The notes beneath the pieces were generated by a model, which was not told where the DNA came from, made no database searches, and was given only the letters and a program-made list of their open reading frames with translations. This document shows positions 1-64,000 of a DNA stretch of 64,000 nucleotides, one piece after another. Source of the stretch: Cytauxzoon felis. Taxonomy: Eukaryota; Apicomplexa; Aconoidasida; Piroplasmida; Theileriidae. The translations under genes were made by a program, and so were the position numbers. The DNA lies in contig JAIQCW010000204.1 of assembly GCA_020283715.1 (NCBI GenBank), positions 1 through 64,000 on the forward strand, given 5' to 3'. Numbering within the stretch: position 1 is the first letter of the stretch; every line of letters begins with the position of its first letter.

Positions 1-1038
1 ATTAAATAATAATGATAATATACAAATATCAAATATATTTTTTAATAAATATTTAAATTTATTATCTATACATGATCCTTATAATGTATGTATATTTTTA
101 AAAAAACAAAATCATTAGATATTAATTATTGTTTATATATATGTAAAAAATATAATATTGAAGATGCATTAATATATTTATTAAAAAGATCTGGTAATTA
201 TCAAGAAATACCATTATGGATTATAAAATATTTTATTAATAATAATTCTATAAATATAATAAATATAGCATATGAATTATGTAATGAATATGAATCATAT
301 ATATCATATGATATAATAGAAAATATGTGGTTTAAAATGTTAGATGAAATTATATATAAATCATATAATAATTTATTAATTAATAATATATTTAATTATG
401 GTATTTTAAGATTTATTAAATTACAAAATATATTAAATAAAATTATTAATTATAATATACCATTAATAACATTACGTACACATATAAAAAATATTTTATC
501 AAATTTTCAATTACAAACATTTATAGCTGATGGAATTACTATAATTTCTAGAAATAATTTAAAAGATTTATCAAAATCGTATCAAATGTATAATAATAAA
601 GGTGTAGTTATTAATTCTATCGGTGATTATAAAATAAAATTTAATAAATTATTATTTAATTTAAATAATGATATTAAATATAAAGTTGGATATAATAAAA
701 ATTTATCACCTTTTGAACAATATGTTGGTATAATTTATGATTTACCCATTGAAGGTAATTGTCCAGATAATGATAAAACTTTGCCAGATGAATATGATTT
801 AAAAATAAATACATTATATAATGATAAATTATCTACATTTATTTCAGAAAAAAATACATGGAATCCATACACTCTGGGATTGTCACCTCAATACGCACAA
901 GCTTTAAGAAGACAATTCAAATGTAATCGCAATGTACCAATTAATGTTTATTGGTGCAATCATGCATTTAATGAAATGGGTAAAAGGGGAAGTGGAAGTG
1001 GAAGTAGAAGATGTCAATTATGTAATATAGATGGATAA
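1..1038 (+). CDS. VPS41: VPS41-like HOPS subunit, C-terminal part (5' end outside window)
   Basis: This is the end of a gene that begins before the window. The frame is open from base 2, crosses a 29-nt intron (90-118, GT-AG) and runs to TAA at 1036-1038. The ATG at 88 is not the start: it lies next to the donor site, and the spliced exon reads through. After the junction comes a clathrin-heavy-chain-type repeat (motif EDALIYLLKRSGNYQE). A segment follows (NFQLQTFIADGITIISRNNL) that fits the VPS41 region just before its RING finger. The end has CNHAF and CQLC, the second half of a RING; the first Cys pair is not visible. VPS41 is a HOPS tethering subunit for fusion at late endosomes or lysosomes, and in apicomplexans it is linked to secretory organelle biogenesis. 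VPS8 is the alternative. Base composition becomes less AT-rich after about 860. Confidence 0.72.
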
Positions 1039-1093
1039 GTACATCAATTTATGCTATACAAATGTTAAGTACATCAATTTATGCTATACAAAT
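1036..1093. repeat. Tandem 28-bp repeat spanning the stops of two convergent genes
   Basis: The 28-bp unit beginning TAAGTACATCAATTTATGCT occurs at 1036-1063 and again at 1066-1093, identical, with a 2-nt gap. Copy 1 begins with the stop codon of the VPS41-like gene. Copy 2 contains the stop codon and last codons of the convergent secreted-protein gene. Copy 1 could encode the same end for that gene, so the duplication moved neither stop out of frame. Confidence 0.9.
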
Positions 1094-1798
1094 TGGGTGA
1101 TAATTTACAGATGATGATTGTACAAAATATGGTCTTTGGTTTGATGATTGTAGGTTATTATCATAACCATTAATACATTCTAATATGCTAGCATTTCCAA
1201 AATGACCATATCTAACATGCTTCTTTGGTACCAAAACTTCAGCATAAACGCATGTTGAACATTTTTTTGTTTCGTCATCCATTGTAATAGTCTTGCACTT
1301 GAATTGAACATTTTTCTTATAATCGTCATTACTCTCACCTTCATTAGTATTATTTGCAAACCTAATCTTTGATGTTCCATCAACCAAACTCTCAACTCTT
1401 CTTGCGTACGCTTCAGCATCCTTCAATGGTAAATATAACGTCTGTACCACAGGACCAGACTTTTCTTCATGAGTCAAGGTACATTCCGCTATCCTATTCT
1501 CAAAATCTCTATCTTCTCCTCTACCAGAACCTTTGGAAAAAATTCCATTTCCGGAAAAGAAGTATAAACGCTCATCAGAATTCCTTGCATTGTCTTGATC
1601 TAAAGATGAATCAATGAAAACATGGCCAGTAAGGGCATCCAAAGGATTAACAAAATCTACATTGTTTATAAAATCATATATATTCGATAATGACTGAGAT
1701 TCTTTGTTACATGTCGTTGTTTTACTAGTAATAGCATTAACTCTACCTAATCCGACCGCAAAAAACAAAGTTACAACAGTCTTTAAAATTTTATTCAT
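1079..1798 (-). CDS. Secreted cysteine-containing protein, unknown function
   Basis: A single-exon gene of 239 aa. I start it at the ATG at 1798 (MNKILKTVVTLFFAVGLGRV); the open frame extends further only through a TTG. The first 22 residues are a typical signal peptide, likely cleaved after VNA. The mature part is acidic and hydrophilic with seven cysteines, including a CSTC motif. No second membrane segment is seen, so it is probably secreted or held in the parasitophorous or host-cell space. The cysteine pattern could suggest a 6-Cys or other piroplasm secreted-antigen fold, but I do not recognise a named family. It converges on the VPS41-like gene and shares the 28-bp tandem repeat at its 3' end. 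Confidence 0.7.
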   Translation of the reverse strand: MNKILKTVVTLFFAVGLGRVNAITSKTTTCNKESQSLSNIYDFINNVDFVNPLDALTGHVFIDSSLDQDNARNSDERLYFFSGNGIFSKGSGRGEDRDFENRIAECTLTHEEKSGPVVQTLYLPLKDAEAYARRVESLVDGTSKIRFANNTNEGESNDDYKKNVQFKCKTITMDDETKKCSTCVYAEVLVPKKHVRYGHFGNASILECINGYDNNLQSSNQRPYFVQSSSVNYHPICIA

Positions 1799-2463
1799 CC
1801 TTAATTGATAAATAATTACCAAATTTATATTCCTTTAGTATTAATATAGTGGATAAATGTAGAATCTCGTTAGTCAACAACAATAAAAATGTCGGGATCA
1901 AAGGTTAACCATGATATCGTGATATATCATATGGAAATAGCAGAAATAGGAAAATTATACAAAACTAAATAGATAATGTGTTTATAGCTCATATTTAAGG
2001 GAATGTGTATAGTGAAACGTCATGTTAATATAACCATTAACAAGGTTCAGAATAACAGCTTATTCTTGCGTAAAAACCCATATAGTAGTTATATTTTATC
2101 TTATATGAAGTTTGTTATTCAATTAAAACAGTTATTATATTGTCTTAGTGCTATAAATGTGTCTAATTAAACCAAAGATCATGAGGAAGTCTAATCTAAT
2201 ATAAATGTTAAGGTAATGTAACGTTAGTGTACTACCTATAGAAAATTAAATATATTGTTACATTTTACATTATTTATCCTTTTAATTTGTCTACCGTTGA
2301 CCGTATTCCCCACAGCTTAATTAGGACATCTATCGTATATACTATTAGACGACTGTCTCGTATGATTTGCAGTTTTAAATATTCCAATATCGAACACTAT
2401 TTTGTATCATAGTTGGATTTGGTTCATAATACGATTAAATTAAATTTATAACTGTAATTTGAA
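1799..2463. other. Intergenic, divergent promoter region
   Basis: No convincing coding region on either strand. It separates two divergent genes (secreted protein on minus, E2 on plus), so it should hold both promoters. The only thing that stands out is a short less AT-rich patch around 2290-2320. No repeat or RNA gene recognised. Confidence 0.6.
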
Positions 2464-3851
2464 ATGAATCATATAAAATTCTACGGTGACCTTTTAAGAG
2501 TTGCCGATTCATTACCTAGAGCATATTTTACTAGAAGATTTCTTAGTGGATTCATCTGTGATAAATCTGTGTTTAATGGCAGCTTTTATTCCCATAATAT
2601 TATAAGATCCAATGACTTATCGTTAAAGAGCCGTGGAACACGTTGGTTTTCCGGAGGTAAGTGACATGAAATTAATATTGTATGATTTATTAGGAGTTAA
2701 AACTGTCAATGTTCCACCTTTGGGTGATTCCATCAGCGAAGGTACACTAACGGAATGGAAAAAGTCCGTTGGTGATCATGTGGAAGTTGATGGAGTTATA
2801 GCCATTGTTGAAACTGACAAAGTTACAATTGATGTTAATTCACCTTTGAAAGGTGTGGTCGTGAAACAATATTCCAAAGAAGGTTATAAATATTTAATTA
2901 ATTTATACAAATCTTATAGGTGATACTATATATGTAGGGAATCCATTTTATGATGTTGATACATCGGAAAAATCTACAGATGAAAAACCTACAGAAACAA
3001 AAGTATGTTAATTTTGTATATAATGATTTAGTAATAGATACCTATGTCTAGGATGCGAATTCGCATAGCTGAGCGATTGAAATTTTCTCAGAATGAAAAT
3101 GTTATGTTAACTACATTTAACGAATGTGATATGAGCAATATTATGGAATTAAGGAAAGAACTTAATGAATCGGGTAAAGTTTCCTGTAAATTGGGATATG
3201 TCTCCGCATTTGTTCGTGCTTCCACATTATCGTTACTTAAAATGCCAAATATGAACTCATGTTTGTTGTATATTCTTATTTTTCTACATTTTTATAGATA
3301 TACAAAATAATGAAATTGTAACAAAACATTATGTAGATATCTCTGTAGCTGTATCTACTCCTACAGGATTGGTTGTACCGGTAATTAGAAATTGTGAGAA
3401 AAAGACTTGGGAACAAATTGAAAATGTAAATTTTACATTTAATAATGCAATGATCATTTAGGATTTAGTTGATGTAGCAAAAAAAAGCAAGAGAAAACAA
3501 GTTAACAGTTAAGGATATGTCTGGTGGTACATTTACGATATCGAATGGTATTTAATATTTCCTTCGTTATATAATTTAATACAGGTGGTGTTTACGGTAG
3601 TGTTTTAAGTACACCTATTATAAATCCACCTCAGTCATCTATATTAGGTTTGTCTTTATGAATTCAAATTATATATTTAAGGCATGCACTCTATAATTAA
3701 ACGTTGTGTTGTAAGAGATGATACTATGGTTATAAGGCCTATAATGAATTTGGCATTAACGTACGATCATCGACTAATTGATGGTAGAGAGGCTGTTACA
3801 TTTTTAATATCGATTAGAGATCATATAGAGAATCCAAAACTGTTGCTATAA
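2464..3851 (+). CDS. DLST: Dihydrolipoamide succinyltransferase, E2 of 2-oxoglutarate dehydrogenase, with a frame break
   Basis: E2 core of the mitochondrial 2-oxoglutarate dehydrogenase; it transfers succinyl groups from lipoate to CoA. At least eight exons separated by introns of 30-40 nt (2657-2693, 2883-2919, 3003-3037, 3261-3297, 3426-3461 and two more). The N-terminus is rich in Arg and Ser like a mitochondrial leader. A lipoyl domain with ETDKVTID (lipoylated Lys) follows, then a short linker, with no E1/E3-binding domain, as usual for this E2. The catalytic domain has [16 protein letters not shown] and the active-site motif DHRLIDG. The frame breaks at a run of eight A at 3479-3486: family alignment expects seven. 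An alternative acceptor at 3477 restores the frame but drops six residues. Confidence 0.9.
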
Positions 3852-3890
3852 ATACATCATATATATAATTTGGAATAATTTTTTAATTTA

Positions 3891-6800
3891 TTAATTATGA
3901 TTTACAGTTGTTATTTGTGATGGTGGCATATTAGGTGGAGGTGGTATATTTTGTGTAGTATACATTTGACAATATTGTATGATATTATCGATTGTTTGTG
4001 TATCGATTTTCTCACAGTGATTTGAGTGTTTCATGGACATTATTATTAATGCTGTTTTATTGTTCCATAATTCCATAGTGGATAAACTAGAGAATCTATT
4101 TGATTCAACATCTACATCGATAGGCTTATTATCTATACTTCTTTTCAAATTTTTACTTGATATTCTTTTAAATTTATCTAATATTTCATGTATATCTAAT
4201 ATATTTTCATCCTTTTTTTTACATGATCTTTTAATAATTGTTACCAAGTTATTATTTATTGATAATGATAATTCATCAGGGAAACGTTGACAACATTCAT
4301 TTATAAATTTGAATTGTAGCAAATTTATAATTATTTCATCCTTTAAATCTAATGATTCGACATTTGATTCATTTGAAATAATAAATGGATTATTATTTTG
4401 TATTAGTGCATCCTTTAATAATGATACTGTAATTTCTCTTTCATACCACCAAATTTTTAATTCTTGTAATACCAATCTTTCAAAATGTTCATTATTTTCA
4501 TCATATGAAAAAATTGAATCCTTAGTATTAAATGCCTCCATAAAATCAATTGATTCATACAATTTATCATTACTATTTGATTTAAATCTTTCGAAAGCAT
4601 CTAATCTAAATGTAACAGGTGATGATATAACATCATTATCATTAGAAATAATATATTTGCTATTTGTTAATTTTATTAAAAATACTAAATGTTGATAACC
4701 TTCTAATATTTCTTTGATTTTTTCATTAATATTATAAAATACATTTAATGTTGTTAATGTACAATATAATACATCTTGATCTCTAAATTCATCATTACCG
4801 ATATCATCTTCATCTTTAAATAATATGTAACAATTATTTAGACATTCTTCTATTAATGTATCTATAATAAATTTCAAAAAATTACATTTATCATTGTCTA
4901 AAATCATTTGTTCCAATAATTTATTACCAAACACACATAACATATATGATAATATACCTATAGTAACTAGTCTACCATTTTGTATTAACGTTTCAATTAT
5001 ATTGTTTAAATTTGTAAATGTCCACGATTTTTCAGGCATAAGTTTAACTAAAAATACAATCATATCCACACATGCTCTAGCTCTTGGACTTATAGATATT
5101 GGTATTACTTCATCATATGATTCTGCTGCAATTTCATTATTCGAATATAATTCATCAACCATTATTTGTTGTATATATGAATACATTGATTTTATAAAGT
5201 CACCTTCAACACTACCATCCAATACACCTATTTTCTCCAAAAATTCTTTACATTTATCGTTTGACAAACCATTATCAATACAATTTACATTTATAACACA
5301 ATCATCCATTGCTATATATTCTAAACCTTCCTCTATTATATTATAAACATTAACTTTTTCTATATCAACACCCTCATCATAACTCTCATTTTTAGGTAAT
5401 ATTACATTTGATACTTCTTCAACTTTTGTATTATCAGGTATGTTACTAATTGATTTTGAAAATGTACTCTTTTTATTAGATGGTATAGCAGTTTTGGGGG
5501 TCTTTCTCTTCTTTTTTTTGGCCAATTTCTGTTCAAGATCGTCCGTTTGTTTCTCATTTGCAGAATTATTATCATCGTCTTTCCTCATCCAATTATCTAC
5601 ATTTTCATCTGTATTTTCATGAGGTGGTAATAATTCTAATGCTTCCAATTCGGCTAACTCACGTACACTATGCATAAATGCTACAGCTTCTTTAAATCTT
5701 AGTGATGCAGGTGAATCAACAGCACGTTTAATTTGGGTAATTATAATATCACCTGTTTTTTTATTAATCTTCCTTATGGCACAACTCCATCTTCTAACGT
5801 TCTGAACAGTTCTTATACTGCATTCCTCCAAAACTTGAAAATGATCTATATCCTCCTTTTCATCCTTACCAATTCTTGGAAGATAACCAAGTTCACGTAC
5901 CAATGGAAGTAACCATTCAAATATATATTGTTGGAGTTGTTTTTTTTGCATCACATACGATAGCACCCAAACATATTAAATCTACTGTATCAGGACACAT
6001 CCACTTAAATATTAATAGTGGATAATCTGAATCATCGTTGCACGGGAATGGTACTAATGTATTATAAATCGTAGTTGTTGAACCGACCATCAACACCACA
6101 ATGTCAGGATTCTTATATGTATTCTGTTTATTTGAATCAACATATTGAGATAGTTCGGCATAAGGATGCATATAAACAAATCTTTTACCGCCTTTTTTAA
6201 TAGGATGTAAATCCGGTCTTAAAGCATATAACATAAAACTATCACGTGGTAAAGGTCTCCAACGCAAATTTATTTGACATTCGTTTTCATCAGGTGATGA
6301 ACAATTAGTACCACATACACATTTAGTTGTACCTTTTGATCTTTTAGATTTGTTTACCTGTGAAAATGCACGATCAAATTCCTGTGAAATCTGTTGGTGT
6401 AACAAACGACGTAGTGCCCAATACAAATGCTCGACACGCATAGGAACAGCCTTATTTGTATTAGGATCAACGTATTCATGATAAACCATTAGTCTCCTTG
6501 TAGGATTAAACTTTTCCTCTGCAGCAAAACCCTCAAGACCAAAAAGATCATGTGTTATAACAATTCCAATTTCAATAGCATATTTTATTTTCAATGTATT
6601 TGACTCATTTTTTTCTCTAGGAATAAGCATTGGATTTTTAATAGCCTTATTATCGTGATTTTCAAATTTAAGCATCGATATGTATCCAGTCGCGATATTA
6701 ATGTTCGTACCATATGGCTGGTTTACATTAAAATTATCTACACAATCTGTCCATCTACTTGGTCTCTTATCACGCAAATTTACAGATTTATTTAAATATG

Positions 6801-9800
6801 AAAACTTTAAAACACTTTCCACATCCAAAAATACATTAGGATCAGATAAATGAGCCATCTGTTGATTTATTTGTACCTCTTTTAATTTAAAATCTAATGG
6901 TGGTATAATACAACCATCTTTTTCTACATTATGTTTGCGAACCTTAGGCTTTTTCTTTCTTTTTTGATCGCCATTCGTTAAACATAAATCGGCAAAATCA
7001 CCTAGTAAATATGAGAAATCATTTAATGAACGTGAATAATCGCCAGTAATACCGCCCAAATTTGCCATTTCCCATGATATGTTCTCTAATGTTGAATTGA
7101 AATCCGATATACATGGTATATTTTGCTGAGAAGTTAATCTACATTCAGCTAAATATGATTCACATGTACAAATTTCATTACCATTTTCCAATTTTAACTG
7201 ATAATTTTCAATGTTAATTGTTTTGGCACATTCTAATTGAATAGCTCCAACTATTTTTGCAATATCACCACATGTATAAACATAATCAAATGTCTTTGAA
7301 TCTGTATTTTTTTCTGCATCTTGCATGTGTAGCAGCATTTTTATTATCAATTCTTCATATATATTACATAAATGATGACCGATAGTGTATAAATTATCAT
7401 CTATATTAGATTCTATGCCAAATTGTCCCTTTTCTTCATCGGACAATCCATCAAGTGATGCACGTTGATTAAATGCCTCATCATTCCATGTTATTGAGTA
7501 TCCTAGTGACGATAATTCATCCTTTATATTACATCCAGGGTACTTTTTTTCTAAATAACATCTAGCAAGTTCATGTGGTCTAATCAGTGGAAATACCAAA
7601 ACATGATTTTCACGTAAATATTTACGCATGTTGGTGACTGTGGGTATTTCATATTTTTTACATAAATAATGCATTATTTTCAGCTCATCATCAACAGACA
7701 GATCAAATTTAGTATCAAAATGATTTAATATTTCGTTTTCCAATAAGTTGCCATTATGAGATAAAGTTCCATCAAATACGAATAGATCGCGACACTGCCC
7801 AATTGGAGGATGTAATGATCCAGCTTGTTTTGACCCTATAGCACTCTGCTGATTAAATAATCCCGTCTGACTGGTACTAATGTTTACATCTGAATTTGGT
7901 TGATCCGACGTAGCCTTCAAAAATAATACTGTTCTACAATCAAGAGTATAACGCACGCAGGCATCCCAAATACACTCAACCAGAAATAAAGCAGAACGCT
8001 CTGATGTTGCCTTAAATTCTTGTACCTCTGATATTCTTTGATCGTCCTTCATTTGCAAACTCAAGTTACGACAATCTTTACAAAAATATTCCAAATGGCA
8101 ACGTAAAATTTGTATATTCCTAAACAATATAGTAGCTGGCTCAGACAAATAACTTTTCAAATCCTCTCCTGGAAATCTACCATTTTCTGTCAACAATAAC
8201 GCAGGACAACCCATTTTACATATTTTACAAGGACAACCACAACAACAGGTATTTTCTCTCCACTTATACACAGATGTCAATGATAGGTGCTCACCTATTT
8301 CCTTAAAAAACAACTCCGATATTAAATGCCTAAACTCTTCTTCGAATATACGTTCTCTATGCTGTAAAAAGTTAACCAATAACTTTCCATCTGATGGTGG
8401 CTTTATTCTGTTTAATAAGGCTGTGTTCTCTTTTGACGCGTTAAACAGCCAAGATACGAAAGGTTTTATGGTATCCAATCGATTAATACGCCTACTAATT
8501 TCACGTTCAGAGGCGTATTTAATACCTTTAGTCTTCATTTCTTTATCATTTAAAGCATTAAGTACAGAGGGAGCATATCCGTGAACTTCACAGCATGACA
8601 CCAATCTTGGATGTCTTTGTCCTACTCTTTTTCTATATACTAGATTGTCATAATCATATAGATTATCCTTTATAAGTGTATCATTTTCACCCTTAAAAGC
8701 GAAATTGCTGTCTTCTACTACCGTGTAAGTGCTTCCCTCCAATATTTTCTGTTCTGTTTCTTGTTCTTGTGTATCTAGAGCGTTTGTGTTACTAGAATTA
8801 GATGAATCTTGTCTTAATAATGAAGATGCATTAGGATTTAAAATATTTTGTTCAGTAATACCCAATTTATTCAATGTTTCATAATATAGTTCTGGATTCC
8901 ATGTTTTCAAATTACCTGACAAATCTATTTCTCCAACCTGGAGCATATCAATGTAATCTTCAGCAATATATATTGCAGCAGCACAGAAAAAGTCACGATG
9001 ACATTTCCACTCTGTAAACTCCATTTTTGTGGATAGTTTTTCTACACGTCCTTCACACATCCTATACCATGGACCGTCTTCTTCTGGACGTAATAATAAT
9101 GATGTAAAATTATTTCTACCTTTGGAAACTCCTTCTGATCTAATATCTCCCTCACGTAATATTAAGGCATACAAAGAATACCATTTAACGGGTAGTTTGT
9201 CCTTATCATCACTCACACCATTACCATTGTAATCCGCAAAACTGTTTTCACTATCTTCCTCATCATGATCATTAGAATATTGATCGAAATTTACATGTCT
9301 ATTATCCATTCCATAATCATAATTATCAGCATCTGTTGGGCTGTCTTGATTTGACTGTGTTTCGTATTGATACCCTGAAAAAGGGTTCATATTATTACCT
9401 TCACATAATATAGTACCATCCAATCTTAATGGTACATCAAATAGTTCACCCTTTTTTGCATTTTTAGCCGGATATAGATAGAAAAACAAGACTTCAGGGT
9501 ATTTAGCCATTGTTTTAGCAGTAGTTTCCAGCGCCTTTTGTAAAGAATGTGAATGTTTACAACGCATATATATTGTAGATATCCCATTTACATTTGAACT
9601 GTGGAATAATCCTTCACTTTCACTGCTTCCTGAAAAAAGTGACTTGCACGTAGATTCCAAATTTGTTTGGTCACGTAAAAACCACGGAATATTTTTATCT
9701 ATATCATCAGTGTTACCAGAAAGTAATCTTTTTTGTTTTAAAACCTTCTTGGTGGATGCTAAATCACGCAATAACATAGTAAATAATTCCGTGTGAATAT

Positions 9801-11553
9801 TAATTAATTGATCCTGAACCTCTAGGACCTGCAAATCAGTCATTCTCATGGATTTGAGTATTAACTTGATATTTGGTGGTGGAGGTAGTAATTTATTGAA
9901 TACATCCGGGCGATCTCCTATGCTAAATCCCAAGGTTCCTGGTATTAATTTATAGTTGGTCCGTTGATCATGAGAAAACAGGTTACTGTCACTGTCTGTA
10001 TTAGTTCCATTGTTTAAATCAACTTCAACATCACTTTTACCTTCAATAACATGTGGTGGAATTTCCCATTCGTACCTTCCTCCATCAAATACGCAGCAAA
10101 ATGGTGATGGATTACTCTTTTGTATAGCTCTAGCTTTAAAATCATCCGTGAATTCAGTATCAAATGAATTAGGATGTTCTACTTGTATATTTTGATAGTC
10201 AGAGTTATAATTACCATCATACCGATATTTTTTAAGATCGCAATCACTGTATCCATCATACATTTCTTCGTTCTCCATCTTTCTAGCATAGCCAGGAGAT
10301 TTAGGTAACAATTCATATATATAATATTTGGATATTTGGTTGTTATCAATCCCTGACAATTTATATGTTCTACATGCTACAGCAAGAGGATATAACTGCA
10401 TATATGCAAAAGTCTTTTGCAGTGCTACAATTATGCTATTCTCAGAGGAAGAATCACTAGTACCATCTGTCAGAGGTTTCCACATAAAAACGCTTCTACG
10501 GAATTCCCTTAAATGATATAAAATATGTACCATTAGTGCAACCAAATCAGCGTCAAGAGTAGGTTGCAAGGCTGGAACGACAGAATCTAATAATCTTAAT
10601 AATATACCATCAGAAACGTTAGTGGATCTGCTATCCAGCATACCACCATTAACACCTGCGTCGTCATTGTACCTTATTCCCTTACCCTCTAATGAGCGAT
10701 CATCAATGTGTGTTGTCTCATCATATTTAATTCCGACACTAGAAACAGATCCTGAATCCAATACCCTATCTTGTGCACCATCTGAAGCATTGAAGTCAGG
10801 TTGTTGATTAACAAAGTCTGATTCTTGTCTTTCACATTGTGTATCAGTACATATTTCACGTTGTGCACGATCAGAAATATATTCCCACATCATCTGTGGA
10901 TGATAAATCGAAGCTTTTGACCATAATACTGAATATGGTGGTTCAGCCTTACCTCTTATTAATACGGTCCCGTCCTCATCCATAAATCCTGCTGCCTTAG
11001 TCAATCTACTATGAGAAATCATTTTCTGCCATCCCCTGGAAGTAGCATCACTAGAAAAACTCCAATGAGCCCATGATGTTACAGATTGCTTAGGATCTTT
11101 AAAATTGACGACGGTTAATTCAAAACGCACATTTGGAAACACCCAATATTCAGGGTACCAGTCTTGAACAACTGCCTCAACAAAAACGGACAGATGGCTA
11201 GATTCACTATCTGTTCCTGCAGTACCACGAGGATGCAATAGTAATCTATAATGAAACCCTTTACAGTGACCCTCCATAGGTGATTCAATGTCATTTTGTG
11301 TTTTCGCCAGTCTCCAAAATGATCTTACTGCAAATTCAACACCGGAAGAACTCTCTTCATCTGAGTAAGTAGACTTAGAATCAACACCTCCGCTGGTACA
11401 CATATAACATGGGCAATGTGAATTGTCATGGTAGTAACAGTCTTGATCTATACAACCTTTGTGGGATGAATCCGATGGATATTCTTCAATCTTTTGATCG
11501 TTACAATTGCATTTTGCCTGCTTCTGAGTAGCATTGTGTTCCGTAGTTTCCAT
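3891..11553 (-). CDS. Giant MATH + degenerate USP7-like protein, one gene split by a run of eight A
   Basis: Two long frames, 11553-5917 (1878 aa) and 5966-3891 (up to 691 aa), overlap by 50 bp. They read as one protein of about 2550 aa if the run of eight A (5940-5947, T on plus) were seven. After an acidic N-terminus, residues 70-205 form a MATH domain. From about 330 the sequence follows the USP7 catalytic domain (LVALMVHILYHLREFRRSV matches its Cys-box helix), but the GATCYMN Cys box is absent. The His-box region (about 785-840) has GRNNF where active USPs have GGHY. So it is probably a catalytically dead deubiquitinase or ubiquitin-binding scaffold. Later there is a Cys-rich stretch (CCCGCPCKICKMGC) and USP7-like C-terminal parts; the last third is Lys-rich and low in complexity. 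Family assignment is from motif recognition. Confidence 0.75.
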
Positions 11554-12360
11554 TGTTTAATTAGCAAATAATATGTTAATGATTTAAATTAACGTCTGGC
11601 TGCAAGCGTATGCCTCCATACAACATTATTAACATGAAAAATATGTGCATAATTACCTTTAATATATTACGTTTCCACATTAAAGGTGAAATCCATACAA
11701 ATGTCTGAGTTTTGTTCAAATTTCATACATTCAAAGACATACGACGCGGCAAGTAATTACTCAGTGTATTTTAAGATTAAAACAAATATGAGATATAAAT
11801 TAATACCGTATCTAATGAAATGTACATGTTTGGCTAAATAAAATGGGTATACAACCAAAGAAATTGGAGTTGTCCATCATGATAAAATAAGCATCAATAT
11901 GCTTGTATATATGTGTATATAACTCGAATTTCCAAAGCGAAAAATCAAAATCAATCTGGTTCCCTGGACTGCTTATCAAAAATAATTTTAAATGGCCGAT
12001 ATTAAATGCTTAGAATGCATTAGATGGGGAAATATTATTCTGCGCATATTCTACAATAAATATTTTCATTATTAAATCCTTGTATTTCTGTAGTTTTAGT
12101 GAAAATATACTTAATTATGTCTCGGTTAAGTCTCACGATATCGATATATAAATCTCGACGTCATGAATAAATTCTTTCCAGTAGTAAGCCAATACTATTT
12201 CGGTACACTAGTAAATTAAAATTAATATTATATATGAATTTTGATATCGTGAATAGGACGTTTGAAATAGGATGATGTTAAATGATTACCGGTACATCAA
12301 ATAACTGTATGGATTCCATTGACAGGTAAAATAAAAAACGGAATCTAGTATGTTACCTAA
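11554..12360. other. Intergenic between MATH/USP7-like gene and U5 inverted repeat
   Basis: About 800 bp, AT-rich, with no credible coding frame. It should hold the promoter of the minus-strand MATH/USP7-like gene. A TTACCGGTAC motif near 12289 resembles part of the palindrome upstream of U5. No tRNA or other RNA recognised. Confidence 0.5.
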
Positions 12361-12456
12361 AATTATTTACATGGGTGAATTGAATACAATTAGGAATATG
12401 TCATATTTAATTATTTGTTTAGCCATTCTATTTAATTATTGTCTATTATTGGGTAT

Positions 12457-12478
12457 TACCGGTCCACCCGGTATATAA
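12457..12478 (+). promoter_or_regulatory. Palindrome plus TATA-like box upstream of left U5
   Basis: TACCGG, five bases, then CCGGTA, running directly into TATATAA. It lies about 40-60 bp before the inferred 5' end of U5 snRNA, where a proximal sequence element of snRNA promoters would sit. The same element is mirrored at 13106-13127 for the right copy. Promoter function is inferred from position only. Confidence 0.4.
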
Positions 12479-12514
12479 TTCTTATTATACTAGGTAAGAT
12501 CTTGTGCGGTTTGA

Positions 12515-12636
12515 GGGTCATTAACGCAGTAGTCGCCGCATCACGCATCAATCTTTCGCCTTTTACTAAAGATTGCCGTGCGGCGTCTGCACTTAATGCT
12601 ATTTTTCTAATTTTTGTGGCGCTCCGGCGCCTACAA
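12515..12636 (+). ncRNA. U5 spliceosomal snRNA, left copy
   Basis: U5 is the snRNA that holds exon ends in the spliceosome. The invariant loop I stem is present: AATCTTT, loop CGCCTTTTACT, AAAGATT (12550-12574). It sits on a longer stem closed by GCCGCA/TGCGGC and by ATTAA-GCAG/CTGC-TTAAT. An Sm site AATTTTTG follows at 12609-12616, then a GC-rich 3' hairpin GGCGCTCCGGCGCC (12618-12631). This is the full U5 layout. End points are estimated from the helices. The short frames on both strands here are by-products of the RNA. Confidence 0.92.
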
Positions 12637-12947
12637 TTCTGTATTTTAAATTCAATATTATCACTTGTAAACATAACATTCATAATTATAAGTAATAAAA
12701 ATTAAATGTAATATATTTAACTAATATAAATCTCAGCTTGACACCATGTTTGCCATTTTATCTATTACCCTCAGCCCTTATTGTATGCAGGGGCGTATTC
12801 ACATTGAGATTCCAGCGGTACCAATGAGATAAATAAAATAAGAATGCTATTAAGTAGAAGTAGTAACATATATTACATTTAATTTTTATTACTTATAATT
12901 ATGAATGTTATGTTTACAAGTGATAATATTGAATTTAAAATACAGAA

Positions 12948-13069
12948 TTGTAGGCGCCGGAGCGCCACAAAAATTAGAAAAATAGCATTAAGTGCAGACG
13001 CCGCACGGCAATCTTTAGTAAAAGGCGAAAGATTGATGCGTGATGCGGCGACTACTGCGTTAATGACCC
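12948..13069 (-). ncRNA. U5 spliceosomal snRNA, right copy
   Basis: Identical to the left copy and in the opposite orientation, so the two RNAs are transcribed toward each other across the 151-bp spacer. It has the same loop I, Sm site and 3' hairpin. With no differing base between the copies, both are equally likely to be functional. Read-through from one would be antisense to the other. Confidence 0.92.
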
Positions 13070-13304
13070 TCAAACCGCACAAGATCTTACCTAGTATAAT
13101 AAGAATTATATACCGGGTGGACCGGTAATACCCAATAATAGACAATAATTAAATAGAATGGCTAAACAAATAATTAAATATGACATATTCCTAATTGTAT
13201 TCAATTCACCCATGTAAATAATTAATTTTCATTATTTGTTGCTAGATACTATTTCTTCAGTAATGGTCATCTCACTATATTTCTGATTTATTTATTATGT
13301 GCTG

Positions 13305-15287
13305 ATGAAATCACTTAATCCTGAAATAATTAACCTAACATGTTCATTCATCAAAGATTACGAGGATGATGACGGAAAAAACGTAAAGATTCCACCAGAA
13401 ATAGTTACTATTATTAACAATGTGAATTTGGACAAAGCTCTGGAAACGGCGAGATTATTTTTATTCCTCGGTGGCACCTCTCATATCATTATGACAGATA
13501 ATGGAAATAAAAATGTCACTGTTGTGCCTTTTAGTGATTACCACTATGAGCTTAGCTGTTCACTCAGCCTGGTTAGTCACGCCATGCTTCCATTACCATA
13601 CCCACTTAGATTATTCAATGAATGTAGAGCATGCACTCCAATATATACTGCATTAGTTGATGAATTGGGTACTAACTTGAATCTTCTAAATGAAATATTC
13701 TTACCAATAGCCGATGTGGACGAATTTGTATCTGGACTGTTGGAAATAAGTAATAAAGTATATGGCCCAGGTGGAAGAGATATAAACGATGATATACGGC
13801 CATATATAACTAGAGCGGACTTCATGATTGATTCTCGTGAAATGCATAATATCAGTAGCAGTGAAAATGCTACCGTAAATGTATTTTGTAAGCAATGTCA
13901 CTACAATATGTGTTTATGTGACATGTCTATGAATGTGTCTAATGACTTGGATAAAGGATCAAATATGAATGAAATATCATATAATAATTCTGTATCTCAT
14001 GCAAAATTGGTAGAAATAAATGCAGTGGCGGCATGTATGTCTCATTTGTCGGGGATAATATCTAAAACACACGATAAAATATTGTCGAAACACATTGTTA
14101 ATTCATTAGGCTCCAACGAAATACATATAGAAAGTCTAAAGTCTGAAAAAAATATGATGACTATGAATAATACTCCATTAGATTCTCAAATTGACCTACT
14201 ATACAAATCGCATTCACTATATGTTGAAAAATATGGTACCATATCAGGAGAAAACAGGCTATGTATAATATATATCGTCAGAGATGGTATATTAAACTTC
14301 TTTGAAAATTTTGCTACTAGTAATGGCGTATATGAGAGATATGGTATACACGTTAAACTGCTAACAAACATACAGCTATGTAATCTTATAAGAGATAAGA
14401 AATTATTCATTGCTAAGAATTGGGAGTATGATGGTACATCATCCATAACTTTTTCAGATGTATCATATTATAATTCTGAGCAGAGTCCTGGGCATCTAAT
14501 AGTCACGTCTGACCCTTACAATTGTAATGATAGAATCTCTATTCGTGATTTTAATGAAGTGAGCGTAGTTTACTTCAGGTCTTTTTATGATCCCATTCAA
14601 ATGGATTCTGATAAAGATACATGGAAACTGAGATTACTTCTTGAATATTCCAATGCTGGTAAAATACCTACTGTACCTGTACAATTGGCTACCTCAAAAA
14701 GGGGGCAAATGTACTGGAGCAATCCAAAGCATGCTGAAGAATTATTAAAAACCTATAACACCAGGATTAAGGTATTTTTTACTAAATTATAATTCATTAC
14801 ACTACAGTCTAATGAACACCCTATCAAATGTATAAAACCATTAGTTGATGCATATGTTCTTCAAGTTGACCCATCTCTAGATTGTAATATGGAAGTCGTG
14901 AAAGATGCTATCAATTACCCTTCGAATTACGTTCTAAAATCTCAAAGAGAAGGAGGTTTTGGTAATTTCTATTCCAATGATATAAGCAAGGTACTAACCG
15001 AAAACCTCAACAACAAACATCATTTATCAAAATATGTACTAATGAAGCGAATTAGACCTCCTAAACAACCTGCTGTGTTAATAACTCACTCGAATTACGA
15101 ATCAATTGCGATTGCCGCATGTGATTCGGTCACCGAACTTGGGATATATGGATGTACCCTGTACGACGGAGCGAACTGTAAATTCAACAAAACTAACGGA
15201 TACTTGGCAAGAACAAAATCATCTTATAAGACTGGAGGTGGAGTATGTGCAGGTTATGCATCTGTTAACTCACTATTATTTTATTAA
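13305..15287 (+). CDS. GSS: Glutathione synthetase (eukaryotic ATP-grasp type)
   Basis: Joins gamma-glutamylcysteine and glycine with ATP to make glutathione, the second step of the pathway. Two exons, 13305-14771 and 14808-15287, with a 36-nt intron in phase 0; about 648 aa, longer than the usual 470-500 because of an insert with a CKQCHYNMCLC stretch near residue 190. I start at the ATG at 13305; the frame extends upstream only through a GTG. Family marks: VSVVYFRSFYDP and WKLRLLLEYSNAGKIPTV before the junction, then the ATP-binding YVLKSQREGGFGNF, ITELGIYG-type segment (VTELGIYG) and the C-terminal Gly-rich loop TGGGVCAGYASVNSLL. It lies just right of the U5 repeat and shows no sign of transfer. 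Confidence 0.92.
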
Positions 15288-15893
15288 TGTTAAATGTGTT
15301 AATATTATGATTAGTTATTTGCTATCTGTTATATAAAGTTGATTTCCATCTGCAAAAAAAATGATACGGCCGCCATATCCTTATAACTTTGTTGCGATTT
15401 TTATGTTTGTAGTAGCGAGTATTTAAGATTTGGGTTTGTAATGTGTGCATTGGTTTCTAGGTTATTTGCCCAGGCCCCAGAAGATTTGGCAGTGTCTATG
15501 TCATTCATAATCGTATGATTTCCATCCTAAAGTTAAATGTGTAATTATTTTAATTATTAAGATTCAATGAAGTCTCTAAATTAGCTGTTTGTGCGAGCAT
15601 CATATTTATTTTTACTCTTACACATTGCAGGAATTATCATTGACATCCTTATTCAATATCATACGATAATTATACTCTCTAATAAATAGTACGATATGAT
15701 TTTTAGGATAAGTAATTCGTTTATTTGTTGAAGATATTATGTGTTTACTCATTAGGTGCTCCGTTTCTCTGTATTGATTTTGGCTCATTTAAATATTAAT
15801 GTTATAATACATTTCATTCTTATTAAAGGATCAGCATATATCATATACTTTTCTGGATATAAATTAACCTGATATTCTATAAAGATCTTCAAA
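15288..15893. other. Intergenic upstream of SUEL-like secreted protein
   Basis: About 600 bp without a credible frame. A less AT-rich patch lies at 15460-15515 (with GCCCAGGCCCC). I could not fold it into a tRNA or assign it to an RNA family. The region should contain the promoter of the following gene. Confidence 0.5.
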
Positions 15894-17907
15894 ATGAATC
15901 CTATATCACATATTTCAGCGCTGGTAATTCTCTCATTTTATGGAGCAAATTTTGCAAATTGTAAAAGCGAAGATGTTTATGCATCAGCATTTTTGGATTC
16001 GTCCAATAATTCTGGTAACACCGCAAGCACATTTAGTGAATTTACCAGATTGAGGTTCACCGATGTTCCACTGAGTTAGTTGCTGATCTTTGAAATATTT
16101 CATTTAAACTATAGCTTTATTCGTTGTTGCAGATGCAAGGACCATATTGGAATGTCCTTTAGGTAGCAAATTAGTTATTAATCATGCATATTGGACGACA
16201 TGTCCTACCAATACGTTACGTGATCCATTCCATGATCACTGTAATTTTGATAGGACACAAGCTATTTCTTCCGCATGTAACGGACTAAATAGTTGTATTC
16301 TCGTTCCATCCACAAAAATAAATGCAAACAACGGATATTTGTATTTGGGTGATCCAAGCTCTGATGTCAAAAATTATTCGCTCTATGTAAATGCAATGTG
16401 TACAGTGGACCCAATCAACACACATGGAACACTAGTGGACGATACCGTTACTGTTTCAAATTTAGACGTAAAGTTAGCATGTCCGGAAGGCGAATTGATA
16501 CATTGGTCTGACGCCAGGGTAGAAGGGTTGCATAATTCGATGTTTTGTACTTTCTCACTCTTGGACTATCTCTTCCATTGTCACATGAAAAATAACTGCG
16601 TTATTCCTAAGAATGTTTTTGTAAATCACAAGACTGGAAAGTGTCCGTTCAAACTTGCGGTACTTAGCTATTATTGTAGGAGTATGTTTATTACAATATA
16701 GTTGTATAATATTACAGAGCCCGAATACAACTCATACCTAGATCGTGTAAACAAGGCGAACGAACCTGAAAAATATGTATTGTCAGCTGACCAAGATTCA
16801 TTTGTATCGATAAGCACGTTCGCGTCAAAAGTTTGGAAAGTTAATTACGCCCACTGGGAACCAGTATCTGATAATAAAGGTCTGGTTAAAGATCGCACCG
16901 ATGTATTGAAATACATGTGTGAAGGCAGAAATGTTTGCTCGTTTAGGTTGAGGCGTGCCACAGGTGGTGTTACAGATCATTTAGCAGAGGATATTCCTTT
17001 TGGTGGAATATTGAAAGATAATCGCAATTTTGTCTTGAAAGCTGAACTGACACTTTCTGATTACCCTAAAACACTTCCAGCTGATACTTGTGAAAAGAAG
17101 TTCGACTATGACAAAACTATCGAATTGACTTGTGAAAATGATAAATTCGTTTTTGTAGTAAGTGCCCCATGGGGATTAAAGGACTTTGATCCCGAAGATT
17201 TACCAACTACCAGGGGAAATTATCCATATAGTCAAAACCTTGCCCCGTTTTTAGACAAATTTTGTTATCTCAAACATAAGTGTGAGTGGCATAGTGAGAT
17301 GACTATAAGTTCTAGCCTTGCTGCATCAACAGGATTCAATCCACAGCTGTACGAAGTTGTAGTGAGATATCAATGCAAAGGTATGTGTTGATAAGTTATA
17401 TCGTACAATTATACTACAGATTTTGACCATCTACCAAGTTTGGTTAGAGATGACTCCGAAAATGCATCTCTCTTAGAGGGTGGTGTAACAGATAATCTAA
17501 GGACTGAAAACATATTACCTGTTGAATTTAGAAAAAATTCCAGATTATTTGTGAATCTAGAAGTATACGATAAGTCTGAGCTTACGGTCGGTGATTTTTT
17601 GAAATTCGATTTTCCTAATAAAGAAGGAGGCGAACTCAAGGCTACTCTATTAAAGGATGAGGATGTATCAGTTACTAATGCCGTAAAGAAATCTTGTTCA
17701 AAGTATTTCTTATCAATTTTAGTTGTTGATGATGAGTATGTTGATGTTCTCATCGATGCAAATTGTGATGGTAATGTAACTGATAAATTTACGGTTCGTC
17801 TAGTTACGGACGATGGTAAAAAGGCATTAACACTACCTACATCATTCAATGATGTAGTTGTAACAAAGGGAGGTGTTGTAGGTATGAGTGTATACTATAA
17901 AGCATAA
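15894..17907 (+). CDS. Secreted protein with tandem SUEL (galactose-binding lectin)-like Cys modules
   Basis: Four exons (15894-16074, 16133-16681, 16718-17380, 17420-17907), about 626 aa. The N-terminus (NPISHISALVILSFYGANF) is a signal peptide. The first module has the SUEL order: CPLGSKLVINHAYW, a Cys pair, ACNGLNSC, then a GDP turn and a final C. Three weaker copies follow, starting at ACPEGELIHW, FVSISTFASKVWKVNYAHW and LTCENDKFVFV, each with a C-x-GRNVC or HKC-type middle. The last exon is a beta-rich acidic domain with few cysteines and no clear GPI tail. SUEL modules bind sugars in other proteins; sugar binding here is an inference. A surface or secreted adhesion role is plausible. 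Confidence 0.72.
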
Positions 17908-17971
17908 ATTTATGCAACTATTTCGACTTCCAAGAGAAATAATTTAGAAATTATATTACAAATGTAATTTT

Positions 17972-18468
17972 TTAACTTTTTGACTGATCTGGTGCTGGAA
18001 TTTGTTGTTTTATGGCCTCTATCTGTGGTGAATGAATATGTTCATAATTATTTCGAACCTTTTTGTGAATTTCCTCAATTTTTGATTGCAACGATGTTAT
18101 TTTTTTATCATTTGTATCCCTATAATAGTTTATGTATTGATGTATTAAAGTAAAAGTACATTTCGCCCCTAATGTATTCAAGGCGCTTCGATATTGTGTT
18201 TACGGCGTCTTCCTTGCATTGTATAGCCAGTATTGGCCCTGTACTTTTATATATTTTTGCATCTGGTTCCAGAAGTTCTATTTCCTGCAAGTATTTAACT
18301 AAATATATAGATCAAATTGCCTTTAAAGCAAACATGGACTCATTTAATTGAGTCAACAGCTGAGAGTTAATAAGTGCCTGTTCTCTATGTTCTATAGGTA
18401 TATAGAATTGATTAAATATGAACAATACTTTCTCGTAAAGTGTTAAATTCATTAACAATATCTTCCAT
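17972..18468 (-). CDS. PFDN6: Prefoldin subunit 6
   Basis: Beta-type subunit of prefoldin, the hexameric jellyfish-shaped chaperone that hands actin and tubulin to CCT. Four exons (18429-18468, 18321-18391, 18160-18284, 17972-18119) encode 127 aa, the normal length. Recognised by the coiled-coil ends and the central hairpin region: LLEPDAKIYKSTGPILAI and KRLEYIRGEM match the family. Intron 2 (18285-18320) begins with GC instead of GT after AAAG, and no in-frame GT alternative exists. Only the last exon forms a noticeable frame by itself. It converges on the SUEL-like gene, 64 bp away. Confidence 0.88.
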
Positions 18469-18634
18469 TCTTGTTACTAACAATTACGAGTACTTATAAA
18501 AGAATCGATATCTAAAAGAAGATAATGAACTAATATTCATCATTAATTAAATATATAATTGTTAATTAGATAAGTATTTATTTATTTTAAAAAAATTAAC
18601 TATAATGGTGTTTTAATCAGCACTCCGAGTTTCA

Positions 18635-19049
18635 TCACTGGTGTTGAGAAAGATTTGCAAGATTTTCAAAAGCCCTTGTTTGATTTATAGACTTCAGTCT
18701 CAAATTTTCAAACGACCTTCGTTGATGATAGAGCAATTTTAATATCTGATATTTAAGATTACATAATTCTTCTTTGTTTGTTTGGGATAATGATCCATTG
18801 TTATTGACAGACTGATTAAATTTAAGAACCGGATATGTTGAAGGTGCAATATCGCCAATTATACCGCCAAATAAGCCTACAAATTGATATAATTTGTGTA
18901 AATTGTCTATTATAATCAATATTCAATAAAACATTAAATGTGTAATTGAACAATACACAAACCGTACCTTCGCTCTTTGATGTTGCTCCATATGCATATT
19001 TGTATTCAAAAATTACAACAAAAAATATTATAACATTAACCACAACCAT
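18635..19049 (-). CDS. Small secreted protein, unknown function
   Basis: Two exons (18968-19049 and 18635-18906) with a 61-nt intron give about 117 aa. I chose the ATG at 19049; the frame goes further only through TTG. The first 21 residues (VVVNVIIFFVVIFEYKYAYG) form a signal peptide. The mature part is short, with a Gly-rich patch GLFGGIIGDIAP and a basic, probably helical C-terminus with one cysteine. No family recognised. Size and leader fit a secreted effector or a small luminal protein. Confidence 0.6.
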
Positions 19050-19140
19050 AATCAAAATAACATTTTATAATACATTTATTATTTAGACATGATACACAGA
19101 AATCTACATAATTACAATGTGGGTCAATTGGATTGACATG

Positions 19141-20513
19141 CTAATAAAATTTAATAAAACTTTCGCTTATAACACCAGTGTATTCACTTTTAATAATAGT
19201 TTTATGGTCAAGTACAATTCTATCATATGTACATGTTCTATATCTTCTATACCATGAGTCATCATATGGTGTCGTTTCATTAACGCAGTTTCTCAGCATA
19301 ACAACTATATTTTCGAAGTCTTCAACACCTTGAGCTGATGCTATAGCATCTCTTATGTTATGATGTATTTTTATGTATTTATATAACATTTTAAATGCGT
19401 GTCCTCTGATAGAAGTAATTTTCTGTCTAGGGCACCTACACAAATATTGTATACAAATTAATACATTTACGTTTTTACGATTGATATATATTCCTCAAAT
19501 ACATCAATGTTGTTAAGCTTTTTACCGGAAAATATATAAGGATTTTCTAGTATCGCCTCAGATACCATTACACCATCAGCACTGAATTATATGTAATGGG
19601 ATATTCAAAACACATACCCTGTATATTCTAGGCATCTATTTATATCATCGAATGTCTCTATACCACCGTTGGCAATGACTGTTTAATATGTTAATGCGGC
19701 CTCGAATAGACTTACCAGGTATATTTATCATTGATTTAACAATTTTTATGGCGTCCCAATCGCATCCACCTATGTTACTACCCTTCTCAGTCTTATCCCT
19801 TCCATGAATAGTTATAGCTTTACATCCTGATTCCTGTTCATGATCAAATAGGCATATACGAATTTAACAAACTTGTAACGTATAACATAGATTCAGTGTT
19901 GACTGTAAGGAGTTCTTTTCCACTTTTCGAATTTTACATGTAACATTTACATTCAACTCATCCGTCAATCGTTTGACAATATTACTATGTATGTTATGTT
20001 AAAGGATTCTATATGACTTACGATATTAAAATAGGATCGTCCAACAAGTACGCTCCATATTTGCCTTTTTTGGCTATTCCCTGAATGTTTAATAAAATAT
20101 TAAACTAATCCAACCTGAGGGCATCCCAAGTTAATGTCTATAGCTGACACTTCGTCCTTTATTAGTGAAGCGGCATTAATAAGAGTAGATGCGTCATTAC
20201 CTAATATATGTAATTCTTTATTTGTCATAAAAATACCACAGAATTGAGCAATTAAAGGACGATCCTCATATGTTGTTTGAAAATGAACGTTGCGATAATA
20301 TTGACTATCATAGAATAGTCTGAAAGAATTTTTTAATATTAATTAATGAAATTACTTTGCATGAAGCATTGGTGTAAATGCTAATTCTGCTGAATATCTT
20401 CTACATAACAATCTAAATGGAAGTTCACTTTGATCAACCATTGGCGATAAAACATATTTTGGCCTATTAAGAATATCCCAAAAATTACTAGAAGACATCT
20501 CATTAGAATTCAT
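19141..20513 (-). CDS. tRNA-dihydrouridine synthase (DUS1-like)
   Basis: Flavin enzyme that reduces uridine to dihydrouridine in tRNA. About eight exons separated by introns of 30-45 nt; only the last exon (19141 to about 19440) stands out as a frame. Family motifs in order: YVLSPMVDQSELPFR at the N-terminus, IDINLGCPQ with the catalytic-loop cysteine, GAYLLDDP, CKIRKVE, AITIHGRDKTEKG, IPVIANGGIETFDD (FMN phosphate loop) and GADGVMVSEAILENPY. A C-terminal helical region follows. Starts at ATG 20513. The order and spacing fit DUS1, which modifies U16/U17, better than the other DUS groups. Confidence 0.88.
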
Positions 20514-20681
20514 GAAAATTAATTTTTCATCTGTATAGTTTGGGCCTAAACAAATTGATTAGTGATTGGAGATCCCAATATATTAGGGAAGTATATTCAT
20601 ATGTATAGGATCTTAATGAAACAAATTAGGATTATCATTTCTTAATAAGTGCCTGTTTATGTGTTTGAGAACCGTGTTATC

Positions 20682-21338
20682 TTATTTATTGAGAATTGGA
20701 ATTTCGCCCATTTTCAATCTTTCCAGTGAATCGTAATCAATTCCCTGTATAAAATATGCATACCTATAAATTTAAAATAATTTACATGTAAACTAACTTT
20801 AAACTGTTTGCTCTGCGTTCAATGGCATGTTTCCTTCTCCAGTATCCCCTTTTTGTAAATGCTCTTTTGCGATGTTTCGTATCATTTCTTAATTTGTTAA
20901 ATAAATAAGAAATTGACCTTTCATAATGAAATTCTAAATGTTTTAGTGCATCCAAAACAACCGAAGATTCATTTTCAAAGTTTGTAAGCAGTGTATAGGC
21001 ACAATCATGATCTATCAGCGATGAATTTTCATTATACCACTGTCTAAGACGCTAAATTGTTGGTATATTAATTAATTTAAGAGGTAGTTATCCAATTTTA
21101 GTGATTTATAGGAAAATACCATTAGTAACTCGGGTTGAGTGTATGATTCCATGCGATACTTGATAGTGTTACAGTAATATTCAGTTGATTCGAAACATCT
21201 CAATGTATCTGGATTAAAACTAATGTTATATATTGAATTTGCAGATCCTTGAAGAGTGTGCCAATTAAATAATCCGGCAAGCCGATGCGCCAAACCAACG
21301 TTACCATTGGGGACAAATTTAACAACATATTGCATCAT
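20682..21338 (-). CDS. Possible mitochondrial ribosomal protein (S21-like C-terminus)
   Basis: Three exons. The first (from ATG 21338) ends after YTQPELLM, where an in-frame GT donor opens a 68-nt intron; a second intron follows RRANSLK. The protein is about 170 aa. The N-terminus is ordinary; the C-terminal half is very basic (LRNDTKHRKRAFTKRGYWRR), with a helix-then-basic layout resembling bacterial S21. It ends in KMGEIPILNK. A mitoribosomal role is my inference; the match is by pattern only. It lies head-to-tail with two other genes on the same strand. Confidence 0.4.
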
Positions 21339-21430
21339 AATTTATGTGAATATATATAATATTTTAGTACTTATAATGGTGTATTTGTGATAATATATTT
21401 ATTTTAATGAATGTGTGGTTATGTATGAAA

Positions 21431-23334
21431 TTATATTTCATATAAAACAATGTCAATGGTATAAGGCACAATTTCATACTCCTTATAAATAATCATTCTG
21501 CTGTAGTTCCTCTTCGTTGAATTATAGTTGTTTTGGTCTTCACTTTTGCAAATGTCGTCCTTAACGATTTTTTGGACCACTAAATATACAGAATCATGAA
21601 TTTTGGATGTTGTTAAATTTAAAGATGTAACATTGTGCTTTTGTTCCACATCATCCACAATAATTGAACTATCTTTTAAAGATGTATAAGAATTCCTACT
21701 TAGTGATGATTGCCAATTTTCAAAAAATTGGTCGAGGGATATTAACGCACTTAAATTTAATGACTTTAAACCATAATCAACATAATGCATAATATGTTGA
21801 CATATACAATATGTTTGATATATCCCTTGTGTACCCATATGGTTTGTAATAAATTTAATTGAACCCTTGTTGCGTGATATATCATCCCTAAACTTTGTTA
21901 AAATATTATTGGGTGTATTAAGATTTCCGTGTTGTATATCGGTTTGGGCCATATTATTTAACTTTACAAATAAATAGTTATAAAAATATCCATCGATAAT
22001 ACAATTTAATATAGCTCCAAAACCCATATTAATCATATGAAGAGGTAATGCCTAGATAATAATATCCGAAAATAGCTGAACTTACCACCAAATCAATAAC
22101 TTCGTCACTATGTTTTGTTTTATCTATAAATTCTGTTAACAAAGTTTCGTATATATTTTGTTCATATAGAACATCCTCTAACACCCCTTTATAATCCAAC
22201 CTGGATAAGGAATAATAAACGTTTACAAGTCCATGCATTGTGAATGTCTTAATATTCTCAATAACTGATCTATTCAATTTATGAAGGATGTCCATATTTC
22301 TTATATTCAATCTAGCTAATGCAAAATACAAGTTGCTAATTTCTAATTCAGATGTGTTTTTAAAATTATTTTCATTGAGGAATTTTTCAACAATACCAAT
22401 TGATTCTGATGGAAAATATGTATATTTAGCAAATGTATACAATGCGGTTGTAATTAACTTCATGCTAAACTCGTGACTCCTCTTAGATAATGAAACATCT
22501 GCGCCTGCAACGATTTCATAAACTTCGTCAATAGGGACTTTTAGTTTTAAAAACGAATGCAATACCAGAATCAGCTGATTTATTAAAAATTTATCAATAT
22601 TAGATGGTAAATATTTATGTACAAAAAATGCCAGAACACCATTATCCAATTCCATATTTAATTTTGCAAAACAATTTAAAACCAACGAAATTCCTTGCGG
22701 TGTCAGATTCAAAATTAAGTTATCGTTCACCGTTTCATTATTCCTTACAATCCTAAATGTTCTTTAAAGAGTTGTGAATTAATTACCTGTAATAACTTGT
22801 AAGATGTTTACATAGTAATTGGTTAGTACCACTCAATAACACATAGTCTTTAATATTTAATTTTGATACACAATTTAAAACTAGCGACAAATCTTGCTCA
22901 TTCATATATGGTAGCAATCTATTGACTACCGGAAGTAATTGCGATACGTAATTTACAAAGACGTTGCGATTTGGAATGCTTCCATCACGGGCAAATGTAT
23001 TAATGCTAAAGGTTTGATAACATTTGGCATAAGAATTAAGAACCAGCGATATGTGCTTCGAATTAAAAGTTGTAGAATCATTCAGTAAAAGAATCCTTTC
23101 ATGTAATTGATGGATAACACCTTTGATATTGATATGATCATTGCTATATAGCTTATTTCCAATCAACAAATCACTAACTATCCGTTTCTCAAGAAAATTT
23201 AACAATCGTGGTATGGTAACGACGTCTGAATTCTTTATTAGATGGCCAATATGAGAGGAAAATCGATGGAGAACCTTAACAGTTTCAGAAGATGTTAGAC
23301 AGTTGCAGAATTGCTTCCATTCTAAATTGACCAT
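21431..23334 (-). CDS. Helical-repeat (HPR/OPR-type) organelle RNA-binding-like protein
   Basis: Three exons joined at about 22786 (AG|G to make Arg) and about 22050 (phase 0 after EVIDLV), about 600 aa. It is built of helical pairs with recurring motifs such as SLVLNSYAKC, SLVLNCVSKLNI and SLVLNCFAKLNM, the signature of the apicomplexan heptatricopeptide and related repeats. Such proteins are thought to bind the fragmented rRNAs and mRNAs of the mitochondrion. A C-terminal RAP domain is not evident in the final 200 residues. The N-terminus (VNLEWKQFCNCLTSSETVK) gives no clear targeting signal. Class assignment is good; the RNA target is unknown. Confidence 0.65.
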
Positions 23335-23539
23335 TGATAACTATAAAATATAGTTAATAAGTGTATATAGTTGCTTCCCTCATTCTAAGGGATTTTAGAT
23401 TAATTATAACGTTACTTGATGAGCATTTGTAAATTTGAATATTATCTAACGCACATTAAATATTACAGAATGGGGAATATATCTAATTACTATTATTAAA
23501 AGCTATCTATATATTAAATGTATATTATTTACCAATAAA

Positions 23540-24325
23540 ATGTCATATAATTTTGTGATTCCTATTTCATACATCAATGTGCCCGGTGGTAATGTGTCTT
23601 TCACCAGTATTGATAAACTGTACGTGAACGTTATTTTATATTCTAAGATATACAACACAAAAGAATTGCTGGAACATATGTTTGATCTTAATGGTATCTC
23701 CAACATTCTACATAGTAATAGTGGAATAGATCGTGTGTCCATAAATATTTCTGAATTTAATTCCTGTTATATCGCATTGCGTCCGGAAATGGTATTTTTA
23801 ATTTGTTACTACAAGTTATAAATAGATCTTATCTGTTGATCATATTATTCACGGTATAGTTCGTTCTGTTTACAATGTGTTGAACAATAAGTTATCTACT
23901 GCAAATTTCAATTCCGAGGTTGTATTTATGATCAGTGGTTCAAAAAGTGTTGGTCTAATTGCTTTATCAAATTTAATTAGTTTTAGGTTACAAAGTCTAT
24001 TAAACATATGTGTATTGATAGATTTGACTGTAATGTTACGCCAATATTGATAGTTGGAATCTCAAAGGACCCGGTACTGACACCAAAAAACCATATACAA
24101 TATTTAGCAGTTTGACAACTATCTCGATTTCATAGTGGGAGATAAAGATGATTTAAGCAACTTGCCTAATTATTCAAATAAAGAATTGATTATTAAAGTG
24201 TGTTTTGCTTTTAAAGTTACTTATATACTTTACAGGAATTTAATATTTCAAATGAAGAACTAACACTGCCAGGTGGTTTGTCACAGTGTATAATGTGTAG
24301 AATAGGCACGAAGTGTATTTGTTAG
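23540..24325 (+). CDS. CGI121: KEOPS complex subunit CGI121 / TPRKB
   Basis: Accessory subunit of KEOPS, the complex that makes the t6A37 modification of ANN-decoding tRNAs; it binds the Bud32 kinase. Five exons (23540-23791, 23827-23948, 23987-24073, 24111-24197, 24236-24325), all introns 35-38 nt. Support comes from the spliced product: NVILYSKIYNTKELLEHM near the N-terminus, NSEVVFMISGSKS leading into a helix and ILIVGISKD, and an ending IMCRIGTK that matches the IICRMS region of TPRKB. The stop at 24325 is only 6 bp from the stop of the convergent DENN-MORN gene, so the two 3' UTRs must overlap. Confidence 0.78.
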
Positions 24326-24331
24326 CCCAAA

Positions 24332-27300
24332 TTAATTCGTCTTTTTCATTACTTTAAGAGCAGGTTCAATGTTATACTTTGTAAATTCATACTCAAAAAC
24401 GGTATAATCATAAGAAAAATATTTATTGATGTCATCTTTGCCGTTTTCTAGATCCGTAACTAATTTACCACGTTCGAACTTAACATTCTTAATGTTATCT
24501 TCTGAGAAGTGTAACGTACCGGTACCATGTAAATGACCAAAATACCATAATCCATTATAAATAACTCCGTTGGGTAAGACTATTGTGCCTTTACCAAATC
24601 TCATTCCACATATAAATTGGCCATTATATATACTCCCATCTGGAGTTTTACATACGCCGCGTCCATGTGGTAAAATGTGGCTGAATAATTTGTCAAATGT
24701 CTCCTCGGCATAGTTGAAATCATCCAAAACTTCTACGTTAATGTCATCTATTGTAAACTTATCAAAATAGGAGATAGGCCCATTGTACTTTGATCCCGAA
24801 GGGAATGTGATCAATACATCATCCATTAGCATTTCGTCATCTTCCCAAATTCCTTCGACGGTTATTTTTTCTATGTTCGATATCAACAACGTTATTATAC
24901 CTTGTTTTGACCTTTTTCCTTTGTCCCAAAACCCCTCAAAGCTTGTATACTCATCATATTTCATAGTTCCATTACCATTAGGCAAATTTCCATGTAGTTT
25001 TCCGACATATGCTCGCCCATCTCTTCCAACAAGACTACAAACTCCAACAATTTCATTGTTTTTAAATGTTCCCATTTGAACTGAACCATCAGGAAGGGTC
25101 AACATTCCTTGTCCATGAAATTTGCCGGACTTGAAGTTACCCTCGAGTACACTACCATCTTTGTTTTTTAATATTCCCTGTTCAAATTTTAAGAATATAA
25201 AATCAAACTAACCCTACCATGAAACTTGTTGTTACTAAATTCGCCAATATACTCAAATTCAGGAGTCTCTAGGTGTCCTTTTCCATGTTTCTTGTCAATG
25301 AACCACTCACCTATAATGATATAACATCACATACTAAGCAAACAAACCATTATATCTATAATTACCATCTTTATAATATAATGACCCCTTTCCATGGCGT
25401 TTGTCGCTTTTCCATTGGCCATCATATCTGAATTAGAATTTAATTATGTTATAGTTAAGCAAACCTTGATCCATCCTTAGAAATGTATGTCCCACGTCCA
25501 CTTCTTAACATATCACTAAGTTCACCGATATATACATCACCATTTGGATATTTATATTTGGCAAGTTCGCTGTTCAGGAAAAAAATGGGTTCGTTGAAAA
25601 GCTCGAGTTCATGTTCAAAAAAAAATTTTCTAGCATTCATAGTTTGAACCCATAATTCTATAAATTCTATCGAATAATCATTCTGGATTTCCAGTATAGA
25701 TGATGCCAACATAGACGGTACGGTAAATTTGACCAATGTTTCACCTTCTTTTAAATAATCATTATTAACTCGAGTATTTAATGAACCATCATCTTTACCT
25801 TGTGCATCATTGTGTTGATCATAATCGTCATCATCGTCCAATTCATCAAAATCTACGGGGAAATTAGCACGGATATACTCTTCTCCCTGCCTAATAACTA
25901 CACCTGTAACAGGAAGTGAATAATCTACAGCAGATTCCAAATCAAATGCAAATTCCATAATCATATTATGAACTAAGCGATTTTCACCACCAACATATGC
26001 TGCGCATTTTAAAAGCTTAAGAAGGTAATCTTGGATCGGATTTATTCGATTATTATGAGCATATTCAATTTCCAAATTTCTGTCTGGATTGTATCTATCA
26101 TTTTGCAATGAACTAATGTATCCAAAGTATTTATATTTATATTTTCCATATTTTTCGTACATCTTGCTAAATACATCACTAAAAGTGAATGGTTCTATCG
26201 TTTGTTTGTCCTCGAAAAAACTCTCGGTATTAATATAAGTTTCGTCATACGTTTTTTTTTGTTTCATTTGTTGTCTCAAAAAACTTGGTATCGCCCCAGG
26301 AAAATACATATCAAACATTTTTAATACGCTTTCCTTCCTTCTTGTCCGAGTCCTAGATCTACTTTTAAAATTGCACATCCTAACGGCCTTGCCACCAATC
26401 TCTACAATTGTAGATGGTGCCTTTGAAAAGTAATCACCAACAGCAGAAAAGAATGCCTCTCCAGTCTCTTCAACTAGCCTTATGTTTTCATCATCGGATT
26501 CATCTATATAGCTTAACTCGTCGAACAATGTGATTTCATACATGGATGGTGTATATATACTCAAAATATCCTTGCTCCTGAGTTTAATCAGGTCGCACTC
26601 CAAATCTAACAAAAGAGTAGGCCCATTTTTAAGGTTAGTTACAATATTTAAATCTGTAATCCCAATAATATAGCCTTTACAGTCATTAACTAAATCTATC
26701 ATTGACTCCGTAAAATAAGGTAATAAGACGTTTTTCGAATGAAACAAATGTAATGGCATTCCATAACACTTCCACTCGTGCCACATTACACCGAAGCCTT
26801 TAGAATTAAAATTAAGTGAGTTTGCTCCGGGAATCATAGTTAATAATGATAAGATGCATGTAGAACAACGAGCAGCAGATTGAGAATAAACTGCTATTTT
26901 TTGTTCAGAAAGTATACATTTTAACATAAAAAGTAATCCTCCTATAGTCAATATCTATAATAAACGCATTTAAAACAAACTAGATGATAAAGATAGAACT
27001 GATGGTTTGAAGTATGACTCCAAATTAAAATAAAGTGATTCGTATGGAAGCTAAACTTTTAACAGTTACAGTATAAAAAACTAACGTTATCAATTGAAAC
27101 ATCATTGTTTATCTGGTCGACAAAGGATGATAAAAGGGTGTAACTAACAATAATAAATTTTAAGATGGTGTACAACATACTCTGAAAAATCACGAGTACT
27201 AAAGTACGTTTGTGCCACACATTCAAACCGTGACCCAATAGCAACAAAAAATGGAACATTTAAAATTAGGCAGACTGATATAAAATGATAATCCTGATTT

Positions 27301-27954
27301 GTTTCATCGTCAATTATCACATTCTCATCCAAGCCTATAACTTCATCCATTTCTTGTCCAGTAGGAATTTTTTTCTTTAACTTCCCCGTAGTGTCACCAC
27401 CTACATGTGGTATAGGAGAAATACTACTGTTTTTTGTGGGTGAGTTGTGAACATTTAAAGTTCGTTTATCACAAGAATCATTCACATTTCCGTGACTGTT
27501 CTCAAGAAATCTTGCAACATAACTGATACCATACAAGGAATTACCAGAAGAAGTTGGTAATATAAAATAAACAAAATCTGCCAAAGATGAAGGTTTTAAA
27601 GCGCCTGAAGCCAAGTCAATTATTAAGTGTTCACATGAATTGAGTTCTTCTTCTACGTTGCGGTCGTGCGTATACATAAACCGCGACTATATATATATAA
27701 CAAATATGATACTAAGAATAACATACATCCGAAAAAACTAATTTCGTATTTTTACACTTGTTTCTATTGAAATTCCTGGCAGGATAATTAAATATTACAT
27801 TGCGTTCATGTGAATCGTATTTGATGATATATGACGACACAACAGGCGGACCATAAGATTCACTTGTATATATGTGGTTGCTAATATCAAATTTTCCCTC
27901 AAAATCATTATCAGTAGCGTCGACAGATAATGAATCATGTGATACTAACTCCAT
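24332..27954 (-). CDS. DENN (AVL9-like) domain protein with C-terminal MORN repeats
   Basis: About nine exons. The N-terminal half is a DENN-type module: FVYFILPTSSGNSLYGISY (uDENN), then LLFMLKCILSEQKIAVYSQS and a region ending GYIIGITDLN (cDENN). It is closest to the AVL9/DENND6 group, which acts on Rab or Arf GTPases in secretory traffic. A basic and acidic linker follows, then about ten MORN repeats (e.g. YNGLWYFGHLHGTGTLHF) that bind membranes or act as scaffold. I start at the ATG at 27954; the frame extends upstream only via TTG. Joins are inferred at 27677/27717, in the 27000-27180 stretch, near 26930 and four times in 25130-25480. Fusion of the two domains in one chain is unusual. 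Confidence 0.72.
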
Positions 27955-28551
27955 ATGTGATATAATTGTTACAAACAAAAAATCAATTATAGAACAGACA
28001 CATTGTGCAATGAAAAAGGATTTATGTTTAAATGACAGTGCTTTCCTGATAAATAGTCAGAATTCCATACATTTATGAATACGAATGAATATAATAAACT
28101 CACCAAATAATATCTGATGGAAAATTTTTAAATTAACACACTCAAGCTTGAAAAAAGTTATTGATCATGTAATTTCTTAGAACTTAAATGAGTTGAAGTT
28201 ATATAAATGTTACAAACGTCTCTAATAATAAAAATACAACAATAACAATTGTAAATAATTGCGATTAACATAATATATTATACACATAGATCAAAAAAAC
28301 AGTATATAGACATGTACTATGGAAACAAATACGAATTATAAGTATGATACCTATTACAACAAACAATTTTTGATAATCCCGTGTATATCAAAGCGGAGTC
28401 CCCCATAGTTTATTGTGTAGACATAAACTATAAAGAAACAGACGATTCCTTCCCGAATATTTTATGAATATACGTGGTATTAATTATATAGGCCGCTTAT
28501 CTATTGAATTCCTTAATTACTCCATTATATCCTAAATTTATATTCCTCAAT
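27955..28551. other. Divergent promoter region, DENN-MORN and TCTP genes
   Basis: About 600 bp between divergent starts. A 68-codon frame on plus (27872-28078) is the shadow of the DENN-MORN first exon and its leader. No RNA gene or repeat recognised. Confidence 0.55.
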
Positions 28552-29148
28552 ATGTTGGTTTACAAAGATTTGTATAGCAGCGATGAAATGTGTTCTGATG
28601 CATATGTTCATTTAGATCCTTTTGAAAATCATGATTTTTCTAGTGGTAAAGTAATTTTTTGTCATTCGCTATTATTATAGTTGCTTTTGAGATTAAAACT
28701 TCAAAGGTTGCAAAAGGAAATGAAGATTACGGAATTTCTTGCAATGAGTAAGTCTAAATTTATAAAAGCATATTATTTTCCATCCAGTGAAGAAGAAGGT
28801 GGGTCTTCATTTAACAATCCCGATGTTGAAATGGTCATTGATGTTGTCGATGCATTCAGGCTTCAGGAAACTCCATTGACAAAGGCCGAATATACTTCAT
28901 ATATCAAAAAATATATAAAAAAATTAACTACAACTCTGGAAGAATCTAATCCTGATAGGGTTTCGGTGTTCAAAGATACTATTGCCGCCTTTGTGAAACA
29001 TGTCCTTGCTAATTTTAAGGATTTTGAATTCTATGTGGGCGAATCCATTGATTTAGAAGCAGGTCTTGTTTATGCCTATTATAAAGGTGAAGAAGTAGCA
29101 CCCAGATTGGTTTTTATTAAGGACGGTCTCGTTGAAGAGAGATATTAA
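28552..29148 (+). CDS. TCTP: Translationally controlled tumour protein homologue
   Basis: Small conserved protein with the Mss4-like TCTP fold, linked to growth, calcium binding and, in parasites, secretion. Three exons (28552-28645, 28681-28747, 28788-29148) give 173 aa, the standard length. Diagnostic parts: MLVYKDLYSSDEMCSDAY at the start, VIDVVDAFRLQETPLTKAEY (TCTP signature 1 region), ESNPDRVSVFK and the ending YYKGEEVAPRLVFIKDGLVE. The frame reading VAFEIKTSKVAKGNEDYG in exon 2 is the correct one; the longer frame through that exon is out of phase. Confidence 0.95.
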
Positions 29149-29374
29149 TTCACACGTGCACCATAATATTGGCAATATAATCCTCAATTTACTTCTTTTT
29201 GTTGAAAAAATATTTATATTGAAAATAATTATATATGTTTAACTTCTATCCACTTGTTATTTTACATTTTACCCTATAGTTGTCAATCGGTGGGTTGTGT
29301 CTAATTACTCATACATGTTTTACCATTAAAATTTATAGTTTAGGAGATCATTAACAACATTATTTATAAGAGTG

Positions 29375-30277
29375 ATGGATACTTTGGGAGATACACTTCA
29401 CGAGGAATTTTCATACGTATTCGTGTCATGTGATATTAATATCCCCGTAAATGTATTAAAGTTTTCAGGGAAAGAATGTAAATTCAGAGACTTGCTTAAC
29501 AGCCACTTCACTAGACATAATTTATTGCCTGAAGAACGTCAAAATTTTGAACGCCAACTAATCTCTCAATATGAAGGATCTAAACAAAAAGATACTGATA
29601 ACAAATTTCAACTCACTCCAGAGTTTGTTAACAATGCAATTGATATGTCCGGATCAAATTATCAAGTATTTTATCAATTATGTTAATATATTACTTTACA
29701 GATCATTCCATTGATATTACAGTCTAAAAGCACAAATTATTTGGGCGTTAATTGTTATATTGATAGTATTGGCCGTGTAAAGAATATGCCTAAGAACTCT
29801 AGAATGAGTAGAATATGTTCTACTGGTTTGTTCTTTATATGTTATATATGTCACTATATAGATATAAGAGGGGATTGTTTCATATCAAGGACATATGATG
29901 ACGAAGATGTCTTCAAGCGTGTTAATTTTACCTTAGATGATTATAATGAACTGATGGAAAACCCACCGTCTCCTGAAGGGAGGTGTGTACAATTGTTTAA
30001 TCATATAATTTTTCAGATGGGATGCCGCAACGGCTCTATCAAAGGCATTAAATCCAAGTGAATCAGTAAGTGTCCCGAAAAAATCCGTTAATGTAGTATC
30101 AAATAATTGCGAAAATTGCAAAAAGGTATTGTATCTGTGTCAATACATATAGTTATTTAGTCCACCTCTGATAATGTCTCATTGAAGACATGTTCACGCT
30201 GTAAAAAGGTAAAATACTGTTCAGTTGATTGTCAAAAGGAAGACTGGAAGTTTCATCGTCGTATATGTTCAGCATGA
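29375..30277 (+). CDS. MYND zinc-finger protein
   Basis: Five exons. I start at the ATG at 29375 (preceded in frame by a GTG). The first 200 residues show no known domain (SGKECKFRDLLNSHF, IIPLILQSKSTNYLGV). The last exon pair encodes a complete MYND finger: CENCKK, TCSRCKK, KYCSVDCQKEDWKFH and a final C three residues from the end. MYND fingers bind proline-rich partners; the role here is unknown. It ends 23 bp before the stop of the convergent EF-G gene. The join at about 30127-30160 is needed to bring the two halves of the finger together. Confidence 0.85.
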
Positions 30278-30299
30278 TATATTTAAATACTTATTAAAA

Positions 30300-33239
30300 T
30301 TAATTTGTTGATTTAATGTCTAGGATTTTTTCCGCAATACCTTTTGGAACTGGGTGATAGTGCGACATCTCCATAGTAAAAAAACCTCTACCCTGACTTA
30401 AAGATCGTAATTTAGTCATATAACCTGTCATCTCTTTTAATGGAGCCTCAGCTTGTAATTCTTTAACGCCACCATAGCCATCTTTTGTGTGTTTTACATG
30501 ACCACGTCTTCTAGCCAAGTCTCCAATTACATCACCGAAATTTTTGGTAGGGCACACAATGTTTACTTTCATTATTGGTTCTATTAACTTTATTCCTGCA
30601 ATTTTAGCACCCTCCCTTATCCCCTGCGCGGTTGCCATTTTAAAAGCGAATTCTGAACTGTCCACTTCATGAAATGTTCCCTCCAATACTGTAACCAATA
30701 CATCCGTTACAGGATAATTAGCCAGTAGTCCAGTATTTAATTGTTGTCTAGCACCCTCTTCTATGGCGGGTATATATTCTTTTGGTATGGTACCGCATGT
30801 TACATTGTTTGCGAACTGTACCCCGCTTCCTTGTTCCAGAGGTTTAATATGAAGCATTACATGGCCGTACTGTCCTCTTCCACCAGTTTGTTTGATGTAT
30901 CTAATATAATAAATATTGTTATTTATATTTCACATACTTTCCTTCAACATATACATCACTAATAAATGTTTCTCTAAACGCAACCTGTGGTGGCCCTGTT
31001 TTTAAATTCAATTTATGTTCCCTTCTAATTCTATCTATGATAATATCTAAATGAAGTTCACCCATCCCACTGATGATCGTTTGTCCAGTTTCCCTATCCT
31101 AGAATTGTGTGTATGAATATTTAAGTTTAATACAAACGATGTGCATTTTAAAAGATGGATCTTCTTTCATAAATTTAGAAAGCACTGGTCCAAGTTTATC
31201 ATCCTCAGATTTGTCCTCCACTTCCACATGTAAGCTAATAACTGGATCGGGGAACTTAATGGTTTCTAGTACTATTTTGTGTTTTTCGTTACACAAAGTA
31301 TCGCCTGTCGTAGTTTTTGGCCCAACCTATAATTAATTTATAATTTTATACCTCATCATACCAGAGATACAATATCGCCAGCACGTGCAGTTTTAATGTG
31401 TGTTCTGGAATTGGAATGCATAAATAATATCTTTTGTATCCTCTCTGACTTTTTTGTCCTTGGATTATAAACAGTATCACCAACATTTACAGTACCCCTA
31501 TATATACGCACATATGATTGTAATCCTGATTGAGCATCAGTTGTAATCTAAATAGTATATGAAGTAATAGAATATTAATACCTTAAAGACTAAAGCGGCA
31601 AATGGTAGTGTAAAATCTCCAACATCATAATTCAACTCATTTTTTATCCCTAATTGTCAATATTACAATAAGTTTAAAATACATTGTTTTGATTCATGTG
31701 GAAGCGTTTCAAATAATATATTTTCGTCTTCGCTTTCACTATCTGTATCATCAGATTTAATATACATTTTGTGAGCTTCACATGGTGATGGTAAATAGTC
31801 TATTATCATATCTAGAAATCCTGAATAAATAGTTATTAAATATTATAAATCATACCTTGAATATTCTTGTTTTTTAGGGAACTGCCACATGTGACAGGAA
31901 CTATTTTGTTAGATAATGTCAACGCCCTTAAGCCATTCCTTATTTCGATTTCAGATAGGGTTCCTAAAGTTGTAAATTAATGATATTGGGTTTATTACCT
32001 TCGGATAAGTATTTGTCTAAAAGTTCATCAGATGACTGGGCTACAGACTCAAGGATCAGTGTTCTATTATCTTATAAAAGGTGACAAATCAAGTTTACCT
32101 ATATTCATTTGTCTTTTCTAACATATTCTTTGGTATTTCTAAATCCTCATAGTTAAAATTGTCTTTGTCTCTAGAAAATTTGTAAAACTTCATTCTATAA
32201 ATTTAGATAATTAATATACAGTAAAAGGTCTACCTAATAATGTCTACAACCCCATCAAAATCGAGATGTTCTCCTACAGGAATAAACAGCGGCACTGGAA
32301 ATGCTCCAAGCTTTTCTTTAATCTCATCCAAACATTTTTGAAAACTAGCCCCCATTCTATCCATTTTATTTATGTAAGCAATACGTGGAATCTGTAAATA
32401 TAATTTCATATAACATTACACATACATTATATTTATTCGCTTGTCTCCATACTGTTTCAGATTGAGGCTCAACACCCGCTACACCGTCAAATACAGCACA
32501 TGCCCCGTCTAATACACGAAGTGATCTTTCAACCTTAAAATTGTCACAATTTATCAAACAAAAGTACCTCTGCAGTGAAGTCTACATGACCGGGTGTATC
32601 AATTATATTTATGCGATACAGAGGCATTTTACGGTAGCCTCCTCTCCAAAAACATGTTGTTGCCGCAGCATTTATGGTTATTCCTCTTTCCCGTTCCTGT
32701 GGCATATAATCCATTACGGCTTCGCCTATAACAATGCTATGTATAGGGAATGAGACAATAAACCATCGTGGACTTCTCCCATTTTATATGTGACCCCTGT
32801 CAAATATAGGATTCTTTCAGTAGTAGTTGTCTTCCCTGCATCAATATGCGCCATGATACCTATATTGTGATGCGTTTGTTAATCATGAATTACAGTGTTA
32901 TAAAGAAAGAAAATGTTAAGACATACCGATGTTTCTATATCTATTAATTGGAACATCTGTAGAAGGAATATCCACTTTGGCAGCAAATAGATCAATATTA
33001 CGCTTTGGATCATTTTTAATCCTATCTAACTTGGATAATTTGTATTTTTGGTGGTATGTGCTGGGAGATAAATAAGTGAAGTATCCATTTGTAAAAAAAT
33101 GTCTAGATTGTTTAACATCGTCGATATGATGTTTATACCGATGTTTAAAATTGTCTACATTTAATAGGAAGACAAGCTCCGTTGTATAAATAGTAAAAAT
33201 GCCGCATATAACAAGAATATATGTTTTACAATTAAGCAT
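30300..33239 (-). CDS. Elongation factor G, probably apicoplast
   Basis: Translocation GTPase of bacterial-type ribosomes. Fourteen exons with thirteen introns of about 30-70 nt were joined without conflict. G motifs: [15 protein letters not shown] (P-loop), RERGITI (switch I), DTPGHVDF and NKMD. Then come domain II ([12 protein letters not shown]), domain IV ([20 protein letters not shown]) and domain V ([18 protein letters not shown]). The chain starts with a hydrophobic leader ([16 protein letters not shown]) followed by about 65 mostly basic residues. That is the two-part form used for import into the apicoplast rather than the mitochondrion. An acidic insert ([13 protein letters not shown]) sits between the G domain and domain II. 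Location is an inference from the leader. Confidence 0.93.
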
Positions 33240-33564
33240 AGCACATTAGTGATTAGAGTATATTGTAAAAATACATGAAGATATCAATGCAAATCCAACG
33301 GATCAAAACAAAACTCCAGTAGATTATCTTAATACATTTTGGAGGTTTATTGTTGGAATTTGCCGTGATTCCCCTCATGTGTAACACACTGAATTATTGG
33401 GTACGATGGAATCATATATTCCAATTTGCAATAGGTAAAATGTTAAATTTTCTATATTTATTGTTGTGAATAACGTTTTGATTTAAATTGATTAATAAAC
33501 TTTATTCTTCCCTATAATATTAATACTATAATTACTTTATAATAAATTTAAATTACGCAATAAA
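33240..33564. other. Divergent promoter region, EF-G and DRG1 genes
   Basis: About 325 AT-rich bp with no coding frame or recognisable RNA; it should serve both flanking genes. Confidence 0.5.
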
Positions 33565-34803
33565 ATGTCACTATTCCAAAAAATTGCTGATATAGAGGCC
33601 GAAATGGCTAGAACCCAAAAGAATAAAGCGACTAATTTTCATCTTGGACTTCTTAAAGCAAAATTATCCAAGTTGAGAGCCCAATTGATCGAAGGTATGT
33701 TAAGTTTAATTACATGATACACAATATCTGGATAATTTTTCATATAAAAAATTTTCATAGGAGGTGGAAGTAAAGGTGGCGGTGCTGGTGAAGGTTTTGA
33801 TGTTTCAAAGACTGGTGATGCTCGTGTTGGTTTGGTAGGTTTTCCATCTGTAGGAAAATCAACACTACTAAACAAACTAACTGGTACATTTTCCGAAGTT
33901 GCTGCTTATGAATTTACAACTTTAACTTGTGTTCCTGGAGTTATTAGATATAAAGGATCCAAAATTCAGCTTTTGGATTTACCAGGTATCATAGAAGGTG
34001 CTAAAGATGGGAAAGGACGCGGAAAGCAGGTGATTGCTGTTGCTAGAACATGTACACTGATATTAGTTGTTTTGGATGCGGCAAAATCAATGAATCATAA
34101 GAGATTGTTAGAAAAGGAGATGGAGGGTTTTGGAATCCGTTTAAATAAATCTCCACCGAATATAACGTTTACCAGAAAAGACAAAGGTTTGTGGTATTTT
34201 GTAGTAAACCATCTTTTCCAGGAGGAATACTAATTTCGCATACGGTTCCCCTTAATAATATTGATGAAGATATGATAAAATCGATATGTCATGAATATCG
34301 CATAAACAATGCTAGATTCGCAATAAGATGTGATGCTACGGTTGATGACATTATTGATGTAATTGAGGGAAACCGCATTTATATTCCTTGTTTATATGTT
34401 ATGAATAAGATTGATCAAATCACGATTCCCGAACTAGATATATTATCACAGGTTCCACATTATGTTCCTATCTCCGCACACCATGAGGTATTTGGTACAT
34501 TATGTCACATATATTTATATTTAGTGGAATCTAGACGTATTACTTGAAACAATTTGGAAGTATCTGGATCTTATTAGAATATATACGAAGCCTAGAGGTA
34601 AAATACCTGACTACGAAGCCCCCGTCATATTGAGAAGGAGCAACTCGAAGATTGAAGATTTTTGTTTGAGAATCCATAAATCATTGTTATCGCAATTTAA
34701 ATATGCTCTAGTTTGGGGTAAATCGGCGAAGCATAATCCACAAAAGGTTGGCAAAGATCACCTACTGGCGGACCAAGACATCGTTCAAATTGTTAAGAAG
34801 TAA
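33565..34803 (+). CDS. DRG1: Developmentally regulated GTP-binding protein (DRG1)
   Basis: OBG-HflX-type GTPase associated with translating ribosomes. Four exons; introns lie near 33694-33761, 34186-34221 and 34488-34525. Starts at ATG with the DRG N-terminal helix ([16 protein letters not shown]). G motifs: [12 protein letters not shown] (G1), [14 protein letters not shown] (G3, typical of the OBG family) and NKID (G4). The S5D2L-type insert and a C-terminal TGS domain ([13 protein letters not shown] to [15 protein letters not shown]) complete the usual length of about 367 aa. The ending matches DRG1 better than DRG2. Confidence 0.94.
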
Positions 34804-34959
34804 TTTAATAACTTTAAGTTAATGTTATGTTTTTATTATAATTGCGTATAATAATTAACAATTTTATAAAGTGTACGTCAACTGGAGTTGGTGCTTGTTC
34901 GTGTAGGGTGTGGTATACTGACCATATTCCTACATCATTTTTAGATTATTTAATATATT

Positions 34960-35365
34960 ATGGTATCAAATAATCCCATAGCAAATATAGATGTAGATAT
35001 AATTAAAGGGCTGAGTCAGCCATCTGCCCTTTATGATGAGTTGGTTCGATACATATTATCAACTGTAGGCTGCAAATTACAAAATGAATCAACATTGCGC
35101 CTTGTATCGCACGCAGCCCAGGTATCATTAGAAAAGGTGTGTATTATATATCATAACATATCATATTTACTAGTTTTTTGAGGAAGCTAAAAAGATGCAA
35201 ATGGAAAATCGCATAAACAGAAGTGATGGTGATGGCAAAATGAGTTTATTTCCCACCGATGAAGTAAAAGAACTAGACTATCAAGTTATATGTGACACGC
35301 TGCAGAAAACTGATCCTAGCGTTCACAACTACAACCTCTTTCTAGAACCTAATAAAAAGATATAA
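34960..35365 (+). CDS. Possible TAF10 / TFIID histone-fold subunit
   Basis: Two exons with a 37-nt intron (after SHAAQVSLEK) encode about 122 aa. The segment DELVRYILSTVGCKLQNEST followed by RLVSHAAQVSLEKFFEEAKK has the helix pattern of the TAF10 histone fold, a subunit of TFIID and SAGA. The C-terminus (FPTDEVKELDYQVICDTL) is unassigned. Apicomplexan TAFs are divergent, so this remains tentative. Its stop is 27 bp from that of the convergent SET8-like gene. Confidence 0.45.
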
Positions 35366-35392
35366 ATTAAATATATTTTTAATAATATTATT

Positions 35393-38014
35393 CTATATAT
35401 TTTCTCTAATTATCTCGGGCTCCATATCTCCTTCATCCAAGAGAAGTTCTTCACCGCTGTAATATTTGTTATTATATGAAATGTTGTATCTAACCATTCG
35501 ATATCCCTTCTTGCTATAAAAATCAATCTAGGGTAGTTACTGTTGCAAATTATTTTTGGCGATAAATTGGCATTTTTTTTCGACTGATTAATTAACCTTG
35601 CGGGACCTAGGCATATATCCTCATCGTTTGCGTCAATTCCATACTTCCGTCCATTATACTTGAAGAAAAATATAAATGACCTAGATATATAATGCAGTTG
35701 TTAATATTAACGTTACCTCTTGGAATTCTTAGATTTACTGTATTTTTGATTTCTAAAATGAGCTACCTTTTCTGTTATAAGTTCGCCCTTGTATTCTGAA
35801 TAAGGTTTAAAGAATGGTGGGGAATAACAAACCCATTGTGAAATCCCCCTTACATATTTTATAAGCCGCAAAAACACTCCTACCCTTTTGAGCATTAAAT
35901 TTGATATGAACTGGCACATAAAAATTCCTCTTCATAGCTTCTTTGTATACTAAGAATCTTTGTCTACTAGTTAAACATTGAATACGGAACCTATATGGTA
36001 TTAGAAAAGCATAATAATTACAAACCGCAAAAATCCCTCATCAGACATAATTACACTAATAAATGAATTATCATCAAGAGTTGAATCAATATTATTCGTG
36101 TTATTTTTGCGGTTTATTTCCAATAATTTTTGAACTTTTGCCTCAGCATCTTTTTTGAATGAATTTTGTATGGCTAGAAATTCATTATCAACGAAACCCA
36201 ATGATTGTTCAGCATTTTTATACACCGCATTAATATTAGAACCGGATATATCATTAATTAATGTAGTCCTTTTGCGCTTAAACATGGATTTTATACAATC
36301 GGGGGCAATTTCCCTCAGAACGGATTCTACATCCCCGACGATAGCTAAGTTCCAAAATATCGTAGGACAGTATTGAGCCAATTTATTAACAGTAATGGTT
36401 AAATCATCCCCTAGAACTAGAATTTTCATCATATTAAAGCATGACTTTATAATATCATCCCTATATAATTTAATGGTATCGTGCTCAAAGTGTTTCGTAT
36501 AGATGGTGGGAAACTTTATCTTTAAAACATCACCTTCATATAAATTTGTATCATTGATGTGATACAAAACTTTACTGTCCCTTACTTTAATCAAACTATC
36601 AGCCGAATGTACCTCATTACTACTACCATTTAATATATAAACATTAAAATTTCTTTTAATCACAGATTCACATCTAAAATTTGCTATCGATTCGCTACAC
36701 CATGTTATATTGTTACTGGATTGTAAACCGGTAATAAGTTTACATTCAGTGAACAAATCGTTCGGTAACGTATTGCCATCCAAAGTGTGTTCCATAATCA
36801 TATTAATTTCGTCGGTATCATGGTCATTAAAACGAGGATTTTTATTTAAATTTATAACTTCTAAATCAGTTTGAACATCATTTTGCGATTTTTCAATAGT
36901 GCCATTTATATCATTTGAATAATTCCTAAAGTGATATACACGAATGATATGTATTAAACTAACTCATAATTGTTTTGTGATTGATACTTAGTATTAAGAA
37001 TAGGCTTGTTCAATGATTCTATATCAACTTTAATACGAACTGGTTCATTGTTACCATCAAGGCTAGATAGAAAACTCCTATAAAAAACGTAACCGGAGTC
37101 GGCACTGTCAATGTGTGTAACTTTATTAGAATCGTTCTTTTCAAACGTAACTAAATCTTCAAAAAGTCCATTTTTGTTTTTATAGAATGAAACTTTATGT
37201 ATTTTATCGATATTTCTACGCATTACTCTGAAGTGCATGCTTTTGAAATTATATGTATAAAGTATAATAAAGGGTGTATGGTTTGGTATAGATTTTATGG
37301 ATTTAAAATTCTAAAAATATATATATATTCACGTAAAATTTTTAAACTTACGCTCGCATCTTGTATAATATCTATACCTATTTGTGTGAATAGCATATAT
37401 ATTTTATCGGTACCCCTATTTTCACCGTTATATATTGAAGATAATGAAGGTATTCTCATCAGTCCACTTATCTCTGAATTTTGTAGCCAGAACAATGACA
37501 TAATACGTTTTTCGCGTGAATATTTGAGTGGCTCTACCAAAAAAGCTGTATTTAACTTTTTGTTGTCTACAACACCTGTACCAGATGAATCGTTTGATTG
37601 TGCATCTTTAAACCGTTTTTTAGGAGTTACAGCCTGAGTCCCATTAGTTATCATCTTTTTTGATTCGGGAGTGAAGGAATCTTTGCAAATTTCAGGTGTA
37701 GGAAACTTGTTACTATTGTCCATTATATCCTTATTTTCCTTTATTAATCCTAATTTAGTTTTGTGAATTGATGGGTTACTATTGGGGTTATTATTTCCAA
37801 CATCTGACAAATTGTTGGTGGTTCCAGATTTATTTGATGTATTATGAGACACAAGGTGTACCGGGATCGGAGTACAAGTGACAGATGACTGAGAATATCT
37901 GGATGATAAACAATTATTGTCAAAATCTACAAAGTCATCCTTATAGTATGACTCATCGGAATCGGTAGAGTATGAAAAACTAATTGGATAACCCGCCGCA
38001 GAAGATACGTTCAT
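35393..38014 (-). CDS. SET8-like histone methyltransferase with altered SET motifs
   Basis: Seven exons. The first 600 residues are Asn- and Ser-rich and not alignable by eye. The C-terminus is a SET domain of the SET8/KMT5A type, which methylates H4K20: GRSVFAAYKICKGDF, EYKGELITEKVAHFR, FFFKYNGRKYGIDA, LGPARLINQS, LIFIARRDIECGEELL and the ending DEGDMEPEIIRENI. Two marks of active SET domains differ: the NHS motif reads NQS (35581-35600), and the ELLYDYG motif reads ELLLDEG (35427-35457), which lacks the second catalytic Tyr. It may be inactive or have changed specificity. Joins near 35440, 35700, 35800 and 36000 are supported by GT-AG sites and the motif order. Confidence 0.78.
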
Positions 38015-38661
38015 ATTAGTGTTGTCTATTTCGTTAATATAATACCGTTAAAGCAGATATTAATGATGAAAACGTTACACATCCACATATAAAATGTCAT
38101 AATACAAATAATATAGTCAAAAGTATTATATTTATGATGTTATATGGAATCTATATGAAAATATTCTAAAAATTAAAATCTTAATATACGTTTATGTCAA
38201 AAACAGCAATTAAATCAAAAATCCAAACGCAAACATCAATTAAACCTAAAGCATATACTTAAAACATTTTGTAAAAATGAATGTATGTAGAAGTATGTAA
38301 ATGTGTATAGCTTTTTTAAAAAAAGTAGATTATTGTGATGGGGTATCAGACACTGATCAATATAATGTTAAGTCATAAAATTATCCGAGCATTGGACTAC
38401 CTTCCTTGGAAAATTAGGAATCTCAGTATATCTATATTTACTCATGACGTTTGAAGGTGTTTACATTGTTAACGTGCTCCACATTATGTGTGTATGGGTA
38501 ACACTATTTTTAACGGACACATACTAATTTTTTGTTATCTATGTCATTATTATACAATACACTTTATAAAGAGATATTTTATTTATGTGTTTCAATTTGT
38601 GTTAGTACGTTATGATTACCCAGTTATCAATTTGTCTAACATGTAAAATGGATAGAGTAAC
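38015..38661. other. Divergent intergenic region
   Basis: About 650 AT-rich bp between the SET8-like gene and a long plus-strand gene. No coding frame, RNA gene or repeat recognised; presumably two promoters. Confidence 0.5.
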
Positions 38662-41073
38662 ATGTCTTCGTCGAATAAGTCGAAAATCTTTAGAATTTTT
38701 CATTCGATGATCAAAAGAAGATCGTTAACTGGAATTAATGACTTCATGGTATCTTTTGATAACATACTGATTGATTCCTTAAAATGGTCGGGACGCCTTT
38801 TTTCCAACTTAAACTATGGTTTTACAAATCACAATGTTAGAAAATCTGGTGTTACATCTCTTAGATTACCTATTTCTGATTATACCTTTGTAAATAGCTG
38901 TAAAAACTTGGGTGCGGACCTCATTAAACCTTTTGATATAGTTATTGCTTTGCAATTATTATCGCTTTATTGCACAAATATTAATTCTACTTTGCCATCT
39001 ATATCTGATATTGTATCATTTAGATACAGATTGCATTCGTTACTAATAATAACATGGGTTCAATTGGATACGTTTTCGTTCATTAAAATTTCACTGGTAT
39101 TAAATTCACTGGCCAATATTGTAAATAGCAATATTCCACACCTTATAAACTTGGATAATAAATCCAATAATGCAATTGAATGTCAAATAGAAATCGGTGA
39201 AAACTGTTCTAAATTGATTGATATTTGCAAATTGATTGGTGATCATTCTTTGGAGGATTTGCTTACTAAATTTAATGATGTTGTAGGATTTCGATTAAAG
39301 CAGATACTTTTGCCATTTGTCGGCGACAATAGGGCGTCATTAAATGAAAATGAAATTGATATACATGGTGTGTGTATGATTTTGAAGTACTATTCTGTTA
39401 TTAAGGTGATTGATTCGGAATTGTTGTATTTATTGTATTCATATTTAATTGGTGTAAAGGAGATTAATTTATCGGATAAGAACAATATATTGTTATCCCT
39501 CAGCAAAGTATCATTATCTGACAAAGAGCAATTTAAAATATTTCATGAAGGCACATGCGAGGGTAAATATCATGATACTATACGAAGATATGTTGAATTT
39601 ACTGGAGACACTGGATATTCGTTATATTCATCATTACTTGCTTTACCAATTAATAAGGATATTGCAATAAAACAATTAAATGATTATTTCAAAACAATTT
39701 TAAACTTAAGTTCGAAATGTGTTTGTAATGGCGTTTTTATATCAAATACTTTCGACGCTTGTATATCTATTGCTAATGATGCAATTGATAGAATTAATTT
39801 TAAAGAAGCTGATCAATTTGTATCACTATTGTATACTCTATATTTGTCATCAATAGAGTTAAAGATTGTTGATTTTGAAATAATAAAAAGATTCTTCTTT
39901 ATAAAACCCAGATATGAATTAATACTTTTATATATATTGAAATATTGTGATAATGAATCTCCATCTATTAAAAAAATATCAAATTTGTCTTCATTTTTAA
40001 ACGGAATAAAAATGAATACCCATAAACTGAATGACAACGAATTATGTATTTCCAATAGTCTATTCAAAGCAATTGAATATGTACTTCCAATAGTCATAAA
40101 GAAATCAAATGAATTACTTACTATAACTGATATATTGTCATTAATATCATTCTGCAAGTTAGATGCCACATTACTAAATCGGATATTTTCTATATACTCT
40201 AATGCAGTAACATCAAATTATAATACAATAAGAATACTTTTGAAACATACAAACGAATTGTTATTATATTCATTAAATAATCATGTTGAAATACCCTATA
40301 ATTTACATTGTATTATTGGGGAGTTTATGTACAAAGTACACTTAAATTATGTAAAAAATGATATTAAGTTGTTACTCAAAGTTCTACAAACATTATCAAA
40401 GATATGTAGACATGATAAAGAACTAATTAGGACTTATAGTATTAGTACTCTTATTTTAAATATTACTATCAATGTAGATTTGAAACAGCATGTAGATCCC
40501 TTAATAAATGTATTATACAACCTGACATTAAATGATCTAATCCAAATAGAAAATTTTATTTCAATACCTTATCTTGAAATCCTATCATTGGAATACTTTT
40601 CACTTAATATTATGCCAATTTTGAATAATTCAAGTAGTGTTTGTCTGGATATATCATTATTCTCCAAATACATACATTTATCATACGTATCAAAAAATAT
40701 TTCACCACAACTATCGCAAATTTGGAATGAATGTTTATATTTATTGCTAAATAAAATTCAGTATTTTACAAATGACTCAAATAATGTAGATTTTTCAAAA
40801 AATAGAAATTTGTACTGGCAATCGACTAATGCGATTATTGTATTTAACACATTATCAAATAATGATATAATAAATAATTATAGAGAAAAGGTTATAAATG
40901 CGATAGGTGTTATCTTGACAAAAGTCTCTCAGTCTCTTGACAATTGCGATGATGATGATAAAATTGTTACAAAACTGAAGCATATTATTACCAATAAATT
41001 CGGTACACAATCGGAGGATTTTATACGATTCTTTGTTAAAGTTGAAGAAAAATATCAATTAATCGAAGTTTAG
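38662..41073 (+). CDS. Long helical-repeat protein, unknown function
   Basis: A single uninterrupted exon of 803 aa, rare here where most genes have introns. Rich in Leu, Ile and Asn and predicted all-helical. Motifs such as IKISLVLNSLAN resemble the SLVLNSYAK repeat of the helical-repeat RNA-binding gene at 21.4-23.3 kb. The N-terminus is basic (SKIFRIFHSMIKRRS) and could target a mitochondrion. No RAP domain or catalytic motif seen. Likely in the same broad class of organelle RNA factors, though I cannot assign it firmly. Confidence 0.7.
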   Translation: MSSSNKSKIFRIFHSMIKRRSLTGINDFMVSFDNILIDSLKWSGRLFSNLNYGFTNHNVRKSGVTSLRLPISDYTFVNSCKNLGADLIKPFDIVIALQLLSLYCTNINSTLPSISDIVSFRYRLHSLLIITWVQLDTFSFIKISLVLNSLANIVNSNIPHLINLDNKSNNAIECQIEIGENCSKLIDICKLIGDHSLEDLLTKFNDVVGFRLKQILLPFVGDNRASLNENEIDIHGVCMILKYYSVIKVIDSELLYLLYSYLIGVKEINLSDKNNILLSLSKVSLSDKEQFKIFHEGTCEGKYHDTIRRYVEFTGDTGYSLYSSLLALPINKDIAIKQLNDYFKTILNLSSKCVCNGVFISNTFDACISIANDAIDRINFKEADQFVSLLYTLYLSSIELKIVDFEIIKRFFFIKPRYELILLYILKYCDNESPSIKKISNLSSFLNGIKMNTHKLNDNELCISNSLFKAIEYVLPIVIKKSNELLTITDILSLISFCKLDATLLNRIFSIYSNAVTSNYNTIRILLKHTNELLLYSLNNHVEIPYNLHCIIGEFMYKVHLNYVKNDIKLLLKVLQTLSKICRHDKELIRTYSISTLILNITINVDLKQHVDPLINVLYNLTLNDLIQIENFISIPYLEILSLEYFSLNIMPILNNSSSVCLDISLFSKYIHLSYVSKNISPQLSQIWNECLYLLLNKIQYFTNDSNNVDFSKNRNLYWQSTNAIIVFNTLSNNDIINNYREKVINAIGVILTKVSQSLDNCDDDDKIVTKLKHIITNKFGTQSEDFIRFFVKVEEKYQLIEV

Positions 41074-41085
41074 CGAATTTATAAT

Positions 41086-41964
41086 TTAATATATAATATC
41101 CTTTTCTTCTTCAATACCATACGCTACAAATTTACATAATACTGGACGAAACATATATATAGGAATCCATCCATTGTATTGCCTATCTTTGAATACCACT
41201 CCCCTTCTCATGAATGCTGTTTTATAGAAGTTATTCCAACAAATCTATAATTTGCGTAAATTTAATTGTTTAAATATACCTGGGCATTAAAATAAATTGA
41301 TCTATTAGTATCATTATCCAAGGGTAGTTTCCATACTATGTCACCAAAGTCTGTCCACCAATATCCTATTATTAATTTCAAGCTCATTAATTAGTGTCTA
41401 ATACCTTTAATTCCTGAAGATGTGACGACTCTCCCGTCATCAAAAAATTCGATTACATCATTATCAATGGCTCTAATTATAGATGTAACGTAATTTTACA
41501 CTAAAATACCTTTCGGAATATTTGATTGGTGTGTCATATCTAATCCTCCATTTCCTGTGGCGAAGAGGTAACCTGCAGTTGAGAGACTCGTCCCTGTTGG
41601 AGCATAGCTTATAATACTCATCTTTAATTCTGGATACAATGTCAATAAATGGCTCTTTTATACAATCCAAAATATATTGTGATTGTTCTTTTATGTAATT
41701 TTTTATTTGATTCTTGATATAAATTGCGAGTTTGGATTTAAAGTATTCGTGGATTTTTTCCGTTATTTGTATAGTACCATTAACGGTACATGTAGGTATA
41801 ATTGAATATTTTAAGCGATTTTGGATAAATTCTGGTCTGTAATCCAGCGGTTTTTGAATTTTATGATTAGATAATATTAGACAAGATATACTACGATTAT
41901 AGCCAATTTGTAACGATAAACTAATGGATATGGGAATGTATATAACAAATTGTATTAAATTCAT
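41086..41964 (-). CDS. Secreted or apicoplast protein, unknown function
   Basis: Four exons. The first (41964 to about 41510) starts with a hydrophobic leader (NLIQFVIYIPISISLSLQIG) and continues basic and Ile-rich. Later exons, joined near 41415, 41385-41360 and 41275-41240, encode a Trp- and acid-rich region (DDGRVVTSSGIKGYWWTDFG, then VWKLPLDND) that ends in CKFVAYGIEEEKDIIY. A leader followed by basic sequence allows apicoplast import, but plain secretion is equally possible. I do not recognise the family. The stop is 13 bp from that of the plus-strand gene. Confidence 0.6.
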
Positions 41965-42082
41965 TAGAGCTTTTCAAATAACAACAATATACTAATTACC
42001 TTCAGAATAACTATACATCATCACTACAGACAGGATGTCAATAAATAATAAGGACATATATAAACTATATCAAAAGAGTTTA

Positions 42083-45000
42083 TTATAATGACTTTGCGAT
42101 AATTTTTAACTGCATTTGAAGTCTTTTCGATAATGATGGTGCCAACTCCTTTAAAAACCCCTGGCCAAGCTGTTTCATGAGGTGTATAATTTTTTTGTTT
42201 AATTCCTCGGTAGAAAAATCCGTTTCGTATACTGATATAAATATCTTGGCCAATTGTCCAAGATTAGAGTTATTAGGGCCAATGATAGATGGATTATTCT
42301 AAATATTATAATTATTTTATTAATGACAACAAACCGTTAGTACAAGTTCCATTAATTCACTGTGTACCCTTTTTCCTTCAGTCTCATCTTGTTTAAGAGG
42401 GAGATGCTTCAACCATAAATTTAAATACTTTGCTCCATCATTAAGATGAACACCTTGATATCTTATCAAATCACCTAGAGCTGCAACTGCATTGTCTGTC
42501 GCAGTTTGCTGATCTTTTGCAGATGATTTAAAATTCAATCTAAGAGCATTTGCTAATTTTCCAGCCGCCTCATTTACGAAGGAAGAAAATTCTGGTAACT
42601 TGGCTAATTGTCCAACACCATAACAAGCTGATTGTCTAACGCTAGCATCTCTGCATTCTATGTTCTTCAAAATATGGGGTAAAAACTTATCCCAAAAGGG
42701 TACAACACGTGATTTTAAAAATTCAATCATGTCATCACAGAGATAAAGAGCATTAGCAATGTCATCTGGACAATCCTTTTCTAAGTTCACTACAATGAAT
42801 TGTAGACACATAGACTGACAACTTTGTATAAATTCCTCGGGATGATACTTCATGATAACACCAAATATATCCAATAGAGTAGATCTAAATGATTGCTCTG
42901 CCTCTTCATCTTCTTCCAACGCTAATAACTCATCTTGGTCAATGTCACTATCAGATTTGCACTTTTTATATATATTCTTAATTTTACTTGATTGCTCTAT
43001 AATTTGTAACACCTTATTACCTACTACAGACAAAATATTAGTGTTCAAAACTCCAGGACCCGCGCTATCCAGACAATTATAAAGACCTTGTGCACTAACT
43101 ACCAATAAATCGACTGGTACAGATAATTCGGTTTCGGAACCTCTCGACTTTTCCAAATCACTTATAACATTATCTAACGTGTTTATAACAATCTCAAATA
43201 ACATTTCCCTATGTGATCCTCTCTTTTCTACCGCGGCACGTTTAGCTTCTATCAAGTTAGCAACAGCACTCAAAGCTTTCTGTCTCAATTCTGATGACAA
43301 TACAAGAGATAATAATGGAAGTATAGCCTTTACTGTTGGAGCAATATATTCATCATATTGTTCCTTCAACTCTTCAACAATATTAGCAATTAGTGTCAAG
43401 GTGCGTTCTTGTTCTTCAATTAACGATGTCTTCAATCCAGCCGAACCCTGTGCACCCATCATAAAGGACATATCCTGAGTATAATTTGTAGGACTTATAG
43501 TACTAAAATACCTCATCAGACCCAAATGAATTGAAGTTTCTCTCCAAGTTTTTAAGTAAAATAGGTACAATCTTCGGTAAGAATGGGCAAAAATTTGAGC
43601 CCAGAGCAGTACACAAACGACCAAGTGCTTCATCTATATATTCTTTAACAGGATCATCAGAATCACTAGGTTGTTCCATGATCTGTATTAAAGCATTCAT
43701 ACATTCTATACCATCATTTCTAAACACATCCTTACCTAAATAAATTTGTTCATCAATAATAATAAAACCGACCTATAGTCATTCCTATTATAGAAATGCA
43801 CTCAATAGCTTTGCCTCTGCATGTCCGTTCTTCAGGAGTAACACATTTAGAGATTATTTCCTTCATTAGTGGGATAATTGTGGAATAGTATTTAATAAAA
43901 TGTTCTTCAAGAACACCTGCAGTTACGGCTATGGATGTAACAGCTTGTTCTCGTACAGTTCTTTTTGTATGAACATTAATTTTAGATAACAAACGTTCAA
44001 CAATGACATCTGCGAAGGGCAACAGATGGTCCTTTTGTACCTCTTCTGCATAATTAATAAACGCAGATAATGAGTGTGACTGAACTCTTGGTACACTGTC
44101 GTCAAACAATGCAATTAGCTGTGGAATAACTTCCTCATAAAAATTTAATTGAACATATGGCTGATGATCCAACGCTAATTGGCCAATAGTTTGACAAGCT
44201 GCAAATCTAATTCTAAAATCTGGCTCCTTCAACTTTTCTAACATTATTTTAATAATAGCTGGCATCCTCTCCTCTAATTCTTCATCTGTTAGATACTCGA
44301 CAGTCTGAGATATTGCCATTATGCCGACAAATTTATGCTGCCAATGAGGTTGTTGAATATAATGCGATGCATTGGACAATACCCAATCCATAAATGGGCA
44401 ATTTTCAATGTTTTCAAGAGCTCTACCCAAGCGATCTAAGCCTTCTTCCCCAGCATCGTATAATCTTTGGATGTCATCTTCCTCCTCACCAGTTTCCAAC
44501 CACTCAGCATAACTGTCGTCTTGTATGTCAAGCATGCAATTCATTAAGCACGATATCATCCTTATTCCGAAATTTGGAATACTCAATGCCATTTTTGGTT
44601 TTTTTTCAGGTAGAGTAATTAAAGATTCTAATGCCATACATCTCAATTCGTGATCAACGTTGGAATTTTGGCCTTCACCAAGTGAAATTTCAATCATTCT
44701 ATCGAAAAAAAGTTGGATATGTGGCTTTAGAATCTTAGCATTATTGTCTACTATCATTATAATACTAGCCAGAGAACGTTCAATTTCGTCTCTAGCAGTT
44801 GCTTCCGTAGAACACAATAATAGCTTTATGCACTCCAAAATTAAAGGGACAGTCTCACTCAAGCGGGTGCTTAAATCAATAACATCGCTTTCTATTATAA
44901 TTGATATTGCACATATGGCCTCAGTCCTAACAGAAGCATCGTTATTCATCAAACTGGCTTTGATCAATTGCACAACATTGTCTAAGTGTTGAGACAAATC

Positions 45001-45501
45001 TTCAGCAAAGTAACTAAAACATTCTCCCAACATTTTAAGCCCGGATTTCTTGTAAATAGGATTGTCGTTTTGAACCAGTTGTAAAGTGCATCTAGCCAAT
45101 TCTGGCCATTCATAATATTCCAAGCAAGCGGCGCACATATCAGAAATTGTGTCACAAATATTACGCCTTATAGACTTGTGCATCTCTGATTCCAGAGACT
45201 TTAACAATGATGATTTGACCAAAAGTTTGACATCAGGAGCTACAGTCTTCCATGTGTTTTTTGCGACACCCCCTGATTTAGAAAAATCCAGTAATATACG
45301 AATTAATATAACTGATTGCAACCTTCTTTCATCGTTAGGCTCGTTCAACATCACATTTAAGGTAAGTTTAAGTGCTTCATTAATATCATTTTTTTTCAAT
45401 GCACAGATCTTACTATCTGCATCCGACCTCACAGTACTGTCAGTAGAGGATAATGCCTCCAGCAATGAAACAAATAGCTCGTGATTAATAGTTAGCGACA
45501 T
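42083..45501 (-). CDS. Importin-5-like karyopherin beta
   Basis: Nuclear import receptor made of HEAT repeats, of the importin-5/RanBP5/Kap121 group. Four exons: 45501-about 43783, a second around 43745-43510, a third about 43472-42335 and a last ending at TAA 42083. Total about 1100 aa, normal for the group. Recognisable segments: GLKMLGECFSYFAEDLSQHL, DIQDDSYAEWLETGEEEDD (acidic loop region), FRIRFAACQTIGQLALDH, VPRVQSHSLSAFINYAEE, SACYGVGQLAKL and the Asp-Glu-rich loop before the last third. Joins are phase-consistent (e.g. SIIGMTIG to KDVFRNDG). Cargo is not predictable from the sequence. Confidence 0.9.
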
Positions 45502-45950
45502 TATAAAATTTTAACGAATGATATTAATATGTTAAGGCATAAATATTCTTTATTAAACTGTCAAATGAAGCAACAGTATGAACATACGAAGGAATATTAA
45601 TTTACAACCGATATGAATATATATTACCACCTATTTAGCATATTACACGGAACTTATAACTGTCATTACATAATGGAATCTTTTCGGGGGGTGCCCCATG
45701 GATTATTGTTATTATGTGTAAAAGATCTTCGGTAAAATTCTGTTATTTTCATCAATTCAGTATATATATAAAGTTATCATGGTATATTCTGTTCCTGGCT
45801 CGTATATGGGTTTTTTTAACTATTTTTTAATACACAAACTCGCACAAATTATCTTTTGTCCATTTTTGTCTAACTTGGTATCATAATAGCAGGCACATTC
45901 TTTAGTGATTCATGTATATCGAAATATGTTGGAAATTCTGTAACTAAACA
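45502..45950. other. Intergenic region
   Basis: About 450 bp; holds divergent promoters for the karyopherin and the beta-propeller-like gene. A GGGGGGTGCCCC-like short GC patch occurs near 45690. No frame or RNA recognised. Confidence 0.45.
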
Positions 45951-48110
45951 ATGCAGAGTATCTGTACATTGGAGGATCATATTGATAAATCTACTCTTAA
46001 CCGCCCTAAGGCGAATATTCCCTTAAAAATTAAGTTTGTTCATGTATGTATTATTTAAATATACTATAAATTTGATCTATGATCCTTTATTATCATAATG
46101 TTGTATTTGTAATAATGATTTCCTCGTTATTATGCATTAATTCTTTAGGATGGTGTTGATGGGATATCAATTAATATATATCCTATGGATATATGTGTTA
46201 TAAAGGTCGCTAATATCAACAATAACGTATCAGGTACATTAGACAATAGGACAAATCTGAAGGGATCATTTTGTTCATCATCTGTAACAAGCAAACCTGT
46301 TTCGATTCGTGAAAAGACAAAAATTAAAAATGAATGGTCTGAATATAATGTATTTATTAATTGTAACAGTTTGGTGGAATGTATTGATTTTTATAACCAT
46401 TATAAGTTGGAAGATGGAAACATCGCAATTTTAATGCTAGTTGGGACTAGAGATTTTGAACAGTATTCATATCAGCGCTGTGATTCAGAGAATGTGCTAT
46501 ATTTATATACACTTAGATATGGTAATAATAAGTTAGAATTGAATAGTATGAATTCTAATGTGATTACGGAGAAGATCAAAGTTGATATGATTTTCTCTTA
46601 TTTGTCTAAGGTAGTATAAATTCTGATAATTTCATTATAATTCAGGATGACCCATTAGTAAATGTAAAATGGATTGATTTTCCAGAGTTGTATGATACTG
46701 AAAATAAAAATTTTGTCTTATTTGTTGTTTTATATCGTAGTGGAATAATAAAAATTTGTTTAATTAATGACAATGAGCTTAATTATCGCATTAACCTTAT
46801 ATCTGTCAATAATATTTCACCAGAAGACAGGTATCTATAAATAGTTTGATAGAATTAATTTTAGGGTGAAAAAATTATCTGTAATATGGGAATATGATCA
46901 TTCAAAGCAGTATAATTCGGATTTTATTATATGCTTTGATATATCTTATTCTTCTAGTTTGTTTATTTGACCTCATATAGTTATGATTTTAGATCCTCTA
47001 ACTGCATTTAAACTAGTTTGTGGAACGAACAATGGATTTTTATTGATTTGGGATTTCGATTTATCTATGTTATATTCTAATTTAACATTTGAGAATACTC
47101 CATTGTTGGATGAAATTGGTTGTATAAAGAATGGATGTAGATTAATACCTGTTATACATGGAATTAGTAGCAATAAAATTGGGGTTTGTTGTTGTTTGTT
47201 AGCTACAATATAATACAGCGCACGATACTTTGTATTAAATTCATGCCAATATTGGATTCATGTATTTTAGCTATCGGTACATTTTCCAATTCAATTATAT
47301 TATGGTTGGTTATTCATACCATAATTAACACAAACTACAGGGACATATCTTCGAGTTATTTAGAAGGCGAAATAAGAACATATAACAATATTACAAAGCC
47401 TGTAAATGCTATTGGTTGGTCATTAGATTTAAAACATTTGTTAGGTTGTGGTAATAATGGTTATTACATTGATTGGCAACACAACTCATCTGTAGTGTCA
47501 ATTACTAGTGATAAATTTGTAAAGCAGAAAACTGAAATGCTATTTGATAATATTTGTTGGAATGTGGACTCAAACATAGATGATGTTAATTTTATATTTG
47601 ATGATGGGGCGTTAGTTTATCTCAATTACGATTTTATTTTTTAGTATCGTAATTCTACCCATTTCGAATCTCAAGAAACGCAGTTTAGATGAGAATTTCA
47701 TCATGTATAAATGGATATCTTATTTAGATGGTATGTATTGGATATAAATTTAACGTAATAATAATTCATCTAGACAATCAAATATTAGTAGAACCGTCAT
47801 CGAAAAAGATTTCCATATATGAAAAACTACAGAATATGATGTTTGAAAATTTTATGTCAGATATGAAGACTGTTAAAAATGTTGGTGTTACAATTATTAA
47901 AAATACAAAAGAATCAAAAGCTATAGCAGCGGATGTAAAATTCACAAGATCGAAGGTTCTGTCTCATCATGCGTTAGTTTCAATATATTAGAAACGCAAC
48001 CATACAGAATAAAATCAACGTGCATTGCAACTTGTGGAGTTAAATTGAAGTTGTTAGCATATGGTGGCAATCTAGGAATAATACATATTGTAGCTAAAAC
48101 ATATTATTAA
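45951..48110 (+). CDS. Beta-propeller (WD40-like) protein, unknown function
   Basis: About eight exons. Exon 1 (from ATG 45951) is followed by an unusually long first intron (about 107 nt) that ends at 46149. Spliced segments have WD-like strands: LVCGTNNGFLLIWDFDLSML, CIKFMPILDSCILAIGTF, AIGWSLDLKHLLGCGNNGYY and the ending LKLLAYGGNLGIIHIVAK. The pattern, with blades of varied length, recalls the propeller subunits of TFIIIC or Elongator, but no subunit is clear. The last join (intron ending near 48017) was chosen because only it keeps the frame. The stop is 4 bp from the stop of the convergent RRM gene. Confidence 0.6.
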
Positions 48111-48114
48111 ATTT

Positions 48115-48953
48115 TTAATTAGATGTTTTTTCCTTTGGTAATAGATCTAGTGCATATTTTGATCCATATATCTATATTGAATCATAATAATAATGTATAA
48201 TGTATAGTTACCTCATCTTCTTTCTCGAAATCTGTAGGAGCAAACTCTTCTATAGTTCTTATAGACCTTCTTTGATATGCCCATGAGCAAGATATTATCT
48301 ATATTACAAGTTAATGGTTAATGAAATCATACATACACTGCCTCCAGTATTCCAACAGTCCATATGACATATGAATCCTAATGCATATTCACGTCTTGAA
48401 AAGGTAACAAATCCAAATTTCTAATGATTTATAATTAAAATTATTGGACATACCCTATTTGGTATTAATGATACACAATCTAATTCACCAAATGGTTTAG
48501 CCATGTCTCTAAGATCCTCTTCAGTATCCGTGGGATTAAGATTACTGACGTATACTGTACAGTTCTTAATGTTTTGTGATTCCTCCTGATTCTTTGAATT
48601 TAGAGTAGTAGACGTGAATGGGTAAGCTGCCCTTACGTGAAGAGGAATACCCTTTGCTGAAATACCCTGCATCTTAGCAATTGCGTCATCCGCATACGAT
48701 ACATCTTCATATTGTATAAACCCATATCCCAAGTGTGAATCAGTAGATGGATTCCGAATAACCTATATTATCATATGTTGTGAGTAATTAAGTTACCTTT
48801 GAACAAACTACATTGTCGGAAAAACACTTTGCTAGTGTTAAAAGACCCTCATCTCCTATAGCTTAAGGCGTAAATTAATCATTTATAAATATACATACAA
48901 TGATGTAAGCAGCCTATATAACAATGATATTTATCAATTGCGATGTTTTCCAT
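48115..48953 (-). CDS. Two-RRM RNA-binding protein
   Basis: Six exons joined from the ATG at 48953. RRM1: CYIGCLHHSIGDEG (RNP2) and GYGFIQYEDVSYADDAIAKM (RNP1). RRM2: TVYVSNLNPTDTEEDL (RNP2) and KFGFVTFSRREYALGFI (RNP1). It ends in a short acidic tail (DFEKEDE) and YALDLLPKEKTSN. The layout resembles TIA1/PUB1/HuD-type or splicing-factor RRM pairs. The acceptor after exon 1 must be the one ending TTAAG, because the next AG would create a stop. Together with U5 and the prefoldin genes it belongs to the basic expression machinery. Confidence 0.8.
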
Positions 48954-49351
48954 TATATTAATATCGAAAATCTATTGATGATATAAAACTAATGACATAG
49001 TAACTACTTTATAATATGAATACGTGAAATAGTATCCATTGAGTCATTATATTCGAGCATAAATGAGTTTTATTGTATCATTTATTAATGCATATCTAAT
49101 ATACAATTATATCCGAAATAATGGATTTTTTCCAAGCATCAGCTCTAACGAGTTAGCACCATTAACTGATGTTGTCTATTTATTGATTTATTTACATTAT
49201 GATGTATCATATCATTATCATTGGATTGATGTTTTAAATGTATAGATTATAATACCATATTTTAACCGTTTGTTTTATTAGATTTATTTTCATTATTATA
49301 ACAGTAATGTTACACACAATTGTTGAATAGAATACATTAAGTGAGCTTGAA
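48954..49351. other. Promoter region upstream of SMC1, with one short frame
   Basis: About 400 bp. A 60-codon frame from ATG 49063 to 49245 encodes a Tyr-, Ile- and Asn-rich peptide with no family match. It could be an upstream ORF or a chance frame, and I lean to chance. No RNA gene seen. Confidence 0.4.
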
Positions 49352-52300
49352 ATGGCAAATTCAGTCGGTAATTTAGTTCATCGTGAATCTCATATTACCA
49401 ATTATTCTTTGGAGAATATAAGTGATACAGATTCTACGTTTAATTTGGACGATAATGATTTTACATCACCCAGTAACGCGAGTGTTATATCGGTCACAAA
49501 TTCGATATCAAATGAACAGAATAAAAGGTCCCGTAAGGGTACAATACATTCTATGGAACTATATAATTTTAAAAGTTATTATGGAAAAGTTGTGATTAGT
49601 CCTTTTAGTACATTTAATGCTATAATTGGTCCTAATGGTTCAGGTATGTGTAAAACATTAAGAGAATGAAACATACAGGTAAATCTAATTTGATGGATGC
49701 TATTTCTTTTGTTTTATGTATTAAAGTATCATCATTGAGAGGGATTAATCTGAAGGATCTTATTTGTAGAACAAAAGATACAAGTGGAGATATCGATGAT
49801 AGGGATGCATATGTGCTGTTAAACTTGTATAACGATGATGGATTGTCTTCCTTTAAGAGGGTGATAGATTCTAAAGGGTCATTGACATATGTCTACAATG
49901 ATGATGTGAGTTGTGAACTAAAATATATTAACATATTTATAGGTTGTATCATTTAAAGAGTATATAGATGCACTAGGTGATCATCGTATAAATACTCTGG
50001 GATCTAGTGGTTTAATATTTCAGGATGCTGTAAATGATATAACAATGCGTTCGCCTTCGGAATTGACCAAAGTATTTGAAGTAATAAGCGGATCGTATGT
50101 TTACATTTTATCCATCAATATATGACAGGAATCTTTATGAGAAGCCTTATGATTGTTTAAAACGTAAACTGGAATGTTTACGTGGAGAATATAAAGGATA
50201 TGTTTCAAGGAAGAAACAATACAACAATGAAATAAAACACTACAAGTCTATATTGGCCGTTAATAAAAAGTATGATTCTCATCTAGATGACTATGTGAGT
50301 ATAGAACTTTTATTATATGATGTTTTTTGCAGAAAAAAAACGAGGCTAGGAAATATGCCTGCAATTTTATGATTCTATTCCTCAAGTTCAATGATTGTAA
50401 TTCCGAGTACAAATCTCTATCGTATGTCTAAGTGCCTTTGTTACAACATTAATTTAGGATGGAATATGATTCATTGGTGCAAAAATTATCTGTAATAAAT
50501 AATAAAAAGAATGAATTAGAAAATAATAGATCTGTTTTGTATTATAATCAAAGTAAGATTAATCGTAATATACAACAAAAATCAATAAGATTGATGAACC
50601 TTAAAGAATCCATGGCGGAATTCTTTGATGAAAAAACAAAATTGCAGAGGAGGATTGATCAATTACAATCTATGAAATCTTCTTCTATGACTAATGTATC
50701 ATCATTGAGGGAACATTATGAAGAAATTAAGAAATCTGAATCCGAGTTACAAACCCAGATTGATGAATGTATTAGTGGTGTGAATAGATTAGAGGATGAG
50801 ATACATTCTTTAACAAGTGGACAAAGGGAGGAATTTGATTTACTCTTGAAGGACTTTCATAAAACATCAGCATCTATAAAGATTAAGATTAATATGTTAA
50901 AGAGTAATATGGAGGATAAATCTACACAATTACAACAGGTATTATCTATTTCCTAAATTTTATTTATTAACATTCAGTGCAAGAGCAAATTGGCTACAAT
51001 GAAAAAGATTTATGATGAGTCAGATAGGGAGCGTTGCAACAGTGAGGTTCTAGTTGATGGTATGAAGAATAAACTTAGGGAATTTACAGATTCAATGGAT
51101 ATTTTGACAACAAAATTAGAGAAACTGAATTTGGAAAGCTCTGAGCTAGATAAATCAATAAAAGAAAAGACGATAGAAAAGGAATTGTGTGAGAATAAAA
51201 TAAAGTCATTAAATATAGCTAAGGGAGAATATTTAAAAATTCTTAAAAGGACTGAATTTACAAACGAATTGATGTCTAAATTTTCTGGTGTACATGGTGA
51301 AGTATTATCATTGTGTAATATAAACAATTTTTGTTATAGACAAGGTGTAATGTCTGCACTAAATATAAGGGCGCAAGCAATTATTACAGATAATTATAAG
51401 ACTATATCGGAATGTGTAAAGGTTATGAATAATGAAAAGGTTGGCAAACGTGATTTTATACCATTGGATGCTGTATCTGATTATGACAGATCAAAAACGA
51501 GGAAACATGTTACAGAAATAATGAAATCACTTCCTAATATAGACTATGTCTTTGCCATTGAATGTATTGATTTCAATAGTGAATATACCTCACTTTTCGA
51601 ATATTTATTGGGTGATACGATTATTGTATCTACAATTGACGAAGCTGAGAGAATTATAAACTGTAAAAATAGAAGTAGAAATCAGACTTTATTTTCTATA
51701 GTAACTCATAAGGGTCAATTGATAACACGTGATAAGACTATTATTCTTGGATCGGCTATTGTATCAAAGAATACACGTTTGGAGTTAGAAGTTGCTGAAT
51801 ATACTAAATATGTATCTAGGTTAAATTCAGTCGAACAAGAAATATCAGTTCTTAATAAAAGGTCTGTACAAAATGACGAAATGCTTCAAGATTCATCTAG
51901 AAAGGTAGATAGATATAAAAGAGGTATAGAATTATTGAATTTCAAGTTAACATTTACGGATAAACAAAAAAATGCATACGACTTGAAAATTGATGGGATC
52001 AATTCGGAAATGCTTAAATTGAATGATGAAATAAAGAATCTTGAGAGGTTGCTGAATAGTCTCAATAAGGATTTAACCCGTGAAAATAACAAAATACAGA
52101 ATTTACAGCGCGATTTTTTTTCTGATTTTAGTAATAAAACTGGAATAAATGATGTGTATAATTTCATTACAGACAGAAATGACAAGTTGGAAAAGTTACG
52201 CATGACATTGAATTCGAAAAATACAGTTCATAAACGTTACCAAGATGACGTGGCAGAGTTGGAGAAGAAGATGGATGACATTGAGACCAAGACTTTACCA

Positions 52301-53467
52301 GATATTGAATTAGAACTTGAGGAATATACTAAGCAATTGAATAATTTGGTTTCTGCTAATAAATCACTCTGTAGAGACCTTGAAATTTTAGAATGCCAAA
52401 TTGCAGATGAAAAGAAGATGTTTAATGAAAATTTAAAGTTAATTGATGAGTGTAATGATAATATATCTACAGTAAACGAATCACATGATGATGTACAAAC
52501 TTCCTCAATATCAACATCACCTTCCAAAGATGAAATTTTTAAGGAAATGAGCCTATTAGAGGCTAAAATGAGAAGATTACAAGAAGATGCAGTTTCTCTA
52601 TCTGAAGAATGTCAAATGAAAAATGTACAATGTGAAATTATTGTACCGGATGAACTTGTTAATAATTCAACTCTCAATTTCGTCCCTAACTTCCCTGAGA
52701 TAACCAACATTCATGATTTCCCATCTTTGCCTAATGATGTTTCCGGTCTTGAAAACCATCTTGCAGCTCTAGATGAGAACTTGAATCAACTCAAGAAAGA
52801 ACTGTCTTACAATGGAGATGGAATTGATGCTCAAGCTAAATTAGATGATGCGAATGCTGAAATTGAAAAATTGGATACAGTAATTGTCAATGTTAGAGAA
52901 CAAATTAAAAAATTGGAGGCTGATTTTGAAAAGATTAGAAAGGAACGTACAGGGTTGTTTTTAAATTGTTTTAACATGGTTAAACGATATGTTGGTGTAA
53001 TATATCGCAAGTTATCCTCTACAGATTCATCATTTATGAATGGTGGCCAAGCATTTTTAAGTATAGACGATGATTTGAATAATGGCAATACAGAGCCATT
53101 TCTTTGTAATATAAGATACAATACAATGCCACCTATGAAAAAATATCTGGATATGAGTTTACAAAGTGGTGGAGAAAAGGCATTATCATCAGTAGCCCTA
53201 TTGTTGGCATTACATAATTATAGAGAAACACCATTTATAGTATTAGATGAGATTGATGCGAATATAGATTCAGTAAAGCTACAAAGCCTAACAAATTACT
53301 TAAAGAGTAGTAAATTTCAAGTCGTAATTATAACATTAAAAGATAAAGTATTCTCCAAGGCTGAAAATCTAATTGGAGTATACAGAGAACAACCACATTC
53401 AGTATCCAAATGTATCACACTTGATCTAACCAGCTATAAAGATGAATCCGATGACGAAGAAGATTAA
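49352..53467 (+). CDS. SMC1: SMC1 cohesin ATPase
   Basis: Ring ATPase of cohesin that holds sister chromatids. Seven exons with six introns of 25-45 nt, the first splitting the Walker A motif (GPNGSG|KSN). The N-terminal head has IHSMELYNFKSYYGK and FQDAVNDITMRS. A long coiled coil follows, with a hinge (FSGVHGEVLSLCNINN to FSIVTHKGQLITRDKT). The C-terminal head has LQSGGEKALSSVALLLAL (signature), FIVLDEIDANID (Walker B) and the SMC1-specific ending VIITLKDKVFSKAENLIGVY. The acidic tail DESDDEED ends the protein. The N-terminal Ser- and Asn-rich extension of about 60 residues is unusual. It converges on UFM1. Confidence 0.95.
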
Positions 53468-53492
53468 TATTTTATGAAATTTCATATCTATT

Positions 53493-53920
53493 CTATTTAT
53501 TTTCATTCCCTACTCTATCTCTAGGTATCAAACGTAAATTTGAGCCATATTTAAGAAATACGCCACCTATTACATAATTTTATAGTTCAATCATTCAACA
53601 AACCTGCAGTTTGTGTAGGATTCACTCCTACACCATCAGATGTTATACAAGCACATGTAGCAGGGTTCAACTTAAACTGTAATATTAGTTTAAAACATAA
53701 AATTAAACATACTTCCTCTGCACTAAACTTTATAACAGCCGAAAATGGTGCAGACTCAGGGACAGACAGCCTATAAAATGAATATTATCACATAAATTTA
53801 CATACACTTTATACGGTTGATTGGGATCCGATGCCAATATTATCTTAAACGTAACCTTTCTATACAATTATAAATTTAAATTTATATATTTAATTACCCC
53901 GTGTTTGAAGAATCGCCCAT
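53493..53920 (-). CDS. UFM1: Ubiquitin-fold modifier 1
   Basis: Ubiquitin-like modifier attached to substrates such as ribosomal proteins and ER factors in UFMylation. Five tiny exons from ATG 53920 to TAG 53493 encode about 93 aa, none visible as a single frame. The spliced product has [68 protein letters not shown] and ends RVGNENK. The conserved Val-Gly is followed by four residues that a UfSP protease would need to remove. Four introns of about 35 nt, all GT-AG. It converges on SMC1, 26 bp from its stop. UFM1 is known to be patchy in parasites and absent from fungi, so an intact copy is notable. Confidence 0.9.
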
Positions 53921-54031
53921 TATAATATCTTCGATTCAATATGAAACTTCAAGACAACATGTGGGTACAATTTAACATGTATATGTAGATTTTCGTATCA
54001 TATTCAGTAATTTATACAAATATAGTACTAA

Positions 54032-57005
54032 TTACAGTGTATATTCTAATAATCTATTCAATGAAGTACAATTTGACTCGGTAATATTGAATCTCGTCAC
54101 ACATGTATCATAAAAGTCTTGTATGTCCTAAAGTATAATGTTGGATACAAATACAATTGTCAACCTGTGATATTTGTTTGTTGACTTCTTCAATGTCTAT
54201 AATCAAGAAATTCTCTGAAAATGAGTTCAAATGTATACTCTTTGTCCTCATTAATGAGTCGTTCATGTTTTCCACCGTTTCGTATAATTTTTTAATCTAT
54301 ATATATATATATATAGTTGTTGCAAGATTACACATACATGATTGAAGTAATCATCCGATATGTATCCTATGGTCATAGACATAATATGCATCAATACATC
54401 CTGAAGAAAAATGTTATAAAAGTATAGGAGATGATACCTCTGGTAGTATGCCTTGACTAAATTCAACGAACGAAATTAGTGGTGCGATTAAAAATTTGAT
54501 ATATTCACTAGTTTGAACAGGGCGCTGTATATTTCATTAATGAAGTAAATTCAACAAACCCCTTTTTCCGCCGCGCGACATTTAGAGGTCAATAATTGTA
54601 CAAACTGTAAACTACACCTTGAACTAATATACAATGAATTTGTTATATAATCAACCTGTATAATATGAGTATACATCAAGTATACATACCAATTTAATCT
54701 CAATGAGCTTAATTTGTTGATTAATTACATTACAATAATCGTGAACCATTTTAACACACTCGAATATAAATTTTAACATAGATTGCATCTCATCGTAACT
54801 TCCGTCATCTTCATCACCTATTAAAAATCTATCCCACGTATCATTAAATTTTGAATGCACTTCATCAGATAATTCAATCTTGTACCGTTCAATGAAGATA
54901 GTTAGTGGCTCCAAAACAATATTGAAGATTTGCTTAACAATGATGCCCAAATCAGCGTCTTTATTGTTGCCAAGATAGTAAAGTAGACCATGTGGAAATG
55001 TTTCTCTTAAACTCGGATAGAGTTTAAATGAGTTGGTAATTACCACGATATCATGCAAAACGTACGTCGAATATGTAAAAGATATGCCAGATGGCCACTT
55101 CTGCATTAAGTTGTCGGTAGATGACCATTTCTGGGTTAAATTGGCATTATAAGGCAATGCTTTATTGGATTTTTCATCAAAAGTTAATGCATTGTCAGTG
55201 TGCATATGAGTTATAAATGAGTCTACATGTTCTATATAATATTTAATTATGTCATTCATAGCCTTGAGATATTGAGGGAACAAGTGATAAAGTAAACTAT
55301 CATGGGAGATTAGATTAAAAATTTGTTTATATACAACTAAAGTAGATGAAATGTAGAACTTTTTATCCATGAATGAAAATGATATGCCATCAATATCATG
55401 TTTCTTCTCCAGATCCTTATTGACCACTGACATTATATCATCAATATAGGTATTGCAAACAACACTTGTACAAAATTTTCTGTAAAAATTAAATGGTTGT
55501 ATACATCCACGCCATTTCAATAAATGTGTATTGGACTTGTTGCAAGAGGATTCCAATATTGTAAGTAATTTTTCAACTGATTTGTAATTCTGGAAGAATT
55601 GATCAGGATATAATACAGTGAATATGTAGGGATAATTTTCATCGATAACGTCAAAAATCATTGGTGGTAGTACATCTAATATACATGTACTCTTAAACAC
55701 ATCATTATTGCAATGTGATGATAAATCATCAAGAAAACGAATCAAGATACTTTGGTTGGGATCCAATAATTTAGCCCCAATGAAGTCAATAAACTTTAAA
55801 AACGTCTCAGAATCCTCATCAAATGAACGTAGCTTATGATTCGATTCAATTTTGACAAACTCAAAAAATGGTTTAAGGAATTTATCCGTGAATATGTTGA
55901 TTAATTCATTATCATTTTGTTTATAATGACAACTTAATTCATCATATCCTTTAATCATAGACGCTAATCCAGAGAGATATTCAGATGCCTCATATGTTAT
56001 ATTATCAACCCCTGTTGAATTTAAATTGCTATACAAATTGAATAAATGTTCAAATAATTCCTGCGCGCATACTTTAATCAAAACCATTAAAGACTCATAA
56101 ACATCTAATAGAGCACCACTCAATGTATCTTTAGAATATTCACTCTTGAAGTTTTGGGTCATTGCATCGTTACATAAATGCTCAGTAGTTGATATATATT
56201 CCATCAGAGTATTGACTCCAGAGTCATCATTATATCCCACCTCATCATCATTCATAAAATCGCGCAATTTCCCCTCATAATAATTGCACTTTTCTAGAAG
56301 AAAAGAGATGTGTTTGAGTCTTTTAGGTATGAGCTCGAATAATATCCAATTAACAGAGGCATTACAGTGTGTGAATTTATTGACGGTAAATAAATTGGTC
56401 TTAATATTTTTGGTAAATGCTTCAATAATTTTTGTAATTCCCAATACTTTTTTAGAGTGAATATCATATTTATACTCGTGAGATATATTAAATGTGTCAA
56501 AAACTTCATCACAAATACTGTCTAAATTTTCAGATGCTAATATGAAGGATCTGATAGCTAATTTAGAATACATTACGCATGATAATCTCTTTAATAACGT
56601 CTTTACGTTATTTTTAATAATCAGTTGACTATTGGTTAAATCGTCTACAGTTTTGTAAGAACTTGATATCTTTTCCTTAATTGGCCATAAAGTTGATAAA
56701 ATTCGCTTGAAATTATCATTGTACATGGAGGCATTATTGAATGTAGTCCTTAATAAAGCTGAACTTTGGGACTGTGTTGCCAATAATAAAGCCAACAATT
56801 CATTGTAAACCTCATCTAGAGTTTCGGATTCTAATCTGTCTGCTATGAATTTCCCCGGTATAGACATTTGTTGATTCATTGAATGAATCCAATCCAATGA
56901 TTGAGTATACAAGCTCCTCATTTTAGCCTTTTCCTTGTTACTAATGATCTTGTATTCCATTTCTAAGTGAAGATAGGACGGCAATTCAAGTAATGCTAGG
57001 TCCAT
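54032..57005 (-). CDS. Golgi tether-like protein, possibly COG2
   Basis: The main exon begins at ATG 57005 (an in-frame stop lies just upstream) and runs to about 54690; further exons, joined after IEIKL, end at TAA 54032. About 900 aa, all helical. The segment LSTLWPIKEKISSSYKTVDD with a following coiled coil, a mid region LLKWRGCIQPFNFYRKF and LYHLFPQYLKAMNDIIKYY recall COG2, an oligomeric Golgi tether subunit. The ending includes MNDSLMRTKSIHLNSF and TCVTRFNITESNC. Other CATCHR-type tethers (exocyst, Dsl1) are possible. No catalytic motif. A peripheral Golgi-membrane location is inferred. Confidence 0.45.
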
Positions 57006-57227
57006 CAACAAAACGAGCAACAGCTGTCATGTCTGTAAGTATTATCAAATTATAAATACAGTTCCAAGAAGATTCTACTGGTGTTTGGAATTTTAATGCG
57101 ATAATTTTAAATTATAAAAATATGTACATCACATATGAAGTAACACTATTATGTGTAAATAATCATTTATTTTAATCCAAATATATTTTGTGTAATATTT
57201 ATTTAATAAATTATTCTTCTAGTAACC

Positions 57228-58988
57228 ATGGATATACAAAATGAATCCATAGACTTGGCTGAGGTATTACAGTTGAGTGACGCTGTAGTAAGGGCAAGGA
57301 TAAATATGATCGACGCTGAAATTAAAATATTGAAAAGTGAGCATACTAGGCTCAAATCGCAGCAAAAAATAATACAAGATCGTATAAAAGATAATTTGGA
57401 AAAAATTCAACTTAATAAACAATTACCTTATCTTGTCGCCAATGTCGTTGAGGTATCATTCCTTTAATGTATAACACCCAATCCATATTTTATAGTTACT
57501 AGACTTTGAAGAAGAGGAAGAAGAGTTCGGAGCGTTACAAAATGTTGTAACCAAGAAGAATAGTAAATCTCTAGTAATTAAAACATCCACTAGACAGGTT
57601 TTTATAGAATTTATAGATTATTAATATGTCCCTTAGACCATTTTTCTACCAGTAATAGGATTGATTCCACATAATGAGTTGCATCCAGGTGAATTAGTAG
57701 GTGTCAACAAGGACAGTTATCTGGTACTTGATAAATTACCACCAGAGTATGACAACCGTGTCAAAGCAATGGAAGTATGTGAAAAACCAACTGAAGACTA
57801 CTCAGATATTGGTATATTTCTGGAATTATAAATTCTGTATATTCATAGGAGGATTAGATAAGCAGATACAAGAATTAATAGAAGCTATAGGTAATTTTAC
57901 ACCAAATAATAATTTAATATCAATAGTTCTACCTATAACACATAAAGAACGCTTTGACAAAATTGGTATAAAACCACCAAAGGGTATACTTATGCACGGG
58001 CCACCTGGTATGTTTACCTGAAGGGATATAAATAAGAACCGTCATCAATCCCATTTGAGGTCTAGGTCGTAGCGTCAAATATTCTTCGCACTTGAGGTCC
58101 AATCGCTACCTTCGCCACGATCTCTGGGAGTGGCTATACTCTTTAGAGATAGGTAATTGGAAGAGCTGACGGCAAGACGAAATAATGTAATCAATGAGAT
58201 GCAATTGACTCTCTTATTAAATTCTCTATATTGTACTTGTATAGGTACGGGGAAAACGTTATTGGCGAGGGCATGTGCGGCTCAGGTTTGTTAAATTATT
58301 GTGATGATCTGACATTTATTAGACAAAGGCAACGTTTTTAAAATTGGCTGGACCACAATTGGTGCAAATGTTCATTGGAGATGGTTCAAAGATGGTTAGA
58401 GATGCTTTCAATTTGGCTAAAGAGAAGGCACCTACGATTATATTTATTGATGAAATTGATGCTATTGGTACAAAACGTTTTGATAGTGAATTATCGGGCG
58501 ATCGTGAGGTACAAAGAACAATGTTGGAATTACTGAATCAGTTGGATGGTTTTAGTAGTGATGATCGTGTTAAAGTTATTGCAGCCACTAATAGACCTTA
58601 TACATTGGATCCAGCACTGCTACGTTCTGGACGTCTTGATAGAAAAATTGAGCTGCCACCACCAAATGAAGGTACCGTACAAATACCTATTGTTTATAAT
58701 AATTACTTAGAAGCTAGAGCACATATCATACAAATACACTCTAGGAAAATGAATGTTAATAAGGATACAAACTTTACTGAATTGGCAAGATCCACTGAAA
58801 ATTTTAATGGAGCACAATTAAAGGTATCCTTTTAATTTATAATTCAATTACTAATATAGGCTGTCTGTATCGAGGCGGGTATGGTAGCATTACGTAGAGG
58901 AGCAACTGAACTAGAGCATGAAGATTTCGTCGAAGGTATAACAATGGTCCAAGCTAAAAAGAAAAATCCGCTAAACTACCTTAGCTAG
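57228..58988 (+). CDS. RPT5: 26S proteasome regulatory ATPase RPT5
   Basis: AAA ATPase of the 19S cap that unfolds substrates. Nine exons, eight introns, seven of about 35-45 nt and one of 237 nt (58008-58244) splitting the Walker A motif (HGPPG|TGKT). Domains: N-terminal coiled coil ([20 protein letters not shown]), an OB fold ending [20 protein letters not shown], and an AAA domain with [27 protein letters not shown] and an SRH ending [14 protein letters not shown]. The ending LNYLS would place Leu, not Tyr, at the penultimate HbYX position used by RPT5 to open the 20S gate. Subunit assigned by [14 protein letters not shown] and the [14 protein letters not shown] tail. Confidence 0.93.
58008..58244. 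repeat. GC-rich element A in the long RPT5 intron, related to the element at 62.5 kb
   Basis: This intron is six times longer than the others in the gene. Its middle (about 58090-58185) matches the intergenic element at 62533-62620 over about 80 bp at roughly 85% identity by eye. Shared parts are CTTGAGGTCCAATC, a hairpin GCCAC-(11 nt)-GTGGC, and TACTCTTTAGAGA. The flank GAGCTGACGGCAAGACGA also matches the reverse complement of the left part of the 62.5-kb element. Candidate: an intron-hosted structured RNA, or a decayed copy of one. Confidence 0.55.
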
Positions 58989-59063
58989 TAATATTATATA
59001 ATAATCGTTCAACATATTAAATGCACTATAATTCTTTGTGATGCTTATTGTAAATGCGATTAT

Positions 59064-60168
59064 TCAGTCAATTAGTGGTGCAAATTGTTCTGGATGCGAT
59101 GTCAATTCATCCAAACATGTACACTTGTTCAAAACAAATGTCACCGCAATCCAATAAGAATATATATTAAATAAAAGAACAAGTGTTAAAAAGGCTGCAG
59201 CCGTAAATTTAAATGCTAAAAGTCATTATTAATATCGAACTATATACTTACGTCTTTTTTGTAGTTTATACAGTACTACAACCTCTGACTGCCCCTCTGG
59301 TGTTAAATCCTTAGTTTCTGGAGGTAATTCATCCCTAGATACTTCCTCAGTCTCTCCATCAGTCTCACCTAAATGTGGCAAAAATGGTATGTTGTCATAT
59401 AATGATTGATTATTTTCTTTTGATGGACTTGGATTGTTATTCAGAGCACCGTCATTTTGTTGGCCATTTTTTGCGGCTAATGGTTCTGCAACTGCATCTA
59501 CCTTGGTTGTATTTTGTACTTGAGGCTGTACATTCTCATTGTCTTTAGAATCAAGTACAAGTGGAACAAGTGGCTGTTTATATACAGAAAGTGGTGTCAT
59601 TATCTTGGCGTTGGGTAATTTCAAATTTATTGAAGTTGGTGAGTATATATTAGTCAATCCAACATTCTGTAATAAAAGGTTCATTAATTGAAATAATAAA
59701 AACTAACGTGAATTTCAGGGGCTTTAGGTAGGAAATGGACCAATTCTGATAGATCCAGTATAGTCATGAGCACAAATAACAAAGATATCAATGATAGTAC
59801 CAAATAAATGGATTCCAGTAGTATGTCGCGTTTTAATGCGCCAAAAAATCTGTATAATTTATAATTTTACGGGAATAATATGTATATTCACCCTATTACT
59901 CCACAAGCTAGTTGTAGAGATAGTAACATACAAGATACATAATAGAAACTCGGGTGTAAATAGTGTAATATAGTATATAGACATAACCCTAGTAATGCTT
60001 GTGCAGATGCTATGAGGAATAGACCCTATGAAATTTTAAATTTAACATGATTAATATATTATACACATTAATTAATAATTTGTGAATTATAAAATAACTT
60101 ACAGTTCTAACACTAAAAACACCCAGAAAATTTTTGGCCTTGAAAGTACTATAAGCGTCCTTTTCCAT
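59064..60168 (-). CDS. Four-helix membrane protein, unknown function
   Basis: Five exons from ATG 60168 to TGA 59064, about 300 aa. Three hydrophobic segments lie in the first half (LFLIASAQALLGLCLYTIL, VSCMLLSLQLACGVIGFFGA, YLVLSLISLLFVLMTILDL) and a fourth near the end (TAAAFLTLVLLFNIYSYWIA). Between the third and fourth is a loop of about 150 residues, acidic and Asn-, Gln- and Pro-rich. The 59229-59684 frame is only the loop exon. No family recognised; the topology suggests a small membrane scaffold or transporter-like protein. Confidence 0.65.
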
Positions 60169-60529
60169 TTTATATGGTCAACTATATAACATTTAGATGT
60201 GTATATAACAATGTAATAACTATTAAATATTAAGGCGAGTACAGTACTTTATACCTAATTATAAATTTGTTCCATATTACTTTGATGTCGTTTTATGCTA
60301 GGATTTGTCTACACATTTATGGGGAGTGAAATTCATATAAATATACCAGTATAAGAGACTTCTCCCTTAAATTAATCTTTAAAATCGACAATGAGTATCC
60401 ATATAAATGTTTTAATACTTACTTAACTGCCAAATATGGAAATGGTATTTTCCTCATAAATTATATTACATACACCACATTAATTCATTCATTCATTGAG
60501 CCTACAACTATGTTAAAGTCCATTGGATA
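60169..60529. other. Divergent promoter region
   Basis: About 360 AT-rich bp between the four-helix protein and glyoxalase II. No coding frame, repeat or RNA recognised. Confidence 0.5.
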
Positions 60530-61699
60530 ATGAGATTGTTCTGTTTTATTACTCTGAATGTATGTATCAGCAGGACTTCTCCCTTCATTTTTGGTGATTT
60601 TCAGCCATTATTTAATAAGATAACATTGTCACGTACTTGTCGTAGAGTATTTCATACAAATTCACTAGTCATGCCGTCAAATGCTTTTGATAAAATTATA
60701 AAGGTATAATTGCTATGAGTTTATATATAATCCACTGTAGAATCCATGTGCTAGAGTTTTATTGGTGCCTACATTGAGGGATAACTATGCTTATATACTA
60801 ACGGACAGAACTAGTAATTTATCATTATGCGTGGATCCAGCTGAGCCGGAGAAAGTGTTGAAGCTTGCGAATAGTGAAGGAATAGTTTTATCGATGGTTT
60901 TATGCACTCATAAACATAGTGATCACAGTGGTTTGTAACAAGTTATACTCATCATATATACTGTAGGTGGTAATGAGAGAATAAGGAAATTGGTTCCGGA
61001 TATTACTGTTGTTGGATCATCATACGAGAGTGTACCAGGTGTTAATAAGCCTGTAAATGATGGTGAAATTTTAAATTTTGGTGGGTATTATAGTATAAAT
61101 GATGATATTTTATAGGTGATCTTGAGATTAAATGTATAAAAGCATCCTGTCATACTATAGGTCATATTATGTATTATATATATTCTCCTGGAAATGCAGA
61201 CTTACAACCTATACTATTTACAGGTAATCCCGTATATTTCTTATATAAACATCCTGAACTAAATTAGGTGATACAATATTTGTTGGAGGATGTGGAAGAT
61301 TTTTTGAAGGTAATGCTAAGATGATGTTGGATATAATGTATAAAGTTAAAAAGTTACCACATGATACTCTTGTATATTGTGGACATGAATATACAGTAAA
61401 GAATTTGGAGTAAGTTTATACTATTCCTATCATTATAATTAAATTCAGATTTGCTTATGGTGTTGATACATCAATAGATGTTAAGGATAAATTAGAATGG
61501 GCTAAAATTCAACGTGTCAACAATCACCCAACCATACCATCAACTATTGGTGATGTAAGTCTAATATATAAATATAAGTATCAATCAGGAAACAAAATAC
61601 AATCCATTTATGCGTACTGAAAAACTTATGGCGAACTTAAAGGAGTCAAATGAAGAGTCAACAATGATGAAATTAAGAAATATGAAAGATGTATTCTAA
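60530..61699 (+). CDS. Hydroxyacylglutathione hydrolase (glyoxalase II)
   Basis: Metallo-beta-lactamase-fold enzyme that releases lactate and glutathione from S-lactoylglutathione. About six exons; the first intron is 60704-60740. Motifs: [12 protein letters not shown], the metal-binding [11 protein letters not shown] (THxHxDH), [17 protein letters not shown] and [11 protein letters not shown]; Lys/Arg near the C-terminus ([16 protein letters not shown]) fits substrate-binding parts. The protein starts with a hydrophobic leader ([20 protein letters not shown]) and a basic stretch, but Met-48 (60671) could start a leaderless form. An organelle form and a cytosolic form are both possible, as in Plasmodium, which has two glyoxalase II genes. 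It uses the glutathione made by the synthetase at 13.3 kb. Confidence 0.9.
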
Positions 61700-61782
61700 A
61701 AAAATCACTCTAAATTTATAATTAACATATAATAAATTAAATAGTTTCAATCTATATTATCAATTTTAATAGATTATACAGT

Positions 61783-62019
61783 CTATTTCTTACTAGTAAT
61801 CACAGTCTTCTCCAAACTACTAGGGATAGTAGCCTCTATCTTGGCAGCCTTGGCACTATTCGTTACCACCAAAGTATAAATATATTTTGAGCATCGTACC
61901 TTAAATTTCGAATATGCTACGCCACTCTTACCCTTCTTCTTATATACGGTAACAGATTTGGCATCGGGACGTTTCAATACGCTCAAATAATCCTTAAGAT
62001 CCCTCAATTGTTTAGGCAT
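61783..62019 (-). CDS. RPL38: 60S ribosomal protein eL38
   Basis: Single exon, 78 aa, the normal length. Family marks: [12 protein letters not shown] at the start, [27 protein letters not shown] and the ending [10 protein letters not shown]. The copy is intact with no frame problem. Confidence 0.96.
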
Positions 62020-62433
62020 TTTCTATAAAATTATACCAAATGAATATATATATGTTAAACTTTATAACAAAATTAATATAACTTATATCTTAAATCATCT
62101 ATAATAGTAGAAGGCTACAATCAATATAAACCCCACCCATAAACAAGATCAAAATCTAACAAAACTAACAAAGTATTTAAATATAAATTATTATTATATT
62201 CAATTTTAAATTTTAAATGCTCAGAAGTAATAATATCATCAAAGGCAGCACCATATGAGCAAACTGCGAATGTTAGATGTATTATTTCATCATAGCATGA
62301 AGATTAACGGTCTATCATAATAGTACAATAAGAATATCACTTCATCAGAACAAATAACTTCATATCAACGTTACCCAGATAAGGATATTACCAATTGAGG
62401 TAGAATTTATATCTTTTACACCTGAATTCCAAT

Positions 62434-62660
62434 CCAACCCTCCTTCCACTAGGCCCCACCTGATGTCGTCTTGCAGACAGCTTCTTCTATTTATCTCCCC
62501 CTTCGCTTCCCTGAGATCAGCTTCGGGTAGTACACTTGAGGTCCAATCACTATCTTCTTCACCGCCACGACCTCCGGGAGTGGCTCTACTCTTTAGAGAC
62601 AGGTAAATAGAGAAGGCTCCACGCCGAGTGGGATCAGAGGCTGTAACCTCAGGTGGAATG
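62434..62660. ncRNA. GC-rich structured RNA candidate (element B), between eL38 and P0
   Basis: This block is far less AT-rich than its surroundings. It folds into one long rod by eye: CCACCTGA at 62457 pairs with TCAGGTGG at about 62650, and AGCTTCTTCTATTTA pairs with TAAATAGAGAAGGCT near 62605. Inside are a GCCAC/GTGGC hairpin and a segment shared with element A in the RPT5 intron. Plus-strand TAGTACACTTG fits an A-box pattern and GGTCCAATC weakly a B-box, so Pol III transcription from plus is possible. It resembles no snRNA, tRNA or RNase P core; an SRP-like rod is possible but the helix 8 motif is missing. Confidence 0.5.
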
Positions 62661-62685
62661 GATGTATAACCTTTCGTGTAGTTAT

Positions 62686-63623
62686 TTAATCGAATAATGA
62701 GAATCCCATATCATCATCTTCCTCTTCGACTTCTTCTTCTTCGACTTGTTGTGTTTCGGTTTGTGTGGGTGCAGCGGATGCTGGTGTTGATAGTGTGGCG
62801 AGTGCGTCTGGATTTTCTAGTATATCTTTGAGTGTTTTAATTTCTGGGAATGCGAAGTCGGATTCGATAACTAATCCTACGCAATTCTTGAATGCTGATA
62901 TAACAGAATGATCAATTGATAGTGATGTTGGGAATCCTAATTCGAGTGAGAATGCATTTGCAAAGGTGATACCAGATTTCATACAATCTAGGATATCATC
63001 ATCGGTAACATCCAATACACTTGCATCACAAATATCCCCACTATCATAAACTTTTTCAACTTTAAGACCGTATGAAAATGGTTTAATATTTAATTTTGTA
63101 ATAATGTAGCACCAGATGCTGATACTTTATCATCTTTTTTAATTAAATGTACATCATTTTGTATTTCAATTTGGCCTTTAACAATTTTAGTAGATATACC
63201 AAGCGCTTGAAAGAATGAAGTCTGTGATGGATCTAATCCTGTAGAACCAGCTGGTATAAATACATCAACAGGTGCTATTACACCTTGACGTGCAGGTGCT
63301 GGTACGCGATTTTCTAAAATTACTCTACGTACATCCATAGGATCAGCTTCACAAAATACAAATCCAGTATTTAATTTTATACATTGTGAAAATCTTTCAA
63401 TCTCTGGTGAATCTCCAAAATTCATACTTAATGCACGTCTTATCATTGTGTTTTTACCCATCAATACCGTAGCCATACCTCTTAATGAATGACGTACGGT
63501 AGCCATCTGTTTAGATCCAACATGGTCGACACTAACAATCAGTATTCTTGGGTACGTCTTCATACAGTGGGTCAACTTCTCGAAGTATAATTTCTTCTTT
63601 TCTTGTTTACTCAATTTAACCAT
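62686..63623 (-). CDS. RPLP0: 60S acidic ribosomal protein P0 (uL10), with a frame break
   Basis: Base of the ribosomal stalk. Starts at ATG 63623; the N-terminal domain has HVGSKQMATVRHSLRG and MGKNTMIRRAL, then PAGSTGLDPSQTSFFQALGI. The frame then meets TAA at 63090-63092. The rest (FSYGLKVEKVYDSG to EEEDDDMGFSLFD, the conserved P-protein tail) continues in another frame with no splice site between. The family sequence at the junction would be satisfied by one more A in the run at 63094-63097. The gene is essential, so an error in the sequence is more likely than a pseudogene. Encodes about 312 aa. Confidence 0.92.
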
Positions 63624-64000
63624 TTTAATAAATACGATAAGATAAAATATATTAAATCTAAATTAATATTATTATAAATAGGTTATGAAAATATGGAAAT
63701 CTATTACGGAATGTATGGAATCATGTCGGCATTAGCAAATATATAGGATTTTATGTATAAAAACATAAATTATACTTACCAATTAATAAATTTAATATAA
63801 ATACTTATAATTTATATTAGACAAATTATATTTATACATATACTAAAACTCATAATCATAGTTCATTCATCTATATGAGGTCAGTATCCGTCGTCTACAA
63901 TGGGGTGGTCGATCTCCTATGTAATGGCGGTGATAATACTACACATTATTGTCTGAATTGTCACATAACTTGTTAATATAAATAAATTCTGATATTATAT
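63624..64000. other. Upstream region of P0 and window end
   Basis: Mostly very AT-rich. A GC-richer island at about 63865-63945 (TCCGTCGTCTACAATGGGGT and TAATGGCGG) stands out. It might be a small RNA or the start of another feature beyond the window; I could not classify it. The P0 promoter should lie here. Confidence 0.45.

Follow-up and report, generated by a model that had tools for sequence, protein, structure and literature searches.

Facing U5 snRNA genes in a perfect inverted repeat of Cytauxzoon felis and a candidate promoter element common to several of its snRNA genes

A stretch of 64,000 nucleotides from Cytauxzoon felis contig JAIQCW010000204.1 (referred to here as the window; 31% GC) contains two U5 snRNA genes that point at each other from the two arms of an inverted repeat. 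The questions raised by this locus are whether the pair is real, how it came about, and whether both copies supply U5 RNA. The answer favored here, which we consider probable, is an inverted duplication of the sole U5 locus, with arms that are identical through recency or conversion and with both copies making the same U5. The features of the locus are listed in Table 1.

Table 1. Features of the U5 inverted repeat and its flanking ORFs (positions within the window).
Feature	Positions	Strand	Remarks
Left neighbor, MATH-domain ORF, 1878 aa	5917..11553	-	Points away from the repeat
Left arm, inverted repeat	12361..12716	+	356/356 positions pair with the right arm
GGG block 5' of candidate element, copy a	12451..12453	+	GG at the same two columns in five gene types
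Candidate promoter element CACCCG-N20-TAGGTA, copy a	12465..12496	+	Exact match, one of six in the genome
U5 snRNA copy a (Rfam limits)	12523..12632	+	RF00020, 80.9 bits, model 1-117
Loop I, CGCCTTTTACTA, copy a	12557..12568	+	Mirror at 13016-13027 in copy b
Sm site AATTTTTG, copy a	12609..12616	+	Mirror at 12968-12975 in copy b
3' hairpin, UCCG loop, copy a	12618..12631	+	Mirror at 12953-12966 in copy b
Spacer, 151 bp, asymmetrical	12717..12867	.	Between the arm ends
Right arm, inverted repeat	12868..13223	-	356/356 positions pair with the left arm
U5 snRNA copy b (Rfam limits)	12952..13061	-	RF00020, 80.9 bits, model 1-117
Candidate promoter element, copy b	13088..13119	-	Exact match, one of six in the genome
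GGG block, copy b	13131..13133	-	Mirror of copy a
Right neighbor, glutathione synthetase ORF, 497 aa	13299..14792	+	GTG at 13299, in-frame ATG at 13305; points away

The two arms are reverse complements of each other at every one of their 356 positions. Pairing stops abruptly on both sides: the first inner mismatch is 12717/12867, and outer pairing ends directly at 12360/13224. The initial annotation had described arms that are identical base for base over 356 bp and RNAs that converge across a 151-bp spacer, and both parts of that description agree with the sequence. Repeat finding (seed 14) recovers the same arm pair, stretched to 363 nt at 99%, and no further inverted pair of at least 60 nt in the 64-kb window. 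Nine inverted pairs of at least 60 nt were found in 47,483 further bases of the same genome (five stretches). None is perfect (71-95%); the longest, with 95% identity, measures 128 nt, and the partners are separated by 1.7-8.4 kb. Together, the window and the five stretches come to 111,483 bases, or 1.3% of the assembly.

Both U5 copies are full-length matches to RF00020, each scoring well above the gathering score of 40 bits. The loop I sequence (GCCUUUUAC) sits on a stem, and the Sm site is followed by the 3' hairpin GGCGCTCCGGCGCC. All three parts are intact in both copies, as had been proposed for each arm. The folding of the U5 RNA has a z-score of -4.78, and none of 200 shuffles was as good. 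Compared with the U5 spliceosomal RNA of RF00020, the RNA itself has no visible difference; it is the paired inverted layout that differs. A pattern scan for the U5 core returned, as expected, zero matches in prokaryotic genome contigs and zero in viral contigs.

The assembly comprises 8,623,106 bases in 181 contigs. Among the best candidates scored, U5 has two matches, both at the inverted repeat, while U1, U2, U4, and U6 have one match each; these counts are lower bounds because only the best candidates were scored. A search with the arm as the query gave two places in the assembly, and both are again at the inverted repeat. By this measure, U5 alone of the five major spliceosomal snRNAs has two matches in a compact genome. 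The genes for U4, U6, and U2 are grouped in less than 30 kb of one 87-kb contig (C24:51885-81531). At least 145 matches to the FAINT domain (PF04385), a family expanded in Theileria and related parasites, occur in the assembly; taken with the genome size and the GC content of the window, this probably marks the genome as that of a Theileria/Cytauxzoon-type piroplasm. Short words, among them CTCCCGGAGATCGTGGC and CCACTTGAGGT, recur at dispersed sites in both orientations (loci L041, L042, and C142 locus L014).

The upstream region of the glutathione synthetase ORF extends into the right arm of the repeat. An importin-like ORF elsewhere in the window has five homologues by protein search. The neighbors bear on whether the genome really has two copies. 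Assemblers are known to have difficulty with perfect inverted repeats such as this 356-bp one, and both the copy number and the orientation of the spacer rest on the assembly. A single U5 locus that was folded back or misjoined could give the same picture in a genome with one copy. A simple fold-back would be expected to copy the outer flank too, so the differing flanks make it unlikely: the outer flanks share no homology and lead to a MATH-domain ORF on one side and to glutathione synthetase on the other. The asymmetry of the 151-bp spacer argues in the same direction. An assembly artefact is considered quite improbable.

With a duplication as the preferred reading, an inverted copy of the only U5 locus would have been made, taking along the candidate promoter element plus 84 bp of flanking sequence on the 3' side. 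The identity of the arms would then come either from a recent duplication or from arm-to-arm gene conversion. Near-identical arms lie between unlike flanks, a pattern expected of a gene-converted inverted repeat; conversion is not distinguished by it because a recent duplication gives the same arm identity. Old arms that have been partly homogenized might show decayed homology past their ends, and both sides of the arms were compared with shuffled sequence on this rationale. The outer flanks show no older homology, since 648, 583, and 1000 of 1000 shuffles reached the anchored score under three scorings. In smaller shuffle sets, the outer score was reached by 41 of 60 (anchored), 88 of 300 (local), and 30 of 100 (600-bp local). 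The inner sides beyond the arms give a weak hint of homology, with 26, 35, and 53 of 1000 shuffles reaching the anchored score under the three scorings. The smaller sets for the inner sides gave 1 of 60 (anchored) and 79 of 300 (unanchored local), the latter not significant. The flank results are not decisive between recent duplication and gene conversion.

The pair could also be an old feature that the lineage actively maintains, with arms homogenized by conversion, with a spacer that flips and with both copies kept since U5 dosage matters for splicing. This is thought unlikely. Through most of its life cycle the parasite has a haploid genome. Transcription of both copies, a dosage benefit, the mode of copying, and conversion are all matters that we infer for this locus. 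The U5 pair offers a modest model in which snRNA dosage and arm-to-arm conversion could be examined.

A two-box element, CACCCG-N20-TRGGTA, is found upstream of U1, U2, U4, and both U5 copies (U5a and U5b). The distance from the end of the element to the Rfam start is 21 nt for U1, 22 nt for U2, 24 nt for U4, and 26 nt for each U5 copy. Six sites in the genome match the pattern exactly, where 0.27 would be expected from the base composition of the window, and five of the six precede these five genes. Further upstream, three or four consecutive G are present in each of the gene types from U1 to U5, with common GG columns 11 bases before CACCCG. The U3 snoRNA (RF01848, 96.5 bits) has an element with one mismatch 25 nt before it, and TAGGTA also occurs there four bases earlier. 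Together with the G run, the shared element is a sequence-specific promoter candidate for small RNAs of the Pol II type in this lineage.

The initial annotation had named an upstream palindrome as part of each U5 unit. A palindrome is indeed present at U5 (ACCGG-TCCAC-CCGGT), but it is not the conserved feature. As a functional element it was rejected: in U1, U2, U3, and U4, CACCCG and the G run are retained but the left half, ACCGG, is missing. The palindrome is made up of the conserved promoter blocks plus a coincidence confined to U5, and it is better read as a candidate promoter.

Specificity was evaluated with a promoter profile of 54 columns, with each gene left out in turn, over 222,330 positions (the window and the five stretches). 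The held-out genes scored 30.8 (U1), 30.8 (U2), -0.6 (U3), 31.4 (U4), and 24.6 (U5). If the four highest scores per run are assigned to the genuine U5a, U5b, U2, and U4 sites, as assumed here, the top background for the same runs was 5.1, -2.9, -4.7, -5.1, and 4.1, respectively. Each held-out promoter from U1 to U5 is above all background among the 222,330 positions, U3 narrowly so. U6 scored -59 at a single register picked by eye, a score that 63,546 of the 222,330 positions reach. U6 has CACTCCCCTATATTATC near its start, which resembles the U1 block CACACCCGGTATATTATC, and has no TRGGTA box. The upstream block of U6 may represent a variant of the promoter used by Pol III.

The sixth exact match of the pattern is at C142:71894-71925. 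Its profile score is 10.0, against a background maximum of -1.7 in its own run; the match may be due to chance because the background of other runs reached 5.1 in 1.3% of the genome. No Rfam match was found at this locus at E ≤ 0.5. The second box at this locus overlaps ATGGGTA, and by eye the sequence resembles the start of a short gene with an intron.

When mismatches are allowed, the pattern matches 20 places in the genome with zero or one mismatch (6 and 14, respectively). Allowing up to two mismatches gave match counts of 157 and 160, compared with 156 and 138 for a backward control, so that the loose pattern hardly exceeds the control. Thirty pattern loci were taken, of which 15 were run against Rfam, and five of the other 15 are known snRNAs. 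The Rfam run on the 15 loci returned U3, plus SNORD41 under its gathering score. U3 had not previously been searched for and was reached through the one-mismatch pattern, which could help in finding more small RNAs.

These blocks also bear on whether both U5 copies are active. Neither copy looks like a pseudogene because both carry all of the promoter blocks. One copy might be active with the other a silent recent duplicate, and the sequence of the mature RNA cannot tell identical copies apart. Such an arrangement is considered improbable, given that the full RNA and the exact promoter element are present, unchanged, in both copies. According to the preferred reading, an inverted duplication with two working copies, convergent transcription from one type of snRNA promoter would give identical U5 RNA from both.

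The layout itself could be regulatory, through read-through antisense U5 or a long hairpin, or through a DNA cruciform. The inverted geometry permits this. The Rfam 3' ends of U5a and U5b are 319 bp apart, with the 151-bp spacer between the arms, so antisense U5 would require read-through of that length. In principle, the DNA could form a cruciform and antisense U5 could be made; a regulatory role for the layout is considered very improbable.

The 3' ends of the snRNAs have features of their own. U1, U4, and U5 end in a hairpin with a UNCG tetraloop, and U2 has one directly after its end; AAC, TAAC, or TAC follows. The 16-mer GCCCTCCGGGGCTAAC at the 3' hairpin is common to U2 and U4. U3 and U6 have no UNCG 3' hairpin. 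Hairpins of this kind with a stem of at least 4 number 35 in 222,966 strand-bases, the snRNA hairpins included. The UNCG hairpin is possibly a signal for 3'-end processing.

The candidate promoter element can be compared with the PSE/USE-type promoters of animals and plants, in which Pol II snRNA genes share an element located about 50-70 nt upstream of the start. The element described here is likewise common to Pol II-type snRNA genes and keeps a fixed distance upstream of them. It differs from the PSE/USE type in its sequence, and U6 is without the second box here.

Small-RNA genes in inverted repeats have a human counterpart, as a U3 gene cluster was reportedly described by Gao in 1997 within a complex inverted repeat. 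The human case differs from the present one in the RNA and in being a cluster. For C. elegans, PMC1803023 describes inverted repeats in which paralogous genes point in opposite directions, with near-identical arms and a short spacer. One of these, F44E5.4, has 2207-bp arms and a 126-bp spacer at 99.7% identity. Gene conversion is proposed there as one possible means of upkeep, and the authors lean to selection on structure. The present repeat differs from the C. elegans pairs in that snRNA genes lie within short arms. In Euglena gracilis, the available passages of PMC2784804 describe convergent U3-U5 pairs with spacers of 255 and 160 bp in two clones. Those genes also face each other across a short spacer; they differ in being two different RNAs in multi-copy linkages, and no inverted repeat is described in the passages.

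Among apicomplexans and their relatives, one U5 entry appears among the conserved elements of Alveolata in the passages of PMC5028923, and a Toxoplasma U1 is used in PMC4474610, whose text does not contain the term "snRNA gene". Neither the arrangement nor the promoter was described in the passages of the literature searched, with most subscription journals lying outside the search. Set against these systems, the U5 pair appears to be a genuine, if slightly unusual, duplication of a gene and not a new kind of system. Paralogous inverted pairs are already known, and the shared snRNA promoter, as a candidate, is the more useful by-product.
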